A stretch of DNA of 45,531 nucleotides, taken from IMG/VR virus record IMGVR_UViG_3300012096_000009, positions 1 through 45,531 of that record. One strand, 5' to 3'. Both the position numbers and the translations under genes were made by a program. Below are positions 1 to 45,531 of the stretch, piece after piece (position 1 is the first letter of the stretch; every line of letters begins with the position of its first letter). The stretch is from a virus. Below the pieces are notes generated by a model that worked only from the letters and a program-made list of their open reading frames with translations, had not been told where the DNA came from and searched no databases.

Positions 1-12
1 GGAGTTGTTTGA

Positions 13-261
13 ATGATAATCAGCATCAACTATCCAGCAGGACATCGTCGAACCGAGAAGTGGGAACCTTGCGATCTTTTCTGTCCAATGTGTGGAGTCA
101 AAAAGGTTTGGCTCGAACAAAGTCTGGGAGACTACTATTGTGGTCCTGAGTATATCTGTATTGAATGCTCACATCGATTCACAATACAGGGACCATATAA
201 AATAGAACAAAAAGACATTACGTCTTTTCGTGTCTTAGATGTACTAAAGAGTGTCACATGA
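13..261 (+). CDS. small zinc-ribbon protein
   Basis: This 82-residue protein has six cysteines (C20, C24, C27, C43, C49, C52). The CPMC and CIEC knuckles face each other like a zinc ribbon. No catalytic motif is visible, so a nucleic-acid or protein-binding role is only inference. The GGAG at positions 1-4 is placed as a Shine-Dalgarno for the ATG at 13. Its stop overlaps the next start by four bases, which suggests coupling. It is the first of several tiny zinc-finger proteins in the early block. Confidence 0.7.
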   Translation: MIISINYPAGHRRTEKWEPCDLFCPMCGVKKVWLEQSLGDYYCGPEYICIECSHRFTIQGPYKIEQKDITSFRVLDVLKSVT

Positions 262-590
262 CCGAGCTTACTCCAGACGTACTAAAGCGAATAGCCGACA
301 TTCTGTCGTCCGACAAAGCCCAAACCAAGAGGGCAACCCATGTCAGCGATAGCTTGAGTACAAGCACGCTTATCTCTACGACGTATGGCTACATCGTAAG
401 CTTCAATGGGTTCGAGACTTTCGTCGGAAGCAACGAGGTCGAGGCTGATGCATCCATAGCTGAAAGCTATGCTTTGTCAAATAAGCTTCAGGCGTGGTAT
501 TTGAATCCGCGAGACACTACTAGCGGACCCACGACCTTGTCAGTAAGTCATGACGATTATTGCGATTGGTTGAGGAGGAAAGATGAGTGA
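258..590 (+). CDS. hypothetical early protein
   Basis: This 110-residue protein is not recognised. It is soluble in character, Ser/Thr-rich in the first half and acidic near residues 65-75, with no cysteine cluster or membrane segment. It starts at the ATG of an ATGA overlap with the upstream zinc-ribbon gene, and its last codons carry the GGAGGAAAG Shine-Dalgarno of the next gene. That packing supports it being a real gene in a translationally coupled set. Confidence 0.65.
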   Translation: MTELTPDVLKRIADILSSDKAQTKRATHVSDSLSTSTLISTTYGYIVSFNGFETFVGSNEVEADASIAESYALSNKLQAWYLNPRDTTSGPTTLSVSHDDYCDWLRRKDE

Positions 591-741
591 AACTGTCTTC
601 GTGCTATTGATGTGGTTTGTCCTGATATGCTCGTCAATAGCGTCCTGCTATTTTCTGAGCCAAATGTTTCGTCAGACAACGCGTCGCTTCATTAATTGGT
701 TTCTGATGAAGGACACCCAACGTAAGTACTATCAAAAATAG
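583..741 (+). CDS. small single-pass membrane protein
   Basis: This 52-residue reading frame follows a strong GAGGAGGAAAG Shine-Dalgarno and overlaps the end of the previous gene by 8 bases. Residues 5-25 are strongly hydrophobic (VFVLLMWFVLICSS) and are followed by a basic tail rich in Arg, Lys and Tyr. That is a typical single-pass inner-membrane topology. No family is recognised. Small early phage membrane proteins are often superinfection-exclusion or host-takeover factors, but nothing here proves that. It ends only 3 bases before the promoter at 745. Confidence 0.6.
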   Translation: MSETVFVLLMWFVLICSSIASCYFLSQMFRQTTRRFINWFLMKDTQRKYYQK

Positions 742-744
742 TAC

Positions 745-773
745 TTGACATCCACAAACAAGTTTGCTATGCT
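745..773 (+). promoter_or_regulatory. sigma70-like promoter with embedded inverted repeat
   Basis: A consensus -35 TTGACA (745-750) and a -10 TATGCT (768-773) are separated by exactly 17 bases. The spacer carries an inverted repeat, CAAAC-aa-GTTTG (755-766), well placed for a repressor that occludes RNA polymerase. Transcription would start near 780 and leave a leader of about 90 bases before the ATG at 870. AGTACTTGA at the -35 and ACAAACAAG in the spacer recur in the control region at 4951-4972. Confidence 0.75.
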
Positions 774-794
774 TAAGGCATTGCAATGCTCCAT

Positions 795-827
795 GTCGTT
801 ACTGTTACTTTTGTTAACAATAGCGAC
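795..827 (+). other. leader hairpin
   Basis: A 13-position stem (795-807 with 815-827) has one G-U pair and one mismatch around a 7-base loop, inside the leader of the 870 gene. No T-run follows, so it is not a simple terminator. It may stabilise the mRNA or control translation. Its 3' arm contains GTTAAC and the segment 802-818 is a degraded version of the GTTAAC dyad found elsewhere. Confidence 0.45.
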
Positions 828-869
828 ACGAAGCAAACCCCAAATAAACTCAACTAAGGAGACTCAAAA

Positions 870-1367
870 ATGAAAGACGGAACAAAGACGAAGGTATGCT
901 ACTCCGAGCTCGATGACAAGGGTGCAGTCAAGACCTACATTACCTCAGAGAACGCCTTCAATAAGATGCTCAAGGACGCGACCGAGGCTAAGGAGCCACT
1001 ACCGACGCTCGTTGCTCAGCAAACCTTCGGGTACAAGTATGCTGAGACTGTCGACGAGGCAGTAACGCTCGCTGGCGGAACCGGCGTTGGTGAGTACGAA
1101 AACATCGACACTTTCCTCGGTGTCTTCAACTACGCAGCGTCGCTTCGACAGGACAACGCAGCGAACGACATCCTTCAAGGCGAAACCTTTGCACCCAAAG
1201 ACGGCGTTTGGGACATTAGCTACGCGGTCGCAGAGAAGGTCGAACGCGCGAAGATGTCTCCCGAGGAACGTGCAATCAAGGACCTTGCCAAAGGCGGTAT
1301 CGTCATTACGGCCGACCAGCTTCGTGCTGCGTTGCAGTTGATTCAGCAGCAAGCTGCGACGGCCTAA
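870..1367 (+). CDS. conserved-looking hypothetical early protein, probably well expressed
   Basis: This 165-residue soluble protein is of unknown function. It has its own consensus promoter (745-773) and a good Shine-Dalgarno (AAGGAGAC). It is Ala/Glu/Lys-rich, opens with a charged segment (KDGTKTKVCYSELDDKG) and ends in a helical, Gln/Ala-rich tail (LRAALQLIQQQAATA). No enzymatic motif or membrane segment is seen. The isolated strong promoter and the structured RNA and terminator downstream suggest a monocistronic, abundant early product. The antisense frame in the same place has no Shine-Dalgarno and was discarded. Confidence 0.75.
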   Translation: MKDGTKTKVCYSELDDKGAVKTYITSENAFNKMLKDATEAKEPLPTLVAQQTFGYKYAETVDEAVTLAGGTGVGEYENIDTFLGVFNYAASLRQDNAANDILQGETFAPKDGVWDISYAVAEKVERAKMSPEERAIKDLAKGGIVITADQLRAALQLIQQQAATA

Positions 1368-1392
1368 CCACGACCTTTGCACCATGTCAAGT

Positions 1393-1606
1393 TTTGTAGT
1401 CTAGGACGCGAATAGTGGGGACAGCCTCGGCTACAAAGACTGGTGCGAAGCGGGGACGGCGTAGGTGTTAGCTAGCACCAAAAACGACCGTCCCTCACTT
1501 TTAAGTCGGCGGCGAGTCATAGCCTCGTCGTTACTCCACAGCGTTGCTCATAACAACGCGGTCGCAAAGCCCGAGTTTACCGACTTAGCTCGGGCTTTTC
1601 TTCTTT
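1393..1606 (+). ncRNA. candidate structured noncoding RNA
   Basis: The gap after the 870 gene has no credible coding frame but is full of inverted repeats. Stem 1393-1405/1425-1437 has 13 positions with one mismatch and one G-U. GGGACGG/CCGTCCC (1453-1459/1488-1494) encloses a small hairpin at 1464-1479. CGGCGAG/CTCGTCG (1510-1516/1524-1530) and GCGTTG/CAACGC (1541-1546/1554-1559) each have 7-base loops. AAGTCGG (1503-1509) is complementary to CCGACTT (1580-1586) in the loop of the terminal hairpin, giving a pseudoknot or a switch. It could be an independent RNA or the processed 3' end of the 870 transcript. Confidence 0.45.
1566..1606 (+). terminator. Rho-independent terminator
   Basis: A nine-pair GC-rich stem, AAGCCCGAG (1567-1575) with CTCGGGCTT (1589-1597), is followed by TTTTCTTCTTT. 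The 13-base loop contains CCGACTT, which can pair with 1503-1509, so formation of the terminator may compete with an upstream structure. Confidence 0.8.
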
Positions 1607-1619
1607 CAGAGGAGGCATT

Positions 1620-1928
1620 ATGAGTCGCAAAGGTTCGAAAAACGGTCAATATAAATGGGAGTCTCGCATCATCGTGGGAGACGTCGATTCATGTTGGTCG
1701 TTTGCTGGAGCACACAATAAGTATGGACGACCTCACGCGAAAGTAAACGGAGAGACAATAGACGTTTACAAACTCGTATTCGAGAAGAACTTCGGAACAG
1801 TTCCCGCTGGATACGAAATACATCACAAATGTGAAAACAAATCCTGCGTGAATCCGAATCATTTGGAAGTCGTTTTGGTAATGCTTCACAAAAGAATGTT
1901 TCACTCAGGAGATACAACGTGCCGATAA
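1620..1928 (+). CDS. HNH endonuclease
   Basis: This 102-residue protein carries an HNH_3-type core near residues 66-84: IHHKC, then KSCVNPNHLE, with the His pair, metal-site cysteines and the final N-H. The N-terminal half (WSFAGAHNKYGRP) matches the usual strand segment of this family. These small phage nucleases are commonly free-standing homing endonucleases. The Shine-Dalgarno GAGGAGG lies just before the ATG, right after the terminator. The related gene at 9926-10282 shares the HH-C-KSCVN-NH signature. It overlaps the next gene by 10 bases. Confidence 0.85.
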   Translation: MSRKGSKNGQYKWESRIIVGDVDSCWSFAGAHNKYGRPHAKVNGETIDVYKLVFEKNFGTVPAGYEIHHKCENKSCVNPNHLEVVLVMLHKRMFHSGDTTCR

Positions 1929-2392
1929 AGGCAAAAATTTGGTGGGATGAACAAGCTGGAGCCTACGTTATTAGTAGCTCCTACAATGAGAAACTCGTCA
2001 ACGCTCTAAAGACGTTGATTCCATCTGGCGAACGCAATTACGACCCCACAACGAGGTTCTGGTACGTAAAAGAGCAATACGGCGAGTTCATACGTAGCAT
2101 CGCTACAACTGCCTTCGGCATCCATTCGGTGTCGTTTACATCGAAACAAGTCGCACAGCAAGCCCAGACACAACAACAGGCCTACCAACGACCCAATCTT
2201 AGTGTCGGTGTAGGCACAACCGAGGATGCTATTGTTTCGTTCTTTGCGCTATTAAGCTACGACGCTGCAAAGCAGTCATATCGACGTGCTTCGCTGGAGC
2301 TTCACCCAGACAAGCCGACAGGCGACGCAGTCAAGATGGCGAAGCTTAATGAGCTTTGGAGTCGAATTGAGCGAGAGTATTATAAAAAATGA
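1919..2392 (+). CDS. J-domain (DnaJ-like) protein
   Basis: In this 157-residue protein the C-terminal 50 residues look like a J domain: a helix (SYRRASLEL), the invariant HPD (129-131), a loop, then a helix (MAKLNELWSRIEREY). The N-terminal 70 residues (IWWDEQAGAYVIS, then RNYDPTTRFWYV) resemble the HARP-like segment of some SNF2-type proteins. A Gln-rich linker joins the two. J domains stimulate Hsp70 ATPase, so it probably recruits host DnaK to a phage complex. The start is GTG, after CAGGAGA. No Cys-rich DnaJ zinc domain is present. Confidence 0.8.
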   Translation: MPIKAKIWWDEQAGAYVISSSYNEKLVNALKTLIPSGERNYDPTTRFWYVKEQYGEFIRSIATTAFGIHSVSFTSKQVAQQAQTQQQAYQRPNLSVGVGTTEDAIVSFFALLSYDAAKQSYRRASLELHPDKPTGDAVKMAKLNELWSRIEREYYKK

Positions 2393-2571
2393 ACTTCAAT
2401 GACAGATTCATCGACAGTGGACTCTTCGAAGGTCTTTATCGCTCTGCGTATCGCTGCATGACTTGTGGAGCAGTTATAGAAGATACACGGCGGCATGAAG
2501 AGTGGCATCAAAAGCTTGAGGCTCAAAGACCAGAGCCTCCAAAGGACTTCGACTTCAACGTCGAGAAGTAA
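2389..2571 (+). CDS. small C2H2-like zinc-finger protein
   Basis: This 60-residue protein has CMTCG near residues 23-27 and two histidines about 12 and 16 residues later (HEEWH), a possible C2-H2 zinc site. It starts at the ATG of an ATGA overlap with the J-domain gene, so the two are probably coupled. The function is unknown. Confidence 0.65.
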   Translation: MNFNDRFIDSGLFEGLYRSAYRCMTCGAVIEDTRRHEEWHQKLEAQRPEPPKDFDFNVEK

Positions 2572-2585
2572 AGGAGATAAAAGCT

Positions 2586-3152
2586 ATGTCAGATATAGTA
2601 AAGAAACCCGACCCACCACCGACAGGTGGTTTGATGCTGAACAAAGGTAAGCTTCGAAGCTCAGCTTCGCCTTTTCAGCAACGAGTTAATCAAGCAAAGA
2701 GCAACGTCGAAGACGCTACGACAATGCCCAATCGCCTTTGCCTTATGCTTGACAAGTCGTCGTCCATGTCAGCTTTGGAAGACAAAGCGGGTATGAAGCA
2801 GCGTATAGACTTGCTCAAAGACGCAGTCGAGAACTTCGCTTCGCGTTGTGACTTCACCAACACGAGCGTAGCTATCGAGACGTTTCCGCCCAACGTTGAG
2901 CTACAACTAACGACAATGCAAAGTGCAATAACGACAGCTATGTTCGGCGTTCAAGCTTCGGGCAATACTCCTATGCACTCATGCGTCGTAGCCTCGCTAG
3001 AGAAGATTCCAATGACACGCGGAATCATCGTAAGTGACGGCGAGGCAACGGATTGGCGCGAGCAAGAGCTCGACGACGAAGCCGCCTTCATAGGCGAAGC
3101 CCTCGACGAGGAGTCTATAGCTGTCGCCGGAGTGCCTGTCGGCATTTTGTAG
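2586..3152 (+). CDS. vWA-domain protein, N-terminal part up to an in-frame amber stop
   Basis: This 188-residue frame holds most of a von Willebrand factor A domain. The metal-ion-dependent adhesion site is present: D56-x-S58-x-S60, T128 in GNTPM, and S150-D151-G152. The first 45 residues are a Pro/Lys-rich leader. Such domains bind a partner through a divalent metal. The domain is incomplete: its last strand and helix lie beyond a TAG at 3150-3152 in the same frame (3162-3383). The Shine-Dalgarno is AAGGAG. A nonsense mutation, readthrough or sequence error are all possible. Confidence 0.8.
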   Translation: MSDIVKKPDPPPTGGLMLNKGKLRSSASPFQQRVNQAKSNVEDATTMPNRLCLMLDKSSSMSALEDKAGMKQRIDLLKDAVENFASRCDFTNTSVAIETFPPNVELQLTTMQSAITTAMFGVQASGNTPMHSCVVASLEKIPMTRGIIVSDGEATDWREQELDDEAAFIGEALDEESIAVAGVPVGIL

Positions 3153-3164
3153 AAATACAAAATG
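3143..3164 (+). other. perfect 9-bp hairpin carrying the amber codon of the vWA gene
   Basis: CATTTTGTA (3143-3151) and TACAAAATG (3156-3164) are perfect reverse complements around a GAAA tetraloop. The TAG stop (3150-3152) straddles the stem-loop junction and the ATG at 3162 closes the stem. No T-run follows. GGCATT occurs in frame on both sides (3141 and 3168). It could govern readthrough, bypass or re-initiation, or be chance. Confidence 0.5.
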
Positions 3165-3383
3165 ATGGGCATTCCCATCGACTGTGTCCACATTGGCGAC
3201 AGCCAAGGCGGTGAAGAGTTGCTTCGCAGAATCGCGAAGGAAACCGGAGGCATCTACTTGAAGTTCACCGACGTCGGTGCGTTCGCAATAGCGTTCGCTT
3301 ATCTAACCCCAGGCTATCGAGCGATGCTTACTCAAGGCAAAGTGTCGGCAAAGGAGCTTGGCGCGAAGGAGATAAACAAGTGA
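3162..3383 (+). CDS. vWA-domain protein, C-terminal part
   Basis: This 73-residue frame directly continues the vWA frame after the amber codon. It contains the strand and helix expected at the end of the domain (GIPIDCVHIGDSQGG, then LLRRIAKETGGIY). Without it the upstream fold lacks its last strand and helix. A separate product could start from ATG 3162 or 3165 by re-initiation, but no Shine-Dalgarno is evident, only the hairpin. One continuous protein of about 265 residues read through the TAG is the alternative. Its stop overlaps the next GTG start. Confidence 0.6.
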   Translation: MMGIPIDCVHIGDSQGGEELLRRIAKETGGIYLKFTDVGAFAIAFAYLTPGYRAMLTQGKVSAKELGAKEINK

Positions 3384-3631
3384 GAACACCACTTCTCGAA
3401 AACTTGCTCGAAGAAATCGTCCAAGAAATCGGACGAGCGAAGCGAAAACATCCCGACTGTCCGACGCTTCACCACGCAATCGCGGTCATTCGAGAAGAGT
3501 ATCTCGAACTTGAGCACGAAATCTTCGTTGACAACAAAGACCGTGCCGCGATTGACAAAGAAGCGATTCAGCTAGCCGCTACATGCATTCGACTCATCAT
3601 GGATGTCAATTTAGATTCGAGGGAAGGCTAA
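3380..3631 (+). CDS. MazG-like all-alpha NTP pyrophosphohydrolase (probable)
   Basis: This 83-residue, wholly helical protein has the pattern of MazG/dUTPase-like pyrophosphatases: EEYLELEHE (about 39-47), then a second helix (KEAIQLAATCIRLI). The paired acidic residues would bind magnesium. The family hydrolyses nucleoside triphosphates, and phage versions may adjust nucleotide or ppGpp pools. It is short and the second ExxD site is not clear, so the enzyme call is moderate. The GTG start overlaps the vWA stop (GTGA), and the stop overlaps the FtsK start (TAATG). Confidence 0.6.
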   Translation: MRTPLLENLLEEIVQEIGRAKRKHPDCPTLHHAIAVIREEYLELEHEIFVDNKDRAAIDKEAIQLAATCIRLIMDVNLDSREG

Positions 3632-4755
3632 TGGGCAACGTCGTTCCAATTACCTCCACCGAAGACGAATACCAACGCTCCGTCGTCATGGTACTTCAAC
3701 ACAAGCTCACGACGCTCGGTATCGCGGCTCGGTTCGTTGAGCCTATATCCGTAGGACCGATTGTAAGCGTATATCGCTTCCTACCGATAGGCTCGTCCCG
3801 AGTGTCACAACTCGAAGGACTAGCCGAGGACTTTGCCATTACGCTCGGTGTTGAGGACGTGTTCGTGAAGAGGATGCCAGGCGAAAGCGCCGTAGGCATC
3901 TTCGTGCCGAACAAAGAGCGTAAATGGGTTCACTGGCGCGACCTTTGTACTCTGCCAACGGCGGGATGGCATATACCGCTCTTCCTCGGCATCGACTTCC
4001 TCGGACGCGTCGTACACGAAGAGCTTACGCTAATGCCTCACCTACTAATAGCGGGCTCGACAGGCTCTGGCAAGTCGACCTTACTCAATAGCATAATAGC
4101 TTCGCTTATACTCAACATGCCGTCGACCGACTTACAGCTTGCTCTAAGCGACATCAAAGGCGTCGAGTGGGTTCATTTCGACGACTCGAAGCACCTTTTC
4201 CGTCGCAGAGCGACCTCGATAAACGAGTCTTTGCTTCTGTTCGACGACCTTATCGTAGAGATGGAAGCGCGTTTGAAACTCTTCAGCAAAGGAGGTCACC
4301 GTAACATCCTTGAGTATAACTCAGCAACAGCCTATGCTAAAAAGCCGTACATTTGTCTGCTTATCGACGAGTTGTTTGATATTCTTGTCAACCGCGCTCA
4401 GTACGAAGAAGGTTCTCGTGATACTGTCGGTAAAGTCGCCTCGTCTAAGCTTGCGAGCCTCGCTGCAAAGGCTCGGGCTACCGGCATACACATCATCGCG
4501 TCGACTCAACGCCCAAGCGTCAAACTTGTTGAGGGTGACATTAAGGCGAACTTTCCCGCGAGGATTACCTTCAGGTTGCCAAGCGAAGCTGATAGTCGTA
4601 CCGTACTCGGCACCTCTGGAGCAGAGCATTTGCTCAGCCGTGGAGACATGCTCTGTATCAACCCGAATAAACCCGGCATTCAGCGTATTCACGCACCACT
4701 TGCGGACCTTAAGGACATCAAAGCGGCGCTCGAATATGCAACAAGGAGAATTTGA
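3631..4755 (+). CDS. FtsK/SpoIIIE-type DNA translocase
   Basis: This 374-residue protein has the FtsK motor core. Walker A is GSTGSGKST (142-150), Walker B is LLIDE (243-247), and the RATGIHIIASTQRPS block is characteristic of FtsK/SpoIIIE. The N-terminal 120 residues resemble the alpha subdomain, and no membrane segments or gamma DNA-reading domain are seen. It is expected to pump double-stranded DNA as a hexamer. The packaging motor is a separate gene (43542-45239), so this one may act in replication, segregation or DNA entry. I chose ATG 3631 (TAATG overlap) over an upstream in-frame ATG buried in the previous gene. Confidence 0.88.
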   Translation: MGNVVPITSTEDEYQRSVVMVLQHKLTTLGIAARFVEPISVGPIVSVYRFLPIGSSRVSQLEGLAEDFAITLGVEDVFVKRMPGESAVGIFVPNKERKWVHWRDLCTLPTAGWHIPLFLGIDFLGRVVHEELTLMPHLLIAGSTGSGKSTLLNSIIASLILNMPSTDLQLALSDIKGVEWVHFDDSKHLFRRRATSINESLLLFDDLIVEMEARLKLFSKGGHRNILEYNSATAYAKKPYICLLIDELFDILVNRAQYEEGSRDTVGKVASSKLASLAAKARATGIHIIASTQRPSVKLVEGDIKANFPARITFRLPSEADSRTVLGTSGAEHLLSRGDMLCINPNKPGIQRIHAPLADLKDIKAALEYATRRI

Positions 4756-4761
4756 GTTCAA

Positions 4762-4911
4762 ATGAAACTTGTACTCTACTTGACGCTTCCGATTAGACTT
4801 GCCCTCTACGTTTTGGTTTTCGTTGCAGTCGGGATACTCTTTCCTACGCAATGGAAGGAAGACTACAAAAGTTTCTGGCACTTTCTCGTGCTCGCTGACG
4901 ATAAATGGTGA
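4762..4911 (+). CDS. small single-pass membrane protein
   Basis: This 49-residue frame starts 6 bases after the FtsK stop. The Shine-Dalgarno AAGGAGA lies about 13 bases upstream, at the end of the FtsK gene. Residues 3-28 are hydrophobic (LVLYLTLPIRLALYVLVFVA) and the tail is Trp/Lys-rich. Its position suggests a membrane partner for the soluble FtsK-like motor, but that is only inference. A longer antisense frame in the same place lacks a ribosome site. Confidence 0.55.
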   Translation: MKLVLYLTLPIRLALYVLVFVAVGILFPTQWKEDYKSFWHFLVLADDKW

Positions 4912-4927
4912 CTAGCACAGTCGCTAC

Positions 4928-4980
4928 GTACTAGTACCCTATTTTCCTTGCAAGTACTTGAAAACAAACAAGATGTTTGT
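4928..4980 (+). promoter_or_regulatory. cluster of three palindromes, candidate operator
   Basis: Three perfect palindromes stand just upstream of the promoter at 4983: GTACTAGTAC (4928-4937), CAAGTACTTG (4951-4960) and ACAAACA-AGA-TGTTTGT (4964-4980). AGTACTTGA and ACAAACAAG recur around the promoter at 745-773, suggesting one regulator for both. The ribbon-helix-helix-like product of the adjacent gene is the natural candidate. Confidence 0.6.
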
Positions 4981-4982
4981 GC

Positions 4983-5012
4983 TTGACAGTTACTAACCGC
5001 TTGTGGTACGAT
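4983..5012 (+). promoter_or_regulatory. sigma70-like promoter giving a leaderless mRNA
   Basis: The -35 TTGACA (4983-4988) and -10 TACGAT (5007-5012) have an 18-base spacer. The ATG at 5018 lies five bases after the -10, so the expected start site falls on or next to the start codon. No Shine-Dalgarno is present. Confidence 0.7.
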
Positions 5013-5017
5013 TGCCC

Positions 5018-5179
5018 ATGCCACTGAACCCGAAGCTCTTCACCATTGTTAGCTTCCCGCTTCGCCGCGATTTACACGAAAAGCTCAAAAAGATGTTCCC
5101 TCACTATGGAGACACGTCGAAGATTCTTCGACAGCTTGTTGAGGGAGTTCTTAGCGGTCGAATTAAAGTTAAATCCTAA
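5018..5179 (+). CDS. ribbon-helix-helix-like DNA-binding protein
   Basis: This 53-residue protein reads as an Arc/CopG-type fold: a short strand (KLFTIVSFPL), a helix (RRDLHEKLKKMF), a turn, and a second helix (TSKILRQLVEGVLSG). Such proteins are dimers that insert a two-stranded ribbon into the major groove and usually repress. It starts at an ATG with no ribosome site, directly after the -10, hence leaderless translation. The palindromes at 4928-4980 are its probable targets, giving autoregulation and perhaps control of the 745 promoter. The fold call is by eye. Confidence 0.6.
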   Translation: MPLNPKLFTIVSFPLRRDLHEKLKKMFPHYGDTSKILRQLVEGVLSGRIKVKS

Positions 5180-5187
5180 GGAGTAGC

Positions 5188-5817
5188 ATGTTCGAAGACG
5201 AAAACAAAGGCGACCCCTCTGCCGAAGACCTTGACGCCGTGGCAGAGGAGCAGGCTATAGCCGACGCAACTGTTAACTTAGTTAACGGTAGTGTCTGCAC
5301 AATCTGTGGCGACGCTTCAACGTCGATATGCTCGAAGTGCGGTCAGGACTTCTGTGACAAGCATTACTGCCTCGTTCACGGCTCGTTGCCGACACAGCGC
5401 GAAGCTCTAACCGACGAGGACGGCACCAAGCATCAAGGTCGGCGTATACGCCTCATCGGTGAGGGTTGGCCAAACTCGTTGCGTATGATTAAGGACATGT
5501 CTGACGAAGAGCTCGAAGGTCAAATCGCCGGCTTACAGAAGCTCCTTCAAGACGCAATCAAAACCGCCGACTATAGTCGCATTTCCATCTCAGCAAGGGA
5601 ATACGAGCTTGACTACCGTAAGCACTCGCGATATGTCGCGGCTATAAAGCGTAGGGAGAAGCTGACACAGGGATCGGTTCGACTTAACTCGAAGAAACAT
5701 CTCGTAAGCGCGTCGAGGCGGGCGATACCACCCGACATAGCGAGTTTGATGAAAGCGTTTAACATCACCTACGAAGTAGCTATGACGTTGAAGAAGACTC
5801 TTGGAGGTAAAACGTGA
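5188..5817 (+). CDS. zinc-binding protein with cross-brace-like finger
   Basis: This 209-residue protein has an acidic N-terminus (1-30) and then eight possible zinc ligands: C37, C40, C48, C51, C56, H59, C61 and H64. Their spacing resembles B-box, AN1 or similar two-zinc fingers. The rest is helical and charged (about 108-160), ending in a possible helix-turn-helix-like stretch (IASLMKAFNITYEVAMTLKK). The role is unknown. The Shine-Dalgarno AAGGAG overlaps the stop of the regulator gene, so it probably shares that transcript. A GTTAAC dyad lies inside the coding region at 5272-5286. Confidence 0.75.
   Translation: MFEDENKGDPSAEDLDAVAEEQAIADATVNLVNGSVCTICGDASTSICSKCGQDFCDKHYCLVHGSLPTQREALTDEDGTKHQGRRIRLIGEGWPNSLRMIKDMSDEELEGQIAGLQKLLQDAIKTADYSRISISAREYELDYRKHSRYVAAIKRREKLTQGSVRLNSKKHLVSASRRAIPPDIASLMKAFNITYEVAMTLKKTLGGKT
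5271..5287. repeat. GTTAAC-N3-GTTAAC dyad, copy in coding sequence
   Basis: GTTAAC (5272-5277), TTA, GTTAAC (5281-5286). This symmetric motif recurs at 16653-16667 and 33966-33980 and imperfectly at 38455-38469. Here it encodes Val-Asn-Leu-Val-Asn. Confidence 0.7.
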
Positions 5818-6026
5818 TTAACGTAGATGAAGTCAATGACCAAGTGCTAACCGACATAGCCAACAACATGGGTCTGGACGTCGGAGAGGACGCAACCTAC
5901 GATGCGATTCGGGAGCTGTCTTTTGAATCTGCTTGGGAAAGGTTTTGCGTCTGGAACGGATTACTGGGAAGTTTCCATATTAAACTCCGTGAAGCGTACG
6001 AGAGTTTAAAGAAGGCGAGCAAATGA
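5814..6026 (+). CDS. hypothetical protein
   Basis: This 70-residue acidic, helical protein is of unknown function. The GTG start overlaps the end of the zinc-finger gene, with GGAGGTAAAAC immediately before it, and the stop overlaps the nuclease ATG (ATGA). It has no cysteine cluster or membrane segment. The conserved spacing supports expression with the recombination module downstream. Confidence 0.7.
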   Translation: MINVDEVNDQVLTDIANNMGLDVGEDATYDAIRELSFESAWERFCVWNGLLGSFHIKLREAYESLKKASK

Positions 6027-7030
6027 GCTTCAGCTTCTACGAGATAGACAAAGGACGATTCATCTTCTTTGTCGACGCTTCGCTGCTCAAAAGCTTCTCT
6101 CATTGCGAGCGTTACTTTTATCTCAAGCACGTGAAGAACCTTCGCCCAAAGGGTGTCTACGCCATGAAACCCTTTGCTATGGCCATAGGCTCATGGTGGA
6201 GCGACGTCATGGAGGACTTCTACAACGCGCTACGCGACAAGCGGCCACTCATAGCTGACGACATCCAAGATATCGCTCTGCGAGCGTGGGTCAAAAACGA
6301 GCTCGACAAATCCATCTTGGCTGAGCCTAAGAAGTTTGAGGATTTTGGCGACATAGCCGGAGCGGTACTGATGCTCCAAGAGTACTACAACTCGCAGTAT
6401 CTCATCGACGTGTCTAACTGGAAGATAATCGCCGTCGAACAAGGTTTCGGTTTGAAAAAGGAGGTGTTACTTGGGGAATCACCACGCGTCGTCGTCTACT
6501 GGATTGGAAAGCCTGACCTCGTTGTTGTCGAAAACGGTCGGCTTACTCCAGTCGACCACAAAACTGTATCACGAATCGATGGCTTTACAACGAGTCGCTA
6601 CAAGCCATCTACTCAAATGTCCGGATACGTTCACTCATGCGAAGCAATCGCAAAGTCGCTCGGATACCAAGTACGAGTTGATCGTTGCGTCGTCAATATC
6701 TGCTCACGTTTACGTCCTTCGGACAATCCTCGAAGCGGTAAAAAGAGACCTCGATTCGTTCGAGCCTACCCCAATTTTAATCGCGAAGAAATCGAAGAGT
6801 GGCGTCGGGGCGTCGTTAACAAGTGTGAGCGAATAGCGCATTGTCTCCGAACAGGGGAGTGGGTTTGGTCCGAGACAGCGTGTGATAACTTTTATAATCG
6901 CCCCTGCGATTTCAAGAAGCTCGATAGCTCGTCGCCCTCGGCACGTGAGGTTATATTGCTCGCGGACTTTATGGAAGGCAAGCCGTGGCAGCCGTATCAA
7001 GTAACGAATGAAAAACAAGAGGAGGATTAA
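6023..7030 (+). CDS. PD-(D/E)XK nuclease, Cas4/RecB-like
   Basis: This 335-residue protein has the nuclease core KPD (D165) and D178-H-K180, giving the D...DxK site of Cas4/AddB/RecB exonucleases. An N-terminal C28 in SHCERYFYL and C-terminal C287 and C295 resemble ligands of the Cas4/AddB iron-sulfur cluster, but the usual fourth cysteine is not obvious. It probably makes single strands for the Sak4-like protein that follows. The ATG overlaps the previous stop, and its own stop directly precedes the next GTG. Confidence 0.85.
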   Translation: MSFSFYEIDKGRFIFFVDASLLKSFSHCERYFYLKHVKNLRPKGVYAMKPFAMAIGSWWSDVMEDFYNALRDKRPLIADDIQDIALRAWVKNELDKSILAEPKKFEDFGDIAGAVLMLQEYYNSQYLIDVSNWKIIAVEQGFGLKKEVLLGESPRVVVYWIGKPDLVVVENGRLTPVDHKTVSRIDGFTTSRYKPSTQMSGYVHSCEAIAKSLGYQVRVDRCVVNICSRLRPSDNPRSGKKRPRFVRAYPNFNREEIEEWRRGVVNKCERIAHCLRTGEWVWSETACDNFYNRPCDFKKLDSSSPSAREVILLADFMEGKPWQPYQVTNEKQEED

Positions 7031-7948
7031 GTGCCCCTAGAAATACGCATCATGGAACAAGAACCACCCGTGTCCAAGCTCAAGCTCGCTATCGTAGGAC
7101 ACGAGAAGAACGGTAAGTCTCGCCTCGCGGCGACAGGTCGACCCTATGTCCTTGTCCACGACTTTGACAACCGAGCCGAGGCTTTGCAGGGCCGTTCGGG
7201 AGTCGTTGTACTAAGCTACGTCGAACCTCAATGGCCCAAATACCCAGAAGCGGCTCAGCTTTTCCTCGATATCTTGAGCCAGCTTGAGTCCTCACTCGAC
7301 CTACACGACCTTATACCATTGCTCAAGCAACGCTTTCCTCAAGGCAAGTACCCCGAAGTCCCAAAGGGAACGCTTGTACGAACGAACGTTGTCGACTCCG
7401 TCCAAACGATGGGCAAAGCGTTTATGAACTACGCGCTCGCGGGACAAAAGGACATCCGACGTTCCGTCAAGTTCGCCGGTTACGAAGTCTACTTACCCGG
7501 AGGTTGGGATGCGTGGAACGCCGAGATGGCTCCTGTGGAGTCTTCTATTTTGCGCCTGCTTGCTTTGCCTACAGATACTACTGTTGTACTTCATGAAACT
7601 TCCGAAGAAACTGCAGACTCCACATCGGAGAAACCACGCTTCACGGGACGTATCGGAGTTTTCCCGGTTAGGTATCAACGACTCATCAAATACTTCAACG
7701 AAGTTTGGCGTGTCAAGCTAACACAGGTCGCGGGCAAAGACAACAAGATGGTCTATTTGCCTCGCGTCTATCCACAACCGAATTACGAGTTTGATTGTGC
7801 AACTGCGCTCCAGCTAGACACCATCGAAGAGCCCGACATCCGAGCTATGATAGCGAAGCACGAGCAACGCTCGAAGAACGGTCTACAACTACAAGCTTCA
7901 GTCTCTCCGGAGACGAAGAAACAACTCTCAACAAGCGTTAAAATCTAA
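7031..7948 (+). CDS. Sak4-like AAA/RecA-type ATPase
   Basis: This 305-residue protein begins with a core strand and Walker A (AIVGHEKNGKS, 20-30) of the AAA_24/Sak4 group, phage RecA-like proteins that promote strand annealing. A Walker B-like VVDS follows near residue 120, and a Glu/Thr-rich segment and core strands follow near 180-220. The C-terminal 60 residues are charged and Gln-rich. Its neighbours, a Cas4-like nuclease upstream and a possible SSB downstream, form a typical recombination set. The start is GTG after GGAGG. Confidence 0.82.
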   Translation: MPLEIRIMEQEPPVSKLKLAIVGHEKNGKSRLAATGRPYVLVHDFDNRAEALQGRSGVVVLSYVEPQWPKYPEAAQLFLDILSQLESSLDLHDLIPLLKQRFPQGKYPEVPKGTLVRTNVVDSVQTMGKAFMNYALAGQKDIRRSVKFAGYEVYLPGGWDAWNAEMAPVESSILRLLALPTDTTVVLHETSEETADSTSEKPRFTGRIGVFPVRYQRLIKYFNEVWRVKLTQVAGKDNKMVYLPRVYPQPNYEFDCATALQLDTIEEPDIRAMIAKHEQRSKNGLQLQASVSPETKKQLSTSVKI

Positions 7949-7961
7949 TAAGGAGAATGAA

Positions 7962-8450
7962 ATGCCTCGTTTAACAGCCTCAAAAGAAGAAGTGAAGGGT
8001 CAATCACCAATGCCTGAGGGTTTGGTGACGATTCGACTCGACAGCTTCGAGCCCAAGTTCTCAAAAGACAAAGGTTCAATTAACCTAAATCCAACCCTCA
8101 AAATCATCAACCACGCCGAACACAACGACCGCCGCGTCTTCGAAAACCTCAACACAAAAGCAAAGTGGGTCTGGAAGGACTTCTGCCATGCCTTCGGGGT
8201 TCCTTTGATTATAGACGCAAGCGGTGATGTCGAATTCCCCGGCAACTTCGATTGCTCGAATCACGGTGAAGCTTGTGATGGAAGCGACCCTACTAACTGG
8301 CAATATCGTGGGCCATTAGTCGGTCAGCAAGCTCAGGCTTACCTGATACAGTCGGACGACACCAAAGGTGGCATTAGGAATGCCATTAAGTACTACGTGT
8401 GTCGCGTGTCGGGCTGCACGGAGAAGCATTCTCAGAAGTTAAACAGTTAA
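7962..8450 (+). CDS. DUF669-like / single-strand DNA-binding protein (probable)
   Basis: This 162-residue protein begins with PEGLVTIRLDSFEPKFSKDKG and continues LNPTLKIINHAEH, resembling the OB-fold-like start of DUF669 proteins that accompany Sak4-type recombinases. An aromatic, basic segment (KAKWVWKDFCHAFG) and four cysteines in the second half (CSNHGEAC, CRVSGC) are unusual for classic SSB and may bind zinc. The Shine-Dalgarno AAGGAGAATGAA precedes the ATG. SSB function is inferred mainly from position. Confidence 0.6.
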   Translation: MPRLTASKEEVKGQSPMPEGLVTIRLDSFEPKFSKDKGSINLNPTLKIINHAEHNDRRVFENLNTKAKWVWKDFCHAFGVPLIIDASGDVEFPGNFDCSNHGEACDGSDPTNWQYRGPLVGQQAQAYLIQSDDTKGGIRNAIKYYVCRVSGCTEKHSQKLNS

Positions 8451-8465
8451 GTCGTTTCGAGGCCG

Positions 8466-8618
8466 ATGAACCAGAAACCTTTGGCTTCGGTAAACGACAA
8501 GTCGGAGTCTGAGAGTGTTTCCTCGCTGATAACCCGCAACGTATCGCGTGCGGACACCGCCGTGCCAACGGCCTCCGATAGTAGCGTCCTGAAGACTGAC
8601 GTAGAGGGCGTATTTTAA
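8466..8618 (+). CDS. possible small Ser-rich protein
   Basis: This 50-residue frame fills the 180-base gap between the SSB-like and ParB-methyltransferase genes. It is Ser/Asp/Val-rich and soluble, with no motif. The upstream ribosome site is weak (CGAGG). Its stop precedes the AAGGAG of the next gene, the usual spacing in this block. Function is unknown and it may not be expressed. Confidence 0.4.
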   Translation: MNQKPLASVNDKSESESVSSLITRNVSRADTAVPTASDSSVLKTDVEGVF

Positions 8619-8629
8619 GGAGTTGTCGA

Positions 8630-9925
8630 GTGAACGACGACCTCAACATAGCTCAAGTAAACGTAGGCGACCGCGTTCGCAAAGACTTCGGTGATATAGA
8701 CGAACTTTGCAACTCGATTAAGTCGGTAGGTTTAATCCAACCCATCGTTCTGACTCACGACCTTTGCCTCATTGCCGGCGAACGCCGTCTACGCGCACTG
8801 AAGCGTATCGGCGTTACGACGTTGGTTCATGCGAGCCATTTTATTTGGAACGACGAGCAAGACGAGCTTAGACTCAAAGCGATGGAGATTGAAGAAAATG
8901 TCAAACGCAAAGAGCTATCGTGGCAAGAGGCCGTCACAGCGAAGAAGCGCCTCCTCGAAATCATGCAACAAATCCACGGGACCGTTACTTCTGGACGTCC
9001 GTCTAGAAGCGAGACGCTCGGTGTTTCTTCTTCAGGTTTTGGCATCAACAAACTTGCCGCGCTCCTTGGCGAGTCAAATGCTCAAACTTCTAAAGACATT
9101 GAACTCGCAAATCTCATCGAAGCTGTCCCCATGCTCGCCCGAGCCGAAACGAAGGAAGCCGCTCGCCGCTCGGCATCTCTTGCTGTCGCAGTAGCAGGAG
9201 CTTTGCAGCAGCAGACTAAGAACCCTTCCAAGACGGAGCAAAAGTGGACATTATATGAAGGAAACTTCCTGGATACCTCCAAACATCTGGGTGACGATTC
9301 GGTTGATTTGGTCATTGTTGACCCTCCATACGGCGAAGAAACTCAGGGAATGGGTCCCAACTCGAAACCGCTACTCGCAAATGAATTTGCTGACGACAAA
9401 GGTGCTTGGGACTCGATTCTTGGGGCGCTCGTTGCACAATCAATTAGAGTTCTTCGTCAGGACAGGTTCGCGGCTTTCTTCTTCGGATTCACTTTTTACC
9501 AAACGCTTTTGGATTCTGCTCGACTGGCAGGTTTCTCTGTGGATATTACGCCGTTGGTTTGGGTCAAGAATACAGTCATAAACACCAGTCCTTATACCCG
9601 TTACGGACGTTCTTACGAGCCGATAATGATTTGTCGTAAAGGCGAACCGAAGCTGATGCGTCCTTCACAGCGCGACGTCATCGCTATCGACAACGTAATA
9701 ACACGAGGAACGAACGAGCATAAGGTCTACCAAGCACAGAAACCCGTCGCCTTAATCGAGAAACTCATCCTTGATATGTCTCCTCCTGGCGCAACGGTTG
9801 TCGACTTCTGTGCCGGAAGCGGTACAACTGGAGAAGCTGCGCTTCGAACAGGGCGTCGGGTCGTTCTCTTCGAGAAGGACCCAATCGCATGTCAGATTAC
9901 GAGAGCTAGACTAGGGGCATTGTAA
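8630..9925 (+). CDS. ParB-domain/DNA methyltransferase fusion
   Basis: This 431-residue protein has an N-terminal ParB/sulfiredoxin-like domain (about 1-110), with SIKSVGLIQPI and the CLIAGERRLRA signature. The C-terminal half is an amino-methyltransferase: catalytic DPPY (231-234) precedes the SAM-binding DFCAGSGTTG (392-401), the order of the beta class. It would methylate adenine N6 or cytosine N4. No restriction enzyme is nearby, so self-protection or regulation is more likely. The GTG start follows AAGGAG. Confidence 0.9.
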   Translation: MNDDLNIAQVNVGDRVRKDFGDIDELCNSIKSVGLIQPIVLTHDLCLIAGERRLRALKRIGVTTLVHASHFIWNDEQDELRLKAMEIEENVKRKELSWQEAVTAKKRLLEIMQQIHGTVTSGRPSRSETLGVSSSGFGINKLAALLGESNAQTSKDIELANLIEAVPMLARAETKEAARRSASLAVAVAGALQQQTKNPSKTEQKWTLYEGNFLDTSKHLGDDSVDLVIVDPPYGEETQGMGPNSKPLLANEFADDKGAWDSILGALVAQSIRVLRQDRFAAFFFGFTFYQTLLDSARLAGFSVDITPLVWVKNTVINTSPYTRYGRSYEPIMICRKGEPKLMRPSQRDVIAIDNVITRGTNEHKVYQAQKPVALIEKLILDMSPPGATVVDFCAGSGTTGEAALRTGRRVVLFEKDPIACQITRARLGAL

Positions 9926-10282
9926 ATGAGAAGGCCAAAATGTTCGTCGATAGAAGACGCAATCGACAAAAAACCGAACGGTTGTTGGCTTTGGCTCGGA
10001 AGTAAAGATACACATGGATATGGAACTGCCTGTCTGAATGGAAAGCATATACTTATTCATCGTTACATGTATGAAAAGTATGTCGGTCCCATTCCAGAGG
10101 GATTTATCCTTCACCACGAATGCAAAGAGAAGTCTTGCGTAAACTACAATCATGTAACGCCTCTTCCGAAAATAGAGCATTTGAAACTTCACAATCCAAA
10201 AACAAAGACAAAAGAGGAGTCGTACAAAAGACTTACAACAAGAATAGCCGAAAGGAAAAAGGCGTTAAGAGGAGCTCTATGA
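9926..10282 (+). CDS. HNH endonuclease
   Basis: This 118-residue protein is the second HNH_3-type nuclease here. It has CWLWLGSKDTHGYG, then an IHRYMYE helix, and the core ILHHECKEKSCVNYNH (about 61-76). It is clearly related to the gene at 1620-1928 and has a Lys-rich tail. It starts one base after the methyltransferase stop and its stop overlaps the next start by ATGA, a neat insertion between genes as expected of a free-standing homing endonuclease. Confidence 0.85.
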   Translation: MRRPKCSSIEDAIDKKPNGCWLWLGSKDTHGYGTACLNGKHILIHRYMYEKYVGPIPEGFILHHECKEKSCVNYNHVTPLPKIEHLKLHNPKTKTKEESYKRLTTRIAERKKALRGAL

Positions 10283-10707
10283 AGATTTCAATCCAAACTA
10301 TACCTCACCGACAACAGAGATACAACACCATTGGTGACTGGTACACAGATAAGGTCACAGGCTCAGTTCGTATCTTCGTTAGCGAGCTCGATAGCTGGCG
10401 TTACGAACTCCTCGTAGGTATTCACGAAGTAGTCGAGGCCTTCCTATGCATGCACGACGGTATCACAGAAGAGTCCGTTGACCAGTTCGATAAGCAATTC
10501 GTTAGTCATAGCAACGAACCCGGCGACGACCCACAAGCCCCGTACCAGAGGCAGCATTGCCTCGCAACTGGTGTGGAACGTATCTTGGCAGCGTTGCTCG
10601 GAGTTAAGTGGGCTGAGTATGAAGAGGCTTTAGAGAAACTTATCATCAAGCGCGAAGAGGAGGAAAAGAAACATGTCGACACAGGAAGAGGAATCGAAAC
10701 CGACTAG
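10279..10707 (+). CDS. conserved-looking hypothetical protein
   Basis: This 142-residue protein reminds me of a conserved phage family of unknown function. It has an aromatic N-terminus (HRQQRYNTIGDWYTD), a central LLVGIHEVVEAFLCMHDG, an NEPGDDPQAPYQRQH loop and a Glu/Lys-rich coiled end. The HEVVE motif superficially resembles a metalloprotease site but lacks the second histidine. I placed the start at ATG 10279, which overlaps the HNH stop and follows AAGAGGAGC. An in-frame ATG 159 bases upstream lies inside the HNH gene. Confidence 0.75.
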   Translation: MKISIQTIPHRQQRYNTIGDWYTDKVTGSVRIFVSELDSWRYELLVGIHEVVEAFLCMHDGITEESVDQFDKQFVSHSNEPGDDPQAPYQRQHCLATGVERILAALLGVKWAEYEEALEKLIIKREEEEKKHVDTGRGIETD

Positions 10708-10873
10708 TAAGCAACTCTACACCTGTCTTCTACGCTGCTTTGTGTGTCTGAGATTACTGTCAGAAACACGGCACGTCGAGAAGAAGCCTGGAGTTAAAGT
10801 AAACTACAGTGAGTGTCCCTTGCACAAAGACAAAGGAGTTCATGTTGATTGGGAACCGGAGGTAACGCCATGA
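10673..10873 (+). CDS. small cysteine-rich, zinc-finger-like protein
   Basis: This 66-residue protein has four or five cysteines (YTCLLRCFVC, then CPLH) that could bind one zinc. It overlaps the previous gene by 35 bases, with GAGGAGG just before its ATG, and overlaps the next gene by ATGA. The function is unknown. Confidence 0.6.
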   Translation: MSTQEEESKPTSKQLYTCLLRCFVCLRLLSETRHVEKKPGVKVNYSECPLHKDKGVHVDWEPEVTP

Positions 10874-11574
10874 CTTTAGAACAAACAAGGGACTTCGTCA
10901 CTAATATGCTGGAAGCTCGTTCGCATATTCTACAAAATCCAGAGTACGGTGGTACTGAGATAGATTTCTGGGCTGATAGAATTAAAGATTTTATCGACGC
11001 CACGCTCCTCGCTCAGCACGCGGTAGCCGAGCCAGTGGATATGCTTACTGAACTTGACCATGTAAAGTATACCGGGCCAGCGGGAAAGATTATGCAGCCC
11101 AAGACGCGTCTCTTCAAATGCCCAAGTTGCGGAAAAGAATTCCGCGACATAGCCCACGCCCCTAATGGGATTTTATGCCCAGATTGCCCACCGGCGCACG
11201 CGGCAGAGCAGCCCAAGTTGTTGACGGAGGCGCAGGTGCGCGAGGCGTGGAATTCAATACCCGGCGAAGAACCGAGCATGAAAACTTACTACTTCAAAGA
11301 ATTAGCTGAACGCCTCAACACCCTGCTCGCCGCCTCGGTAGCGCCCCCGCCGCAGCAGGTTCAACCAACGCGAGAGATTCTGGCGAAGGTTATTGCCGGA
11401 CCTGCCTACCCCGATTCCTACAACTGGGAAGCCGCTGATAGGGTTTTGGAGTTGTTCGGTATTCATAACTGTCCAACAGGGGACCACGCTGACTGCACTC
11501 CAATGTACATCAGAGCGGCTGGCGAGCCACCCCTAGCGCCCGGAGAGCAAACTTCGCCTAAGGAGGAGGAGTGA
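10870..11574 (+). CDS. hypothetical protein with central zinc ribbon
   Basis: This 234-residue protein begins at ATG 10870 after CGGAGGTAACGCC. A zinc ribbon lies at about residues 80-105 (CPSCG ... CPDCP). Around it are helical stretches (QTRDFVTNMLEARSHILQN, VREAWNSIPGEEP) joined by Pro/Ala-rich linkers, as in modular phage proteins. The bases from about 11000 to 11560 look GC-richer and poorer in TCGA than the neighbours, a hint of recent acquisition. The function is not recognised. Confidence 0.7.
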   Translation: MTLEQTRDFVTNMLEARSHILQNPEYGGTEIDFWADRIKDFIDATLLAQHAVAEPVDMLTELDHVKYTGPAGKIMQPKTRLFKCPSCGKEFRDIAHAPNGILCPDCPPAHAAEQPKLLTEAQVREAWNSIPGEEPSMKTYYFKELAERLNTLLAASVAPPPQQVQPTREILAKVIAGPAYPDSYNWEAADRVLELFGIHNCPTGDHADCTPMYIRAAGEPPLAPGEQTSPKEEE

Positions 11575-11789
11575 GTCTATTCAACGAAACCGGTCACGAC
11601 TCAATCGACGACCGAAACACCGAGGCCCAACGCCTCATCGACGAGCTTTCTACGAATACCGAAGCTATGCAAACTCACGAACGTAAGTTCGTACTTGATA
11701 TGAGTGACAAGGTGTCGAGAAATGAGCTTCGTTGTTCTGAGAAGCAGCTTTTTTGGCTTCGCGGCCTTTACGAAAAATACTGTATTTAG
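11571..11789 (+). CDS. hypothetical protein with SEKQxxWL motif
   Basis: This 72-residue protein starts at GTG in a GTGA overlap after GGAGGAG. The C-terminal half (HERKFVLDMSDKVSRN, then CSEKQLFWLRGLYEKY) matches a short pattern common in small phage replication-region proteins of unknown role. It is helical, with no membrane segment. Confidence 0.65.
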   Translation: MSLFNETGHDSIDDRNTEAQRLIDELSTNTEAMQTHERKFVLDMSDKVSRNELRCSEKQLFWLRGLYEKYCI

Positions 11790-11797
11790 GAGACAAC

Positions 11798-12082
11798 ATG
11801 TCCGACGAAGTCCTTCCAATTCCAGAACCAATCGAGAAGATTACTCAAGAACTTATTAACGATATCCATCCAGACTGGGATACGCGAACATGGAAGTTTC
11901 GTTGTAGCTCCTGTAAAAAGGTTATGGAAGGCTCTATCGAGAGGCTTCGAGAGCTCATCAAGTTTTATCGTCCTGACGAATACGTAGAAATTCGATCACA
12001 GTTTCACATTCCTTTTATCGACGCGACTGTTACTCTCTGGAAGAGAAGCAAGCCTCGTCAGCCAAAGGTATTCATCCGCTAA
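11798..12082 (+). CDS. hypothetical protein
   Basis: This 94-residue protein begins at ATG 11798 after AGGAGAC. An in-frame TTG 45 bases upstream lies in the previous gene. It contains one CSSC pair (about residues 33-36) and a basic C-terminus (LWKRSKPRQPKVF). The stop overlaps the polymerase start (TAATG), so the two are likely coupled. The function is not recognised. Confidence 0.65.
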   Translation: MSDEVLPIPEPIEKITQELINDIHPDWDTRTWKFRCSSCKKVMEGSIERLRELIKFYRPDEYVEIRSQFHIPFIDATVTLWKRSKPRQPKVFIR

Positions 12083-14718
12083 TGGGCCAAAAAACCGAAG
12101 CTTTAAAAGCGAAGTGTCTTACGCTCGGACGTAAGTATGTCGGCTTTCGCGGTGATCCGCGAGCGCCAATCTGGGTCGTAGGCGAAGCTCCCGGAGCCGA
12201 CGAAGACCAAGCCGGAGTTCCTTTCGTCGGTAGCTCAGGTCGAGAGCTCGACCGAATGCTTAGCGAGGCAGGGTTGAGCTTTGGCGATATTTGTTTCGTA
12301 AATCCTTACAAAGTGAGGCCACCTCTAAATGACATCGAAAGATTCGAAGAAACCGGCATCACGATTAAAGAAAGCGAAGAGCAATTCTATGAGGAACTCA
12401 ACGATTACAAACCGGCCTTCATTATCCCTGTCGGAGGAACAGCTCTGCAAATTCTTTGTGGGTTTACCATTGACCCCCGAGATAAAGAGTCTAAAATTAG
12501 CAAATGGCGAGGCTCTTTACTTAGTTCTGAAGAACTCAGCTGGTCACATTTTGTCATTCCCAATTTCCACCCTGCTTATATCCTACGGGAGTGGTCCGAT
12601 AGAGACGTCGCGGTTTTTATATTCCGTCGAGTTAAAGAGGAGTTCGACTACTGGCGAGCCAACGGCCGACACCAACCTCTCCCGGCACGAGAGTTAATCG
12701 TTGACCCGTCTTTCGACGAGTCCCGAGAGTATCTTAGGAGCTTGCTTAATGACGATAGACCAATTTCAGCGGACATTGAACTTCTCGCTCGCCGTGTTCC
12801 GATTTGTATTGCTCTTTCCAATCGTCGTGAATCTGCTATCAGCGTCAGTTACTTTGACTATCCTCCTCGTGAACAAGCAGTCATATGGAAGCTCATTGAC
12901 GAGCTCCAAAGAACAAAACACATCATTGGACAGAACTGGACAACGTTCGATGCGAACTGGGTTGAGGCTCTTGGCTTCTCAAGTGGGGTGGCTTCTTGTG
13001 ACGATACTCTTGTACGTCATCACGTACTTCATCCCGAGATGTCTCACAAACTTGACTTCCAAGTGATGCAATACACCCGTGAGCCTTTCTACAAAGACGA
13101 AGGCAAAGGCTGGACCGTTCGAGAGGGTCTACCAAAACTGAAGCGTTACAACTGCAAAGACGCCGCCTGTACTCTGGAGGTTTATGAAGAGCAAGAACTC
13201 GAGTTCGCAGAGAACCCTCAACTACGGCAGTTCTATGAAAGATACGAAATGCCCCTCGCTAGGCGATTTCACGAAATTGACAAGCGCGGAATCCTCACAG
13301 ACCATGAGGCTCTCGCCCAACTCCGCAAAGAGATTGTTGCTGAGCTTGGCGAAAAATGCGTGGCAATCTCGGGAGGACTTAATAATCGACCTGTCGTTTA
13401 CTCAAAACGAATGGAGACTGACCTTGCGAAGCAACTCAATGTCGATACTAAAGCGGTTCTTAATATCTCGTCAGTTCAGCAACTCAAGGAGGTTCTAAAG
13501 AATGAGCTTAAAATCAAACTCAAAGTCGATAAACACTCAGGTAAAGAATCGACCGGAGAAGAAAGCCTCAACGAAGCCTTCGCCGCTACTGGCAACGGTG
13601 TCCTTAAAAACGTCCTGCGGGTACGCGAGCTTAACAAAATGCTCGGAACTTATATCGACGCCAGGACTGACGCTAATGTGTTCTATTCCTGTGGTTCAGT
13701 CACCGGAACTGTCACGGGTCGTAGAGCATCTCGAAAAAACTTCCTTGGTTATGGTTCAAATGGGCAAAACCAACCAAAACATAGCGACTTGGGCGAAAGA
13801 TTCCAAGGAATATTTATTGCACGACCTGATCGTATTCTCGTTACTTGCGATCAGGCTTCGGCAGAAGAGTGGGTGGTTCAAGGAATTATTGCTGACGTTT
13901 CCGGAGATACAAAAGGTATTACAGAGCTTACCGACTCTATACGAACTGGAATTTCGAGGCACGCTCGACTCGCATCGGCGATCTTCGGCCTCCCACTCGA
14001 AAAAACGAACAACAAAGAATGTCTAGAATACTTCCTCGGGAAGAAGGTTCGACATGCAGGCAACTACGACATGCGGGAGAATACGATGGCTGCACAACTC
14101 GCTGCAGCGGGGTTCCCTACGAAAGTTAATTTCTGTCGAGCTATCCTTGACAAGTTCCACGAAGTTGAGCCTCATATACGAGGAGTCTTTCACAAGTATA
14201 TTCAAAACGAGCTTACGCGTCATAAGAAACTCAATACTCCTCTTGGACGGGAGCGGACGTTTCATGGACTACGGCCTTATGGCGACAATTCCAAGATATT
14301 CCGTGAAGGTTACGCTTACATTCCACAGAGCACGATAGCCGACAACAATGGCCTCGCAATTCTGTTTTGCGAGGCCCATTTGCCGAACGCCTATTTGATG
14401 GACGGACACGACGCATCGTATGTCGAGGTTGCTGACTCGCTCGAAAGCGTCGTAAACGCGATGCAAGTCCTAGAAAAAGCCTACGACCGTGTCCTCAAGT
14501 TCCCAAATGGCTTCGAGGTTCAAATACCTATTGACTTTAGAATCGGTTACTCTATGAAAGGGCTCAAAAAATGCCCCGCTCCCTCAAGCGAGACTGGGTG
14601 TCAGAATATATCGAAGACATATCACCAGCTACAGAGTCTCCGACTAAGTTCCACTGGTGGTCAGCAGTTACCGCAATCTCAGCTTGCCTCAAGCGAAGCG
14701 TTTGGATCGACCGTGTAA
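12082..14718 (+). CDS. uracil-DNA glycosylase/family A DNA polymerase fusion
   Basis: This 878-residue protein joins two enzymes. Residues 1-200 are a family 4/5-like uracil-DNA glycosylase: GEAPG (34-38), PFVGSSG, then HPAYILR. The N-terminal Cys pair of the family 4 iron-sulfur cluster is not evident. Next comes a 3'-5' exonuclease (D231-I-E233; NWTTFD; YNCKDAA) and a PolA core: motif A at D590, motif B KKVRHAGNY (654-662), motif C H776-D777. It is the likely replicase. The final 48 codons overlap the next gene, and a stop may have been lost at 14572-14574. Confidence 0.9.
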   Translation: MGQKTEALKAKCLTLGRKYVGFRGDPRAPIWVVGEAPGADEDQAGVPFVGSSGRELDRMLSEAGLSFGDICFVNPYKVRPPLNDIERFEETGITIKESEEQFYEELNDYKPAFIIPVGGTALQILCGFTIDPRDKESKISKWRGSLLSSEELSWSHFVIPNFHPAYILREWSDRDVAVFIFRRVKEEFDYWRANGRHQPLPARELIVDPSFDESREYLRSLLNDDRPISADIELLARRVPICIALSNRRESAISVSYFDYPPREQAVIWKLIDELQRTKHIIGQNWTTFDANWVEALGFSSGVASCDDTLVRHHVLHPEMSHKLDFQVMQYTREPFYKDEGKGWTVREGLPKLKRYNCKDAACTLEVYEEQELEFAENPQLRQFYERYEMPLARRFHEIDKRGILTDHEALAQLRKEIVAELGEKCVAISGGLNNRPVVYSKRMETDLAKQLNVDTKAVLNISSVQQLKEVLKNELKIKLKVDKHSGKESTGEESLNEAFAATGNGVLKNVLRVRELNKMLGTYIDARTDANVFYSCGSVTGTVTGRRASRKNFLGYGSNGQNQPKHSDLGERFQGIFIARPDRILVTCDQASAEEWVVQGIIADVSGDTKGITELTDSIRTGISRHARLASAIFGLPLEKTNNKECLEYFLGKKVRHAGNYDMRENTMAAQLAAAGFPTKVNFCRAILDKFHEVEPHIRGVFHKYIQNELTRHKKLNTPLGRERTFHGLRPYGDNSKIFREGYAYIPQSTIADNNGLAILFCEAHLPNAYLMDGHDASYVEVADSLESVVNAMQVLEKAYDRVLKFPNGFEVQIPIDFRIGYSMKGLKKCPAPSSETGCQNISKTYHQLQSLRLSSTGGQQLPQSQLASSEAFGSTV

Positions 14719-15764
14719 AGTGGAAACTTTATCCGAATCTATACACTGTGCTTGTGGGTAGACCGGGTCTGGGCAAAGGCGCTGCGATGAATCCGGTGAT
14801 TAATCTTATCAAAGAAGCTGGAACTTCGAACATTCTGTCAGACAGAGTTACAATGGAGTATGTATTAGAAAAGCTCTCAAAAGGCTTTCCGAAGATACAC
14901 CCGGGTTCCAACAATGGACAGCAAACATTGAAACTTGGCACGGAGGCTTCTGCGCTGCTAGTATCGACGGAGTTATCCGTTTTTATAACTGCTTCGCAGT
15001 TCTCGATAACAGCCCTGAGCGACCTTTGGGACTCAAAGGAGGGAATCTACCAATACGGAACCCGTGGAAAAGGCGAATTTAACATCAACTCACCGTGCGT
15101 GGCACTACTCGGTGGAAGCGCTCAGGAATGGCTGGTCAAAAGTGTACCAGCTGATGCTGTCGGAGGCGGTTTTACTCGCCGTGTTAATTTTGTATTCGCT
15201 CCTAAAAAGGATAAAAAAGTCGCGTGGCCTCGAGGGAGTAATAGTACAACGCCATTCCTTGTCGAAGATTTACGTCATATCTCTATGTTACGAGGAGAGT
15301 ATGGTTTTACTGATGGAGCCAGACGTCTCTTCGAGCGATATTACAATAGCTGTGAACCTGACGAGTTTGACGACGAAGCGACCGCGGTTTACAAAACCTC
15401 CAAATGGGCCAACGCATCGAAGCTTGCAATGTGTCTAAGTGCGGCGCGTGGAGATTCGATGACGATAAACGAGCTTGACTTTCAGTTGTCTATTAATAAA
15501 ATTGAGGAGGTCGCGAAGGACCTAAAGGTCATTTTTAGAGCCGTAGGCGAGTCAAGCCTTGCAAGCGCGTCTGACAAGGTCATTCGATTCCTCGAAGTAC
15601 GAGGCTACGCGTCGAGGGGCGAGATACTCGCGTGTAATTGGCGTAACTTCACCTCAAACGAATTGGACGTTATCCTAGCGACGTTCCGCGAAAGCGGGAT
15701 GATAGGAGAACGTACAGTGGGAGCTAAAACGCTTTACTATTGGAAGGAAACAACGAAATCATGA
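14571..15764 (+). CDS. DUF3987-type P-loop ATPase, probable replicative helicase/primase
   Basis: This 397-residue protein has a modified Walker A, GRPGLGKG (63-70), with Gly in place of the usual Ser/Thr after the Lys. The layout resembles the DUF3987 family: an FHWWSAVTAIS helix, a TELSVFI region and an ALLGGSAQEW strand. These occur beside phage polymerases and are thought to unwind or prime DNA. The C-terminal 80 residues look like a winged helix. Its first 148 bases overlap the polymerase frame, and the ribosome site (AAAGGG) is modest. Confidence 0.72.
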   Translation: MPRSLKRDWVSEYIEDISPATESPTKFHWWSAVTAISACLKRSVWIDRVKWKLYPNLYTVLVGRPGLGKGAAMNPVINLIKEAGTSNILSDRVTMEYVLEKLSKGFPKIHPGSNNGQQTLKLGTEASALLVSTELSVFITASQFSITALSDLWDSKEGIYQYGTRGKGEFNINSPCVALLGGSAQEWLVKSVPADAVGGGFTRRVNFVFAPKKDKKVAWPRGSNSTTPFLVEDLRHISMLRGEYGFTDGARRLFERYYNSCEPDEFDDEATAVYKTSKWANASKLAMCLSAARGDSMTINELDFQLSINKIEEVAKDLKVIFRAVGESSLASASDKVIRFLEVRGYASRGEILACNWRNFTSNELDVILATFRESGMIGERTVGAKTLYYWKETTKS

Positions 15765-16093
15765 CTCAAAACGCAGTAGTCGCAACAGAAACGAAAAAGT
15801 GGCCATTCAAGAAAGTACTCAACGGCCACCTGATGATTCAAATCGACGAGTTCAAATATAGCGGTCGTATCGTTGTACCTGAGATCGCGAAGCGTAAACC
15901 TACGAAAGGTCTAGTAGTGGGCGTCGCCGACGATATAACCGATATCAAAGTCGGTGACCGCGTGCTGTACTCGCAATTCGCAGGCTACCTACTCAAGTTC
16001 GAGGACACCCCACTCGTGCGTTGCATCGGCTACGCAGAGGTTTTGTCTATCCTCTGGGACGACGCGCCTGAGGTTGTATCGGAGGGGGCCTAA
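15761..16093 (+). CDS. GroES-like co-chaperonin
   Basis: This 110-residue protein has the size and pattern of Cpn10: HLMIQIDEFKYSGRIVVPE, KPTKGLVVGVADD, IKVGDRVLYSQFAG and a hydrophobic closing strand. It would cap host GroEL, like T4 gp31, to help fold a phage protein, often the capsid. The mobile loop is short and its GroEL-binding tripeptide is not certain. I took ATG 15761, an ATGA overlap with the helicase stop, rather than the upstream in-frame ATG at 15740. Confidence 0.85.
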   Translation: MTQNAVVATETKKWPFKKVLNGHLMIQIDEFKYSGRIVVPEIAKRKPTKGLVVGVADDITDIKVGDRVLYSQFAGYLLKFEDTPLVRCIGYAEVLSILWDDAPEVVSEGA

Positions 16094-16374
16094 TGGCTAA
16101 GACACCTCCAGCGATGGATTGCGTTGGGAACGAACTTGTAGCCAACGACCTTGTCTCGGTTGTCTTCAACCGACAAGCTATATTCAAGGTCGTAGCGGTC
16201 GAACAAGGCGGACTACACACGGCCAACGGGGTAACTCCGGCCGTCGTCCGCATCGTCTGTGACATGACGCTACGTCAGATGCCCGGAGCCCCTTTTTCGA
16301 CCATAGCGAAAGTGCCATCGCCAGATGCTCAGAAGCTAGTCGAAGCTATGTCCGACTTTCTTCCAAAGTCTTAG
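16093..16374 (+). CDS. hypothetical protein at the end of the rightward block
   Basis: This 93-residue, beta-rich protein (NDLVSVVFNRQAIFKVVAVEQGG) resembles a small OB- or SH3-like fold, but no family is recognised. It starts in a TAATG overlap with the GroES-like gene. Its stop overlaps the stop of the converging gene, with no terminator between. Confidence 0.65.
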   Translation: MAKTPPAMDCVGNELVANDLVSVVFNRQAIFKVVAVEQGGLHTANGVTPAVVRIVCDMTLRQMPGAPFSTIAKVPSPDAQKLVEAMSDFLPKS

Positions 16375-16625
16375 CGCCCGTGGCTCTTCCCCGCCATGAG
16401 GTTCTTCTTGCCAAAGCCCGTCTTAGTGCCTTTCGGCTTAGGACGGGTTGTCTTTCCCGCCGAAGCAAACTTGCCCGTATGCTCTTTAACTCCCTTACCG
16501 ACAGCTTTTGAGCCTCCGTGGTAGATTGGACTCGAACCGCTCGACTTCGAGGGTGATACTTCGAGTCCTTTGCAGGTTGACTTCACCGTACCGATGTTCT
16601 GATTTGCTGTGCTCCCCATTGCCAT
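16371..16625 (-). CDS. small basic Gly/Lys-rich protein
   Basis: This 84-residue protein is last in the leftward block. It is Lys/Gly/Ser/Thr-rich and probably disordered (GKTTRPKPKGTKTGFGKKNL), with no fold motif. High basicity suggests binding to DNA or to another virion protein. AGGAGACG precedes the start, and two palindromes lie just upstream (16634-16670). The TAA stop shares bases with the stop of the opposing gene. Confidence 0.6.
   Translation of the reverse strand: MAMGSTANQNIGTVKSTCKGLEVSPSKSSGSSPIYHGGSKAVGKGVKEHTGKFASAGKTTRPKPKGTKTGFGKKNLMAGKSHGR
16415..16456. terminator. possible bidirectional terminator inside the 16371-16625 gene
   Basis: AGCCCGTC (16415-16422) pairs with GACGGGTT (16442-16449), eight pairs with one G-U, and GTCTTT follows on the plus side. 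It sits 40 bases beyond the end of the rightward block, where a terminator is expected. The T-tract is short. Confidence 0.35.
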
Positions 16626-16633
16626 ATCGTCTC

Positions 16634-16670
16634 CTAACTAGTTAGAAATACTGTTAACTATGTTAACAGT
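16634..16670. promoter_or_regulatory. double palindrome upstream of the last leftward gene
   Basis: CTAACTAGTTAG (16634-16645) is a perfect 12-base palindrome. ACTGTTAAC-TAT-GTTAACAGT (16650-16670) is a perfect 9-bp inverted repeat containing the GTTAAC dyad. Both lie just upstream of the ribosome site of the leftward gene. A further inverted repeat, CAGGTG-cgtc-CACCTG, lies at 16676-16691. Confidence 0.55.
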
Positions 16671-16699
16671 TATCTCAGGTGCGTCCACCTGGGAATCTT

Positions 16700-18901
16700 T
16701 TACTCGGACTCCTCGAGTCCTTCGAGGATAAGGTATTTTAAGCCTTCGATGTACTCGCCGTCGGCGATTCCCTTCCTCTTCCTCAACTCTTGCAAAGAAC
16801 GAAGCTCGTTGGGCCGCTTCGCTTTAAGATACTCCTCCATCTCGGGAATCTGCAAAGCCGACACGTCCATCCCTGTCGCTTGAGCTCGGTGCTTTGCTTC
16901 CTCAGCTTCACTCATCTTTGAGCGCTTCGCCTTCTCGCGAGCCTTCTCGACACGCTCGCGAGCCTTCGTGCGACGGCCGATTGCTGACTCCTTTGTTGTT
17001 CCCGTTTTGGCGCCGGGTTCGCGACCTACTTCACCAGCTCCGGCTTTCTTCACTTCGGGAGTACGTGGTTGGTCCTTAAGACCCGCCGACTCCTTCGCCT
17101 TTACATCGACCTTACCTTTCGCCAAAGCCTCAACCGACTGATGCTCCTGTTGCTTTCTTTGCTCGACGATAGCTTCTTCGTCGCTGAGCTTACGTCCGGC
17201 TTTCGCTTCGATGTCGGCCTTTTCCTGAGGGTTCATCGGCTGAATTTCTTCGCCTTTGACCTTCGGTCTGTCAGGGACCTCGGAGGCACGAAGTAGTCTT
17301 TGCTTCGGTTCCGAAGGCTCGCCCTTCGGAGCGGGAAGTTGAGGCGGTCCTTCGCCTGGGAAGTCACCTTCCTCGAACTTCATCCGACCAGGCAACTCTC
17401 TCGAACGAGCTATGGCTTCGATAACGTCAGGAGAAAGCCTCGCTGCTCGAGCCATGTTGATTAGGTACGATGACAAGTAGCCTGCGGCTGCTCCCGCCGC
17501 AAGACCCGCAATCCACGGAGCACCACCCATACGAGCCGCAACCATGACAGGTATTCCGACAGGCGTGCCGTAGGCGAGTCTGAACAAAGAGCCACGCATT
17601 CCAGAGGCTTGATTCTTCATTCGAGCCGAGTCTTTGATAAACTGATTGACTTCCTTTGCATCAAGTCCGTATTTGGAGAGGTTATTGATAAGCTCGGCCG
17701 AGTAAGCTCTATTCACGTCTAGCTTCTGAGCCACTTGGTGTCCCGCTTTGGCATCGCGAACGTCGTCGATAATGTCCGCAAAGTGCTTATCCGTCTTACG
17801 AGTAAGCTCGTTATAGTGATTCCAGCTTCGTTCGAGACCGTACTGCTTTGCCGTCGAGCCAAGCTTCGTCGTTAAATCTTTGTAGGCTTCGGTAAGCACC
17901 ACTCGCTGAGGTCCACTAACCTTGCCCATGACCCGTCCAACCGACGAGCGAAGCTGACGAGCCTTCTCCCATGTCCACATACCAGGAGCGGTCGAGGTTG
18001 CGTCTTTAATCATCACCGTGAGCAAAGGATTGGCCTTCTCGGGAGCCTTGACCTCCTCTTTGAAGTTATCGATGATATTCTTAGCAACGCCGGTAGCGTC
18101 AATAACGCCCTGAGGGATTTTGGTGTCGATTTGCGAGGCTATTCCTTCGGAGTGAGTCTTTATCTCCTCGTGAATGGCGTCAGCGGCTTTGCCGACTTTC
18201 TTTGCAACGTCGAGGCCTTTGGCGTGAACGTAGGCGTCGTTGAAGGCTTTGGTTTTGAGGAAGCGCGAGGGAGTCTTGTTCGTAGCGCGATGAGCTACAC
18301 GAGTAGCTTCGCCTACGTCGACTTTCGTCTTGGTAGCAATCTCGTGCGCCGCCTTGATTCCACCATCGACCTGCGAAGCCATTCCTTTGATCTTTTCAGC
18401 ACCTTCGGCTCCACCCAGGATTTGGGCGATTGCGGTTAACGACATGCCGGCACCGAACTTCATCTCTTGAGGGTCAGCTTTATCGAGCGACCAATTGAAC
18501 GGTCCCGCAGACCTCAACCCAGTTCCGTGAACGACGTGCCCGACTCCAGTCTCAGCCGTTGTAGCCATCGACTCGAATATCTTTCCAATGTTGACAGGAT
18601 CGTGGACTACGTCCTCAATCATCTTGCCGAAGTTAATCGTTGATTCGCGAATCGCTTCAGTACTTCCATACTTGGCTAGCTTCTCGGGGTCGAGTCCAAA
18701 ACCTGTCGCAGCTCCGGCTTTGAACGGTTCCATCTCTGCAAAGGAAGGACCCCCTGCCACAGGCGGAGTAGCTCCCTGAGCAGCAGGAGGTTTCGAGGAA
18801 ATCGGTTTTAGCTCAGATTTCCACTCAGTCTTCGTTTTCTGAGCTAAAGGTTTGAGTGGCGACTTCCACTCCAATTTTTGATGCTCTTGAGGTTCAGGCA
18901 C
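16700..18901 (-). CDS. large internal virion / ejection-type protein
   Basis: This 733-residue protein has a Lys/Pro-rich start and long amphipathic helices (about 130-430). A hydrophobic Gly/Ala region (about 460-505; IAGLAAGAAAGYLSSYLI) could insert into membrane. It ends in a highly charged Lys/Glu/Pro tail. Podophage ejection proteins share this build and position near the end of the structural operon. No lytic transglycosylase site is visible. It overlaps the upstream gene's end by one base. The role is inferred from architecture. Confidence 0.6.
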   Translation of the reverse strand: MPEPQEHQKLEWKSPLKPLAQKTKTEWKSELKPISSKPPAAQGATPPVAGGPSFAEMEPFKAGAATGFGLDPEKLAKYGSTEAIRESTINFGKMIEDVVHDPVNIGKIFESMATTAETGVGHVVHGTGLRSAGPFNWSLDKADPQEMKFGAGMSLTAIAQILGGAEGAEKIKGMASQVDGGIKAAHEIATKTKVDVGEATRVAHRATNKTPSRFLKTKAFNDAYVHAKGLDVAKKVGKAADAIHEEIKTHSEGIASQIDTKIPQGVIDATGVAKNIIDNFKEEVKAPEKANPLLTVMIKDATSTAPGMWTWEKARQLRSSVGRVMGKVSGPQRVVLTEAYKDLTTKLGSTAKQYGLERSWNHYNELTRKTDKHFADIIDDVRDAKAGHQVAQKLDVNRAYSAELINNLSKYGLDAKEVNQFIKDSARMKNQASGMRGSLFRLAYGTPVGIPVMVAARMGGAPWIAGLAAGAAAGYLSSYLINMARAARLSPDVIEAIARSRELPGRMKFEEGDFPGEGPPQLPAPKGEPSEPKQRLLRASEVPDRPKVKGEEIQPMNPQEKADIEAKAGRKLSDEEAIVEQRKQQEHQSVEALAKGKVDVKAKESAGLKDQPRTPEVKKAGAGEVGREPGAKTGTTKESAIGRRTKARERVEKAREKAKRSKMSEAEEAKHRAQATGMDVSALQIPEMEEYLKAKRPNELRSLQELRKRKGIADGEYIEGLKYLILEGLEESE

Positions 18902-20352
18902 TATTCACCTTCGCCTTCCGAACCAACAGTTCCGAGGTCGTTGTCGTCTTTGTCGACGTAGTGCTCTTTTCCGTCAGGCCCAGTTTTTGTCCCTACGGTC
19001 CCTTCTGGAGTTGGGTCAGAGTCATCACCTTCGTCGGCTTTAGCTTTACTAGGAGCTTCATCATCGAGAAAAGCCTTCTGTAACGATTCTTTATACTGTT
19101 GCAAAGCTTCAAGTGTATCGAGGACAGAGTCTTTCCCTGCAAACAACGCCGAGTACCAATGTTCAGGTAGAGCCTTAATTAAATTCGTAGCGCCAGCGGC
19201 CTTAAGCTCCGTTGACAAACCAGAAAAATCGCTTGCAGAAAAGCCTCGCTTTTCGTCCTGAATCTTCGACACGATTGTTATAGCTTTGTCTACAGCGGCG
19301 AGCTTCAATTTGTTCGCAGCGGTAAGAGTTTGTTTGTGCTGCTGACTCATTTTTCCCTTCATAATGGTATTCTGCAAAATTTGTTTTTGGATATCCAAAT
19401 CGACAACAGATTTAAGATACCTCTTCTGTTCAATGTCTGCTGAGACCTTTCCCTTTTCTTTTGAAGCCTGAACCTCGGTCTGCTTGATTTGGAGCTCGGT
19501 TTGAGTTTTTTGCACTTCAAGTTGAGCTTTTTTATAGTCTTGAATAGCTTTCTGAGCCTGAGCTTGATACTTTTCCTCCTCGGCTTTGTACTTCTCTTGC
19601 TCGGCTTTCTGAGCTAGAGTAGGCTCTCCTCTTTGAGCTCGTTCGAGGTCTTGTCCCGTTGTAATAGCTGCTGTCTGTGCTATGTTTGAGGACGCTTGCT
19701 GAGCAGGACCTCCCTGAGGTAGGAGATAGCCACCCTCTGTCCTCCCGCCCTTAGGTGGTTGTTGAGCCTTTCCCTTCTCGTAATCCGTCACGCCTTTCTC
19801 AAAACCTGACACAGCCGGGTCAGGCTCCTTACCTGGCTTCTGAGCCTCTTGGCTCTTCGTGAGCCAACCTTTATAGACTTTGTTAAGAACCTTCGTAGCG
19901 TTTTTGTCGTTTAGTATTTCATGAACCGTTGCAACGTCGTTATCGTCCATCGCCTTTCTGAGCTTTTGGGCGATGTTAGCCGCCTCGACGTGCTCCTTTT
20001 CACTTTTACGTGAGGTCCATTGCTGAAGCAAACCGGCAAGTCCTTGAAAGCCTTCATAGGCTTTAGTTCCTGTAGGGTCGATAGCTGATACCATCTGACC
20101 AGACGACGAGGGTGGTCCTCCACCAGAAGGTGTAGCTCCTGGTTGTCCACCACCCTGTCCTGGAGTAGGCATTGGTAGAGTTCCGCGACCGCCTTGACCT
20201 CCCTGAGTAGTACTTGGTTGGAACGGAGGTGTAGCTCCTCCAGGACCTCCCTGACCTTGACCTCTTGAAGCTAAATGTTGCTTCAGAGCCATCAGGAGTT
20301 TGACGATAGGGTTTTGCTGTCCTTGTAAAGAACCACCAGGAGATATTCCCAC
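18901..20352 (-). CDS. internal virion protein with Gly/Pro-rich head and coiled coil
   Basis: In this 483-residue protein residues 25-90 are a low-complexity Gly/Gln/Pro tract. Residues 230-330 form a long coiled coil (EEEKYQAQAQKAIQDYKKAQ and similar heptads). The C-terminus is acidic (DEGDDSDPTPEGTVG). No enzyme motif is seen. Its place between two other large Gln/Gly-rich proteins suggests a component of an internal or ejectosome complex. Confidence 0.55.
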   Translation of the reverse strand: MGISPGGSLQGQQNPIVKLLMALKQHLASRGQGQGGPGGATPPFQPSTTQGGQGGRGTLPMPTPGQGGGQPGATPSGGGPPSSSGQMVSAIDPTGTKAYEGFQGLAGLLQQWTSRKSEKEHVEAANIAQKLRKAMDDNDVATVHEILNDKNATKVLNKVYKGWLTKSQEAQKPGKEPDPAVSGFEKGVTDYEKGKAQQPPKGGRTEGGYLLPQGGPAQQASSNIAQTAAITTGQDLERAQRGEPTLAQKAEQEKYKAEEEKYQAQAQKAIQDYKKAQLEVQKTQTELQIKQTEVQASKEKGKVSADIEQKRYLKSVVDLDIQKQILQNTIMKGKMSQQHKQTLTAANKLKLAAVDKAITIVSKIQDEKRGFSASDFSGLSTELKAAGATNLIKALPEHWYSALFAGKDSVLDTLEALQQYKESLQKAFLDDEAPSKAKADEGDDSDPTPEGTVGTKTGPDGKEHYVDKDDNDLGTVGSEGEGE

Positions 20353-20375
20353 AAATCACCTCGCTGAGAAGTTTA

Positions 20376-21332
20376 CTACTTCCCTGTAAGAAGCCCCGCC
20401 AGGCCAGAACCCAAACCAGAGCCGAAGGACTGGCCAAAGGCGGACGTAAAGCCCTGCTTGCCATATATTGGAGGAAACAACGAAGCCATTCCAGCTTCAT
20501 AGCCAAGTAGAGGATTGTTTTGAGGCTGAGTCCTCTGAAACTCTTGCAAAAGATTATTGATTGACTGTTGGTCGAGTTGCTGTAAGTTCATCCCAAACTG
20601 CTCCATCCCAGGAAGAGCCTGTTGCGTCGCTTGAGTCAACAAAGCGTTTTCATCCGCCGCGGTCTGCGACCCAAACTGAGCCAAAGCCTGAGCCATCTCA
20701 GACGAGCCCAAAGCGCCGCGTGCGCCAAACTGCTCCTTGATATTAGCAAGCTGTTGCTGAATCGGAATTTGCATCTGCTGAAGCTCAGCATTCCACATTG
20801 GTAAAACACCAGGGAGTGGGCCGCCCTGTCCGGTTTGATAGAACTGTTGCAACTGTTGAAGGATTGGATTCTCCGGAGCCGTCAACGTTCCTGGAGTGGT
20901 TGCTTGACCAGTCGAAGGCAAAATAGCCGACAAATCAAACGGAGCCAATCCGGTCCCCATCTGAGACATAAGCCATTGGTCAAAAGTATTCGTGAGAGTA
21001 GGATCGAGCGTTCGACCAGAGTAAGACCCTCCGGGGAGTTTACCGACAGAGCCAACTCCACCCTTCCCAGGAAGTACAGGACCAAATGGATTTCCTTGTG
21101 GAGGCACCATGCCCGGAGGCGTCGACTGAGCAGTCGGATTTGTCTGTGGTCCGAAGAACTGAGTTGCAGGCATCATGTTGTTGTGCGTACCGCCGTCGAG
21201 GCCTCCACCACCCATAGACGGAAAGTTCATATATTGATTCTCCGTCGAGCTCGACCCGCCCATACTTCCAAACATCTGTTGCCCCCCACCAGGGTTCCCC
21301 ATACCGCTCGTGAAATCAGGAATCGTATACAT
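20376..21332 (-). CDS. Gly/Gln-rich virion protein
   Basis: This 318-residue protein has a Gly/Met/Pro-rich first third (GNPGGGQQMFGSMGGSS), then Gln-rich helices (LQQMQIPIQQQLANIKEQFG; MAQALAQFGSQTAADEN), ending in a Gly-rich tail. It resembles Gln-rich podophage internal proteins. I chose ATG 21332, which follows AAGGAGATAGTC and lies just after the adaptor stop, over an in-frame GTG at 21353. Confidence 0.6.
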   Translation of the reverse strand: MYTIPDFTSGMGNPGGGQQMFGSMGGSSSTENQYMNFPSMGGGGLDGGTHNNMMPATQFFGPQTNPTAQSTPPGMVPPQGNPFGPVLPGKGGVGSVGKLPGGSYSGRTLDPTLTNTFDQWLMSQMGTGLAPFDLSAILPSTGQATTPGTLTAPENPILQQLQQFYQTGQGGPLPGVLPMWNAELQQMQIPIQQQLANIKEQFGARGALGSSEMAQALAQFGSQTAADENALLTQATQQALPGMEQFGMNLQQLDQQSINNLLQEFQRTQPQNNPLLGYEAGMASLFPPIYGKQGFTSAFGQSFGSGLGSGLAGLLTGK

Positions 21333-21334
21333 GA

Positions 21335-22063
21335 CTATCTCCTTCCGCCCCACATCGAAGACCTATAAACTGGACGCAAAGCCGCTTCGGTTCGTTGATT
21401 CTCCATTGTGCGACGCTTTTTACGACCGTAGATAAGCCCAGGCTTCTCGGGGTGCTTTGGGTCGCCGTAGAGGAGTATATGAACCTTTTGAGCCTTCTCA
21501 AACTCGAGATACTCCATGAACCCGCGCTCGACCGCGGCCCAAATGAGTACCTCGTTCCAATCACGGGGGATAAGGATTTGAGTCTGATTAAGCTGAGCAT
21601 CGTTAATCGGGTGCTGTCTGAGCATTCTTGTCTGAATTTGATAAGCCTTGTCAGGAACAGGGGTAAAGCCAATCGTGTCAGAAAAGCGATACCATTCTGT
21701 CGGTAAACTGAACGTGGGCTGAAAGTTATCAGCCTTTTGATAATGCGACATAATAAGCTTCCGACGTACTGAGTTCGTTGGTGGGTCTTGCCAGATGAGA
21801 ATGTCTAGAGTCGCGACGTTGTAGTCGCCAGCAGGCACGATATTTGTTTCGTTATACTCTTGAGTCTGAGGAACAAGATTAAATTTAGTTCCATACTCTT
21901 CGAGTTGGTCGAACTCATCACGAAAATCAGGGTTGCTCGTTATTTCGAGCAAAGCATCACGAAGCCATATATCGGTACGACCAACGTCAGTAGTCTTGTT
22001 CTCGCAGCGAAGCAAGACCTCCTGCTCCAACTGTTGAATCGTAAATATAATAGGAAGAGGCAT
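21335..22063 (-). CDS. head-tail adaptor-like protein
   Basis: This 242-residue protein matches the pattern of podophage adaptor or tail-tube proteins: an N-terminal helix (IQQLEQEVLLRCENKT), a strand region (YNVATLDILIWQDPP), FSLPTEWYRFSDTIGFTPVPD, then a long helix (DWNEVLIWAAVERGFMEYLE). Such proteins form a ring below the portal. It is separated from the portal by some 18 kb and overlaps the gene before it by one base. Confidence 0.6.
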   Translation of the reverse strand: MPLPIIFTIQQLEQEVLLRCENKTTDVGRTDIWLRDALLEITSNPDFRDEFDQLEEYGTKFNLVPQTQEYNETNIVPAGDYNVATLDILIWQDPPTNSVRRKLIMSHYQKADNFQPTFSLPTEWYRFSDTIGFTPVPDKAYQIQTRMLRQHPINDAQLNQTQILIPRDWNEVLIWAAVERGFMEYLEFEKAQKVHILLYGDPKHPEKPGLIYGRKKRRTMENQRTEAALRPVYRSSMWGGRR

Positions 22064-25000
22064 TAAAAGCTCCTCGCGAACATAGTCGTTGCCGGCGCGG
22101 GAGGTCCCGTTGGCGTCGCCGCAAGCGTAAGCACATCGGGACTCGTCGCTGTGTTATCGAATATTTGTACTTGTCCAGTAGAAACACCAACTGTTGGGGA
22201 AAAGATCGCCTGGAACGTGCACGACGCATTGATGGCCAGCGTGAAGCCGGTTCCAGGAATTAATGTCGTGATGGTAGTTGGCGACCCACAAGTATTATTG
22301 ATTAGCGTATATTGCGAATTTATGACGCTGATGGAGGTTGCAGTGAGCGTCGAAGCACCGCTATTCGTGACTGTCACAGTAATCGGGTTGCTAGTCAGTC
22401 CAATTGGTACTTGCCCGAAAGCTACGGAAGACGGAGTATAATTCAAAACTGGCAAGGGCGGATTCGAGTAGCACAGCGTTGCATCGAAAGCGAGCGGTGA
22501 ACCAGTTCCATCTGGCGACATTCCCATCACGGTCAGGGCACAAGTTACGGCTGGAATTGCATTGACGTGGCCGCCCCACGCGGAGGCTGTGAAGCCGTGG
22601 CTGCCACATTGTACGTTATTAAGCGCTGGGAGGCCGTTAAACTGGCCAGCGACGTTCAGCGAGCCCGAGCATTGGCCGATAGTGCCGCTTGATATGTCGG
22701 GACCGATAGCCGGGAAAGCATTTGTGCCGAACCATGATGGTGCGCTGCTGAGGAAGAACGATGCCGGAAGTGCTGCTCCAGTATCTCCCTTTGTCGGCAC
22801 AGGATTCGCATAGAGAAGCGCAGCCGTTGGAACTTCGGAAGTGCTCGCGCAAGTTGTAACCCATCCAGTGTCGCTGGAGTTGCCGCACCACCTGACCGCC
22901 GCCGTCACCACGTCGTAATTGCCCCAGAGCATGGCCGATGAACTAGCGAGCGTATCTACTGGCACAACTCCGCTGGATGTGCCGAGCGTCACTGTGATTT
23001 TGTTGCTGCCTGCAGTGCTCTTATAAACGTTGTTGAAGCCGTTTGTGCCTAGCGCGTTCGCAACGATGTTGTCGTAGCGGTTGAAGGCGTCCACTTGAAT
23101 AGCGTTCGTAGCCGAATCCTTCACCGATGCTCCACACTGGCCATTCGCGCATGATTCCCAACTGGTGAAATGGTTCCGATAAGCCGTATCCACGCGGTTT
23201 GTTCCGTGGTTGACATCCATCCACCAACGATTCGTGACGTTGCCCTCAAAGAGATTGAAAGTACCGCCGTCACCGTGATGCCTGAAACCGTCACCCATTA
23301 GGTCGGTGTTGTTGAGCATATTGATAACGAAGTTGTAGGCTTTAACTGTCGAGGTGATAGCCTGCTCGTTGTGCACTGCTTCCGGGAAACCTTGAATAAT
23401 ATTGTTAACTTCTAGAGCGTGACCGATATTCGCGTCTGAGATTCCATGCATCGCTGGAGAGGCTGTCTGGCTAAACGCACAGTAATTACTAATTAACGTA
23501 ACATGATCAGTATCACTGTTGCTAAGGCAGAATTGCTGTGAGTTAATGACCCTCACGCCAGACACCCAACTATTTATAGCCCCTGATACACTTACTTCGT
23601 TTGTGGGGCTGGCTCCAAGTCCACTTGAATCTACAGACAGATTTTCAATCCCCACCTTGGATAAAGGCGCTGTAATGAATTGCGCGTGAGGCGTTTGGCC
23701 CGGATTCCAGTTTGGCGCGGCAATAGGGTCTTGCAGCGTGATGGTTGTGCCGCTGATTCCAGTAACGATGAACTTCTCTTGTTGCCAACGGAAGGTCTGC
23801 GTCCCGGATGGTCCATTTACCGAAGCTCCATTTGGGGCGGCGTATTGCGTTGTGGCGTTGTATAGCTGTCCGTTATCAGTGGATGTTCCAGCGCAAGTAT
23901 CCGCAGTCGTGCCGTCATCGCATTGGTCGAGACGAATTAGTGAACCGACAACCACACCACTGGGAACGCTAGCCACCTTTATCTTCGTAGCGCCTTGCGC
24001 GTAGCCGTTCGTCCATTCAACGAAGGATGTGTAGCTAGTTGAGCCGGGGATTGTAATCTTCTTGCCACCGGACGCACCACTGGTAAAGACAAGAAAGGTC
24101 GAGTTCGCGCCGCCACCACGCAAGGCCACATTGTTCTTATTCACCGTGATTTGCGAGCTGAGATTGAATGTCCCGCTGCCTAGCAAGACAAACTGATTGA
24201 CTCCACACGCAGAGATTGCCGTGTTAATCGTCGCGGCTGTTCCTGTATAGGGGGCAATTGTTGAGCCACACTGCGTCCATGTAGACGATGGAATGCCGCC
24301 CGTGACGCCAGCCGTTGTCCAATCATAAGCGCGTGTCGGGGCAAGTACTCCAGTCGAGAGCAGCGAAGCGTCTCCGCAGGCAATCTCGCTTGTAGCACCC
24401 TCCTTGACGATAATATTATCCCAGCCAATGGCATGACCTGAGCCCGATGCTTCCGCTTCCGCTCCGGTAATGCCTACGATAAGAAGGCCCGGTTGATTCG
24501 TCGGATGCGCAGTTGAAACCTGCTGCGTCCCGATGAGGGTACAAGTAGAGTCATAGACGCTCATCGTATAAACGGAGCCAACTTTGTAGAGCATCGAAAC
24601 GAATACCGGCTGATTACCATGAAAAGTAACTCCAGCTGTTGTGAAGCTGACGCCGCTACCTTGCGTTTCCAGCTTCAAGAGGCCATTCAAATGCAACAGC
24701 GTCATGAACTCCGTACCGCCACCCCAGAAAATACTCAGATTCGATTCTTGATGCCCTGCGTCTCCAGTAGAATCCCAATTAGCATTAAACATGAATGCAG
24801 CCGCTACGCTATTCGTAGCTGTAATTCCGCTATAAGAGCAGGTCGGGAAAGGGCTGGCTGCTCGGAGCGTGTATTGCAAGCCAGTTGTACCGCCGCCAGC
24901 GAACTTCGTTCCTGCCGCCGCCTGTAGGCCCGGAAAGGGCATCTGGAACGATTGTGAGTGGAGAAAATCGGAACCGAGATTTGAGCAACCTGCCCATGCT

Positions 25001-25140
25001 CCTGTTCCCGTTCCGTTGGCTCCAAGAGCAATCGTGGTATTGCCAATCGCCGTTCCATTCGTTGAGCCGTCGAAGGTCTGGAAGGAATCCTGCGCGAGGC
25101 ATGGTAGCACGATAAGAAACATTAGGAGGAGTTTTTTCAT
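22063..25140 (-). CDS. secreted-type pectate-lyase-like beta-helix protein with choice-of-anchor-D domain
   Basis: This 1025-residue protein begins with a signal-peptide-like segment (KKLLLMFLIVLPCLA, then QDS). Residues 20-260 are beta-rich, like a concanavalin/LamG jelly roll. About 290-650 resembles a right-handed beta-helix of the pectate lyase type (FVLLGSGTFNLSSQITV; NNVALRGGGANST). The C-terminus (about 905-1010) is a choice-of-anchor-D/HYDIN-like Ig domain (YTPSSVAFGQVPIG; CTFQAIFSP). Many cysteines suggest an extracytoplasmic origin. It may be a tailspike depolymerase or a secreted enzyme. ATG 25140 overlaps the upstream stop (ATGA). Confidence 0.72.
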   Translation of the reverse strand: MKKLLLMFLIVLPCLAQDSFQTFDGSTNGTAIGNTTIALGANGTGTGAWAGCSNLGSDFLHSQSFQMPFPGLQAAAGTKFAGGGTTGLQYTLRAASPFPTCSYSGITATNSVAAAFMFNANWDSTGDAGHQESNLSIFWGGGTEFMTLLHLNGLLKLETQGSGVSFTTAGVTFHGNQPVFVSMLYKVGSVYTMSVYDSTCTLIGTQQVSTAHPTNQPGLLIVGITGAEAEASGSGHAIGWDNIIVKEGATSEIACGDASLLSTGVLAPTRAYDWTTAGVTGGIPSSTWTQCGSTIAPYTGTAATINTAISACGVNQFVLLGSGTFNLSSQITVNKNNVALRGGGANSTFLVFTSGASGGKKITIPGSTSYTSFVEWTNGYAQGATKIKVASVPSGVVVGSLIRLDQCDDGTTADTCAGTSTDNGQLYNATTQYAAPNGASVNGPSGTQTFRWQQEKFIVTGISGTTITLQDPIAAPNWNPGQTPHAQFITAPLSKVGIENLSVDSSGLGASPTNEVSVSGAINSWVSGVRVINSQQFCLSNSDTDHVTLISNYCAFSQTASPAMHGISDANIGHALEVNNIIQGFPEAVHNEQAITSTVKAYNFVINMLNNTDLMGDGFRHHGDGGTFNLFEGNVTNRWWMDVNHGTNRVDTAYRNHFTSWESCANGQCGASVKDSATNAIQVDAFNRYDNIVANALGTNGFNNVYKSTAGSNKITVTLGTSSGVVPVDTLASSSAMLWGNYDVVTAAVRWCGNSSDTGWVTTCASTSEVPTAALLYANPVPTKGDTGAALPASFFLSSAPSWFGTNAFPAIGPDISSGTIGQCSGSLNVAGQFNGLPALNNVQCGSHGFTASAWGGHVNAIPAVTCALTVMGMSPDGTGSPLAFDATLCYSNPPLPVLNYTPSSVAFGQVPIGLTSNPITVTVTNSGASTLTATSISVINSQYTLINNTCGSPTTITTLIPGTGFTLAINASCTFQAIFSPTVGVSTGQVQIFDNTATSPDVLTLAATPTGPPAPATTMFARSF

Positions 25141-25907
25141 GGTCGAATGGCGGCGGCTCCTATAGCTCCGCATTGTTCTGGAGAAGTTGGGAATGTGTAG
25201 CCCATATTCGTGGAACCAATTGCCGATGCGCGGGAGCCAAGCACTGAAGTATTGTTGCCGCCGATGTTTAGGAAACTCTTTACGAGCGTCTGTGTAGATG
25301 CCAGTGAGGTTTGGTGATTGATGGTAAGCTCATCTACAACAATATCGCCAGCTACGGCATTGGAAACTGTCAGGGAAATCGAGCCAGCTATATTACAACC
25401 GGATGCGCCTCCACCAGTGAGACTAGCGGTGAATGCGGAACGATTCGGTGTACTCTGGTTCACTCCCGAAAGGCTTTCGGTGATAAGCGCTGATTGGCCA
25501 TTCGTATTTGTAAAGGAACAAACTACGTTATGCGCTACGCCATCGCCAGTACCAACGGCGAGGATAAACCCTACGCTTCTATAGCCATTAAGCGCCGTTT
25601 CACGGAGATTCCACATCTGCGTCATTGACGTTCCGTTGAATGTGCAGCCGGTGACATCATTCGCGCCGTTGTCCAAGCCAGCAAGAGCCACAACTACCGC
25701 ATTGACGATGGCATTCGTTACGGTATGGGCAGCGGTCAACGAAGAAACACCGGAACCACTCGTTCCTGCTCCAGCTACGTCAAAAGCTACGGAAGTACTG
25801 GGAGGACCACCGCCAATTCCAGCGGTCCCACCGATTCCACCTTTCCCGCCAAGTCCTTGCAGCAGGAGGAACGTGAGTGAATAGATGAGCAAAAAGCGAA
25901 GAATCAT
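25137..25907 (-). CDS. secreted-type Gly-rich beta protein
   Basis: This 256-residue protein starts with a hydrophobic signal-like stretch (ILRFLLIYSLTFLLLQ), followed by a Gly-rich collagen-like linker (GLGGKGGIGGTAGIGGG). A beta-rich domain follows, with paired cysteines (VTGCTFNG; HNVVCSFTN) and recurring Ser/Thr/Asn strands. No catalytic motif is recognised. Both ends overlap neighbours by ATGA, so it is coupled to the fiber upstream and the beta-helix protein downstream. It could be an adhesin or part of the tail. Confidence 0.62.
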   Translation of the reverse strand: MILRFLLIYSLTFLLLQGLGGKGGIGGTAGIGGGPPSTSVAFDVAGAGTSGSGVSSLTAAHTVTNAIVNAVVVALAGLDNGANDVTGCTFNGTSMTQMWNLRETALNGYRSVGFILAVGTGDGVAHNVVCSFTNTNGQSALITESLSGVNQSTPNRSAFTASLTGGGASGCNIAGSISLTVSNAVAGDIVVDELTINHQTSLASTQTLVKSFLNIGGNNTSVLGSRASAIGSTNMGYTFPTSPEQCGAIGAAAIRP

Positions 25908-28900
25908 TGGGCCACGCAGCTTCCTGGAATGATGGTGATGGTACCCGTCCCTGTTGCCGCTGCTTGAAGCTGAATCGTACCCGCATTGGCCCCATTGATG
26001 AGTGTCATCGTGGTGCGCAGTGGGAAATTGGTGGTTATTGTCGGTGTTCCAGCCTCAGATAGCGCCGTGGAAAAGGCTGTCGCCACCGATGCACTCAACG
26101 TAGAGGCTGTTACTTCAGTTGCCAAATCGTAGGTTACCGCTGTGGGGGATGCTGGTCCGGTCCACTGAATCTTCACATCCGCTGTAGTTGCTGATGTCTG
26201 ATAGTCGAGGTCACAGGTTACCTTGTAATTTGTACTGGCCTCGACAGGGAACGAAAGGTTGGTGACGTTCGAGAAGGTTGTTGTTGCGTTCGTATAGTTG
26301 CTGGTTAGAAAGGCCGTCTGCGGCATCTTTGCATACACACAAACCGATGGAGAAGCGTTTGAACAGAGAGCAGCGGAGTTGTTATTAACCGGAGCCGCTG
26401 CGGGCTTGTTTAAAGTGTAGGCCGTCACGGAGGCTGGAGCCTGCTCGCAGATGGAGTTCGCTGTATTGCAAGGTGCCACCGCTGCACTCGTCGTACCTTG
26501 AGGATAGTCAACGAAGCCAGCAGTTGTGCCTGTTGAAGTGAATGCTGGAGCCTTCACACCTCCTGTATCAGTCGTGGTTACGGTAGTGCCGTCATCTGTG
26601 ATGCTGGAATTAGCCTCAAGTACGTTGCTCGATGCGACTACGGATTTGGGAATGATATTGTTGGTCGGAGCCGAAGCGAACACCGCATTTATGGCATCGG
26701 CGTTATTCGCGTAAAGATGCATATTTTTGTTGGTGGAATCGTAGCAAAGCATCGAAGTCGCGCCCGCTGTACATCCAGCCGAGGTTGGAGCCTTCCATGT
26801 TCCCGCCGAAAAGTCCTGTAGGAATGCTCCGTATGTGTTGGCCTGGTCTGTAAAGACTACCGTCGCTGGAAGGTCCGCCTTCCCGATAGACACAAAACTG
26901 GCTGTACCTGTAGCGCCAGCATTGTTGCCCCAAAATTTGTGAGCAAGCGTGGTGGCACAAGGAACTAAAGTTACAGCGCCGGTTGACGAGACGTTGCAGA
27001 ATAATCCTGTATCACCACTGACCGCCGAAACGGACCCTGCTGCTCCACAGCCGAATACTCCAGCCACGATAGTAATAGCTGTCGAACAACTAGCGGGGAA
27101 TGCTTCATAGCTAGGTACTCGGTAGATGAAGTAATCTACTCCATCGGAGAAGTGAGGGGCAACCCAACTAGGAGGAATGTTAATGGAACCACCAAGAGTC
27201 CCATTCATTTTGAATCCACTAGAAGTTTCTGTCACCACCCCAGCCCCGCGATTCCAGATGATATACGGCATGTTGAAACTGAATCCTGTAGTGGAGGGAT
27301 TGACGGCGGTATAGGTCTGTGCCGAACCGTTTGTTGCCGTAATCATCGTCGCACGGTCATTCCAGTAATTTGCCGCGCCGATAGTGTAGGTTGTTCCGAC
27401 CTGTTGGTTTATCGGGATGCCTGGAAGTGGGCAAGTCGGCGCAACGGAAGAGGAAGTAGGCTGCGTGTACCCACAAAGATAATTACCAGCAGCCGTTGGC
27501 GGGTTCGTGCCTTGAAACGACCCTCCCGTTCCAGCGGATTGAAGAGCGTTCACAAGCCCAGAAGAGGAACCGCCAGCGCCACCGCCGAGCCCCAATGCGC
27601 TACAGTTTGTTCCATTACACGATACACGCACTCCCTGATTCGAATTGACCGAGATATTTCCAACAGCCCCGTTCCCCGACAGCGTCCCTGAATCCACCGT
27701 TAAGGTGATAGCTCCGACAGATGGGTTATAAATGTCCCATGTCTGTCCTGCTAGTGCGTGAGGCAAAGTTAAAGTGATTCCCGCTGCAGTGGCATATACG
27801 ACCCCTTCCGAACCAGTGAGCGTGTGATTCACTCCGTAGGAAGCGGTTGCCAAGTTCAAAGCAGGTAGACCGCATCCAGTATAACCTTGAGAATTCCCTA
27901 TATTTTCCTGCCCTGTGCATTGACTTATATCGTGATTAATGCCAACGCTACGAGCGCTGAGCGGCTCCGTGGTGCTAATGGCGATCCCGCCGTTGGGAAC
28001 GTCGCCGCTAATAATCGGCATGGAACTCCCCGGAGCGTCTGATTGATTAATAAATATTGGAGCGCCGATAGAGCCAACTGTGTTCGACTGAACGAACATT
28101 GGAACGCCGCCAGAATCTTGGAAGAAATGCTCAAAATACAGAATCCCTTTAACATTGCCGCTAACAGCGCTGTTCAACGTTATAAGCGGAGTAATCGGTC
28201 CCTGCCACTCCTGTCCCATCTTCATGTCTACATAGAAACCACAAGCATTTGCAGCCGGCTGATTACACTCGTCATAGAATCCACGAAGGCTGCCTCCAAA
28301 ATAGTTGAAATGCCACTCTGCATTATTTTTGCTGATGAATCCTGGTGTGTCGGTAGCTCCGATTACCTGGGTAGGTCCCATTGTCCACGCGGTATTATTA
28401 AATGTTCCGCCAAAGCCTCCTCCCGAGCCAGCATAGGAGTAATACAGAATGCTCATGTAGTCCGTGCTTCCACTGGTTTGAAAGTGGACGTTTTCGGTTG
28501 TTGTGGGGCTACCGCCGTTCGTCGCCTGGAACACAAGCATTTGTCCCGGGCCAAAGGCATCAATGAACAGATTTCGAATAGCGGACCCTGCGCGTTGAAG
28601 GCACGGATTCGCTCCCAGGCAGCGAAGTTCCAATAGACTCTGTTGACCAAAACTCCCAGCTACCATTCTGGCACCATCCTCGTTAGTTCCATTCAAACTG
28701 ACTGCTCCGAGGTTCCATGTTGCCCTGGGGCAAGCAACGCCGCCCAAATTATCAACGAATCCGGTGAACGTTATGTAGCCACTAGTCACGTAGCAGAACG
28801 CATCAGTTCCCGCATTCTCGACTGGAGGAGGAAAGTGGCAGCTACCACCTCCACCCGTTGTCGTCTTTGGAGTTGCAGCGTGGCAGGCATTTAGCGCGTA

Positions 28901-31123
28901 GTCGTTTCCGAAGGCAACCGGAGAAGTAGTAGCGGAGTTCCCTGCGTTGTCCAAAAGAGTAAGAGTGCTACCCGAGATTCCGGTTATCTGCGTGGTGAGC
29001 GAATCGTTTACATTCGTTGCTGGAGGGTTTGTAGGAATGAACCAAGGAACACTACTTCCCGGAGCCAACGTCTGCGTCATCGTCGTGCCAAAATCGTCCC
29101 ATGTGTTATAGGTCGCATCTGTGTAGCCGAGATTGGCCGGGTATCCTGCGTAGACAAGTGAAAAGTTCGCGGCGTTCGCTGGCAAGGCACACGACGCCCC
29201 AATGCAGCGCCATACTATCCATTGCCACATATTCGTTCCCGCTGGCAACGTGGGGAACGTCAGATGGTTCCCCACATAATAGTGAAGATTCCCCCCAGTT
29301 GCGGTGGTACTGCTCATGAAGTATCGGCTGTCCAGAGTACTCAGGTATGTCAGAGTGGTTCCGCTCGCAACTGTGAAGTGATGATAGCCACCAAATTCAG
29401 AATTGTCGCTAGTGCCGTCGATAAGTCCCCAGAATCCAGAAGCTAATCCGGTAGTCGAGCCAACCGTAACCGTCACCACGTTGCTCCCAACGGCAATGGC
29501 CTGACTTGTTACCGCAAGCGTCTTTGACCCCATCGCGTCGTTCGAGTTTGCGACGGTCACAACTGGGCTAGCCGCTGTATAGCAATTTCCTTTACTTACA
29601 GCGCTTATTGCGTAGGAAACAGAAGTCGAGCCAGTTCCACCAGCAACCATCCATCCTGTCCCAGTAGAAGATGACGCCAGAGATGGAACCGCTATAGGAG
29701 CCGTGGGCGCTGTCGCACAGTTCGTTGCGCCCATGTTGAGTCCGACAATGCCATCGTTCTTTAGAAAGTTAGAAGAACTGGCAACAACAAGCGAGTTTGT
29801 ACCAACCGTTATCGTTCCCGTAGTGGACGGAATGACATTTGGGTTTACCACTCGGGCATAAAACGGTGGAGCGGTAATATCCACCCCAAGATTCGGCCCA
29901 CGATTAGTTACTTGTCCGTTTAGAGCCGATGTACCACTGACAGTTGCATTGCCATTAACTGTCGAATTGCCGTTTATAGTCGTAGTCTCATTTACAGTCA
30001 AGGCACCACCAGATTCTACAACGCTCGTAGACTGACAACCGCCGGCCGTTCCTGCGGCTTGAATAGTTCCCTGAGCTCCGCACGAAGATTGTAAAGGAGC
30101 CGTATTTGCTACTGTAACCCCACCAGCACCGTCAGCCGTCAATGAAATTCCGCCCGCTGCGATTAAATTCAAAATTGACTGAACTGTATTCGCGACCCCG
30201 TTAGTTTCAAGAAGCGCTCCACCAGCACTCCCTAAGCCACCCCACGAAGTGCAATTCGTTCCAGTCGACACAAGACACTGTCTTGTAGTACCTGTCGTTA
30301 TATTGTAATAGATTCCTCCACGAGAAGCACTCACCTCAACGTCAGTATAAGCTACAGCAAGCAAAGTCCCATCGACAAGAAGTGTAGGCGGTGTTATCAC
30401 TAACGAAGTTGCACTCGTTACTGTCGTAAACTGCGTAAAGCAGTTGTTCTTTGCCGTCGTAATACTACAAACAATGATTCTCCACTGAGACTGCGCTGGT
30501 AGAATTACAACGTTTTGCGTCATCGTTATTGTAGCCGAACCAGAGCCATCAAGATTCCCCAACTGATTTTGATTCGGAACTGGAGTTTGAGTTCCAACAA
30601 GGAAGAAAGGAGGTCCGAACGGTGTCACCCCAGGAGGAGTTACTAACGTAGCCGACCACGTGCCATTGTTCCAACTCTGTCCGCCAGTGTCAGTAACTTG
30701 GATTGTCAGGTTTGTCGTCTGTGCATTTGCAAACGAAGCTACAAGAAACAAAACGAAGCAGACGACAAAGAGCCTCAAAACAGCACTCGCGACTGAGGCT
30801 CGAAGTGTTATCTGAGTCTTTGTCGCTGCTATACTTCCGGTATAAACATCACAAGCTCTGTCTTTGACCATCACCCAGTACCCCACAGGAAATCTCTGCA
30901 AGTTGTGGTTCACGGTAAAATCCGTATTCGGTGCAACAGGAGCAACTACGTTAATCCAATTTCCGGCAATGTTGTCTGTATTCGTACCATCACCGAAGCC
31001 TAAGTTACCGTTTACGACACGAACCAAATTTTGATAGACTTGACGAAGCATTTCGATAAACTTCTTCAAAGAGTCCTTTGAAGGCTCGACTGTCGTAAAA
31101 TCGAGGTTAGGCTTTGCTTGCAT
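25904..31123 (-). CDS. giant tail fiber with phage anchor domain and internal signal-like segment
   Basis: In this 1739-residue protein residues 1-112 match a common short phage tail protein (NLGFGDGTNTDNIAGNWI; DRACDVYTGS; ITLRASVAS). Directly after, residues 115-134 (LRLFVVCFVLFLVASFANA) look like a secretion signal with an ANA cleavage site. The rest is Ser/Thr/Gly/Asn-rich, with Cys pairs, repeats like NGNSTVNGNATVSG (about 383-396), and possible beta-helix and Ig-like regions. It appears to be a phage anchor fused to a host-type exported adhesin. Gene order supports receptor binding. Confidence 0.75.
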   Translation of the reverse strand: MQAKPNLDFTTVEPSKDSLKKFIEMLRQVYQNLVRVVNGNLGFGDGTNTDNIAGNWINVVAPVAPNTDFTVNHNLQRFPVGYWVMVKDRACDVYTGSIAATKTQITLRASVASAVLRLFVVCFVLFLVASFANAQTTNLTIQVTDTGGQSWNNGTWSATLVTPPGVTPFGPPFFLVGTQTPVPNQNQLGNLDGSGSATITMTQNVVILPAQSQWRIIVCSITTAKNNCFTQFTTVTSATSLVITPPTLLVDGTLLAVAYTDVEVSASRGGIYYNITTGTTRQCLVSTGTNCTSWGGLGSAGGALLETNGVANTVQSILNLIAAGGISLTADGAGGVTVANTAPLQSSCGAQGTIQAAGTAGGCQSTSVVESGGALTVNETTTINGNSTVNGNATVSGTSALNGQVTNRGPNLGVDITAPPFYARVVNPNVIPSTTGTITVGTNSLVVASSSNFLKNDGIVGLNMGATNCATAPTAPIAVPSLASSSTGTGWMVAGGTGSTSVSYAISAVSKGNCYTAASPVVTVANSNDAMGSKTLAVTSQAIAVGSNVVTVTVGSTTGLASGFWGLIDGTSDNSEFGGYHHFTVASGTTLTYLSTLDSRYFMSSTTATGGNLHYYVGNHLTFPTLPAGTNMWQWIVWRCIGASCALPANAANFSLVYAGYPANLGYTDATYNTWDDFGTTMTQTLAPGSSVPWFIPTNPPATNVNDSLTTQITGISGSTLTLLDNAGNSATTSPVAFGNDYALNACHAATPKTTTGGGGSCHFPPPVENAGTDAFCYVTSGYITFTGFVDNLGGVACPRATWNLGAVSLNGTNEDGARMVAGSFGQQSLLELRCLGANPCLQRAGSAIRNLFIDAFGPGQMLVFQATNGGSPTTTENVHFQTSGSTDYMSILYYSYAGSGGGFGGTFNNTAWTMGPTQVIGATDTPGFISKNNAEWHFNYFGGSLRGFYDECNQPAANACGFYVDMKMGQEWQGPITPLITLNSAVSGNVKGILYFEHFFQDSGGVPMFVQSNTVGSIGAPIFINQSDAPGSSMPIISGDVPNGGIAISTTEPLSARSVGINHDISQCTGQENIGNSQGYTGCGLPALNLATASYGVNHTLTGSEGVVYATAAGITLTLPHALAGQTWDIYNPSVGAITLTVDSGTLSGNGAVGNISVNSNQGVRVSCNGTNCSALGLGGGAGGSSSGLVNALQSAGTGGSFQGTNPPTAAGNYLCGYTQPTSSSVAPTCPLPGIPINQQVGTTYTIGAANYWNDRATMITATNGSAQTYTAVNPSTTGFSFNMPYIIWNRGAGVVTETSSGFKMNGTLGGSINIPPSWVAPHFSDGVDYFIYRVPSYEAFPASCSTAITIVAGVFGCGAAGSVSAVSGDTGLFCNVSSTGAVTLVPCATTLAHKFWGNNAGATGTASFVSIGKADLPATVVFTDQANTYGAFLQDFSAGTWKAPTSAGCTAGATSMLCYDSTNKNMHLYANNADAINAVFASAPTNNIIPKSVVASSNVLEANSSITDDGTTVTTTDTGGVKAPAFTSTGTTAGFVDYPQGTTSAAVAPCNTANSICEQAPASVTAYTLNKPAAAPVNNNSAALCSNASPSVCVYAKMPQTAFLTSNYTNATTTFSNVTNLSFPVEASTNYKVTCDLDYQTSATTADVKIQWTGPASPTAVTYDLATEVTASTLSASVATAFSTALSEAGTPTITTNFPLRTTMTLINGANAGTIQLQAAATGTGTITIIPGSCVAQ
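30722..30781 (-). other. internal signal-peptide-like segment in the fiber gene
   Basis: These 20 codons encode a hydrophobic run of about 15 residues ending in ANA before Gln, typical of a signal peptidase I site. It follows an Arg (LRLF) that could be the end of an n-region. A TTG codon at its start could in principle initiate, but no ribosome site is visible. Confidence 0.6.
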
Positions 31124-32706
31124 CAGTTCTCCAAGAGGCCTCCACGCTGTTCTCCCCCAACGTCGTATATTGGAGCAAGCTCGACAAGTGCGGTTGGACT
31201 TCCGGGTGGTACGGACACGATATACTGAAACCTCAAACCTGGCATATTGAACTCTTGTACGTAGTTTAGAACATCGCCAGAGCCACTTCCTACCGTAAAG
31301 GAGTGAGCCTCGGTTTGGCCCTTCTGATTCGTCAACGTAATCGTAAACGTCGTTGAGCCAAGGTCGAGGAAGGAAAGACGATATTTCTTGACAGTCTTAC
31401 TGTGTCGACGATCGCCGAAGATAAGCCTTCCCGAGGTAATCGACGCGGCTATTTCTGAGTAGTTCGTAAAGTCGATGTAACCTGGTGTGCCGTCACTAAA
31501 GCCGAGCAAAAGACCCTCGAAGGGGTTATTAGCTTGAAGCGTTAGCGGTGTCCAACTTTGGGCTTGAATCGTTCCGATAAGGTCGATAATACGAATAGCT
31601 GAGTTTTTGAAGAAGTTGCCCAAAGACACAATCTTCTTGTTATACGTGAAGCGAGTCCAGTTGCTTTCGTCGTAGTTGTAAACCCAAACACTGACGTTGG
31701 GTATGACAAGCCAATAGGCTTTGAAGACTTGTCCATTAACCGAGTAAGTATTAAAGCCGTAAATCGTCAGTGGATTTACGGCTTGCACATCGTTGAGAAT
31801 TCGAGAGCGAGCTCCGAGGCGTCTACGACCGTCGATAGGCATATCGCCGATTGGAGTCACCGAGGAGCCATCGAAGATGTAGACGTTGTCGACGCCGAGG
31901 TAAGTAGCCAGCTCGCTTCCTTTGTCATCGAAGTGGTCGAGGCTATAGGGAGCTATTGTCCCTTGAGTCGCATTGATAATAGGAACAAAATCGAATGGAC
32001 GAAGTCCTATTCCAGTCGGGATGATTTGTAGAATCCCGAACTGGTGAAAGCCACAACCGTACTGACCAATCTTGATGATGCCATTAATCGGACCGAGGTT
32101 GTTGACGTTGTCGTTAAGACCTGAGGTAAGACTAGTCCAATCGATTGGGTCGCCTATTCCAGACCAGATATAACGCTGAGGGAAGAGCGAGTTCACAGCG
32201 ATTAGATGCAAACCAATCTCAGCTATGTATAACGCCGGAGGTGCTGTTGCAACTTGAGTGTAAATAGCCGCGACACCGTCCCAGACAAAGATTTTGTCCA
32301 GACCTTGCGAGAAACAAAGTTGGTAATTAAGCACATCCCAAGAGAAGAGCTGAGCCGAGCTCCCAGAAAAAGCTGGTCCGGTGATTACAGTCCAGGCTCC
32401 ATTAAAGAATTGAATAAGTCTTGTTGCGGTGATAATACACTGAATATGAGTTCCTTGAATGTTAAAGAAATCTGCGACGGCCAGAATAGCCTCGTTTGCC
32501 GGTGCGGGGAGGGGAACTAAAGCTGTCCACCCCGGTCGAACGTAAGCCGCTCCTTTTCTGAAAAGGAAGTTATTGACATCGGCAAAGCCATAGGCTTCGA
32601 TCTCCGTAGGAGGAAGCTCGCTTTGAATTCCACCGAAAGGTCCGGTCAAAGAAGCCTCGTAAAGCTCCTCGGAGCGCGTCTGCTCGCGCTGTTGAAATGG
32701 TGGCAT
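31123..32706 (-). CDS. tail hub / stabilization-type beta-propeller protein
   Basis: This 527-residue protein has the strand-rich repetitive build of podophage tail hub or P22 stabilization-like proteins: GAAYVRPGWTAL near the start, repeated blades such as LFSWDVLNYQLCFSQGLDKIFVWDG and YIWSGIGDPIDWTS, and a C-terminal GGEQRGGL. Proteins of this type close the portal channel and carry fibers. Its start overlaps the upstream stop by one base and the giant fiber follows immediately. Confidence 0.72.
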   Translation of the reverse strand: MPPFQQREQTRSEELYEASLTGPFGGIQSELPPTEIEAYGFADVNNFLFRKGAAYVRPGWTALVPLPAPANEAILAVADFFNIQGTHIQCIITATRLIQFFNGAWTVITGPAFSGSSAQLFSWDVLNYQLCFSQGLDKIFVWDGVAAIYTQVATAPPALYIAEIGLHLIAVNSLFPQRYIWSGIGDPIDWTSLTSGLNDNVNNLGPINGIIKIGQYGCGFHQFGILQIIPTGIGLRPFDFVPIINATQGTIAPYSLDHFDDKGSELATYLGVDNVYIFDGSSVTPIGDMPIDGRRRLGARSRILNDVQAVNPLTIYGFNTYSVNGQVFKAYWLVIPNVSVWVYNYDESNWTRFTYNKKIVSLGNFFKNSAIRIIDLIGTIQAQSWTPLTLQANNPFEGLLLGFSDGTPGYIDFTNYSEIAASITSGRLIFGDRRHSKTVKKYRLSFLDLGSTTFTITLTNQKGQTEAHSFTVGSGSGDVLNYVQEFNMPGLRFQYIVSVPPGSPTALVELAPIYDVGGEQRGGLLEN

Positions 32707-33416
32707 CAGGAACCTATAGTAACGTCAAGAAAATCCGAGGTAATATTAAAACCTGTTTGACTTCCACTAATGTTAGACTTAACAGTAATAGCTCCAGCTA
32801 TCGCCTCCGTCGGTGACAAAAAACCACCGGACATTAGTGGCGGGTTAGAGTTTTGGTAAGTAATAGCAAAAGACTTCTCGATAGCCGCCGCTGTGACAAA
32901 AACAGTAGCATCATAGTAAATATCGGCGCCGACTCCGCCAAAAGTTGATACTACTATACTAGTAGCTCCAAAGAATAGATTCAGCCCCGGATTTCCCGTA
33001 CCGATACCATTGATATGCCAATGAGCTCTAATTCTCGCGACAGAGCCTACTAGAAGAGTTCCGCCGGGAATTATTACCGACTGACCGTTACCGTTCGCTA
33101 AGAGGTTGACTGGAACGACATTGGATATATGAAACGGAGAAGTCCCAAAAATGATACTAACCCAGGCTCCGCCGTTCCATTGAAATGTTTGAGCCGTGTC
33201 AGTCGCGATATAAATAAGACCGAAACCAGCTCCACCCCACGTCGCGTTTACGGACTCAGGCGTCGGACGGTTAGCAAGCGTGCCACTGAGCAACGACATC
33301 CTCTGCATAACGTCGTCTTTAAGATTACGCAAGTCCTGACCCAACAAGTTGGCAAGTTGAGTATCTGGGGGAGTCGTAATATCCCAAACATTGTCGAAGA
33401 CTGGAGGAAACGCCAT
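32706..33416 (-). CDS. tail appendage protein
   Basis: This 236-residue protein begins with a pattern frequent in phage tail appendages (VWDITTPPDTQLANLLGQDL, then a helix with KDDVMQRM). It continues with a beta-sandwich-like body rich in Gly, Ser and Val (VIIPGGTLLVGSVARIRAHW). It probably sits on the tail hub or is a short fiber. Exact one-base junctions on both sides suggest coupled translation. Confidence 0.6.
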   Translation of the reverse strand: MAFPPVFDNVWDITTPPDTQLANLLGQDLRNLKDDVMQRMSLLSGTLANRPTPESVNATWGGAGFGLIYIATDTAQTFQWNGGAWVSIIFGTSPFHISNVVPVNLLANGNGQSVIIPGGTLLVGSVARIRAHWHINGIGTGNPGLNLFFGATSIVVSTFGGVGADIYYDATVFVTAAAIEKSFAITYQNSNPPLMSGGFLSPTEAIAGAITVKSNISGSQTGFNITSDFLDVTIGS

Positions 33417-34690
33417 CAGAGCACCAACTCCCCTTCAACGACTTTTAGAAGCTCTTTGAAGTCTTTCAAACAAACCTCAGCGAGGTCGGTCCGATACTGT
33501 AGTCCTGGGGCTCGAAGCCTCTTTACTATCTTGTACGCTTGAGCGAATGCCGACTCGATCGAGTCGCCACAACCATTGACGACCCCCACTATTCCCACCC
33601 CTACGCTGCTTTTTAACACGTCGTCTTCGAGCATTACTCCGTAGGGGTAGAAGCATTCTTTGTCCTTCTCCTTAAAGCCCTGAATGCAAACACCGGCGTC
33701 GTTGTGAAACTTCTCGTTGGGCCACGGTGGGAGGCTCAACCTCACTCCAGCCCCAAAGCCTTCATTAAGGACGAAGTCGCCAGACTGCCCACGAGCAAGA
33801 GTGTCAATAAAGCTGCCAAAGTCGAAATCAACAAGGCTGTACAAAAGCGTTGGAAACGCGTCGTACCCGAAGCGGGGGGTAAATTCGAGCCCATAAATAC
33901 CTTCTTCATTGACCACACAGTTGACATCGATAGCTCCGACATAGCGATGCTTGCGCATCACTTCTGTTAACTTTGTTAACGTTTCTGTCACCAAAGGGTC
34001 TTTCGAGTCGCAGGACCAAACTACGTTCCCTGTGCAGCCTCCCGAGGGGCCGAGGTCGCCGTTGAGGAAATGTTTTCGCTCAATCGTGTGATTGAACATA
34101 CCAGGAAGCCATTCCTCACCATTGAACCAACCCTCGGTCGACACGGCGACGCCTTCGATAAACTCCTGAACTGTAAGCTCGACCTCGTGCGTACCGCACT
34201 CGTGCTTGAACTGCTCAATCATAGATAGAGCATCTTCGGCGTCTGTTGCAACGTAGGAAGGGACGACTCCGCTCAGCGACCCCTCTGGTTTCAGAACGAC
34301 CTTTCCAGACCGTTCAGCAAACTTTTGGGCTTGCTTTGTAGCGTCGTCCCAGGACTTTACTGACACAGAGTCAGGTGTGTCAATACCGACGTCGTGCATA
34401 ACCTCCTCTGCGTATTTTCGGTCCGTTTCGAGCCTGTCGGCAAAAGCTCCTCCACCAAAGATAGGAACTCCCGCATCGCGAAAGGTTTCGATAACGGAGC
34501 CGAAGCTCGTACAATCGGCTATAACGGTCTGGCCGAACTGGTACTCCGAAGCGTAATCGACCAAGCCAAAGCCTTGATGCTCGAAGATTGGGTCGAATAT
34601 CTTCACCTTGACGTCATGGCCTTCGGCTTTAAGCCGCACGGCGAGGCCAACACCGTCACCGCAATCCGATAGTATCAAGAAGCGACTCAT
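33416..34690 (-). CDS. PurD-like ATP-grasp ligase
   Basis: This 424-residue protein resembles phosphoribosylamine-glycine ligase: an N-terminal Rossmann segment (FLILSDCGDGVGLAVRL), an ATP-grasp fold with KVVLKPEG and VQEFIEGVAVSTEGW, and GLEFTPRFGYDA near the ligand site. PurD adds glycine to phosphoribosylamine in purine synthesis. Placed among tail genes it may instead modify a virion or wall component, but that is inference. A GTTAAC dyad lies in the coding region (33966-33980). Its start overlaps the peptidase stop (ATGA). Confidence 0.75.
   Translation of the reverse strand: MSRFLILSDCGDGVGLAVRLKAEGHDVKVKIFDPIFEHQGFGLVDYASEYQFGQTVIADCTSFGSVIETFRDAGVPIFGGGAFADRLETDRKYAEEVMHDVGIDTPDSVSVKSWDDATKQAQKFAERSGKVVLKPEGSLSGVVPSYVATDAEDALSMIEQFKHECGTHEVELTVQEFIEGVAVSTEGWFNGEEWLPGMFNHTIERKHFLNGDLGPSGGCTGNVVWSCDSKDPLVTETLTKLTEVMRKHRYVGAIDVNCVVNEEGIYGLEFTPRFGYDAFPTLLYSLVDFDFGSFIDTLARGQSGDFVLNEGFGAGVRLSLPPWPNEKFHNDAGVCIQGFKEKDKECFYPYGVMLEDDVLKSSVGVGIVGVVNGCGDSIESAFAQAYKIVKRLRAPGLQYRTDLAEVCLKDFKELLKVVEGELVL
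33965..33981. repeat. GTTAAC-N3-GTTAAC dyad, copy in the PurD-like gene
   Basis: GTTAAC (33966-33971), TTT, GTTAAC (33975-33980), flanked by CT and G as in the copies near 5272 and 38455. Confidence 0.7.
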
Positions 34691-35031
34691 AGCTCGGGTG
34701 GGTACGTAGTTCCTTTCTTTACCTGAACGTGAATGTGTTCGTTGTCCGTGTCTGGGTCTTCGAGAAAAGCATAGAAGCTTGACTCTCCTAAAGCTCCTTT
34801 AAAACGAACGAGAAACGCGAGCTTGTCTGGCAAATCATGCGACCGCACGTCGTAGGCTTCGCCTCGGTGATGTGGGTCGTTTGGGCCGCTGTGCTCGCCG
34901 TCGCAGGCCGAGGTTATCGTCACGTCGAAAGGAAGAGCCTCGACAAGAGCAGTCAAAGCCATCAAGATGTGAAAGCCGCCTGTGGCTATCTTAGTAAACT
35001 CGACGCCGGGTTTGACACGAATGACGCCCAT
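34687..35031 (-). CDS. M15-type D,D-peptidase-like protein, candidate endolysin
   Basis: This 114-residue protein carries the metallopeptidase motif HxxGxAxD (H54, G57, A59, D61, in HHRGEAYD) and a second zinc-ligand region HIH (H99, H101). M15 enzymes cut peptidoglycan cross-links. It is short and has no signal peptide or binding domain, so it could be a cytoplasmic endolysin needing a holin, or a virion peptidase. A membrane-anchored small protein is encoded two genes upstream. Confidence 0.72.
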   Translation of the reverse strand: MGVIRVKPGVEFTKIATGGFHILMALTALVEALPFDVTITSACDGEHSGPNDPHHRGEAYDVRSHDLPDKLAFLVRFKGALGESSFYAFLEDPDTDNEHIHVQVKKGTTYPPEL

Positions 35032-35037
35032 GAAGCC

Positions 35038-35334
35038 TCACTTAACGTGAACTCGCAGAGTTACCGGACCGGCTCCGAGGGACGCAACAATAAGTCCTTC
35101 GAACCAGTTTTCAATATTGTACGTCTGGACTTCACCGGGACCGATTGTTTGAAAAAGAGCCTTGACTATGCTCTTTCCGTTACGGTCCTGAATGTCGGCT
35201 GCAAGACCACCAACGGCGCTTGCGGCGGCACCACCAACAACCTCAATAAACTTACAAAAGAATTGAGGCTGAAAGATAACTCCAGCCCCAGCCGTGTCAA
35301 TAAACCAACTCCGCGAGCTTATATCGTTTGCCAT
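35038..35334 (-). CDS. hypothetical protein
   Basis: This 98-residue protein is of unknown function, with a Gly/Ala-rich patch (VVGGAAASAVGGLAADIQ) and a beta-like C-terminus (VQTYNIENWFEGLIVASL). No catalytic residues or signal are visible. It sits three bases after the membrane protein gene and may belong to the lysis group or the virion. Confidence 0.55.
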   Translation of the reverse strand: MANDISSRSWFIDTAGAGVIFQPQFFCKFIEVVGGAAASAVGGLAADIQDRNGKSIVKALFQTIGPGEVQTYNIENWFEGLIVASLGAGPVTLRVHVK

Positions 35335-35337
35335 AGC

Positions 35338-35583
35338 CTACCCCTTCCTCCAGAGTGTTTCCGTTCCAAGAATATCGCCCATGTACTTCATGATTGTCTC
35401 GGCCTTTTCTGGATTCAAGGCTATCGACATGGCAATGACGCTTTTGACGAAACGGTTGAGGGATTTCTCAACCTCACTCAAGCGACTAACCGCCCCCCGA
35501 TACACAATTCCAAGAAGGACGATATTCGCCGTGAGGAGGGTCCCGGCAATCCATCTCCAAACGTTCACTTCCTGATCACCCAC
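35338..35583 (-). CDS. small membrane protein with coiled tail
   Basis: In this 81-residue protein a short charged N-terminus is followed by a membrane segment (VWRWIAGTLLTANIVLLGIVY) and an amphipathic helix (AVSRLSEVEKSLNRFVKSVI). The layout resembles XhlA-type or small holin-like proteins beside an endolysin. The peptidase gene 300 bases downstream supports a lysis role, but holin-like genes also occur near the terminase, so the call is open. Confidence 0.55.
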   Translation of the reverse strand: MGDQEVNVWRWIAGTLLTANIVLLGIVYRGAVSRLSEVEKSLNRFVKSVIAMSIALNPEKAETIMKYMGDILGTETLWRKG

Positions 35584-35598
35584 GAGTGACCTCCCAGG

Positions 35599-35802
35599 TC
35601 ACGTTCCTTGAGATTCGTCTATGGACGGGTCTTGGTTTGTTTCTTCTGGACCGGGAGCGTGTACGAGGTTATTCACCGCACCTTGAAACTCCGCGAGCGA
35701 GTGAAAATCACAAGCGACGTAAGTCGTAGCTCCGACCGTAAGTTGGTTGTTCCAAGAACGGTCGGAGCCTCGTCCACAAATAACGCAATACTGAACGGCC
35801 AT
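35599..35802 (-). CDS. small zinc-finger-like protein
   Basis: This 67-residue protein begins YCVICGRG, a CxxC knuckle, with a later Cys and His (CDFHS) that could complete one zinc site. The tail is acidic. No function is recognised. It lies between virion and lysis genes. Confidence 0.6.
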   Translation of the reverse strand: MAVQYCVICGRGSDRSWNNQLTVGATTYVACDFHSLAEFQGAVNNLVHAPGPEETNQDPSIDESQGT

Positions 35803-35812
35803 AGCAGCCTCC

Positions 35813-36478
35813 TCAGTTAAAGTTGAATTCGACTACGCAGTCAAAGCCGTAGAGCTTGTAGGTGCTCGTCGCGGGGGTCACGACGTTGAGCTCGATCCAA
35901 ATGGCTTGGTCGACGCCGACTCTGTAGGTCTGTTGACCGGCAGCGAGTGGTACGTTCGTCACGTAGGGATTTGCTTGAACAGCCGTGGCAAGGCCGTTCG
36001 CGGCGACTGCTAGAACGACGGTAATCGCGTTCGCGACGTTGTTTGCATGAACAGTCTGGTCGATGCGAATCGTATGCGTCGTTAGCGCAAGAGTCGTGAT
36101 TTGGTAGATAACGTCAACGGAAAGGAGCTTGTAGCCCTTAACCTTTAACGCCGTTCTGGGAGTGATTTCCTGCCCGGTCGACATACCAGCCGACACGTCC
36201 GGGCGATAGAACTGTTGCTGAGCCGAGGCCGGAATGCCCGTCCCACCGAACTGCTCCTGCAAATCCTCACCGAAGCCAGTTCGACGTTCGATAAGCTCGG
36301 CTACGTTAATAGCATAAATGACTGTCGTGGACGCAGCCTGGTTTAACGACCAGTCTCCTGCAGCGTTTCTCGTTAAAACCGGGACACCGGTAAAAAAATG
36401 AATGTCATTAGGCGGGGCGAAAACTCTTCCGTCTGTAAATCCGAGGTCCTGCTGATAACGTCCTTGTGTATGTGGCAT
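35813..36478 (-). CDS. virion protein, unknown role
   Basis: This 221-residue, beta-rich protein (STTVIYAINVAELIERRTG; YQITTLALTTHTIRI; YKLYGFDCVVEF) has few charges in its core, as expected of a head or tail structural protein. It is encoded soon after the major capsid gene and follows AGGAGGCTTT. A possible vertex or decoration role is inference only. Confidence 0.6.
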   Translation of the reverse strand: MPHTQGRYQQDLGFTDGRVFAPPNDIHFFTGVPVLTRNAAGDWSLNQAASTTVIYAINVAELIERRTGFGEDLQEQFGGTGIPASAQQQFYRPDVSAGMSTGQEITPRTALKVKGYKLLSVDVIYQITTLALTTHTIRIDQTVHANNVANAITVVLAVAANGLATAVQANPYVTNVPLAAGQQTYRVGVDQAIWIELNVVTPATSTYKLYGFDCVVEFNFN

Positions 36479-36532
36479 AAAGCCTCCTTAGCTTTGAGTC
36501 ACCTTTCGGTGCTTCTACTGCCTAAAACCAGA

Positions 36533-36602
36533 GGTGCCTTGCTCCCGCGTCGCCATGTTTCAGCTAGCCCCAAGCTTCAACTAAGCAAACCTGCAAGGCA
36601 CC
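36533..36602. other. 10-bp inverted repeat around the end of the zinc-ribbon gene
   Basis: GGTGCCTTGC (36533-36542) and GCAAGGCACC (36593-36602) are perfect reverse complements 50 bases apart. They bracket the stop codon of the zinc-ribbon gene. No T-run follows on either strand. It could be an RNA stem controlling downstream expression after the capsid genes. Confidence 0.35.
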
Positions 36603-36878
36603 AAATTCGTTGAGTCTATCTTTCGTCATCGTCACTAGCAACCGGCTGTTCAGAATATCCGCGACCTGCATTTCTTGGTCGGCGCTTTGACTAAGGACCT
36701 CTTGTATTATATAATCTCGGTAAAAAGTAAGAGGGTTGTCGTAACACTTCGGACAAACAAGAAGACCACGGTGTACCCCCGGCTGTCGTCGCAACTGAGA
36801 GGTTGGATAGTCCCAACCGCAAATATCGCAACGATGCCAGGGTACGCCGTGAATCCCGCTATGTGCCTGATTTGGCAC
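36564..36878 (-). CDS. zinc-ribbon protein downstream of the capsid gene
   Basis: This 104-residue protein has a zinc ribbon formed by RCDICG and LVCPKCYD, about 30 residues apart, then a helical tail. Such genes are frequent just after phage capsid genes, with unknown role. I chose the GTG at 36878 because AGGAG sits five bases upstream and directly follows the capsid stop. An in-frame ATG at 36938 would overlap the capsid gene by 50 bases. Confidence 0.65.
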   Translation of the reverse strand: MPNQAHSGIHGVPWHRCDICGWDYPTSQLRRQPGVHRGLLVCPKCYDNPLTFYRDYIIQEVLSQSADQEMQVADILNSRLLVTMTKDRLNEFGALQVCLVEAWG

Positions 36879-36888
36879 ATCGTCTCCT

Positions 36889-37842
36889 CTATGGGCCGTT
36901 TGAGCCGAAAGTACCTTCCCAAACTGTAGCACCCACACTGATCCTCATAAAGCTAACTTGCTTGACCGAACGGGTGTCGAAGTCGTCGGCAAAGTCTTCG
37001 TCGAGTTCGTGCCGAACGAAGAACTTGAGCCTATGCGACATCTTATCCGCAAGGACGAACCAAGCGCTCTGCGAGGTCAGGTAATGACAAACGAAGTACT
37101 GCAAGTCCTCTGCGAGGATTGAGTTGATTTCGTTGTCTGAGGTGTAAGGCTTGTGAGGGGAGCCGAGGATTTCCCTCGCTATCCATTTGAGCTCGGGGGG
37201 TATGACCACAGTACGTGGCTTGATTGTAATCGGCAAGCCTTGTGAGTCCGGCAGACGTTCGAAGAAGTTGACCATGAGCTGAATTGCGGTGTAGCTCAAG
37301 TCAACGTCGACGAGTGGCCTGTTCGGATAGGTGCCGGCAGAGGCGATGATGTTGGCGATACCTGGTGCTACAGATGTCGCCGCCGGGCCTCCCAGAAGCG
37401 GGTGAGACGTGTTGAAGAGCGATAAGCCATCGGTCGTCGTCACGGTCGAGAAACCGAGATTGAAGACGTTGAAAGCCTGCTGTTCTTTCACGAAGTGCGC
37501 GCTTCTTGCGAGCGCCTTCGGAACTTGGTTGATGACATTGTACTGGTCGTCTTCGTAGAGCTCAAACGAACAACGAACGCCCAGTCCGTAGGTCAAGTGC
37601 AAGTAACGCTTCGAGCCGCCCTGAATCGCATCCGAGTAGCTAATTGCTTCGCCCTCGGGCTTTTCAATAAGTGGAGGCAAGCCAGCGAACTCGACTTCGT
37701 CTTCATAGGCCATCTTCGACGTCTCGACATGGAATATGTGTGAATACTCCTCGTCGCGTTGAAGAAGATCGACCCAGTGAAGAAACTCGTCGTGTAGACC
37801 AGGAGCCATGAGTTGTGAGAACTGTCCGCGTACCATTGTCAT
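36889..37842 (-). CDS. major capsid protein
   Basis: This 317-residue protein resembles HK97-fold capsid proteins of the gpT-like group: an N-terminal arm (FSQLMAPGLHDEFLHWVDLL), E-loop-like GGSKRYLHLTYGLGVRCSF, a spine helix and P-domain with FNTSHPLLGG and MVNFFERLPDSQGLPI, and closing strands (ISVGATVWEG). It follows a scaffold and a decoration-like gene in the standard order. The downstream GTG start lies 11 bases after its stop. This is the most probable shell protein. Confidence 0.85.
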   Translation of the reverse strand: MTMVRGQFSQLMAPGLHDEFLHWVDLLQRDEEYSHIFHVETSKMAYEDEVEFAGLPPLIEKPEGEAISYSDAIQGGSKRYLHLTYGLGVRCSFELYEDDQYNVINQVPKALARSAHFVKEQQAFNVFNLGFSTVTTTDGLSLFNTSHPLLGGPAATSVAPGIANIIASAGTYPNRPLVDVDLSYTAIQLMVNFFERLPDSQGLPITIKPRTVVIPPELKWIAREILGSPHKPYTSDNEINSILAEDLQYFVCHYLTSQSAWFVLADKMSHRLKFFVRHELDEDFADDFDTRSVKQVSFMRISVGATVWEGTFGSNGP

Positions 37843-37854
37843 TGTCAGTTCTCC

Positions 37855-38439
37855 TTATGCCACAAGCTGCGCAGCGCCAGAGGTGACGACAAAATACACG
37901 CCACGTGGAGTCGCAGACTGATCATTGGGGTCAAGTCGTGTAACAGTCACGACGGTGTTTGTTCCAACAGTAGACTTCGTTCTGTCTACGAACCAGTGGT
38001 TGTCGGCGTCGATCGTCATACCGTATTGCTTCCCAACGTCAGAAGCAACGGCTGTTTGAGCTGGACCTACCTGACCAAGAAAGACGGTGTCGAGTTCAGC
38101 AACTTCGAATCCGCTCCGTCCGTCTCGAAAGAAAGGCCTCGTGATATTCACCGCCGAAGGCTCGAAAGGAACCGAGCCTGACGACGGCTGAGGAGTTGGA
38201 TTAACCGCCGCTGTGGGAGTTACTCCTAAAGCAGCAAGGTTATTACCAAACTCCTTTGAAAAGCCAGCAATTCCCTGCACGATGGTAGTTCCATCCCACG
38301 CCTTCAAGCCCCCGTCACCAGAGGCTATCTGCACAGGAGTTCCCGGCAAGAACGTCTGGCCGGCTTCTTCAATGATTCGCCTCATGCGTGGTTGATTACC
38401 ACTCACGGATTGAACCGAATGGATCTCAGCTGATGCCAT
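37855..38439 (-). CDS. head decoration-like protein
   Basis: This 194-residue protein encoded just before the capsid gene has beta-rich sequence (RIIEEAGQTFLPGTPVQIAS; TTIVQGIAGFSK), as in capsid decoration or cement proteins. Ribosome site AAGGAG lies upstream, and a GTTAAC dyad (38455-38469) stands directly before that. No enzyme motif is present. Confidence 0.6.
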   Translation of the reverse strand: MASAEIHSVQSVSGNQPRMRRIIEEAGQTFLPGTPVQIASGDGGLKAWDGTTIVQGIAGFSKEFGNNLAALGVTPTAAVNPTPQPSSGSVPFEPSAVNITRPFFRDGRSGFEVAELDTVFLGQVGPAQTAVASDVGKQYGMTIDADNHWFVDRTKSTVGTNTVVTVTRLDPNDQSATPRGVYFVVTSGAAQLVA

Positions 38440-38453
38440 TCATTACTCCTTTC

Positions 38454-38470
38454 TGTTAACTTTCTTAACG
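38454..38470. repeat. imperfect GTTAAC dyad upstream of the decoration/capsid genes
   Basis: GTTAAC (38455-38460), TTT, CTTAAC (38464-38469). It lies immediately upstream of the AAGGAG ribosome site of the decoration-like gene on the minus strand, in the only sizeable gap before the capsid genes. Confidence 0.55.
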
Positions 38471-38484
38471 ATAACGAGGGGCTT

Positions 38485-39123
38485 TCAGGACTTCTCCGCC
38501 AGATTTAACGGGCCAGAGTTGTCAGCTGTTTTCGCATCTGTCTCGGTGAGAGCCGGAACAAACGTCGAAATCTTTTTTGAGTTGGGGAAGCCGGCGGGTC
38601 CGAGCGTTGCTCGACCATCAACGGCAACCACCTCTCGCCCACCCATGTCACGGGAGGCACCAGCACCTTCGATAGAAACGCCGGGCTTCTTAACACGTAA
38701 ACGAGCGTTTTGCTCGTTCCACTTCTGTGCTCCGACAAAGTCGGCTCGCGGGATAATGAGGAGAATCAAGTCGCCATACATAACGCGACCGTCTCGACAC
38801 AACGAAGGTGGAACTGGCATACGAGCTCCCGTTTCCACATTACGAGAGTAGGCTTGGTCAGGCTTCGCCGGGACAAAACCCATCGCTATGAGCTGGTCAT
38901 AGCGTAAGCCAGACTCCTTCTCGCCAACGGCTCTGTTGCCCCAAAACAACGACATGTTTGGGTTCGTCGGCAGTAGGTTGATAAAGTTGGGCGACCGCAA
39001 AGGCTTAGCCTCAATTTGGTCGTAAGGAATCGCTACCTCGACCTTCGGACCCGGAGGCGTCGGATGTATCGATGGCTGCGCTGTCGGTGGCAAATTCTTT
39101 GACGTAATCGTAGGTTCTGGCAT
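38485..39123 (-). CDS. hypothetical structural protein
   Basis: This 212-residue protein has a Pro/Thr-rich N-terminus (TAQPSIHPTPPGPKVEV). A mixed alpha/beta middle contains GLRYDQLIAMGFVPA and RVMYGDLILLIIP, and the tail is disordered. Position between scaffold and decoration genes points to head assembly. No family is recognised. Confidence 0.6.
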   Translation of the reverse strand: MPEPTITSKNLPPTAQPSIHPTPPGPKVEVAIPYDQIEAKPLRSPNFINLLPTNPNMSLFWGNRAVGEKESGLRYDQLIAMGFVPAKPDQAYSRNVETGARMPVPPSLCRDGRVMYGDLILLIIPRADFVGAQKWNEQNARLRVKKPGVSIEGAGASRDMGGREVVAVDGRATLGPAGFPNSKKISTFVPALTETDAKTADNSGPLNLAEKS

Positions 39124-39133
39124 CGAAGGCTCC

Positions 39134-39895
39134 TTAACCGTTCACATACTGCATAGATTCTTTGCGCTTTGCGTAATTCTCGTAGGTAACTCCCATTCGA
39201 TCCGCGACATGCTTCTCGGCGTCGGTGAGGCCTTCAACGCCGTTCTTCTTCTCCTCGGTTCCTTGAGGAGGAGCTCCGCTCGTCGCCGGCTCGAGGAAGT
39301 TGTACTTCTTCTTCCGAGTCTCGGGGTCGCGTAGCTCATCGGCATGAACGCCTTTGAGGTAGTAGAAGATACCGAGCCACGCCTGAGGCGTTGTAAGTTG
39401 AATTGGACGGTACTTCTGCCCCTCGACGTCGATTTCCGAGCCCCACGCCTGAAACAAACGGCCGTCCATTGTTTTGCCACTAGAGGCCATATCAGCGTTG
39501 TTGAGCCCCTGTTGTGCAAGCATCCGCGCCGTAAGGACGGAGTTCTGAATTGTGAGGTTCGCCAACGGAGCATTAAGCTCGTTGACCTTGTCGGTAATCG
39601 CGCCGTCGGGGTTTTCGAGAATCTGCTCAGCACTCACGACCTTCCTGTCGGGAGGCTTGACATTCTTGTTGGCTTCAATCGTGGCGAGCTGCGTCTTGAC
39701 CTTCTCGAACTCGCTTTGAATCTCCACGACCTTTTCTCCGTCGGCTCGACGTGCTGCTTGTTCAAGTTCGAGGTCCGTGCGAAGCTTATCGGCAGCTTCG
39801 AGAGCCTTGTCGATTTCCTCTGGCGTCTTTCCCTTTAATCGAGCGGGGAGCTTATCGTCCTCCGCCTTACTTCTATTTCTGTCTAGCCAACCCAT
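39134..39895 (-). CDS. scaffolding protein (probable)
   Basis: This 253-residue, charged protein has a long coiled coil (about 20-80; ELEQAARRADGEKVVEIQSE). A helical C-terminus (LTDAEKHVADRMGVTYENYA) is typical of scaffold tails that bind the capsid. Its place between portal and capsid genes fits. There is no protease domain. It starts after the stop of the overlapping small gene. Confidence 0.72.
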   Translation of the reverse strand: MGWLDRNRSKAEDDKLPARLKGKTPEEIDKALEAADKLRTDLELEQAARRADGEKVVEIQSEFEKVKTQLATIEANKNVKPPDRKVVSAEQILENPDGAITDKVNELNAPLANLTIQNSVLTARMLAQQGLNNADMASSGKTMDGRLFQAWGSEIDVEGQKYRPIQLTTPQAWLGIFYYLKGVHADELRDPETRKKKYNFLEPATSGAPPQGTEEKKNGVEGLTDAEKHVADRMGVTYENYAKRKESMQYVNG

Positions 39896-39896
39896 C

Positions 39897-40205
39897 TTAC
39901 TCCTCCTTCAAGGGCTTGATTTTCCCTGCAATCACGTCTTTTTCGTACTGACGTAAATCCGTTGGTAACTCTTTGATAAGGTCAAGGATTCCAACGCTTC
40001 CTTGAGCACGAAACATCTGAGTTTGTCCTTCGGACTCCATGAGCTTTTTGTTCTCTCGCAAGCGAATTTCGTAGAGCCACTCACTGAATAGCTTGGCCTC
40101 CGGGGCCTCCAGCCATCGGAGGACCGCCGCTGACCGCGCCAGGAGCCGCTCCCTCGGGGAGAGCTTCCTGTGAGGAACCATCTGAATTTGGGGCTTGTTC
40201 TCCAC
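39897..40205 (-). CDS. small helical protein overlapping the portal gene
   Basis: This 102-residue, mostly helical protein (LLARSAAVLRWLEAPEAKLF; LKELPTD-like turn; QYEKDVIAGKIKPLKEE end) begins at GTG 40205. An AAGGAGGT sits at good spacing just upstream inside the portal gene, so its first 125 bases share sequence with the portal C-terminus in another frame. The strong ribosome site makes this start convincing. The role is unknown, perhaps assembly. Confidence 0.65.
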   Translation of the reverse strand: MENKPQIQMVPHRKLSPRERLLARSAAVLRWLEAPEAKLFSEWLYEIRLRENKKLMESEGQTQMFRAQGSVGILDLIKELPTDLRQYEKDVIAGKIKPLKEE

Positions 40206-42018
40206 CTTTACCTCCTTCGAGCATCATCTTACGAACAGTTTCGATAGGGTCAGGAACCAAACGCTCGACTTCGTCATGACCAAAGTTACGCAGAATCTTC
40301 TTCATCAATAGGTTCGCAGCCATGATTGTTTCGAGGAAGTATTGCTTCACTAGTGGGGGTGTTTGTGCGTTTTGCAGGGAGCCAAGTAAGGTCGAAATAG
40401 CTTGGTAATGACGCCACATCATCTGACTCAACATGATGTCGTTCTGCTTCTCGACTTCCTTATTGATGCTCGCCGTAGCTGAGTAGCAAGGCAAACCCAT
40501 CTTACGCTGAGCTATCATCTCAAGAGCCTTCTTGATAAGCTCCTGCTTGCCTCCAAAGAGCGCAAGACGTCCTTCGTGGTGTTTGCTATCCCCACCGAAC
40601 TTGCCGTACTGAAGGCTTATCAGACGCATTAGGCGGACATGGGCATCACGCATATCGGAGACGTTGAGGTCCTTACGTGAGTTGCCTTCCTGCAAGACGG
40701 ACAATGTACCCATCGAGCTATAGACTCCGCGCTTACCTGGCCCCCCAGCTCCCGCCCCTTGCTGTGGGGGACTCACACCTGAACGACGCTCAGCAAGTTC
40801 GAGAAGTAGTCTGAGTTCGTCAAGATTGATGTTGGATACATCTCCGTGAGCAAGAGGCTCAATCTCATCCTTTGCTGCGGGGAGCATAGCTGAAGGATAG
40901 ATTCGATATCCCTGATGAAGCTTAGATTCAGGGTCCACTCTCCAGACACGAGTATTGGCCACGGTCTGATTGTCGCGATATCCATTGTAAGTCTCCGACG
41001 CACCCTCTTCGAACATCCACAACGTCTCAGCAAAGCCATACCCAGGATACATGTCGTCGCGGTGAGCCATACGCGCGCCGACGAACCACTCTTGGTCGAA
41101 GTTGTCGTACATGACACGGGCTATTGTGTTTGTTTTCTCGTGGTAGGACACAACCATACGAGGAGCAAAGGCTTCGTCGTTATAGCGATAGGTAATGAAG
41201 CACTCCCAGATGTCCCACTCTTTGTGTCCGTAGGAGGCCGTCGTCTTAGCCCCGAGCGATTCTTCCTTGACCTTCTCGACTTGCTCGGGAGTCGTACGGT
41301 CGGGCGAGGCTAGTATCTTCTCGACAGCGTCCTTCGTGTAGAGTTTTGTGTGCTTTCGCTCCTCGATGTCATGCTGAAGCATAACGCGCTTGTGAGCTTT
41401 GAAGTCCATGTCCTCAAGGCGCTTTGCTTGAATCGGATAGTAGAAGGCGTTGAAAGGGAGCTTCTCAGGACGTGGGCCTTCGTAGATGGTCTTTTGCTGA
41501 AAGTCGCTGGCCTTCCCAGTACCATCGCCGCCTGGAATAAGGAAGTCGCGAGTGTGCTTCTCCCAAGGACACTTGTAGGTAACGGTCCCATACTTAATAC
41601 ACTCGCTGAAGCCCTCGTTATAAACGCGGTAAAGGTCAAGCTCAGAGGGCTCAATCGCGGCATACTGCATGAACTCCTCGTAGGCTTCTTTGTACTTGTC
41701 GGAATCCTTACCGAACTCGCCAAGAATCTTTGCCACGATGATAGGCTGGGTCTTGAATATCGCGGCCATTATCTGAGCGTGAAGCGTATCAGTGTGGATA
41801 GCGATGATAGGAATAACGAGGTTTGACGCACCCTCGAACGGGAACTGCCTAGACTCCTCACGAGGCTTAGCTTCATAAGCCATCGCCCACTTCGAGACCT
41901 TCTCCTCATAAAGCTCGCGCATCGAGTCCTTAAGCTCGCGGACGCGACGCTGCAAGTACGTCGCGAGAGCGGTCTTCTTCTCGTCGGATAGGTTCGCGGG
42001 GATGAGGTCTTCGGCCAT
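40081..42018 (-). CDS. portal protein
   Basis: This 645-residue protein has the pattern of podophage portals: an N-terminal helical region (LSDEKKTALATYLQRRV), a stem and wing with NLVIPIIAIHTDTLHAQIMA, a clip region, and a crown-like C-terminal helix (YFLETIMAANLLMKKI). It ends in a Gly/Pro-rich tail. It forms the dodecameric vertex through which DNA enters and to which the tail attaches. I placed the start at ATG 42018, just after the upstream TAA, though its ribosome site is weak. Confidence 0.85.
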   Translation of the reverse strand: MAEDLIPANLSDEKKTALATYLQRRVRELKDSMRELYEEKVSKWAMAYEAKPREESRQFPFEGASNLVIPIIAIHTDTLHAQIMAAIFKTQPIIVAKILGEFGKDSDKYKEAYEEFMQYAAIEPSELDLYRVYNEGFSECIKYGTVTYKCPWEKHTRDFLIPGGDGTGKASDFQQKTIYEGPRPEKLPFNAFYYPIQAKRLEDMDFKAHKRVMLQHDIEERKHTKLYTKDAVEKILASPDRTTPEQVEKVKEESLGAKTTASYGHKEWDIWECFITYRYNDEAFAPRMVVSYHEKTNTIARVMYDNFDQEWFVGARMAHRDDMYPGYGFAETLWMFEEGASETYNGYRDNQTVANTRVWRVDPESKLHQGYRIYPSAMLPAAKDEIEPLAHGDVSNINLDELRLLLELAERRSGVSPPQQGAGAGGPGKRGVYSSMGTLSVLQEGNSRKDLNVSDMRDAHVRLMRLISLQYGKFGGDSKHHEGRLALFGGKQELIKKALEMIAQRKMGLPCYSATASINKEVEKQNDIMLSQMMWRHYQAISTLLGSLQNAQTPPLVKQYFLETIMAANLLMKKILRNFGHDEVERLVPDPIETVRKMMLEGGKGGEQAPNSDGSSQEALPEGAAPGAVSGGPPMAGGPGGQAIQ

Positions 42019-42019
42019 T

Positions 42020-42232
42020 TTACTTGTAAATCTTGTTGAACTTGTCTCCGACGTACCACGCAATCGGGCCGCTCACAAGGAGCGCCTTTGTGAAGAAAGG
42101 AAGCTGATGCCAGGCTTTGAACAAAGCAAGGCCAAACAGAACAATCCCGAGAACCTTCAGTACGTAGTCGAGGTATATCGAGTTTGTGAGCTTGTCAAAG
42201 AAGCTCGTCTTTACCACAGGGCTTGTACTCAT
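42020..42232 (-). CDS. small two-pass membrane protein
   Basis: This 70-residue protein has two hydrophobic stretches (VLKVLGIVLFGLALF; ALLVSGPIAWYVGD) separated by a short hydrophilic turn and ends in a basic tail (DKFNKIYK). The layout resembles a class II holin. A better holin candidate lies at 42854-43096, so this may be a holin partner or antiholin. Confidence 0.55.
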   Translation of the reverse strand: MSTSPVVKTSFFDKLTNSIYLDYVLKVLGIVLFGLALFKAWHQLPFFTKALLVSGPIAWYVGDKFNKIYK

Positions 42233-42240
42233 CTATCCTC

Positions 42241-42873
42241 CTATTTACAGTGTCCCGAACCGCATACAGCGACTGCACCGACGCCGACACCAATAGCGAG
42301 CCACTTCGCGGCTTTAGTGAAACGCTGCCACGTCGTACCGCCTTTAGCCGCGACCTGCCAGTTGTGAGAGTTTTGTTTCTCAAGCGTCAGGTCCGCGTTG
42401 CCTTTTTGAATCTGTTGGTCTTTAAGCGAAAGCTGCTGCGTAGCTGCTGAGAGGTTAAGCTGACAGGTTTTGCACTCTTGAACTTGAGCTACGATGCCAG
42501 GAAGGTCGACCTGCGGTATATTTACTATAGCTGGCTGAGTCGTGTCCTTGGGAACTTGTATCGACAAAGGCTGTTGTGTCTTGAGTTGAGCTATGACCCA
42601 AGCAAGCTGGTCGTTCGGGGTTTTGAGGTTCTTGACCGCGTCGGCTAAAGCGTTGACCTGCTTTTGGTTATCGGACTGAACTTGCCTGACAAGGTCGGAC
42701 AAAGCCTGAATCTGTTGTTGATTCTGTTGCTGAGTCTGAGACAGAACCTTCGACTGAGACTCGGCTTGGAGTCGTGCGTCGTGGTCAGCGAGCCATGTTC
42801 GGCCAAGGAGCAGAGCTCCCACTAAGACCGCAAGGCCCACACCGAGTTCGAGTTTAGTTCGTAGGAGCATCAT
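42241..42873 (-). CDS. membrane-anchored coiled-coil protein, spanin-like
   Basis: This 210-residue protein has an N-terminal membrane segment (LGVGLAVLVGALLLG) followed by a long Gln-rich coiled coil (about 35-90; QQNQQQIQALSDLVRQVQ). A CKTC pair lies mid-protein, and a second hydrophobic Gly/Ala segment (KWLAIGVGVGAVAVCG) is near the end. An anchored periplasmic rod fits a spanin that fuses inner and outer membranes during lysis. It lies next to the holin-like genes. No lipobox is seen. Confidence 0.55.
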   Translation of the reverse strand: MMLLRTKLELGVGLAVLVGALLLGRTWLADHDARLQAESQSKVLSQTQQQNQQQIQALSDLVRQVQSDNQKQVNALADAVKNLKTPNDQLAWVIAQLKTQQPLSIQVPKDTTQPAIVNIPQVDLPGIVAQVQECKTCQLNLSAATQQLSLKDQQIQKGNADLTLEKQNSHNWQVAAKGGTTWQRFTKAAKWLAIGVGVGAVAVCGSGHCK

Positions 42874-43096
42874 TTGGTAAAGGACTCTTCTGCAAATACG
42901 CAGCTACTCCAATTACAGCATTGATAAGAGCGGCAGCTACTCCAATCCTCATCGTACTTCCAAGACCGGCCGACAGATTAAAGTGTTGAGGGTCAATACC
43001 TATCGCGGCTAACCCCGTAAGAATACCTCCAGCACCACCACTCACCCCAGCCGCGATAATACCTCTGAGCCATATCTGAAGGGCTTTGCTACTCAT
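42854..43096 (-). CDS. holin-like protein
   Basis: This 80-residue protein has two membrane segments (GIIAAGVSGGAGGILTGLA; VAAALINAVIGVAAYL), a short polar loop and a Pro-rich tail, a typical class II holin layout. ATG 43096 overlaps the stop of the secreted HNH-like gene (ATGA), while the longer frame start at 43183 lacks a ribosome site. It overlaps the spanin-like gene by 20 bases. Confidence 0.65.
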   Translation of the reverse strand: MSSKALQIWLRGIIAAGVSGGAGGILTGLAAIGIDPQHFNLSAGLGSTMRIGVAAALINAVIGVAAYLQKSPLPNDAPTN

Positions 43097-43542
43097 TTCG
43101 AACCCTTCATCTTTATGTAGACGGCATACCAGTCCGTTGCAATTTCCTTCTGAGCCTCGACAAGCTCCATCTTGCCCAAGCAAACTTGACGGTGAAGGTA
43201 ATTCTCGACTTGGTCCTTCTCATGAGCGCCAGGAACTGGTGTGTAAGGCTGAGGCCATTCGTTTTTAACACCATTGTCGCCGCCGAGTTCGAGGCTTATG
43301 AGATGGTCGATTTCGCAGCACTGTCCCTTGAGCTTCTTCGCTCCGTAGAGGACGTAAACCGCTTGAATGCCGGGCTTGCGAAGAGCCTTCGTCGTCTCGT
43401 GACATACGACGTTCTTGTCCGTCGTCCTAACGATGCCGGGAGTAACTCGGGGGTCAGGAAGCAATACCGAGCCGTGGTGCCCGTATGTTGCCCTCGTGGA
43501 CGTAACTTGAAGAAGGAACATCAAGTAAAGAACAAATGTCAT
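43093..43542 (-). CDS. secreted HNH-nuclease-like protein
   Basis: This 149-residue protein begins with a signal-like segment (FVLYLMFLLQVTSTRA). It contains EIDHLISLELGGDN and NEWPQPY, close to the conserved HNH-like block of small secreted proteins of unknown function. Cysteines (C47, CC near 74) are compatible with export. It may cut nucleic acid in the periplasm or outside, perhaps against rival DNA, but catalysis is inferred. Its start overlaps the terminase stop by one base. Confidence 0.68.
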   Translation of the reverse strand: MTFVLYLMFLLQVTSTRATYGHHGSVLLPDPRVTPGIVRTTDKNVVCHETTKALRKPGIQAVYVLYGAKKLKGQCCEIDHLISLELGGDNGVKNEWPQPYTPVPGAHEKDQVENYLHRQVCLGKMELVEAQKEIATDWYAVYIKMKGSK

Positions 43543-45239
43543 TAGTTTATCCTCACAGCGTAAGGCTGACTAACACGACGAGCACCAAGCTGGTTTGCAT
43601 GAAGCTGCTTCATATACTCGTCGTAGTGCTGCGGAGCCTTCAACAACTGCGGTGCATACGCGAGCGCGTCCAAAACATCCACGAAACGACCCTTCGGAAA
43701 GGTCGTATACTCGCCAAGAAAGTCTTGGAATTTCCTCTGGGAAAAGAAGCGACCCGACTCGAAGATGGGAGCCAAGACGTTACGTATACGCCATTCTTTG
43801 CGTCGTGTGAGCTCACCGTCAGGTCCTTCTACCTCACCTTTCAACTCTACGATGTTAAGTCGTTGTCCCTTCATTCGAGACATCGTTTGGATATGATGTC
43901 CGATGTACTTCTGAGCCGCGATGGTCTCTAGACCTATCTTTGTGAGATTCCACTTACCGGCCATTTCGAAAATCTTAGCATAGAACTCGTCATAGCCGGA
44001 GGCTTTGGCCCAGGTATCGACAAGGTAGAAGTCGTTCTCTGAGGATAAGCCTATGACATTGATTGCATGACGGCAACGGCCCATTCCTTGATTGCCAGAG
44101 TGATTAGGATCGACTGTCATTCCCAACCGCAAATGAGCGGTTGGGAAGTCCTTACGGACTATACCGTTGGTAACCTCGTGACGAAGCATCCGCCTGAAGC
44201 TGTTCTTCTCAGAAGGCTCTTCGATAGAGAACCAGTTGAGCCAAGGCTCCTTGAAGTCGGCGTTCTCGGGAGCGGCAGGATTGTTGAGGAACTGACAGCT
44301 AAAGTGGTAGGAGCCGAGACGCTTGCGCCAACGGTCGAGCTTCTCGAAGCTAAACTCTTCGGGGAAGATAGGAGTGTCAGCGGAGTGGTCAGGACAGCAA
44401 CCGCCGAGGGCGCTGTGTGTCACGACATTGAACCACGGTTCGTGCTCGCGGATATAGGAGTTAGCGTCGGTGTAGGACCATCGATTGCCTACAAAGAACT
44501 CGTCGTTCTCGTGCGTCGCAGAATCGGGATTCTCGAACGCGCCTACAAGTAAGCGATGGTAGTCGATCGTTTTTTCCATGACCGAGATGGATTCAATGGC
44601 TTTACGACCGACGAGGTCGTCTTGTATAAGGAGGCCGTCGTAGTGCCGAGACTGCAACGCACCACCCACCCCCAGGAAGTCGTAGGTTCCTTCGCCATGC
44701 GGAGAAGCGCCGGGCGTTCGTTTATGATGCAACGAGTAGTTGGACCAAGTACAAGAGGAGTCAGGGAGTACCTCAGGGAAGAGGACACGGAAAAGCGCGT
44801 TGGAGCCATAGTGACCACTAATTCGAGTACCGAGCTTCGCTGCGTTAGTTACGTTCTCGGCTACGAGTAAATTTCGAGAATCGCGCTTATGCATACGACG
44901 CATGAAGGCGACGAAATCGTCACCGTACCCGAGGCGTCGAAATGCATCTTCGTCTAGATTGTCGAATGGCAAAGAGCGCCACATGGGAAAGCCCTCACTA
45001 CAAATCATGGACTTGAAGTGGTCTCGTGGAAGCTCGTAGACGTCTTTGAGATAGTCGCGTTCAAGGCTCTGGCACCAGGGTCGATGAAGGGCGTCGGTCA
45101 AACGGCGTCGGCGTAGCGTGGACTTGATGAAGTAGTAAAGCGAACCGAGCGAGTTCAACCGCATCTTAGCGAGCTTGTCGCCGTGGCTGTCTGTGGGGGC
45201 TATTGTCACAGGCGTGAAACGCTGTGTCACGTCTGGCAT
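43542..45239 (-). CDS. terminase large subunit
   Basis: In this 565-residue protein a Walker A-like loop at residues 70-77 (LPRDHFKS) is of the terminase type. Walker B is near DGLLIQDDLV, and the nuclease half has conserved acids at TVDPNHSGNQG and GRFVDVLDALAYA. It cuts and pumps DNA into the head. No small terminase was recognised nearby. The portal lies three genes downstream, as in many podophages. Confidence 0.85.
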   Translation of the reverse strand: MPDVTQRFTPVTIAPTDSHGDKLAKMRLNSLGSLYYFIKSTLRRRRLTDALHRPWCQSLERDYLKDVYELPRDHFKSMICSEGFPMWRSLPFDNLDEDAFRRLGYGDDFVAFMRRMHKRDSRNLLVAENVTNAAKLGTRISGHYGSNALFRVLFPEVLPDSSCTWSNYSLHHKRTPGASPHGEGTYDFLGVGGALQSRHYDGLLIQDDLVGRKAIESISVMEKTIDYHRLLVGAFENPDSATHENDEFFVGNRWSYTDANSYIREHEPWFNVVTHSALGGCCPDHSADTPIFPEEFSFEKLDRWRKRLGSYHFSCQFLNNPAAPENADFKEPWLNWFSIEEPSEKNSFRRMLRHEVTNGIVRKDFPTAHLRLGMTVDPNHSGNQGMGRCRHAINVIGLSSENDFYLVDTWAKASGYDEFYAKIFEMAGKWNLTKIGLETIAAQKYIGHHIQTMSRMKGQRLNIVELKGEVEGPDGELTRRKEWRIRNVLAPIFESGRFFSQRKFQDFLGEYTTFPKGRFVDVLDALAYAPQLLKAPQHYDEYMKQLHANQLGARRVSQPYAVRIN

Positions 45240-45246
45240 GAATGTC

Positions 45247-45477
45247 TTAGGCTAGTTCTTTCAAAGACTCCTCAAGAGCGGCGTGGAGATCCTCTATATT
45301 CTCCGTAACATAAATAGTCCCAGTACTTGTGTCGATGGACGACGCAGCTCCTATTTTAGCGTAGTCTTCCATAGCCTCACCGATCATTTCAATCCTGTCT
45401 GCTCTGACGTAAAACCGCAGGATTGGGTTTCCTGGTCTCTGAGATACTATATGAACTCCGATGGTTCGAGTAGTCAT
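45247..45477 (-). CDS. small hypothetical protein upstream of the terminase
   Basis: This protein is 76 residues from ATG 45477 (GGAAAG six bases upstream), or 89 if the GTG at 45516 is used. The pattern is strand-helix-strand (TIGVHIVSQ, ILRFYVRADRIEMIGEAMED), with an acidic C-terminus. It is too short and lacks a helix-turn-helix for a clear small terminase. It could be the small subunit by position, but that is unproved. Confidence 0.5.
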   Translation of the reverse strand: MTTRTIGVHIVSQRPGNPILRFYVRADRIEMIGEAMEDYAKIGAASSIDTSTGTIYVTENIEDLHAALEESLKELA

Positions 45478-45531
45478 AGAGTCTTTCCACTTCCTCGACT
45501 CGGCGCCGATGGACACTCGGCTAGCCTCCCC

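Follow-up and report, generated by a model that had tools for sequence, protein, structure and literature searches.

The gene cassette between P0004 and P0005 in the window, as the whole analysed stretch of 45,531 nt is called here, would encode receptor-binding or depolymerase fibres that are routed via the Sec pathway of the host. With a probability of roughly one half, these fibres are Sec-exported, cleaved and folded outside the cytoplasm and join the virions at lysis. By the common view, tailed phages have their fibres folded and attached in the cytoplasm; completion outside the cytoplasm, if true, would represent an assembly route that has not been described for tailed phages. Judged from the sequences, the stand-alone proteins are most simply read as exported, which is well supported, and we infer attachment of the bodies to virions from the head-binding domain of sister phages and from the position of the genes.

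The window, a 45.5-kb virus record of IMG/VR, encodes a terminase and an SU10-like portal, with the head and tail gene block located on the minus strand (Table 1). The gene calls, coordinates and ATGA overlaps of P0001, P0002 and P0003 had been given in an earlier note and were all correct on rechecking, the overlaps being located at 25904-25907 (P0001/P0002) and 25137-25140 (P0002/P0003). Pfam searches gave no match for P0001 or P0002, and the PHROGs yielded none for P0001 and only a weak match of unknown function for P0002 (E 0.02). Among named phage records, no relatives were found of P0001, P0003 or P0004, nor of the fibres of two related phages or the giant protein of the contig L028, and no provirus of this phage group was detected in 84,980 genomes. 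The cellular relatives of P0003 together with prophage remnants point to Acidobacteriota as the putative host of the window phage.

Table 1. Features of the cassette and its flanking genes (positions in the window).
Feature	Position	Strand	Basis
P0005, conserved tail protein (phrog_10775, E 1e-4), downstream bound of cassette	21335..22063	-	
P0003, putative exported beta-helix protein, 1025 aa counted from the ATGA start	22063..25140	-	
Weak HYDIN/VesB Ig-like domain at the C-terminus of P0003 (below Pfam cut-off)	22189..22452	-	
Right-handed beta-helix core of P0003	23161..24273	-	AlphaFold with 11 relatives
P0003 signal peptide, MKKLLLMFLIVLPCLA↓Q	25093..25140	-	
P0002, 256 aa, N-terminus hydrophobic, signal peptide uncertain	25137..25907	-	
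P0001, giant fibre, 1739 aa (N-terminal domain, internal signal segment, body)	25904..31123	-	
P0001 body module (aa 1228-1359), 50% identical to L028:372-5099	27047..27442	-	
Module A6 (aa 135-305), a homologue of the start of stand-alone signal-peptide fibre genes in related phages	30209..30721	-	
Internal signal-peptide-like segment of P0001 (aa 114-134), site ANA↓Q	30722..30784	-	alignment A4, AlphaFold
N-terminal 113-aa domain of P0001 (aa 1-113), presumed tail-side	30785..31123	-	alignment A4, AlphaFold
P0004, conserved virion structural protein (phrog_3287), upstream bound of cassette	31123..32706	-	

Signal peptides were called not by SignalP but by a home-made rule, which was applied in one fixed form to all genes. 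Read from the ATG at 25140, P0003 starts with MKKLLLMFLIVLPCLA↓QDS and thereby shows a signal peptide of textbook type. By itself, the hydrophobicity of this stretch is ordinary for the composition (442/1000 shuffles); the N-terminal position together with KK and the cleavage site is unusual because the rule was passed by only 5/277 genes outside the cassette, as compared to 19/30 stand-alone cassette genes (Fisher 2e-18, a value that overstates independence since the phages are related). A lipobox reading of the motif LPC in P0003 was rejected, proline at -1 being unsuitable. Behind the fibre gene, related phages have stand-alone genes whose signal peptides are of textbook type, e.g., MKKLLLVIFLLLLFTFSVHA↓QNT. 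Features of Sec export and processing by signal peptidase I, namely a basic n-region, a hydrophobic core free of charges and small residues at -3 and -1, were found in P0003 and in stand-alone cassette genes. These genes, including the second fibre gene of the relatives, would have ordinary cleavable signal peptides. The N-terminus of P0002, MILRFLLIYSLTFLLLQG, is hydrophobic, fails the rule and lacks an A-X-A site, and its hydrophobicity is within chance (218/1000 shuffles). No relative of P0002 was found for a cross-check, homology to the second gene of L028 was ruled out by the lack of similarity, and the protein can be considered weakly signal-like. Signal-like segments had been proposed for all three products, which was confirmed for P0001 and P0003 but not for P0002.

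The bodies had also been described as Ser/Thr/Gly-rich and Cys-bearing, in good agreement with the 41-47% Ser/Thr/Gly/Asn and 1.7-2.2% Cys determined for the three window proteins. Mature signal-bearing bodies contain 2.1% Cys compared to a mean of 0.27% in a small control set of 12 other virion proteins, an about eightfold enrichment (p=7e-6). Even cysteine counts, a mark of exported proteins, occurred in 26/34 stand-alone proteins (p=0.0015; some are near-copies) and, without reaching significance, in 12/18 fused bodies (p=0.12). The cysteine content fits folding in an oxidising compartment, and the bodies would fold outside the cytoplasm with disulfides. In addition, glutamine occupies the +1 position in 43/50 listed cleavage sites.

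In P0001, the signal segment comes only after 113 residues and can, therefore, act solely as an internal signal. The residues 114-134 read AVLRLFVVCFVLFLVASFANA and are followed by QTT (ANA↓QTT). The stretch at 30722-30781 is the sole strong hydrophobic peak of the protein, with a 15-residue mean of 2.98 compared to 1.84 for the next one, and its hydrophobicity was matched in 7/1000 composition shuffles. The preceding 113-aa domain is conserved in 26/26 related contigs and has no Pfam, PHROG or PDB-sequence match, and structure comparison gave only weak matches, to phage proteins. AlphaFold predicts a helix (residues 16-37) and strands up to residue 110 for the domain and, after the last strand, one continuous helix of about 19 residues (112-130) with modest confidence. 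RodZ-like type II proteins possess cytoplasmic domains of similar size, and the topology would permit a cytoplasmic N-terminal domain in front of an internal signal. Accommodated in this way, the N-terminal domain of P0001 would stay in the cytoplasm while the body is translocated through the internal signal, and signal peptidase I would cut at A↓Q, resulting in a mature N-terminus like that of the stand-alone fibres. Such a cut would separate the body from the 113-aa domain, so that attachment would need another contact.

The position of the continuous helix, directly behind the last strand of the N-terminal domain, would also suit an uncleaved membrane anchor, with the cytoplasmic N-terminal domain docking the virions on the inner membrane and the fibre extending across the periplasm. 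However, the A↓Q site is present in every relative and would be needless for an anchor, and the stand-alone genes have ordinary cleavable signals, which leaves this arrangement a slim chance only; the conservation of the site argues for processing. Hardly probable at all is a dual product, in which the virion form would include the 113-aa domain and the secreted form would start internally at the signal. Here, the window has a TTG codon exactly at the start of the segment, whereas many relatives have TTA, CTA, CTT, CTG, ATT or ATA instead. Neither this nor the preceding position has a conserved start codon, and this variation excludes a conserved internal start there.

The proposed export through a cleaved internal signal is further supported by the relatives of the fusion. 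A single-query search with P0004 identified L002 as the only relative, in which the fusion is the same but the core differs (VVMMLLCLLGFTAKA↓QTT), and alignment scans with P0004 and the N-terminal region revealed the domain-signal fusion in 26 contigs, many of the related contigs being fragments. The alignment A4 (21 rows) contains 20 distinct signal segments, and charged residues occupy 0/253 h-region positions in the 21 sequences. A hydrophobic core and a cleavage site are present in all relatives; the core is variable, the site small-X-small↓Q is kept, and its glutamine is invariant in A4. In 17/21 contigs the match to the N-terminal query stops close to the cleavage site (residue 114 to 155), as the bodies differ between the contigs, and many matches cover the query residues 1-135 alone, indicating body swapping at this site. 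The homology of module A6 between the giant fibre of the window and the starts of stand-alone genes includes the signal, and the same exported module thus occurs in two settings, with an ordinary signal at the N-terminus and following the 113-aa domain. After the predicted cleavage, the mature N-termini of fused and stand-alone fibres would be equivalent. Similarly, the tail region of L028 harbors three consecutive signal-peptide genes, the first of which shares a body stretch of 135 columns with P0001 (50% identity); the giant protein of this contig has an ordinary N-terminal signal peptide and lacks the 113-aa domain.

When 396 Acidobacteriota genomes were searched with A6, two matches were obtained, a strong one in a prophage remnant (L039) and a weak one in a cellular gene. 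In the remnant, three consecutive signal-peptide genes adjoin a lysin-like gene, and the A6 copy has an N-terminal signal (L039:13645). In the product of the first gene, a signal peptide precedes a domain that is also known from proteobacterial and cyanophage tailspikes. A 39-kb phage contig (L046) shows this arrangement as well, and here the domain matches the 'Tailspike head-binding domain' of PDB 7eeq_A. Altogether, a signal peptide directly before the head-binding domain was observed in L046, L039, L060, L088, L093, L107 and L120, and a survey of 80 further contigs contributed L088/L091, L093/L094, L107 and L120. In this survey, automatic signal calls of the type MCRCIMAVITP... turned out to be start-codon artefacts and were discarded by eye, and L088/L091 and L120, missed by the rule, were added by eye.

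The domain common to L046, L039 and L060, where it is located at the mature N-terminus, is that of Pam1-type tailspikes (PDB 7eeq_A, phrog_26190; Xanthomonas phage PBR31, Shewanella phage X14). Known Pam1-type tailspikes start directly at this domain and have no signal peptide, and alignment A9 places Met1 of signal-less tailspikes at the mature N-terminus that follows A↓Q. The giant fibre of the window differs from Pam1-type tailspikes in that it carries another, unrecognised N-terminal domain instead; P0003 has a tailspike beta-helix fold, likewise found in the tailspikes of this podovirus type. On a tree of head-binding domains (7 non-redundant signal-bearing and 66 other members), at least 3 changes were needed as compared to 6.8 after shuffling, and on the same tree the signal before the domain may have a single origin. 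Within the family, the signal-bearing members contain 1.92% Cys versus 0.65% in the others (p=0.001).

These data also bear on the possibility that no export occurs and that the hydrophobic stretches are structural, e.g., part of a trimer core, a neck or a membrane-penetrating virion element. Hydrophobic stretches do exist in virion proteins, and that of P0003 is not beyond its composition. However, the Lys/Arg n-regions, the (-3,-1) sites, the +1 glutamine and the cysteine enrichment speak against a purely structural role, as does the alignment of the mature N-terminus to Met1 of signal-less homologues, and we regard this explanation as improbable.

Export of fibres is also suggested by a cultured phage. 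In the podovirus Tunturi_1, which infects Tunturiibacter (Acidobacteriota), signal peptides are present on gp12, gp13, gp14, gp16 and gp17; gp14 is annotated as tail spike and gp17, which contains beta-helix and carbohydrate-enzyme-associated domains, as virion structural protein. Like the window, the gp12-gp17 region (PP887698; PMC11924767) displays consecutive tail-region signal-peptide genes with beta-helix/Big-like domains; it differs in that gp14 has no direct sequence similarity to P0003, and P0003 was accordingly rejected as a relative of gp14. Signal peptides were identified on the same genes of Tunturi_2 and on none of the tail genes checked in Tunturi_3 and Tunturi_4, indicating a trait of phage lineages that is not required by the host phylum. 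The main text of the Tunturi description contains no mention of signal peptides and no results of virion proteomics (PMC11924767). As far as sequences can tell, the occurrence of signals in the window phage, which is from soil, and in several other Acidobacteriota or Acidobacteriota-linked phages, one of them cultured, suggests that the fibres are exported. The assumption that tail proteins lack signals was borne out by cultured-phage tailspikes (12/12 checked had no signal peptide) but does not apply to the present set. A broader conclusion, which we put forward tentatively and hold to be somewhat less than probable, is that some tailed phages of Acidobacteriota finish their virions outside the cytoplasm by Sec-exported, periplasm-oxidised fibres or tailspikes that are added only at lysis, a route that would have arisen or spread in several lineages. 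Tunturi_1 permits a direct test of fibre export.

The beta-helix model of P0003 is of moderate confidence and restricted to the core. Its best PDB matches are phage tailspikes or capsule depolymerases (4ru5, 9k4a, 4ru4 and 7w1c; E 2e-10 to 1e-8), and according to this model the protein probably adopts a tailspike/polysaccharide-lyase fold and represents a putative depolymerase. Among phages, one distant gene in L028 (27%, tblastn) was found to be related, and plasmids contained no P0003 relatives. Cellular relatives of the beta-helix occur in eight contigs, all from Acidobacteriota, and most of the proteins show a signal peptide. Many adjoin exopolysaccharide genes, including Pfam-checked genes for a Wzy-type O-antigen ligase (L029, L033, L035), a flippase (L033, L035) and an asparagine-synthase-like amidotransferase (L033). 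In L030, L032 and L036, the relatives have neighbours with similar N-termini.

Secreted relatives in loci with O-antigen ligase/polymerase, flippase and amidotransferase (in part Pfam-checked) would also fit cassette products that are exported late in infection as free depolymerases or adhesins and are not part of the virion, their roles being to loosen host exopolysaccharide, aid release or block superinfection. WceF of Pantoea stewartii is an exported tailspike-fold enzyme, encoded in an exopolysaccharide cluster similar to the loci of the cellular P0003 relatives; however, it is the product of a bacterial gene outside any phage tail operon and has a Tat signal (PMC7949094). We consider free products to be rather unlikely, as the exported proteins of sister phages retain the tailspike head-binding domain, Tunturi_1 gp14 and gp17 carry virion annotations, and the giant body is fused to a tail-cluster domain. 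Exported fibres that become part of the virion remain the preferred reading, and at cell lysis the bodies would join phage particles or act on nearby polysaccharide.

The earlier note had offered two origins for these proteins. An exported adhesin or depolymerase set is well supported by the conserved signals, the Cys-rich bodies, the fold of P0003 and its relatives in exopolysaccharide loci. Host exoproteins captured whole, in contrast, do not serve as a general explanation. Searches for cellular homologues recovered the P0003 beta-helix in 8 Acidobacteriota contigs and A6 in 2/396 Acidobacteriota genomes. Cellular relatives were thus obtained for the P0003 beta-helix only, the N-terminal module of P0001 was found solely in phage contigs and a prophage remnant with one further weak cellular match, and the strongest sister cases are ordinary phage head-binding domains with an added signal peptide.

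A literature search, in which few subscription papers were covered, did not reveal any description of tail fibres with signal peptides, and phage DGR target proteins were reported to be without them (PMC6199706). Conserved signals in uncultured and cultured phages predict that host secretion is used for receptor-binding proteins. If true, the fibres would be disulfide-bonded and their modules exchangeable with secreted bacterial proteins, which could be a reason for the poor annotation of soil-phage fibres. The MAT fibres of Bdellovibrio, phage-fibre-like adhesins, similarly have a signal peptide followed by an N-terminal beta domain; however, they are encoded and used by a predatory bacterium, not a phage (PMC10769870). 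For Bacteroidetes and their phages, a Q rule has been reported, and phage proteins of Porphyromonas gingivalis possess signal peptides that expose an N-terminal glutamine, as observed here, although the five genes in that case have no known function and are not described as tail fibres (PMC10367356).

Glutamine is very often found right after the predicted signal-peptide cleavage sites, both in Acidobacteriota contigs (L030, L032, L034, L035 and L036) and in the phage loci. In this respect Acidobacteriota and their phages are alike to the Bacteroidetes, of which this Q rule has been described as a distinctive feature (PMC10367356).

Tailspike heads preceded by a signal peptide occur in two Acidobacteriota genomes (L039:12693-13640, within a prophage remnant, and L060:9584-10426), where they are 90% identical and the adjoining host genes are also alike. 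Two more signal-peptide fibre genes follow one copy only, and the other copy seems to be truncated.

Two further genes of the window are listed below. Counterparts of the ATP-grasp gene occupy the equivalent position in five related phage contigs (L002, L008, L009, L010 and L013). The smaller product, for which neither Pfam nor PHROG returned a match, looks like an M15-type peptidase or endolysin, as judged from its residue pattern.

Two window genes and their products
Position	Strand	Product	Remarks
33416-34690	(-)	ATP-grasp protein, GARS (phosphoribosylglycinamide synthetase) type	inside virion gene block
34687-35031	(-)	114-aa protein	pattern CDGEHSGPNDPHHRGEAYDVR ... HIHVQ

Several related phages encode small additional signal-peptide proteins after the fibre genes (L004:16500-17247, L007:16064-16819, L013:13783-14004); the only one checked against Pfam, L004:16500-16940, gave no match. 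In some relatives the tail block is split by small genes that by eye alone resemble homing or HNH endonucleases (L014:9215-9520, L017:6524-6991), and their insertion points differ.
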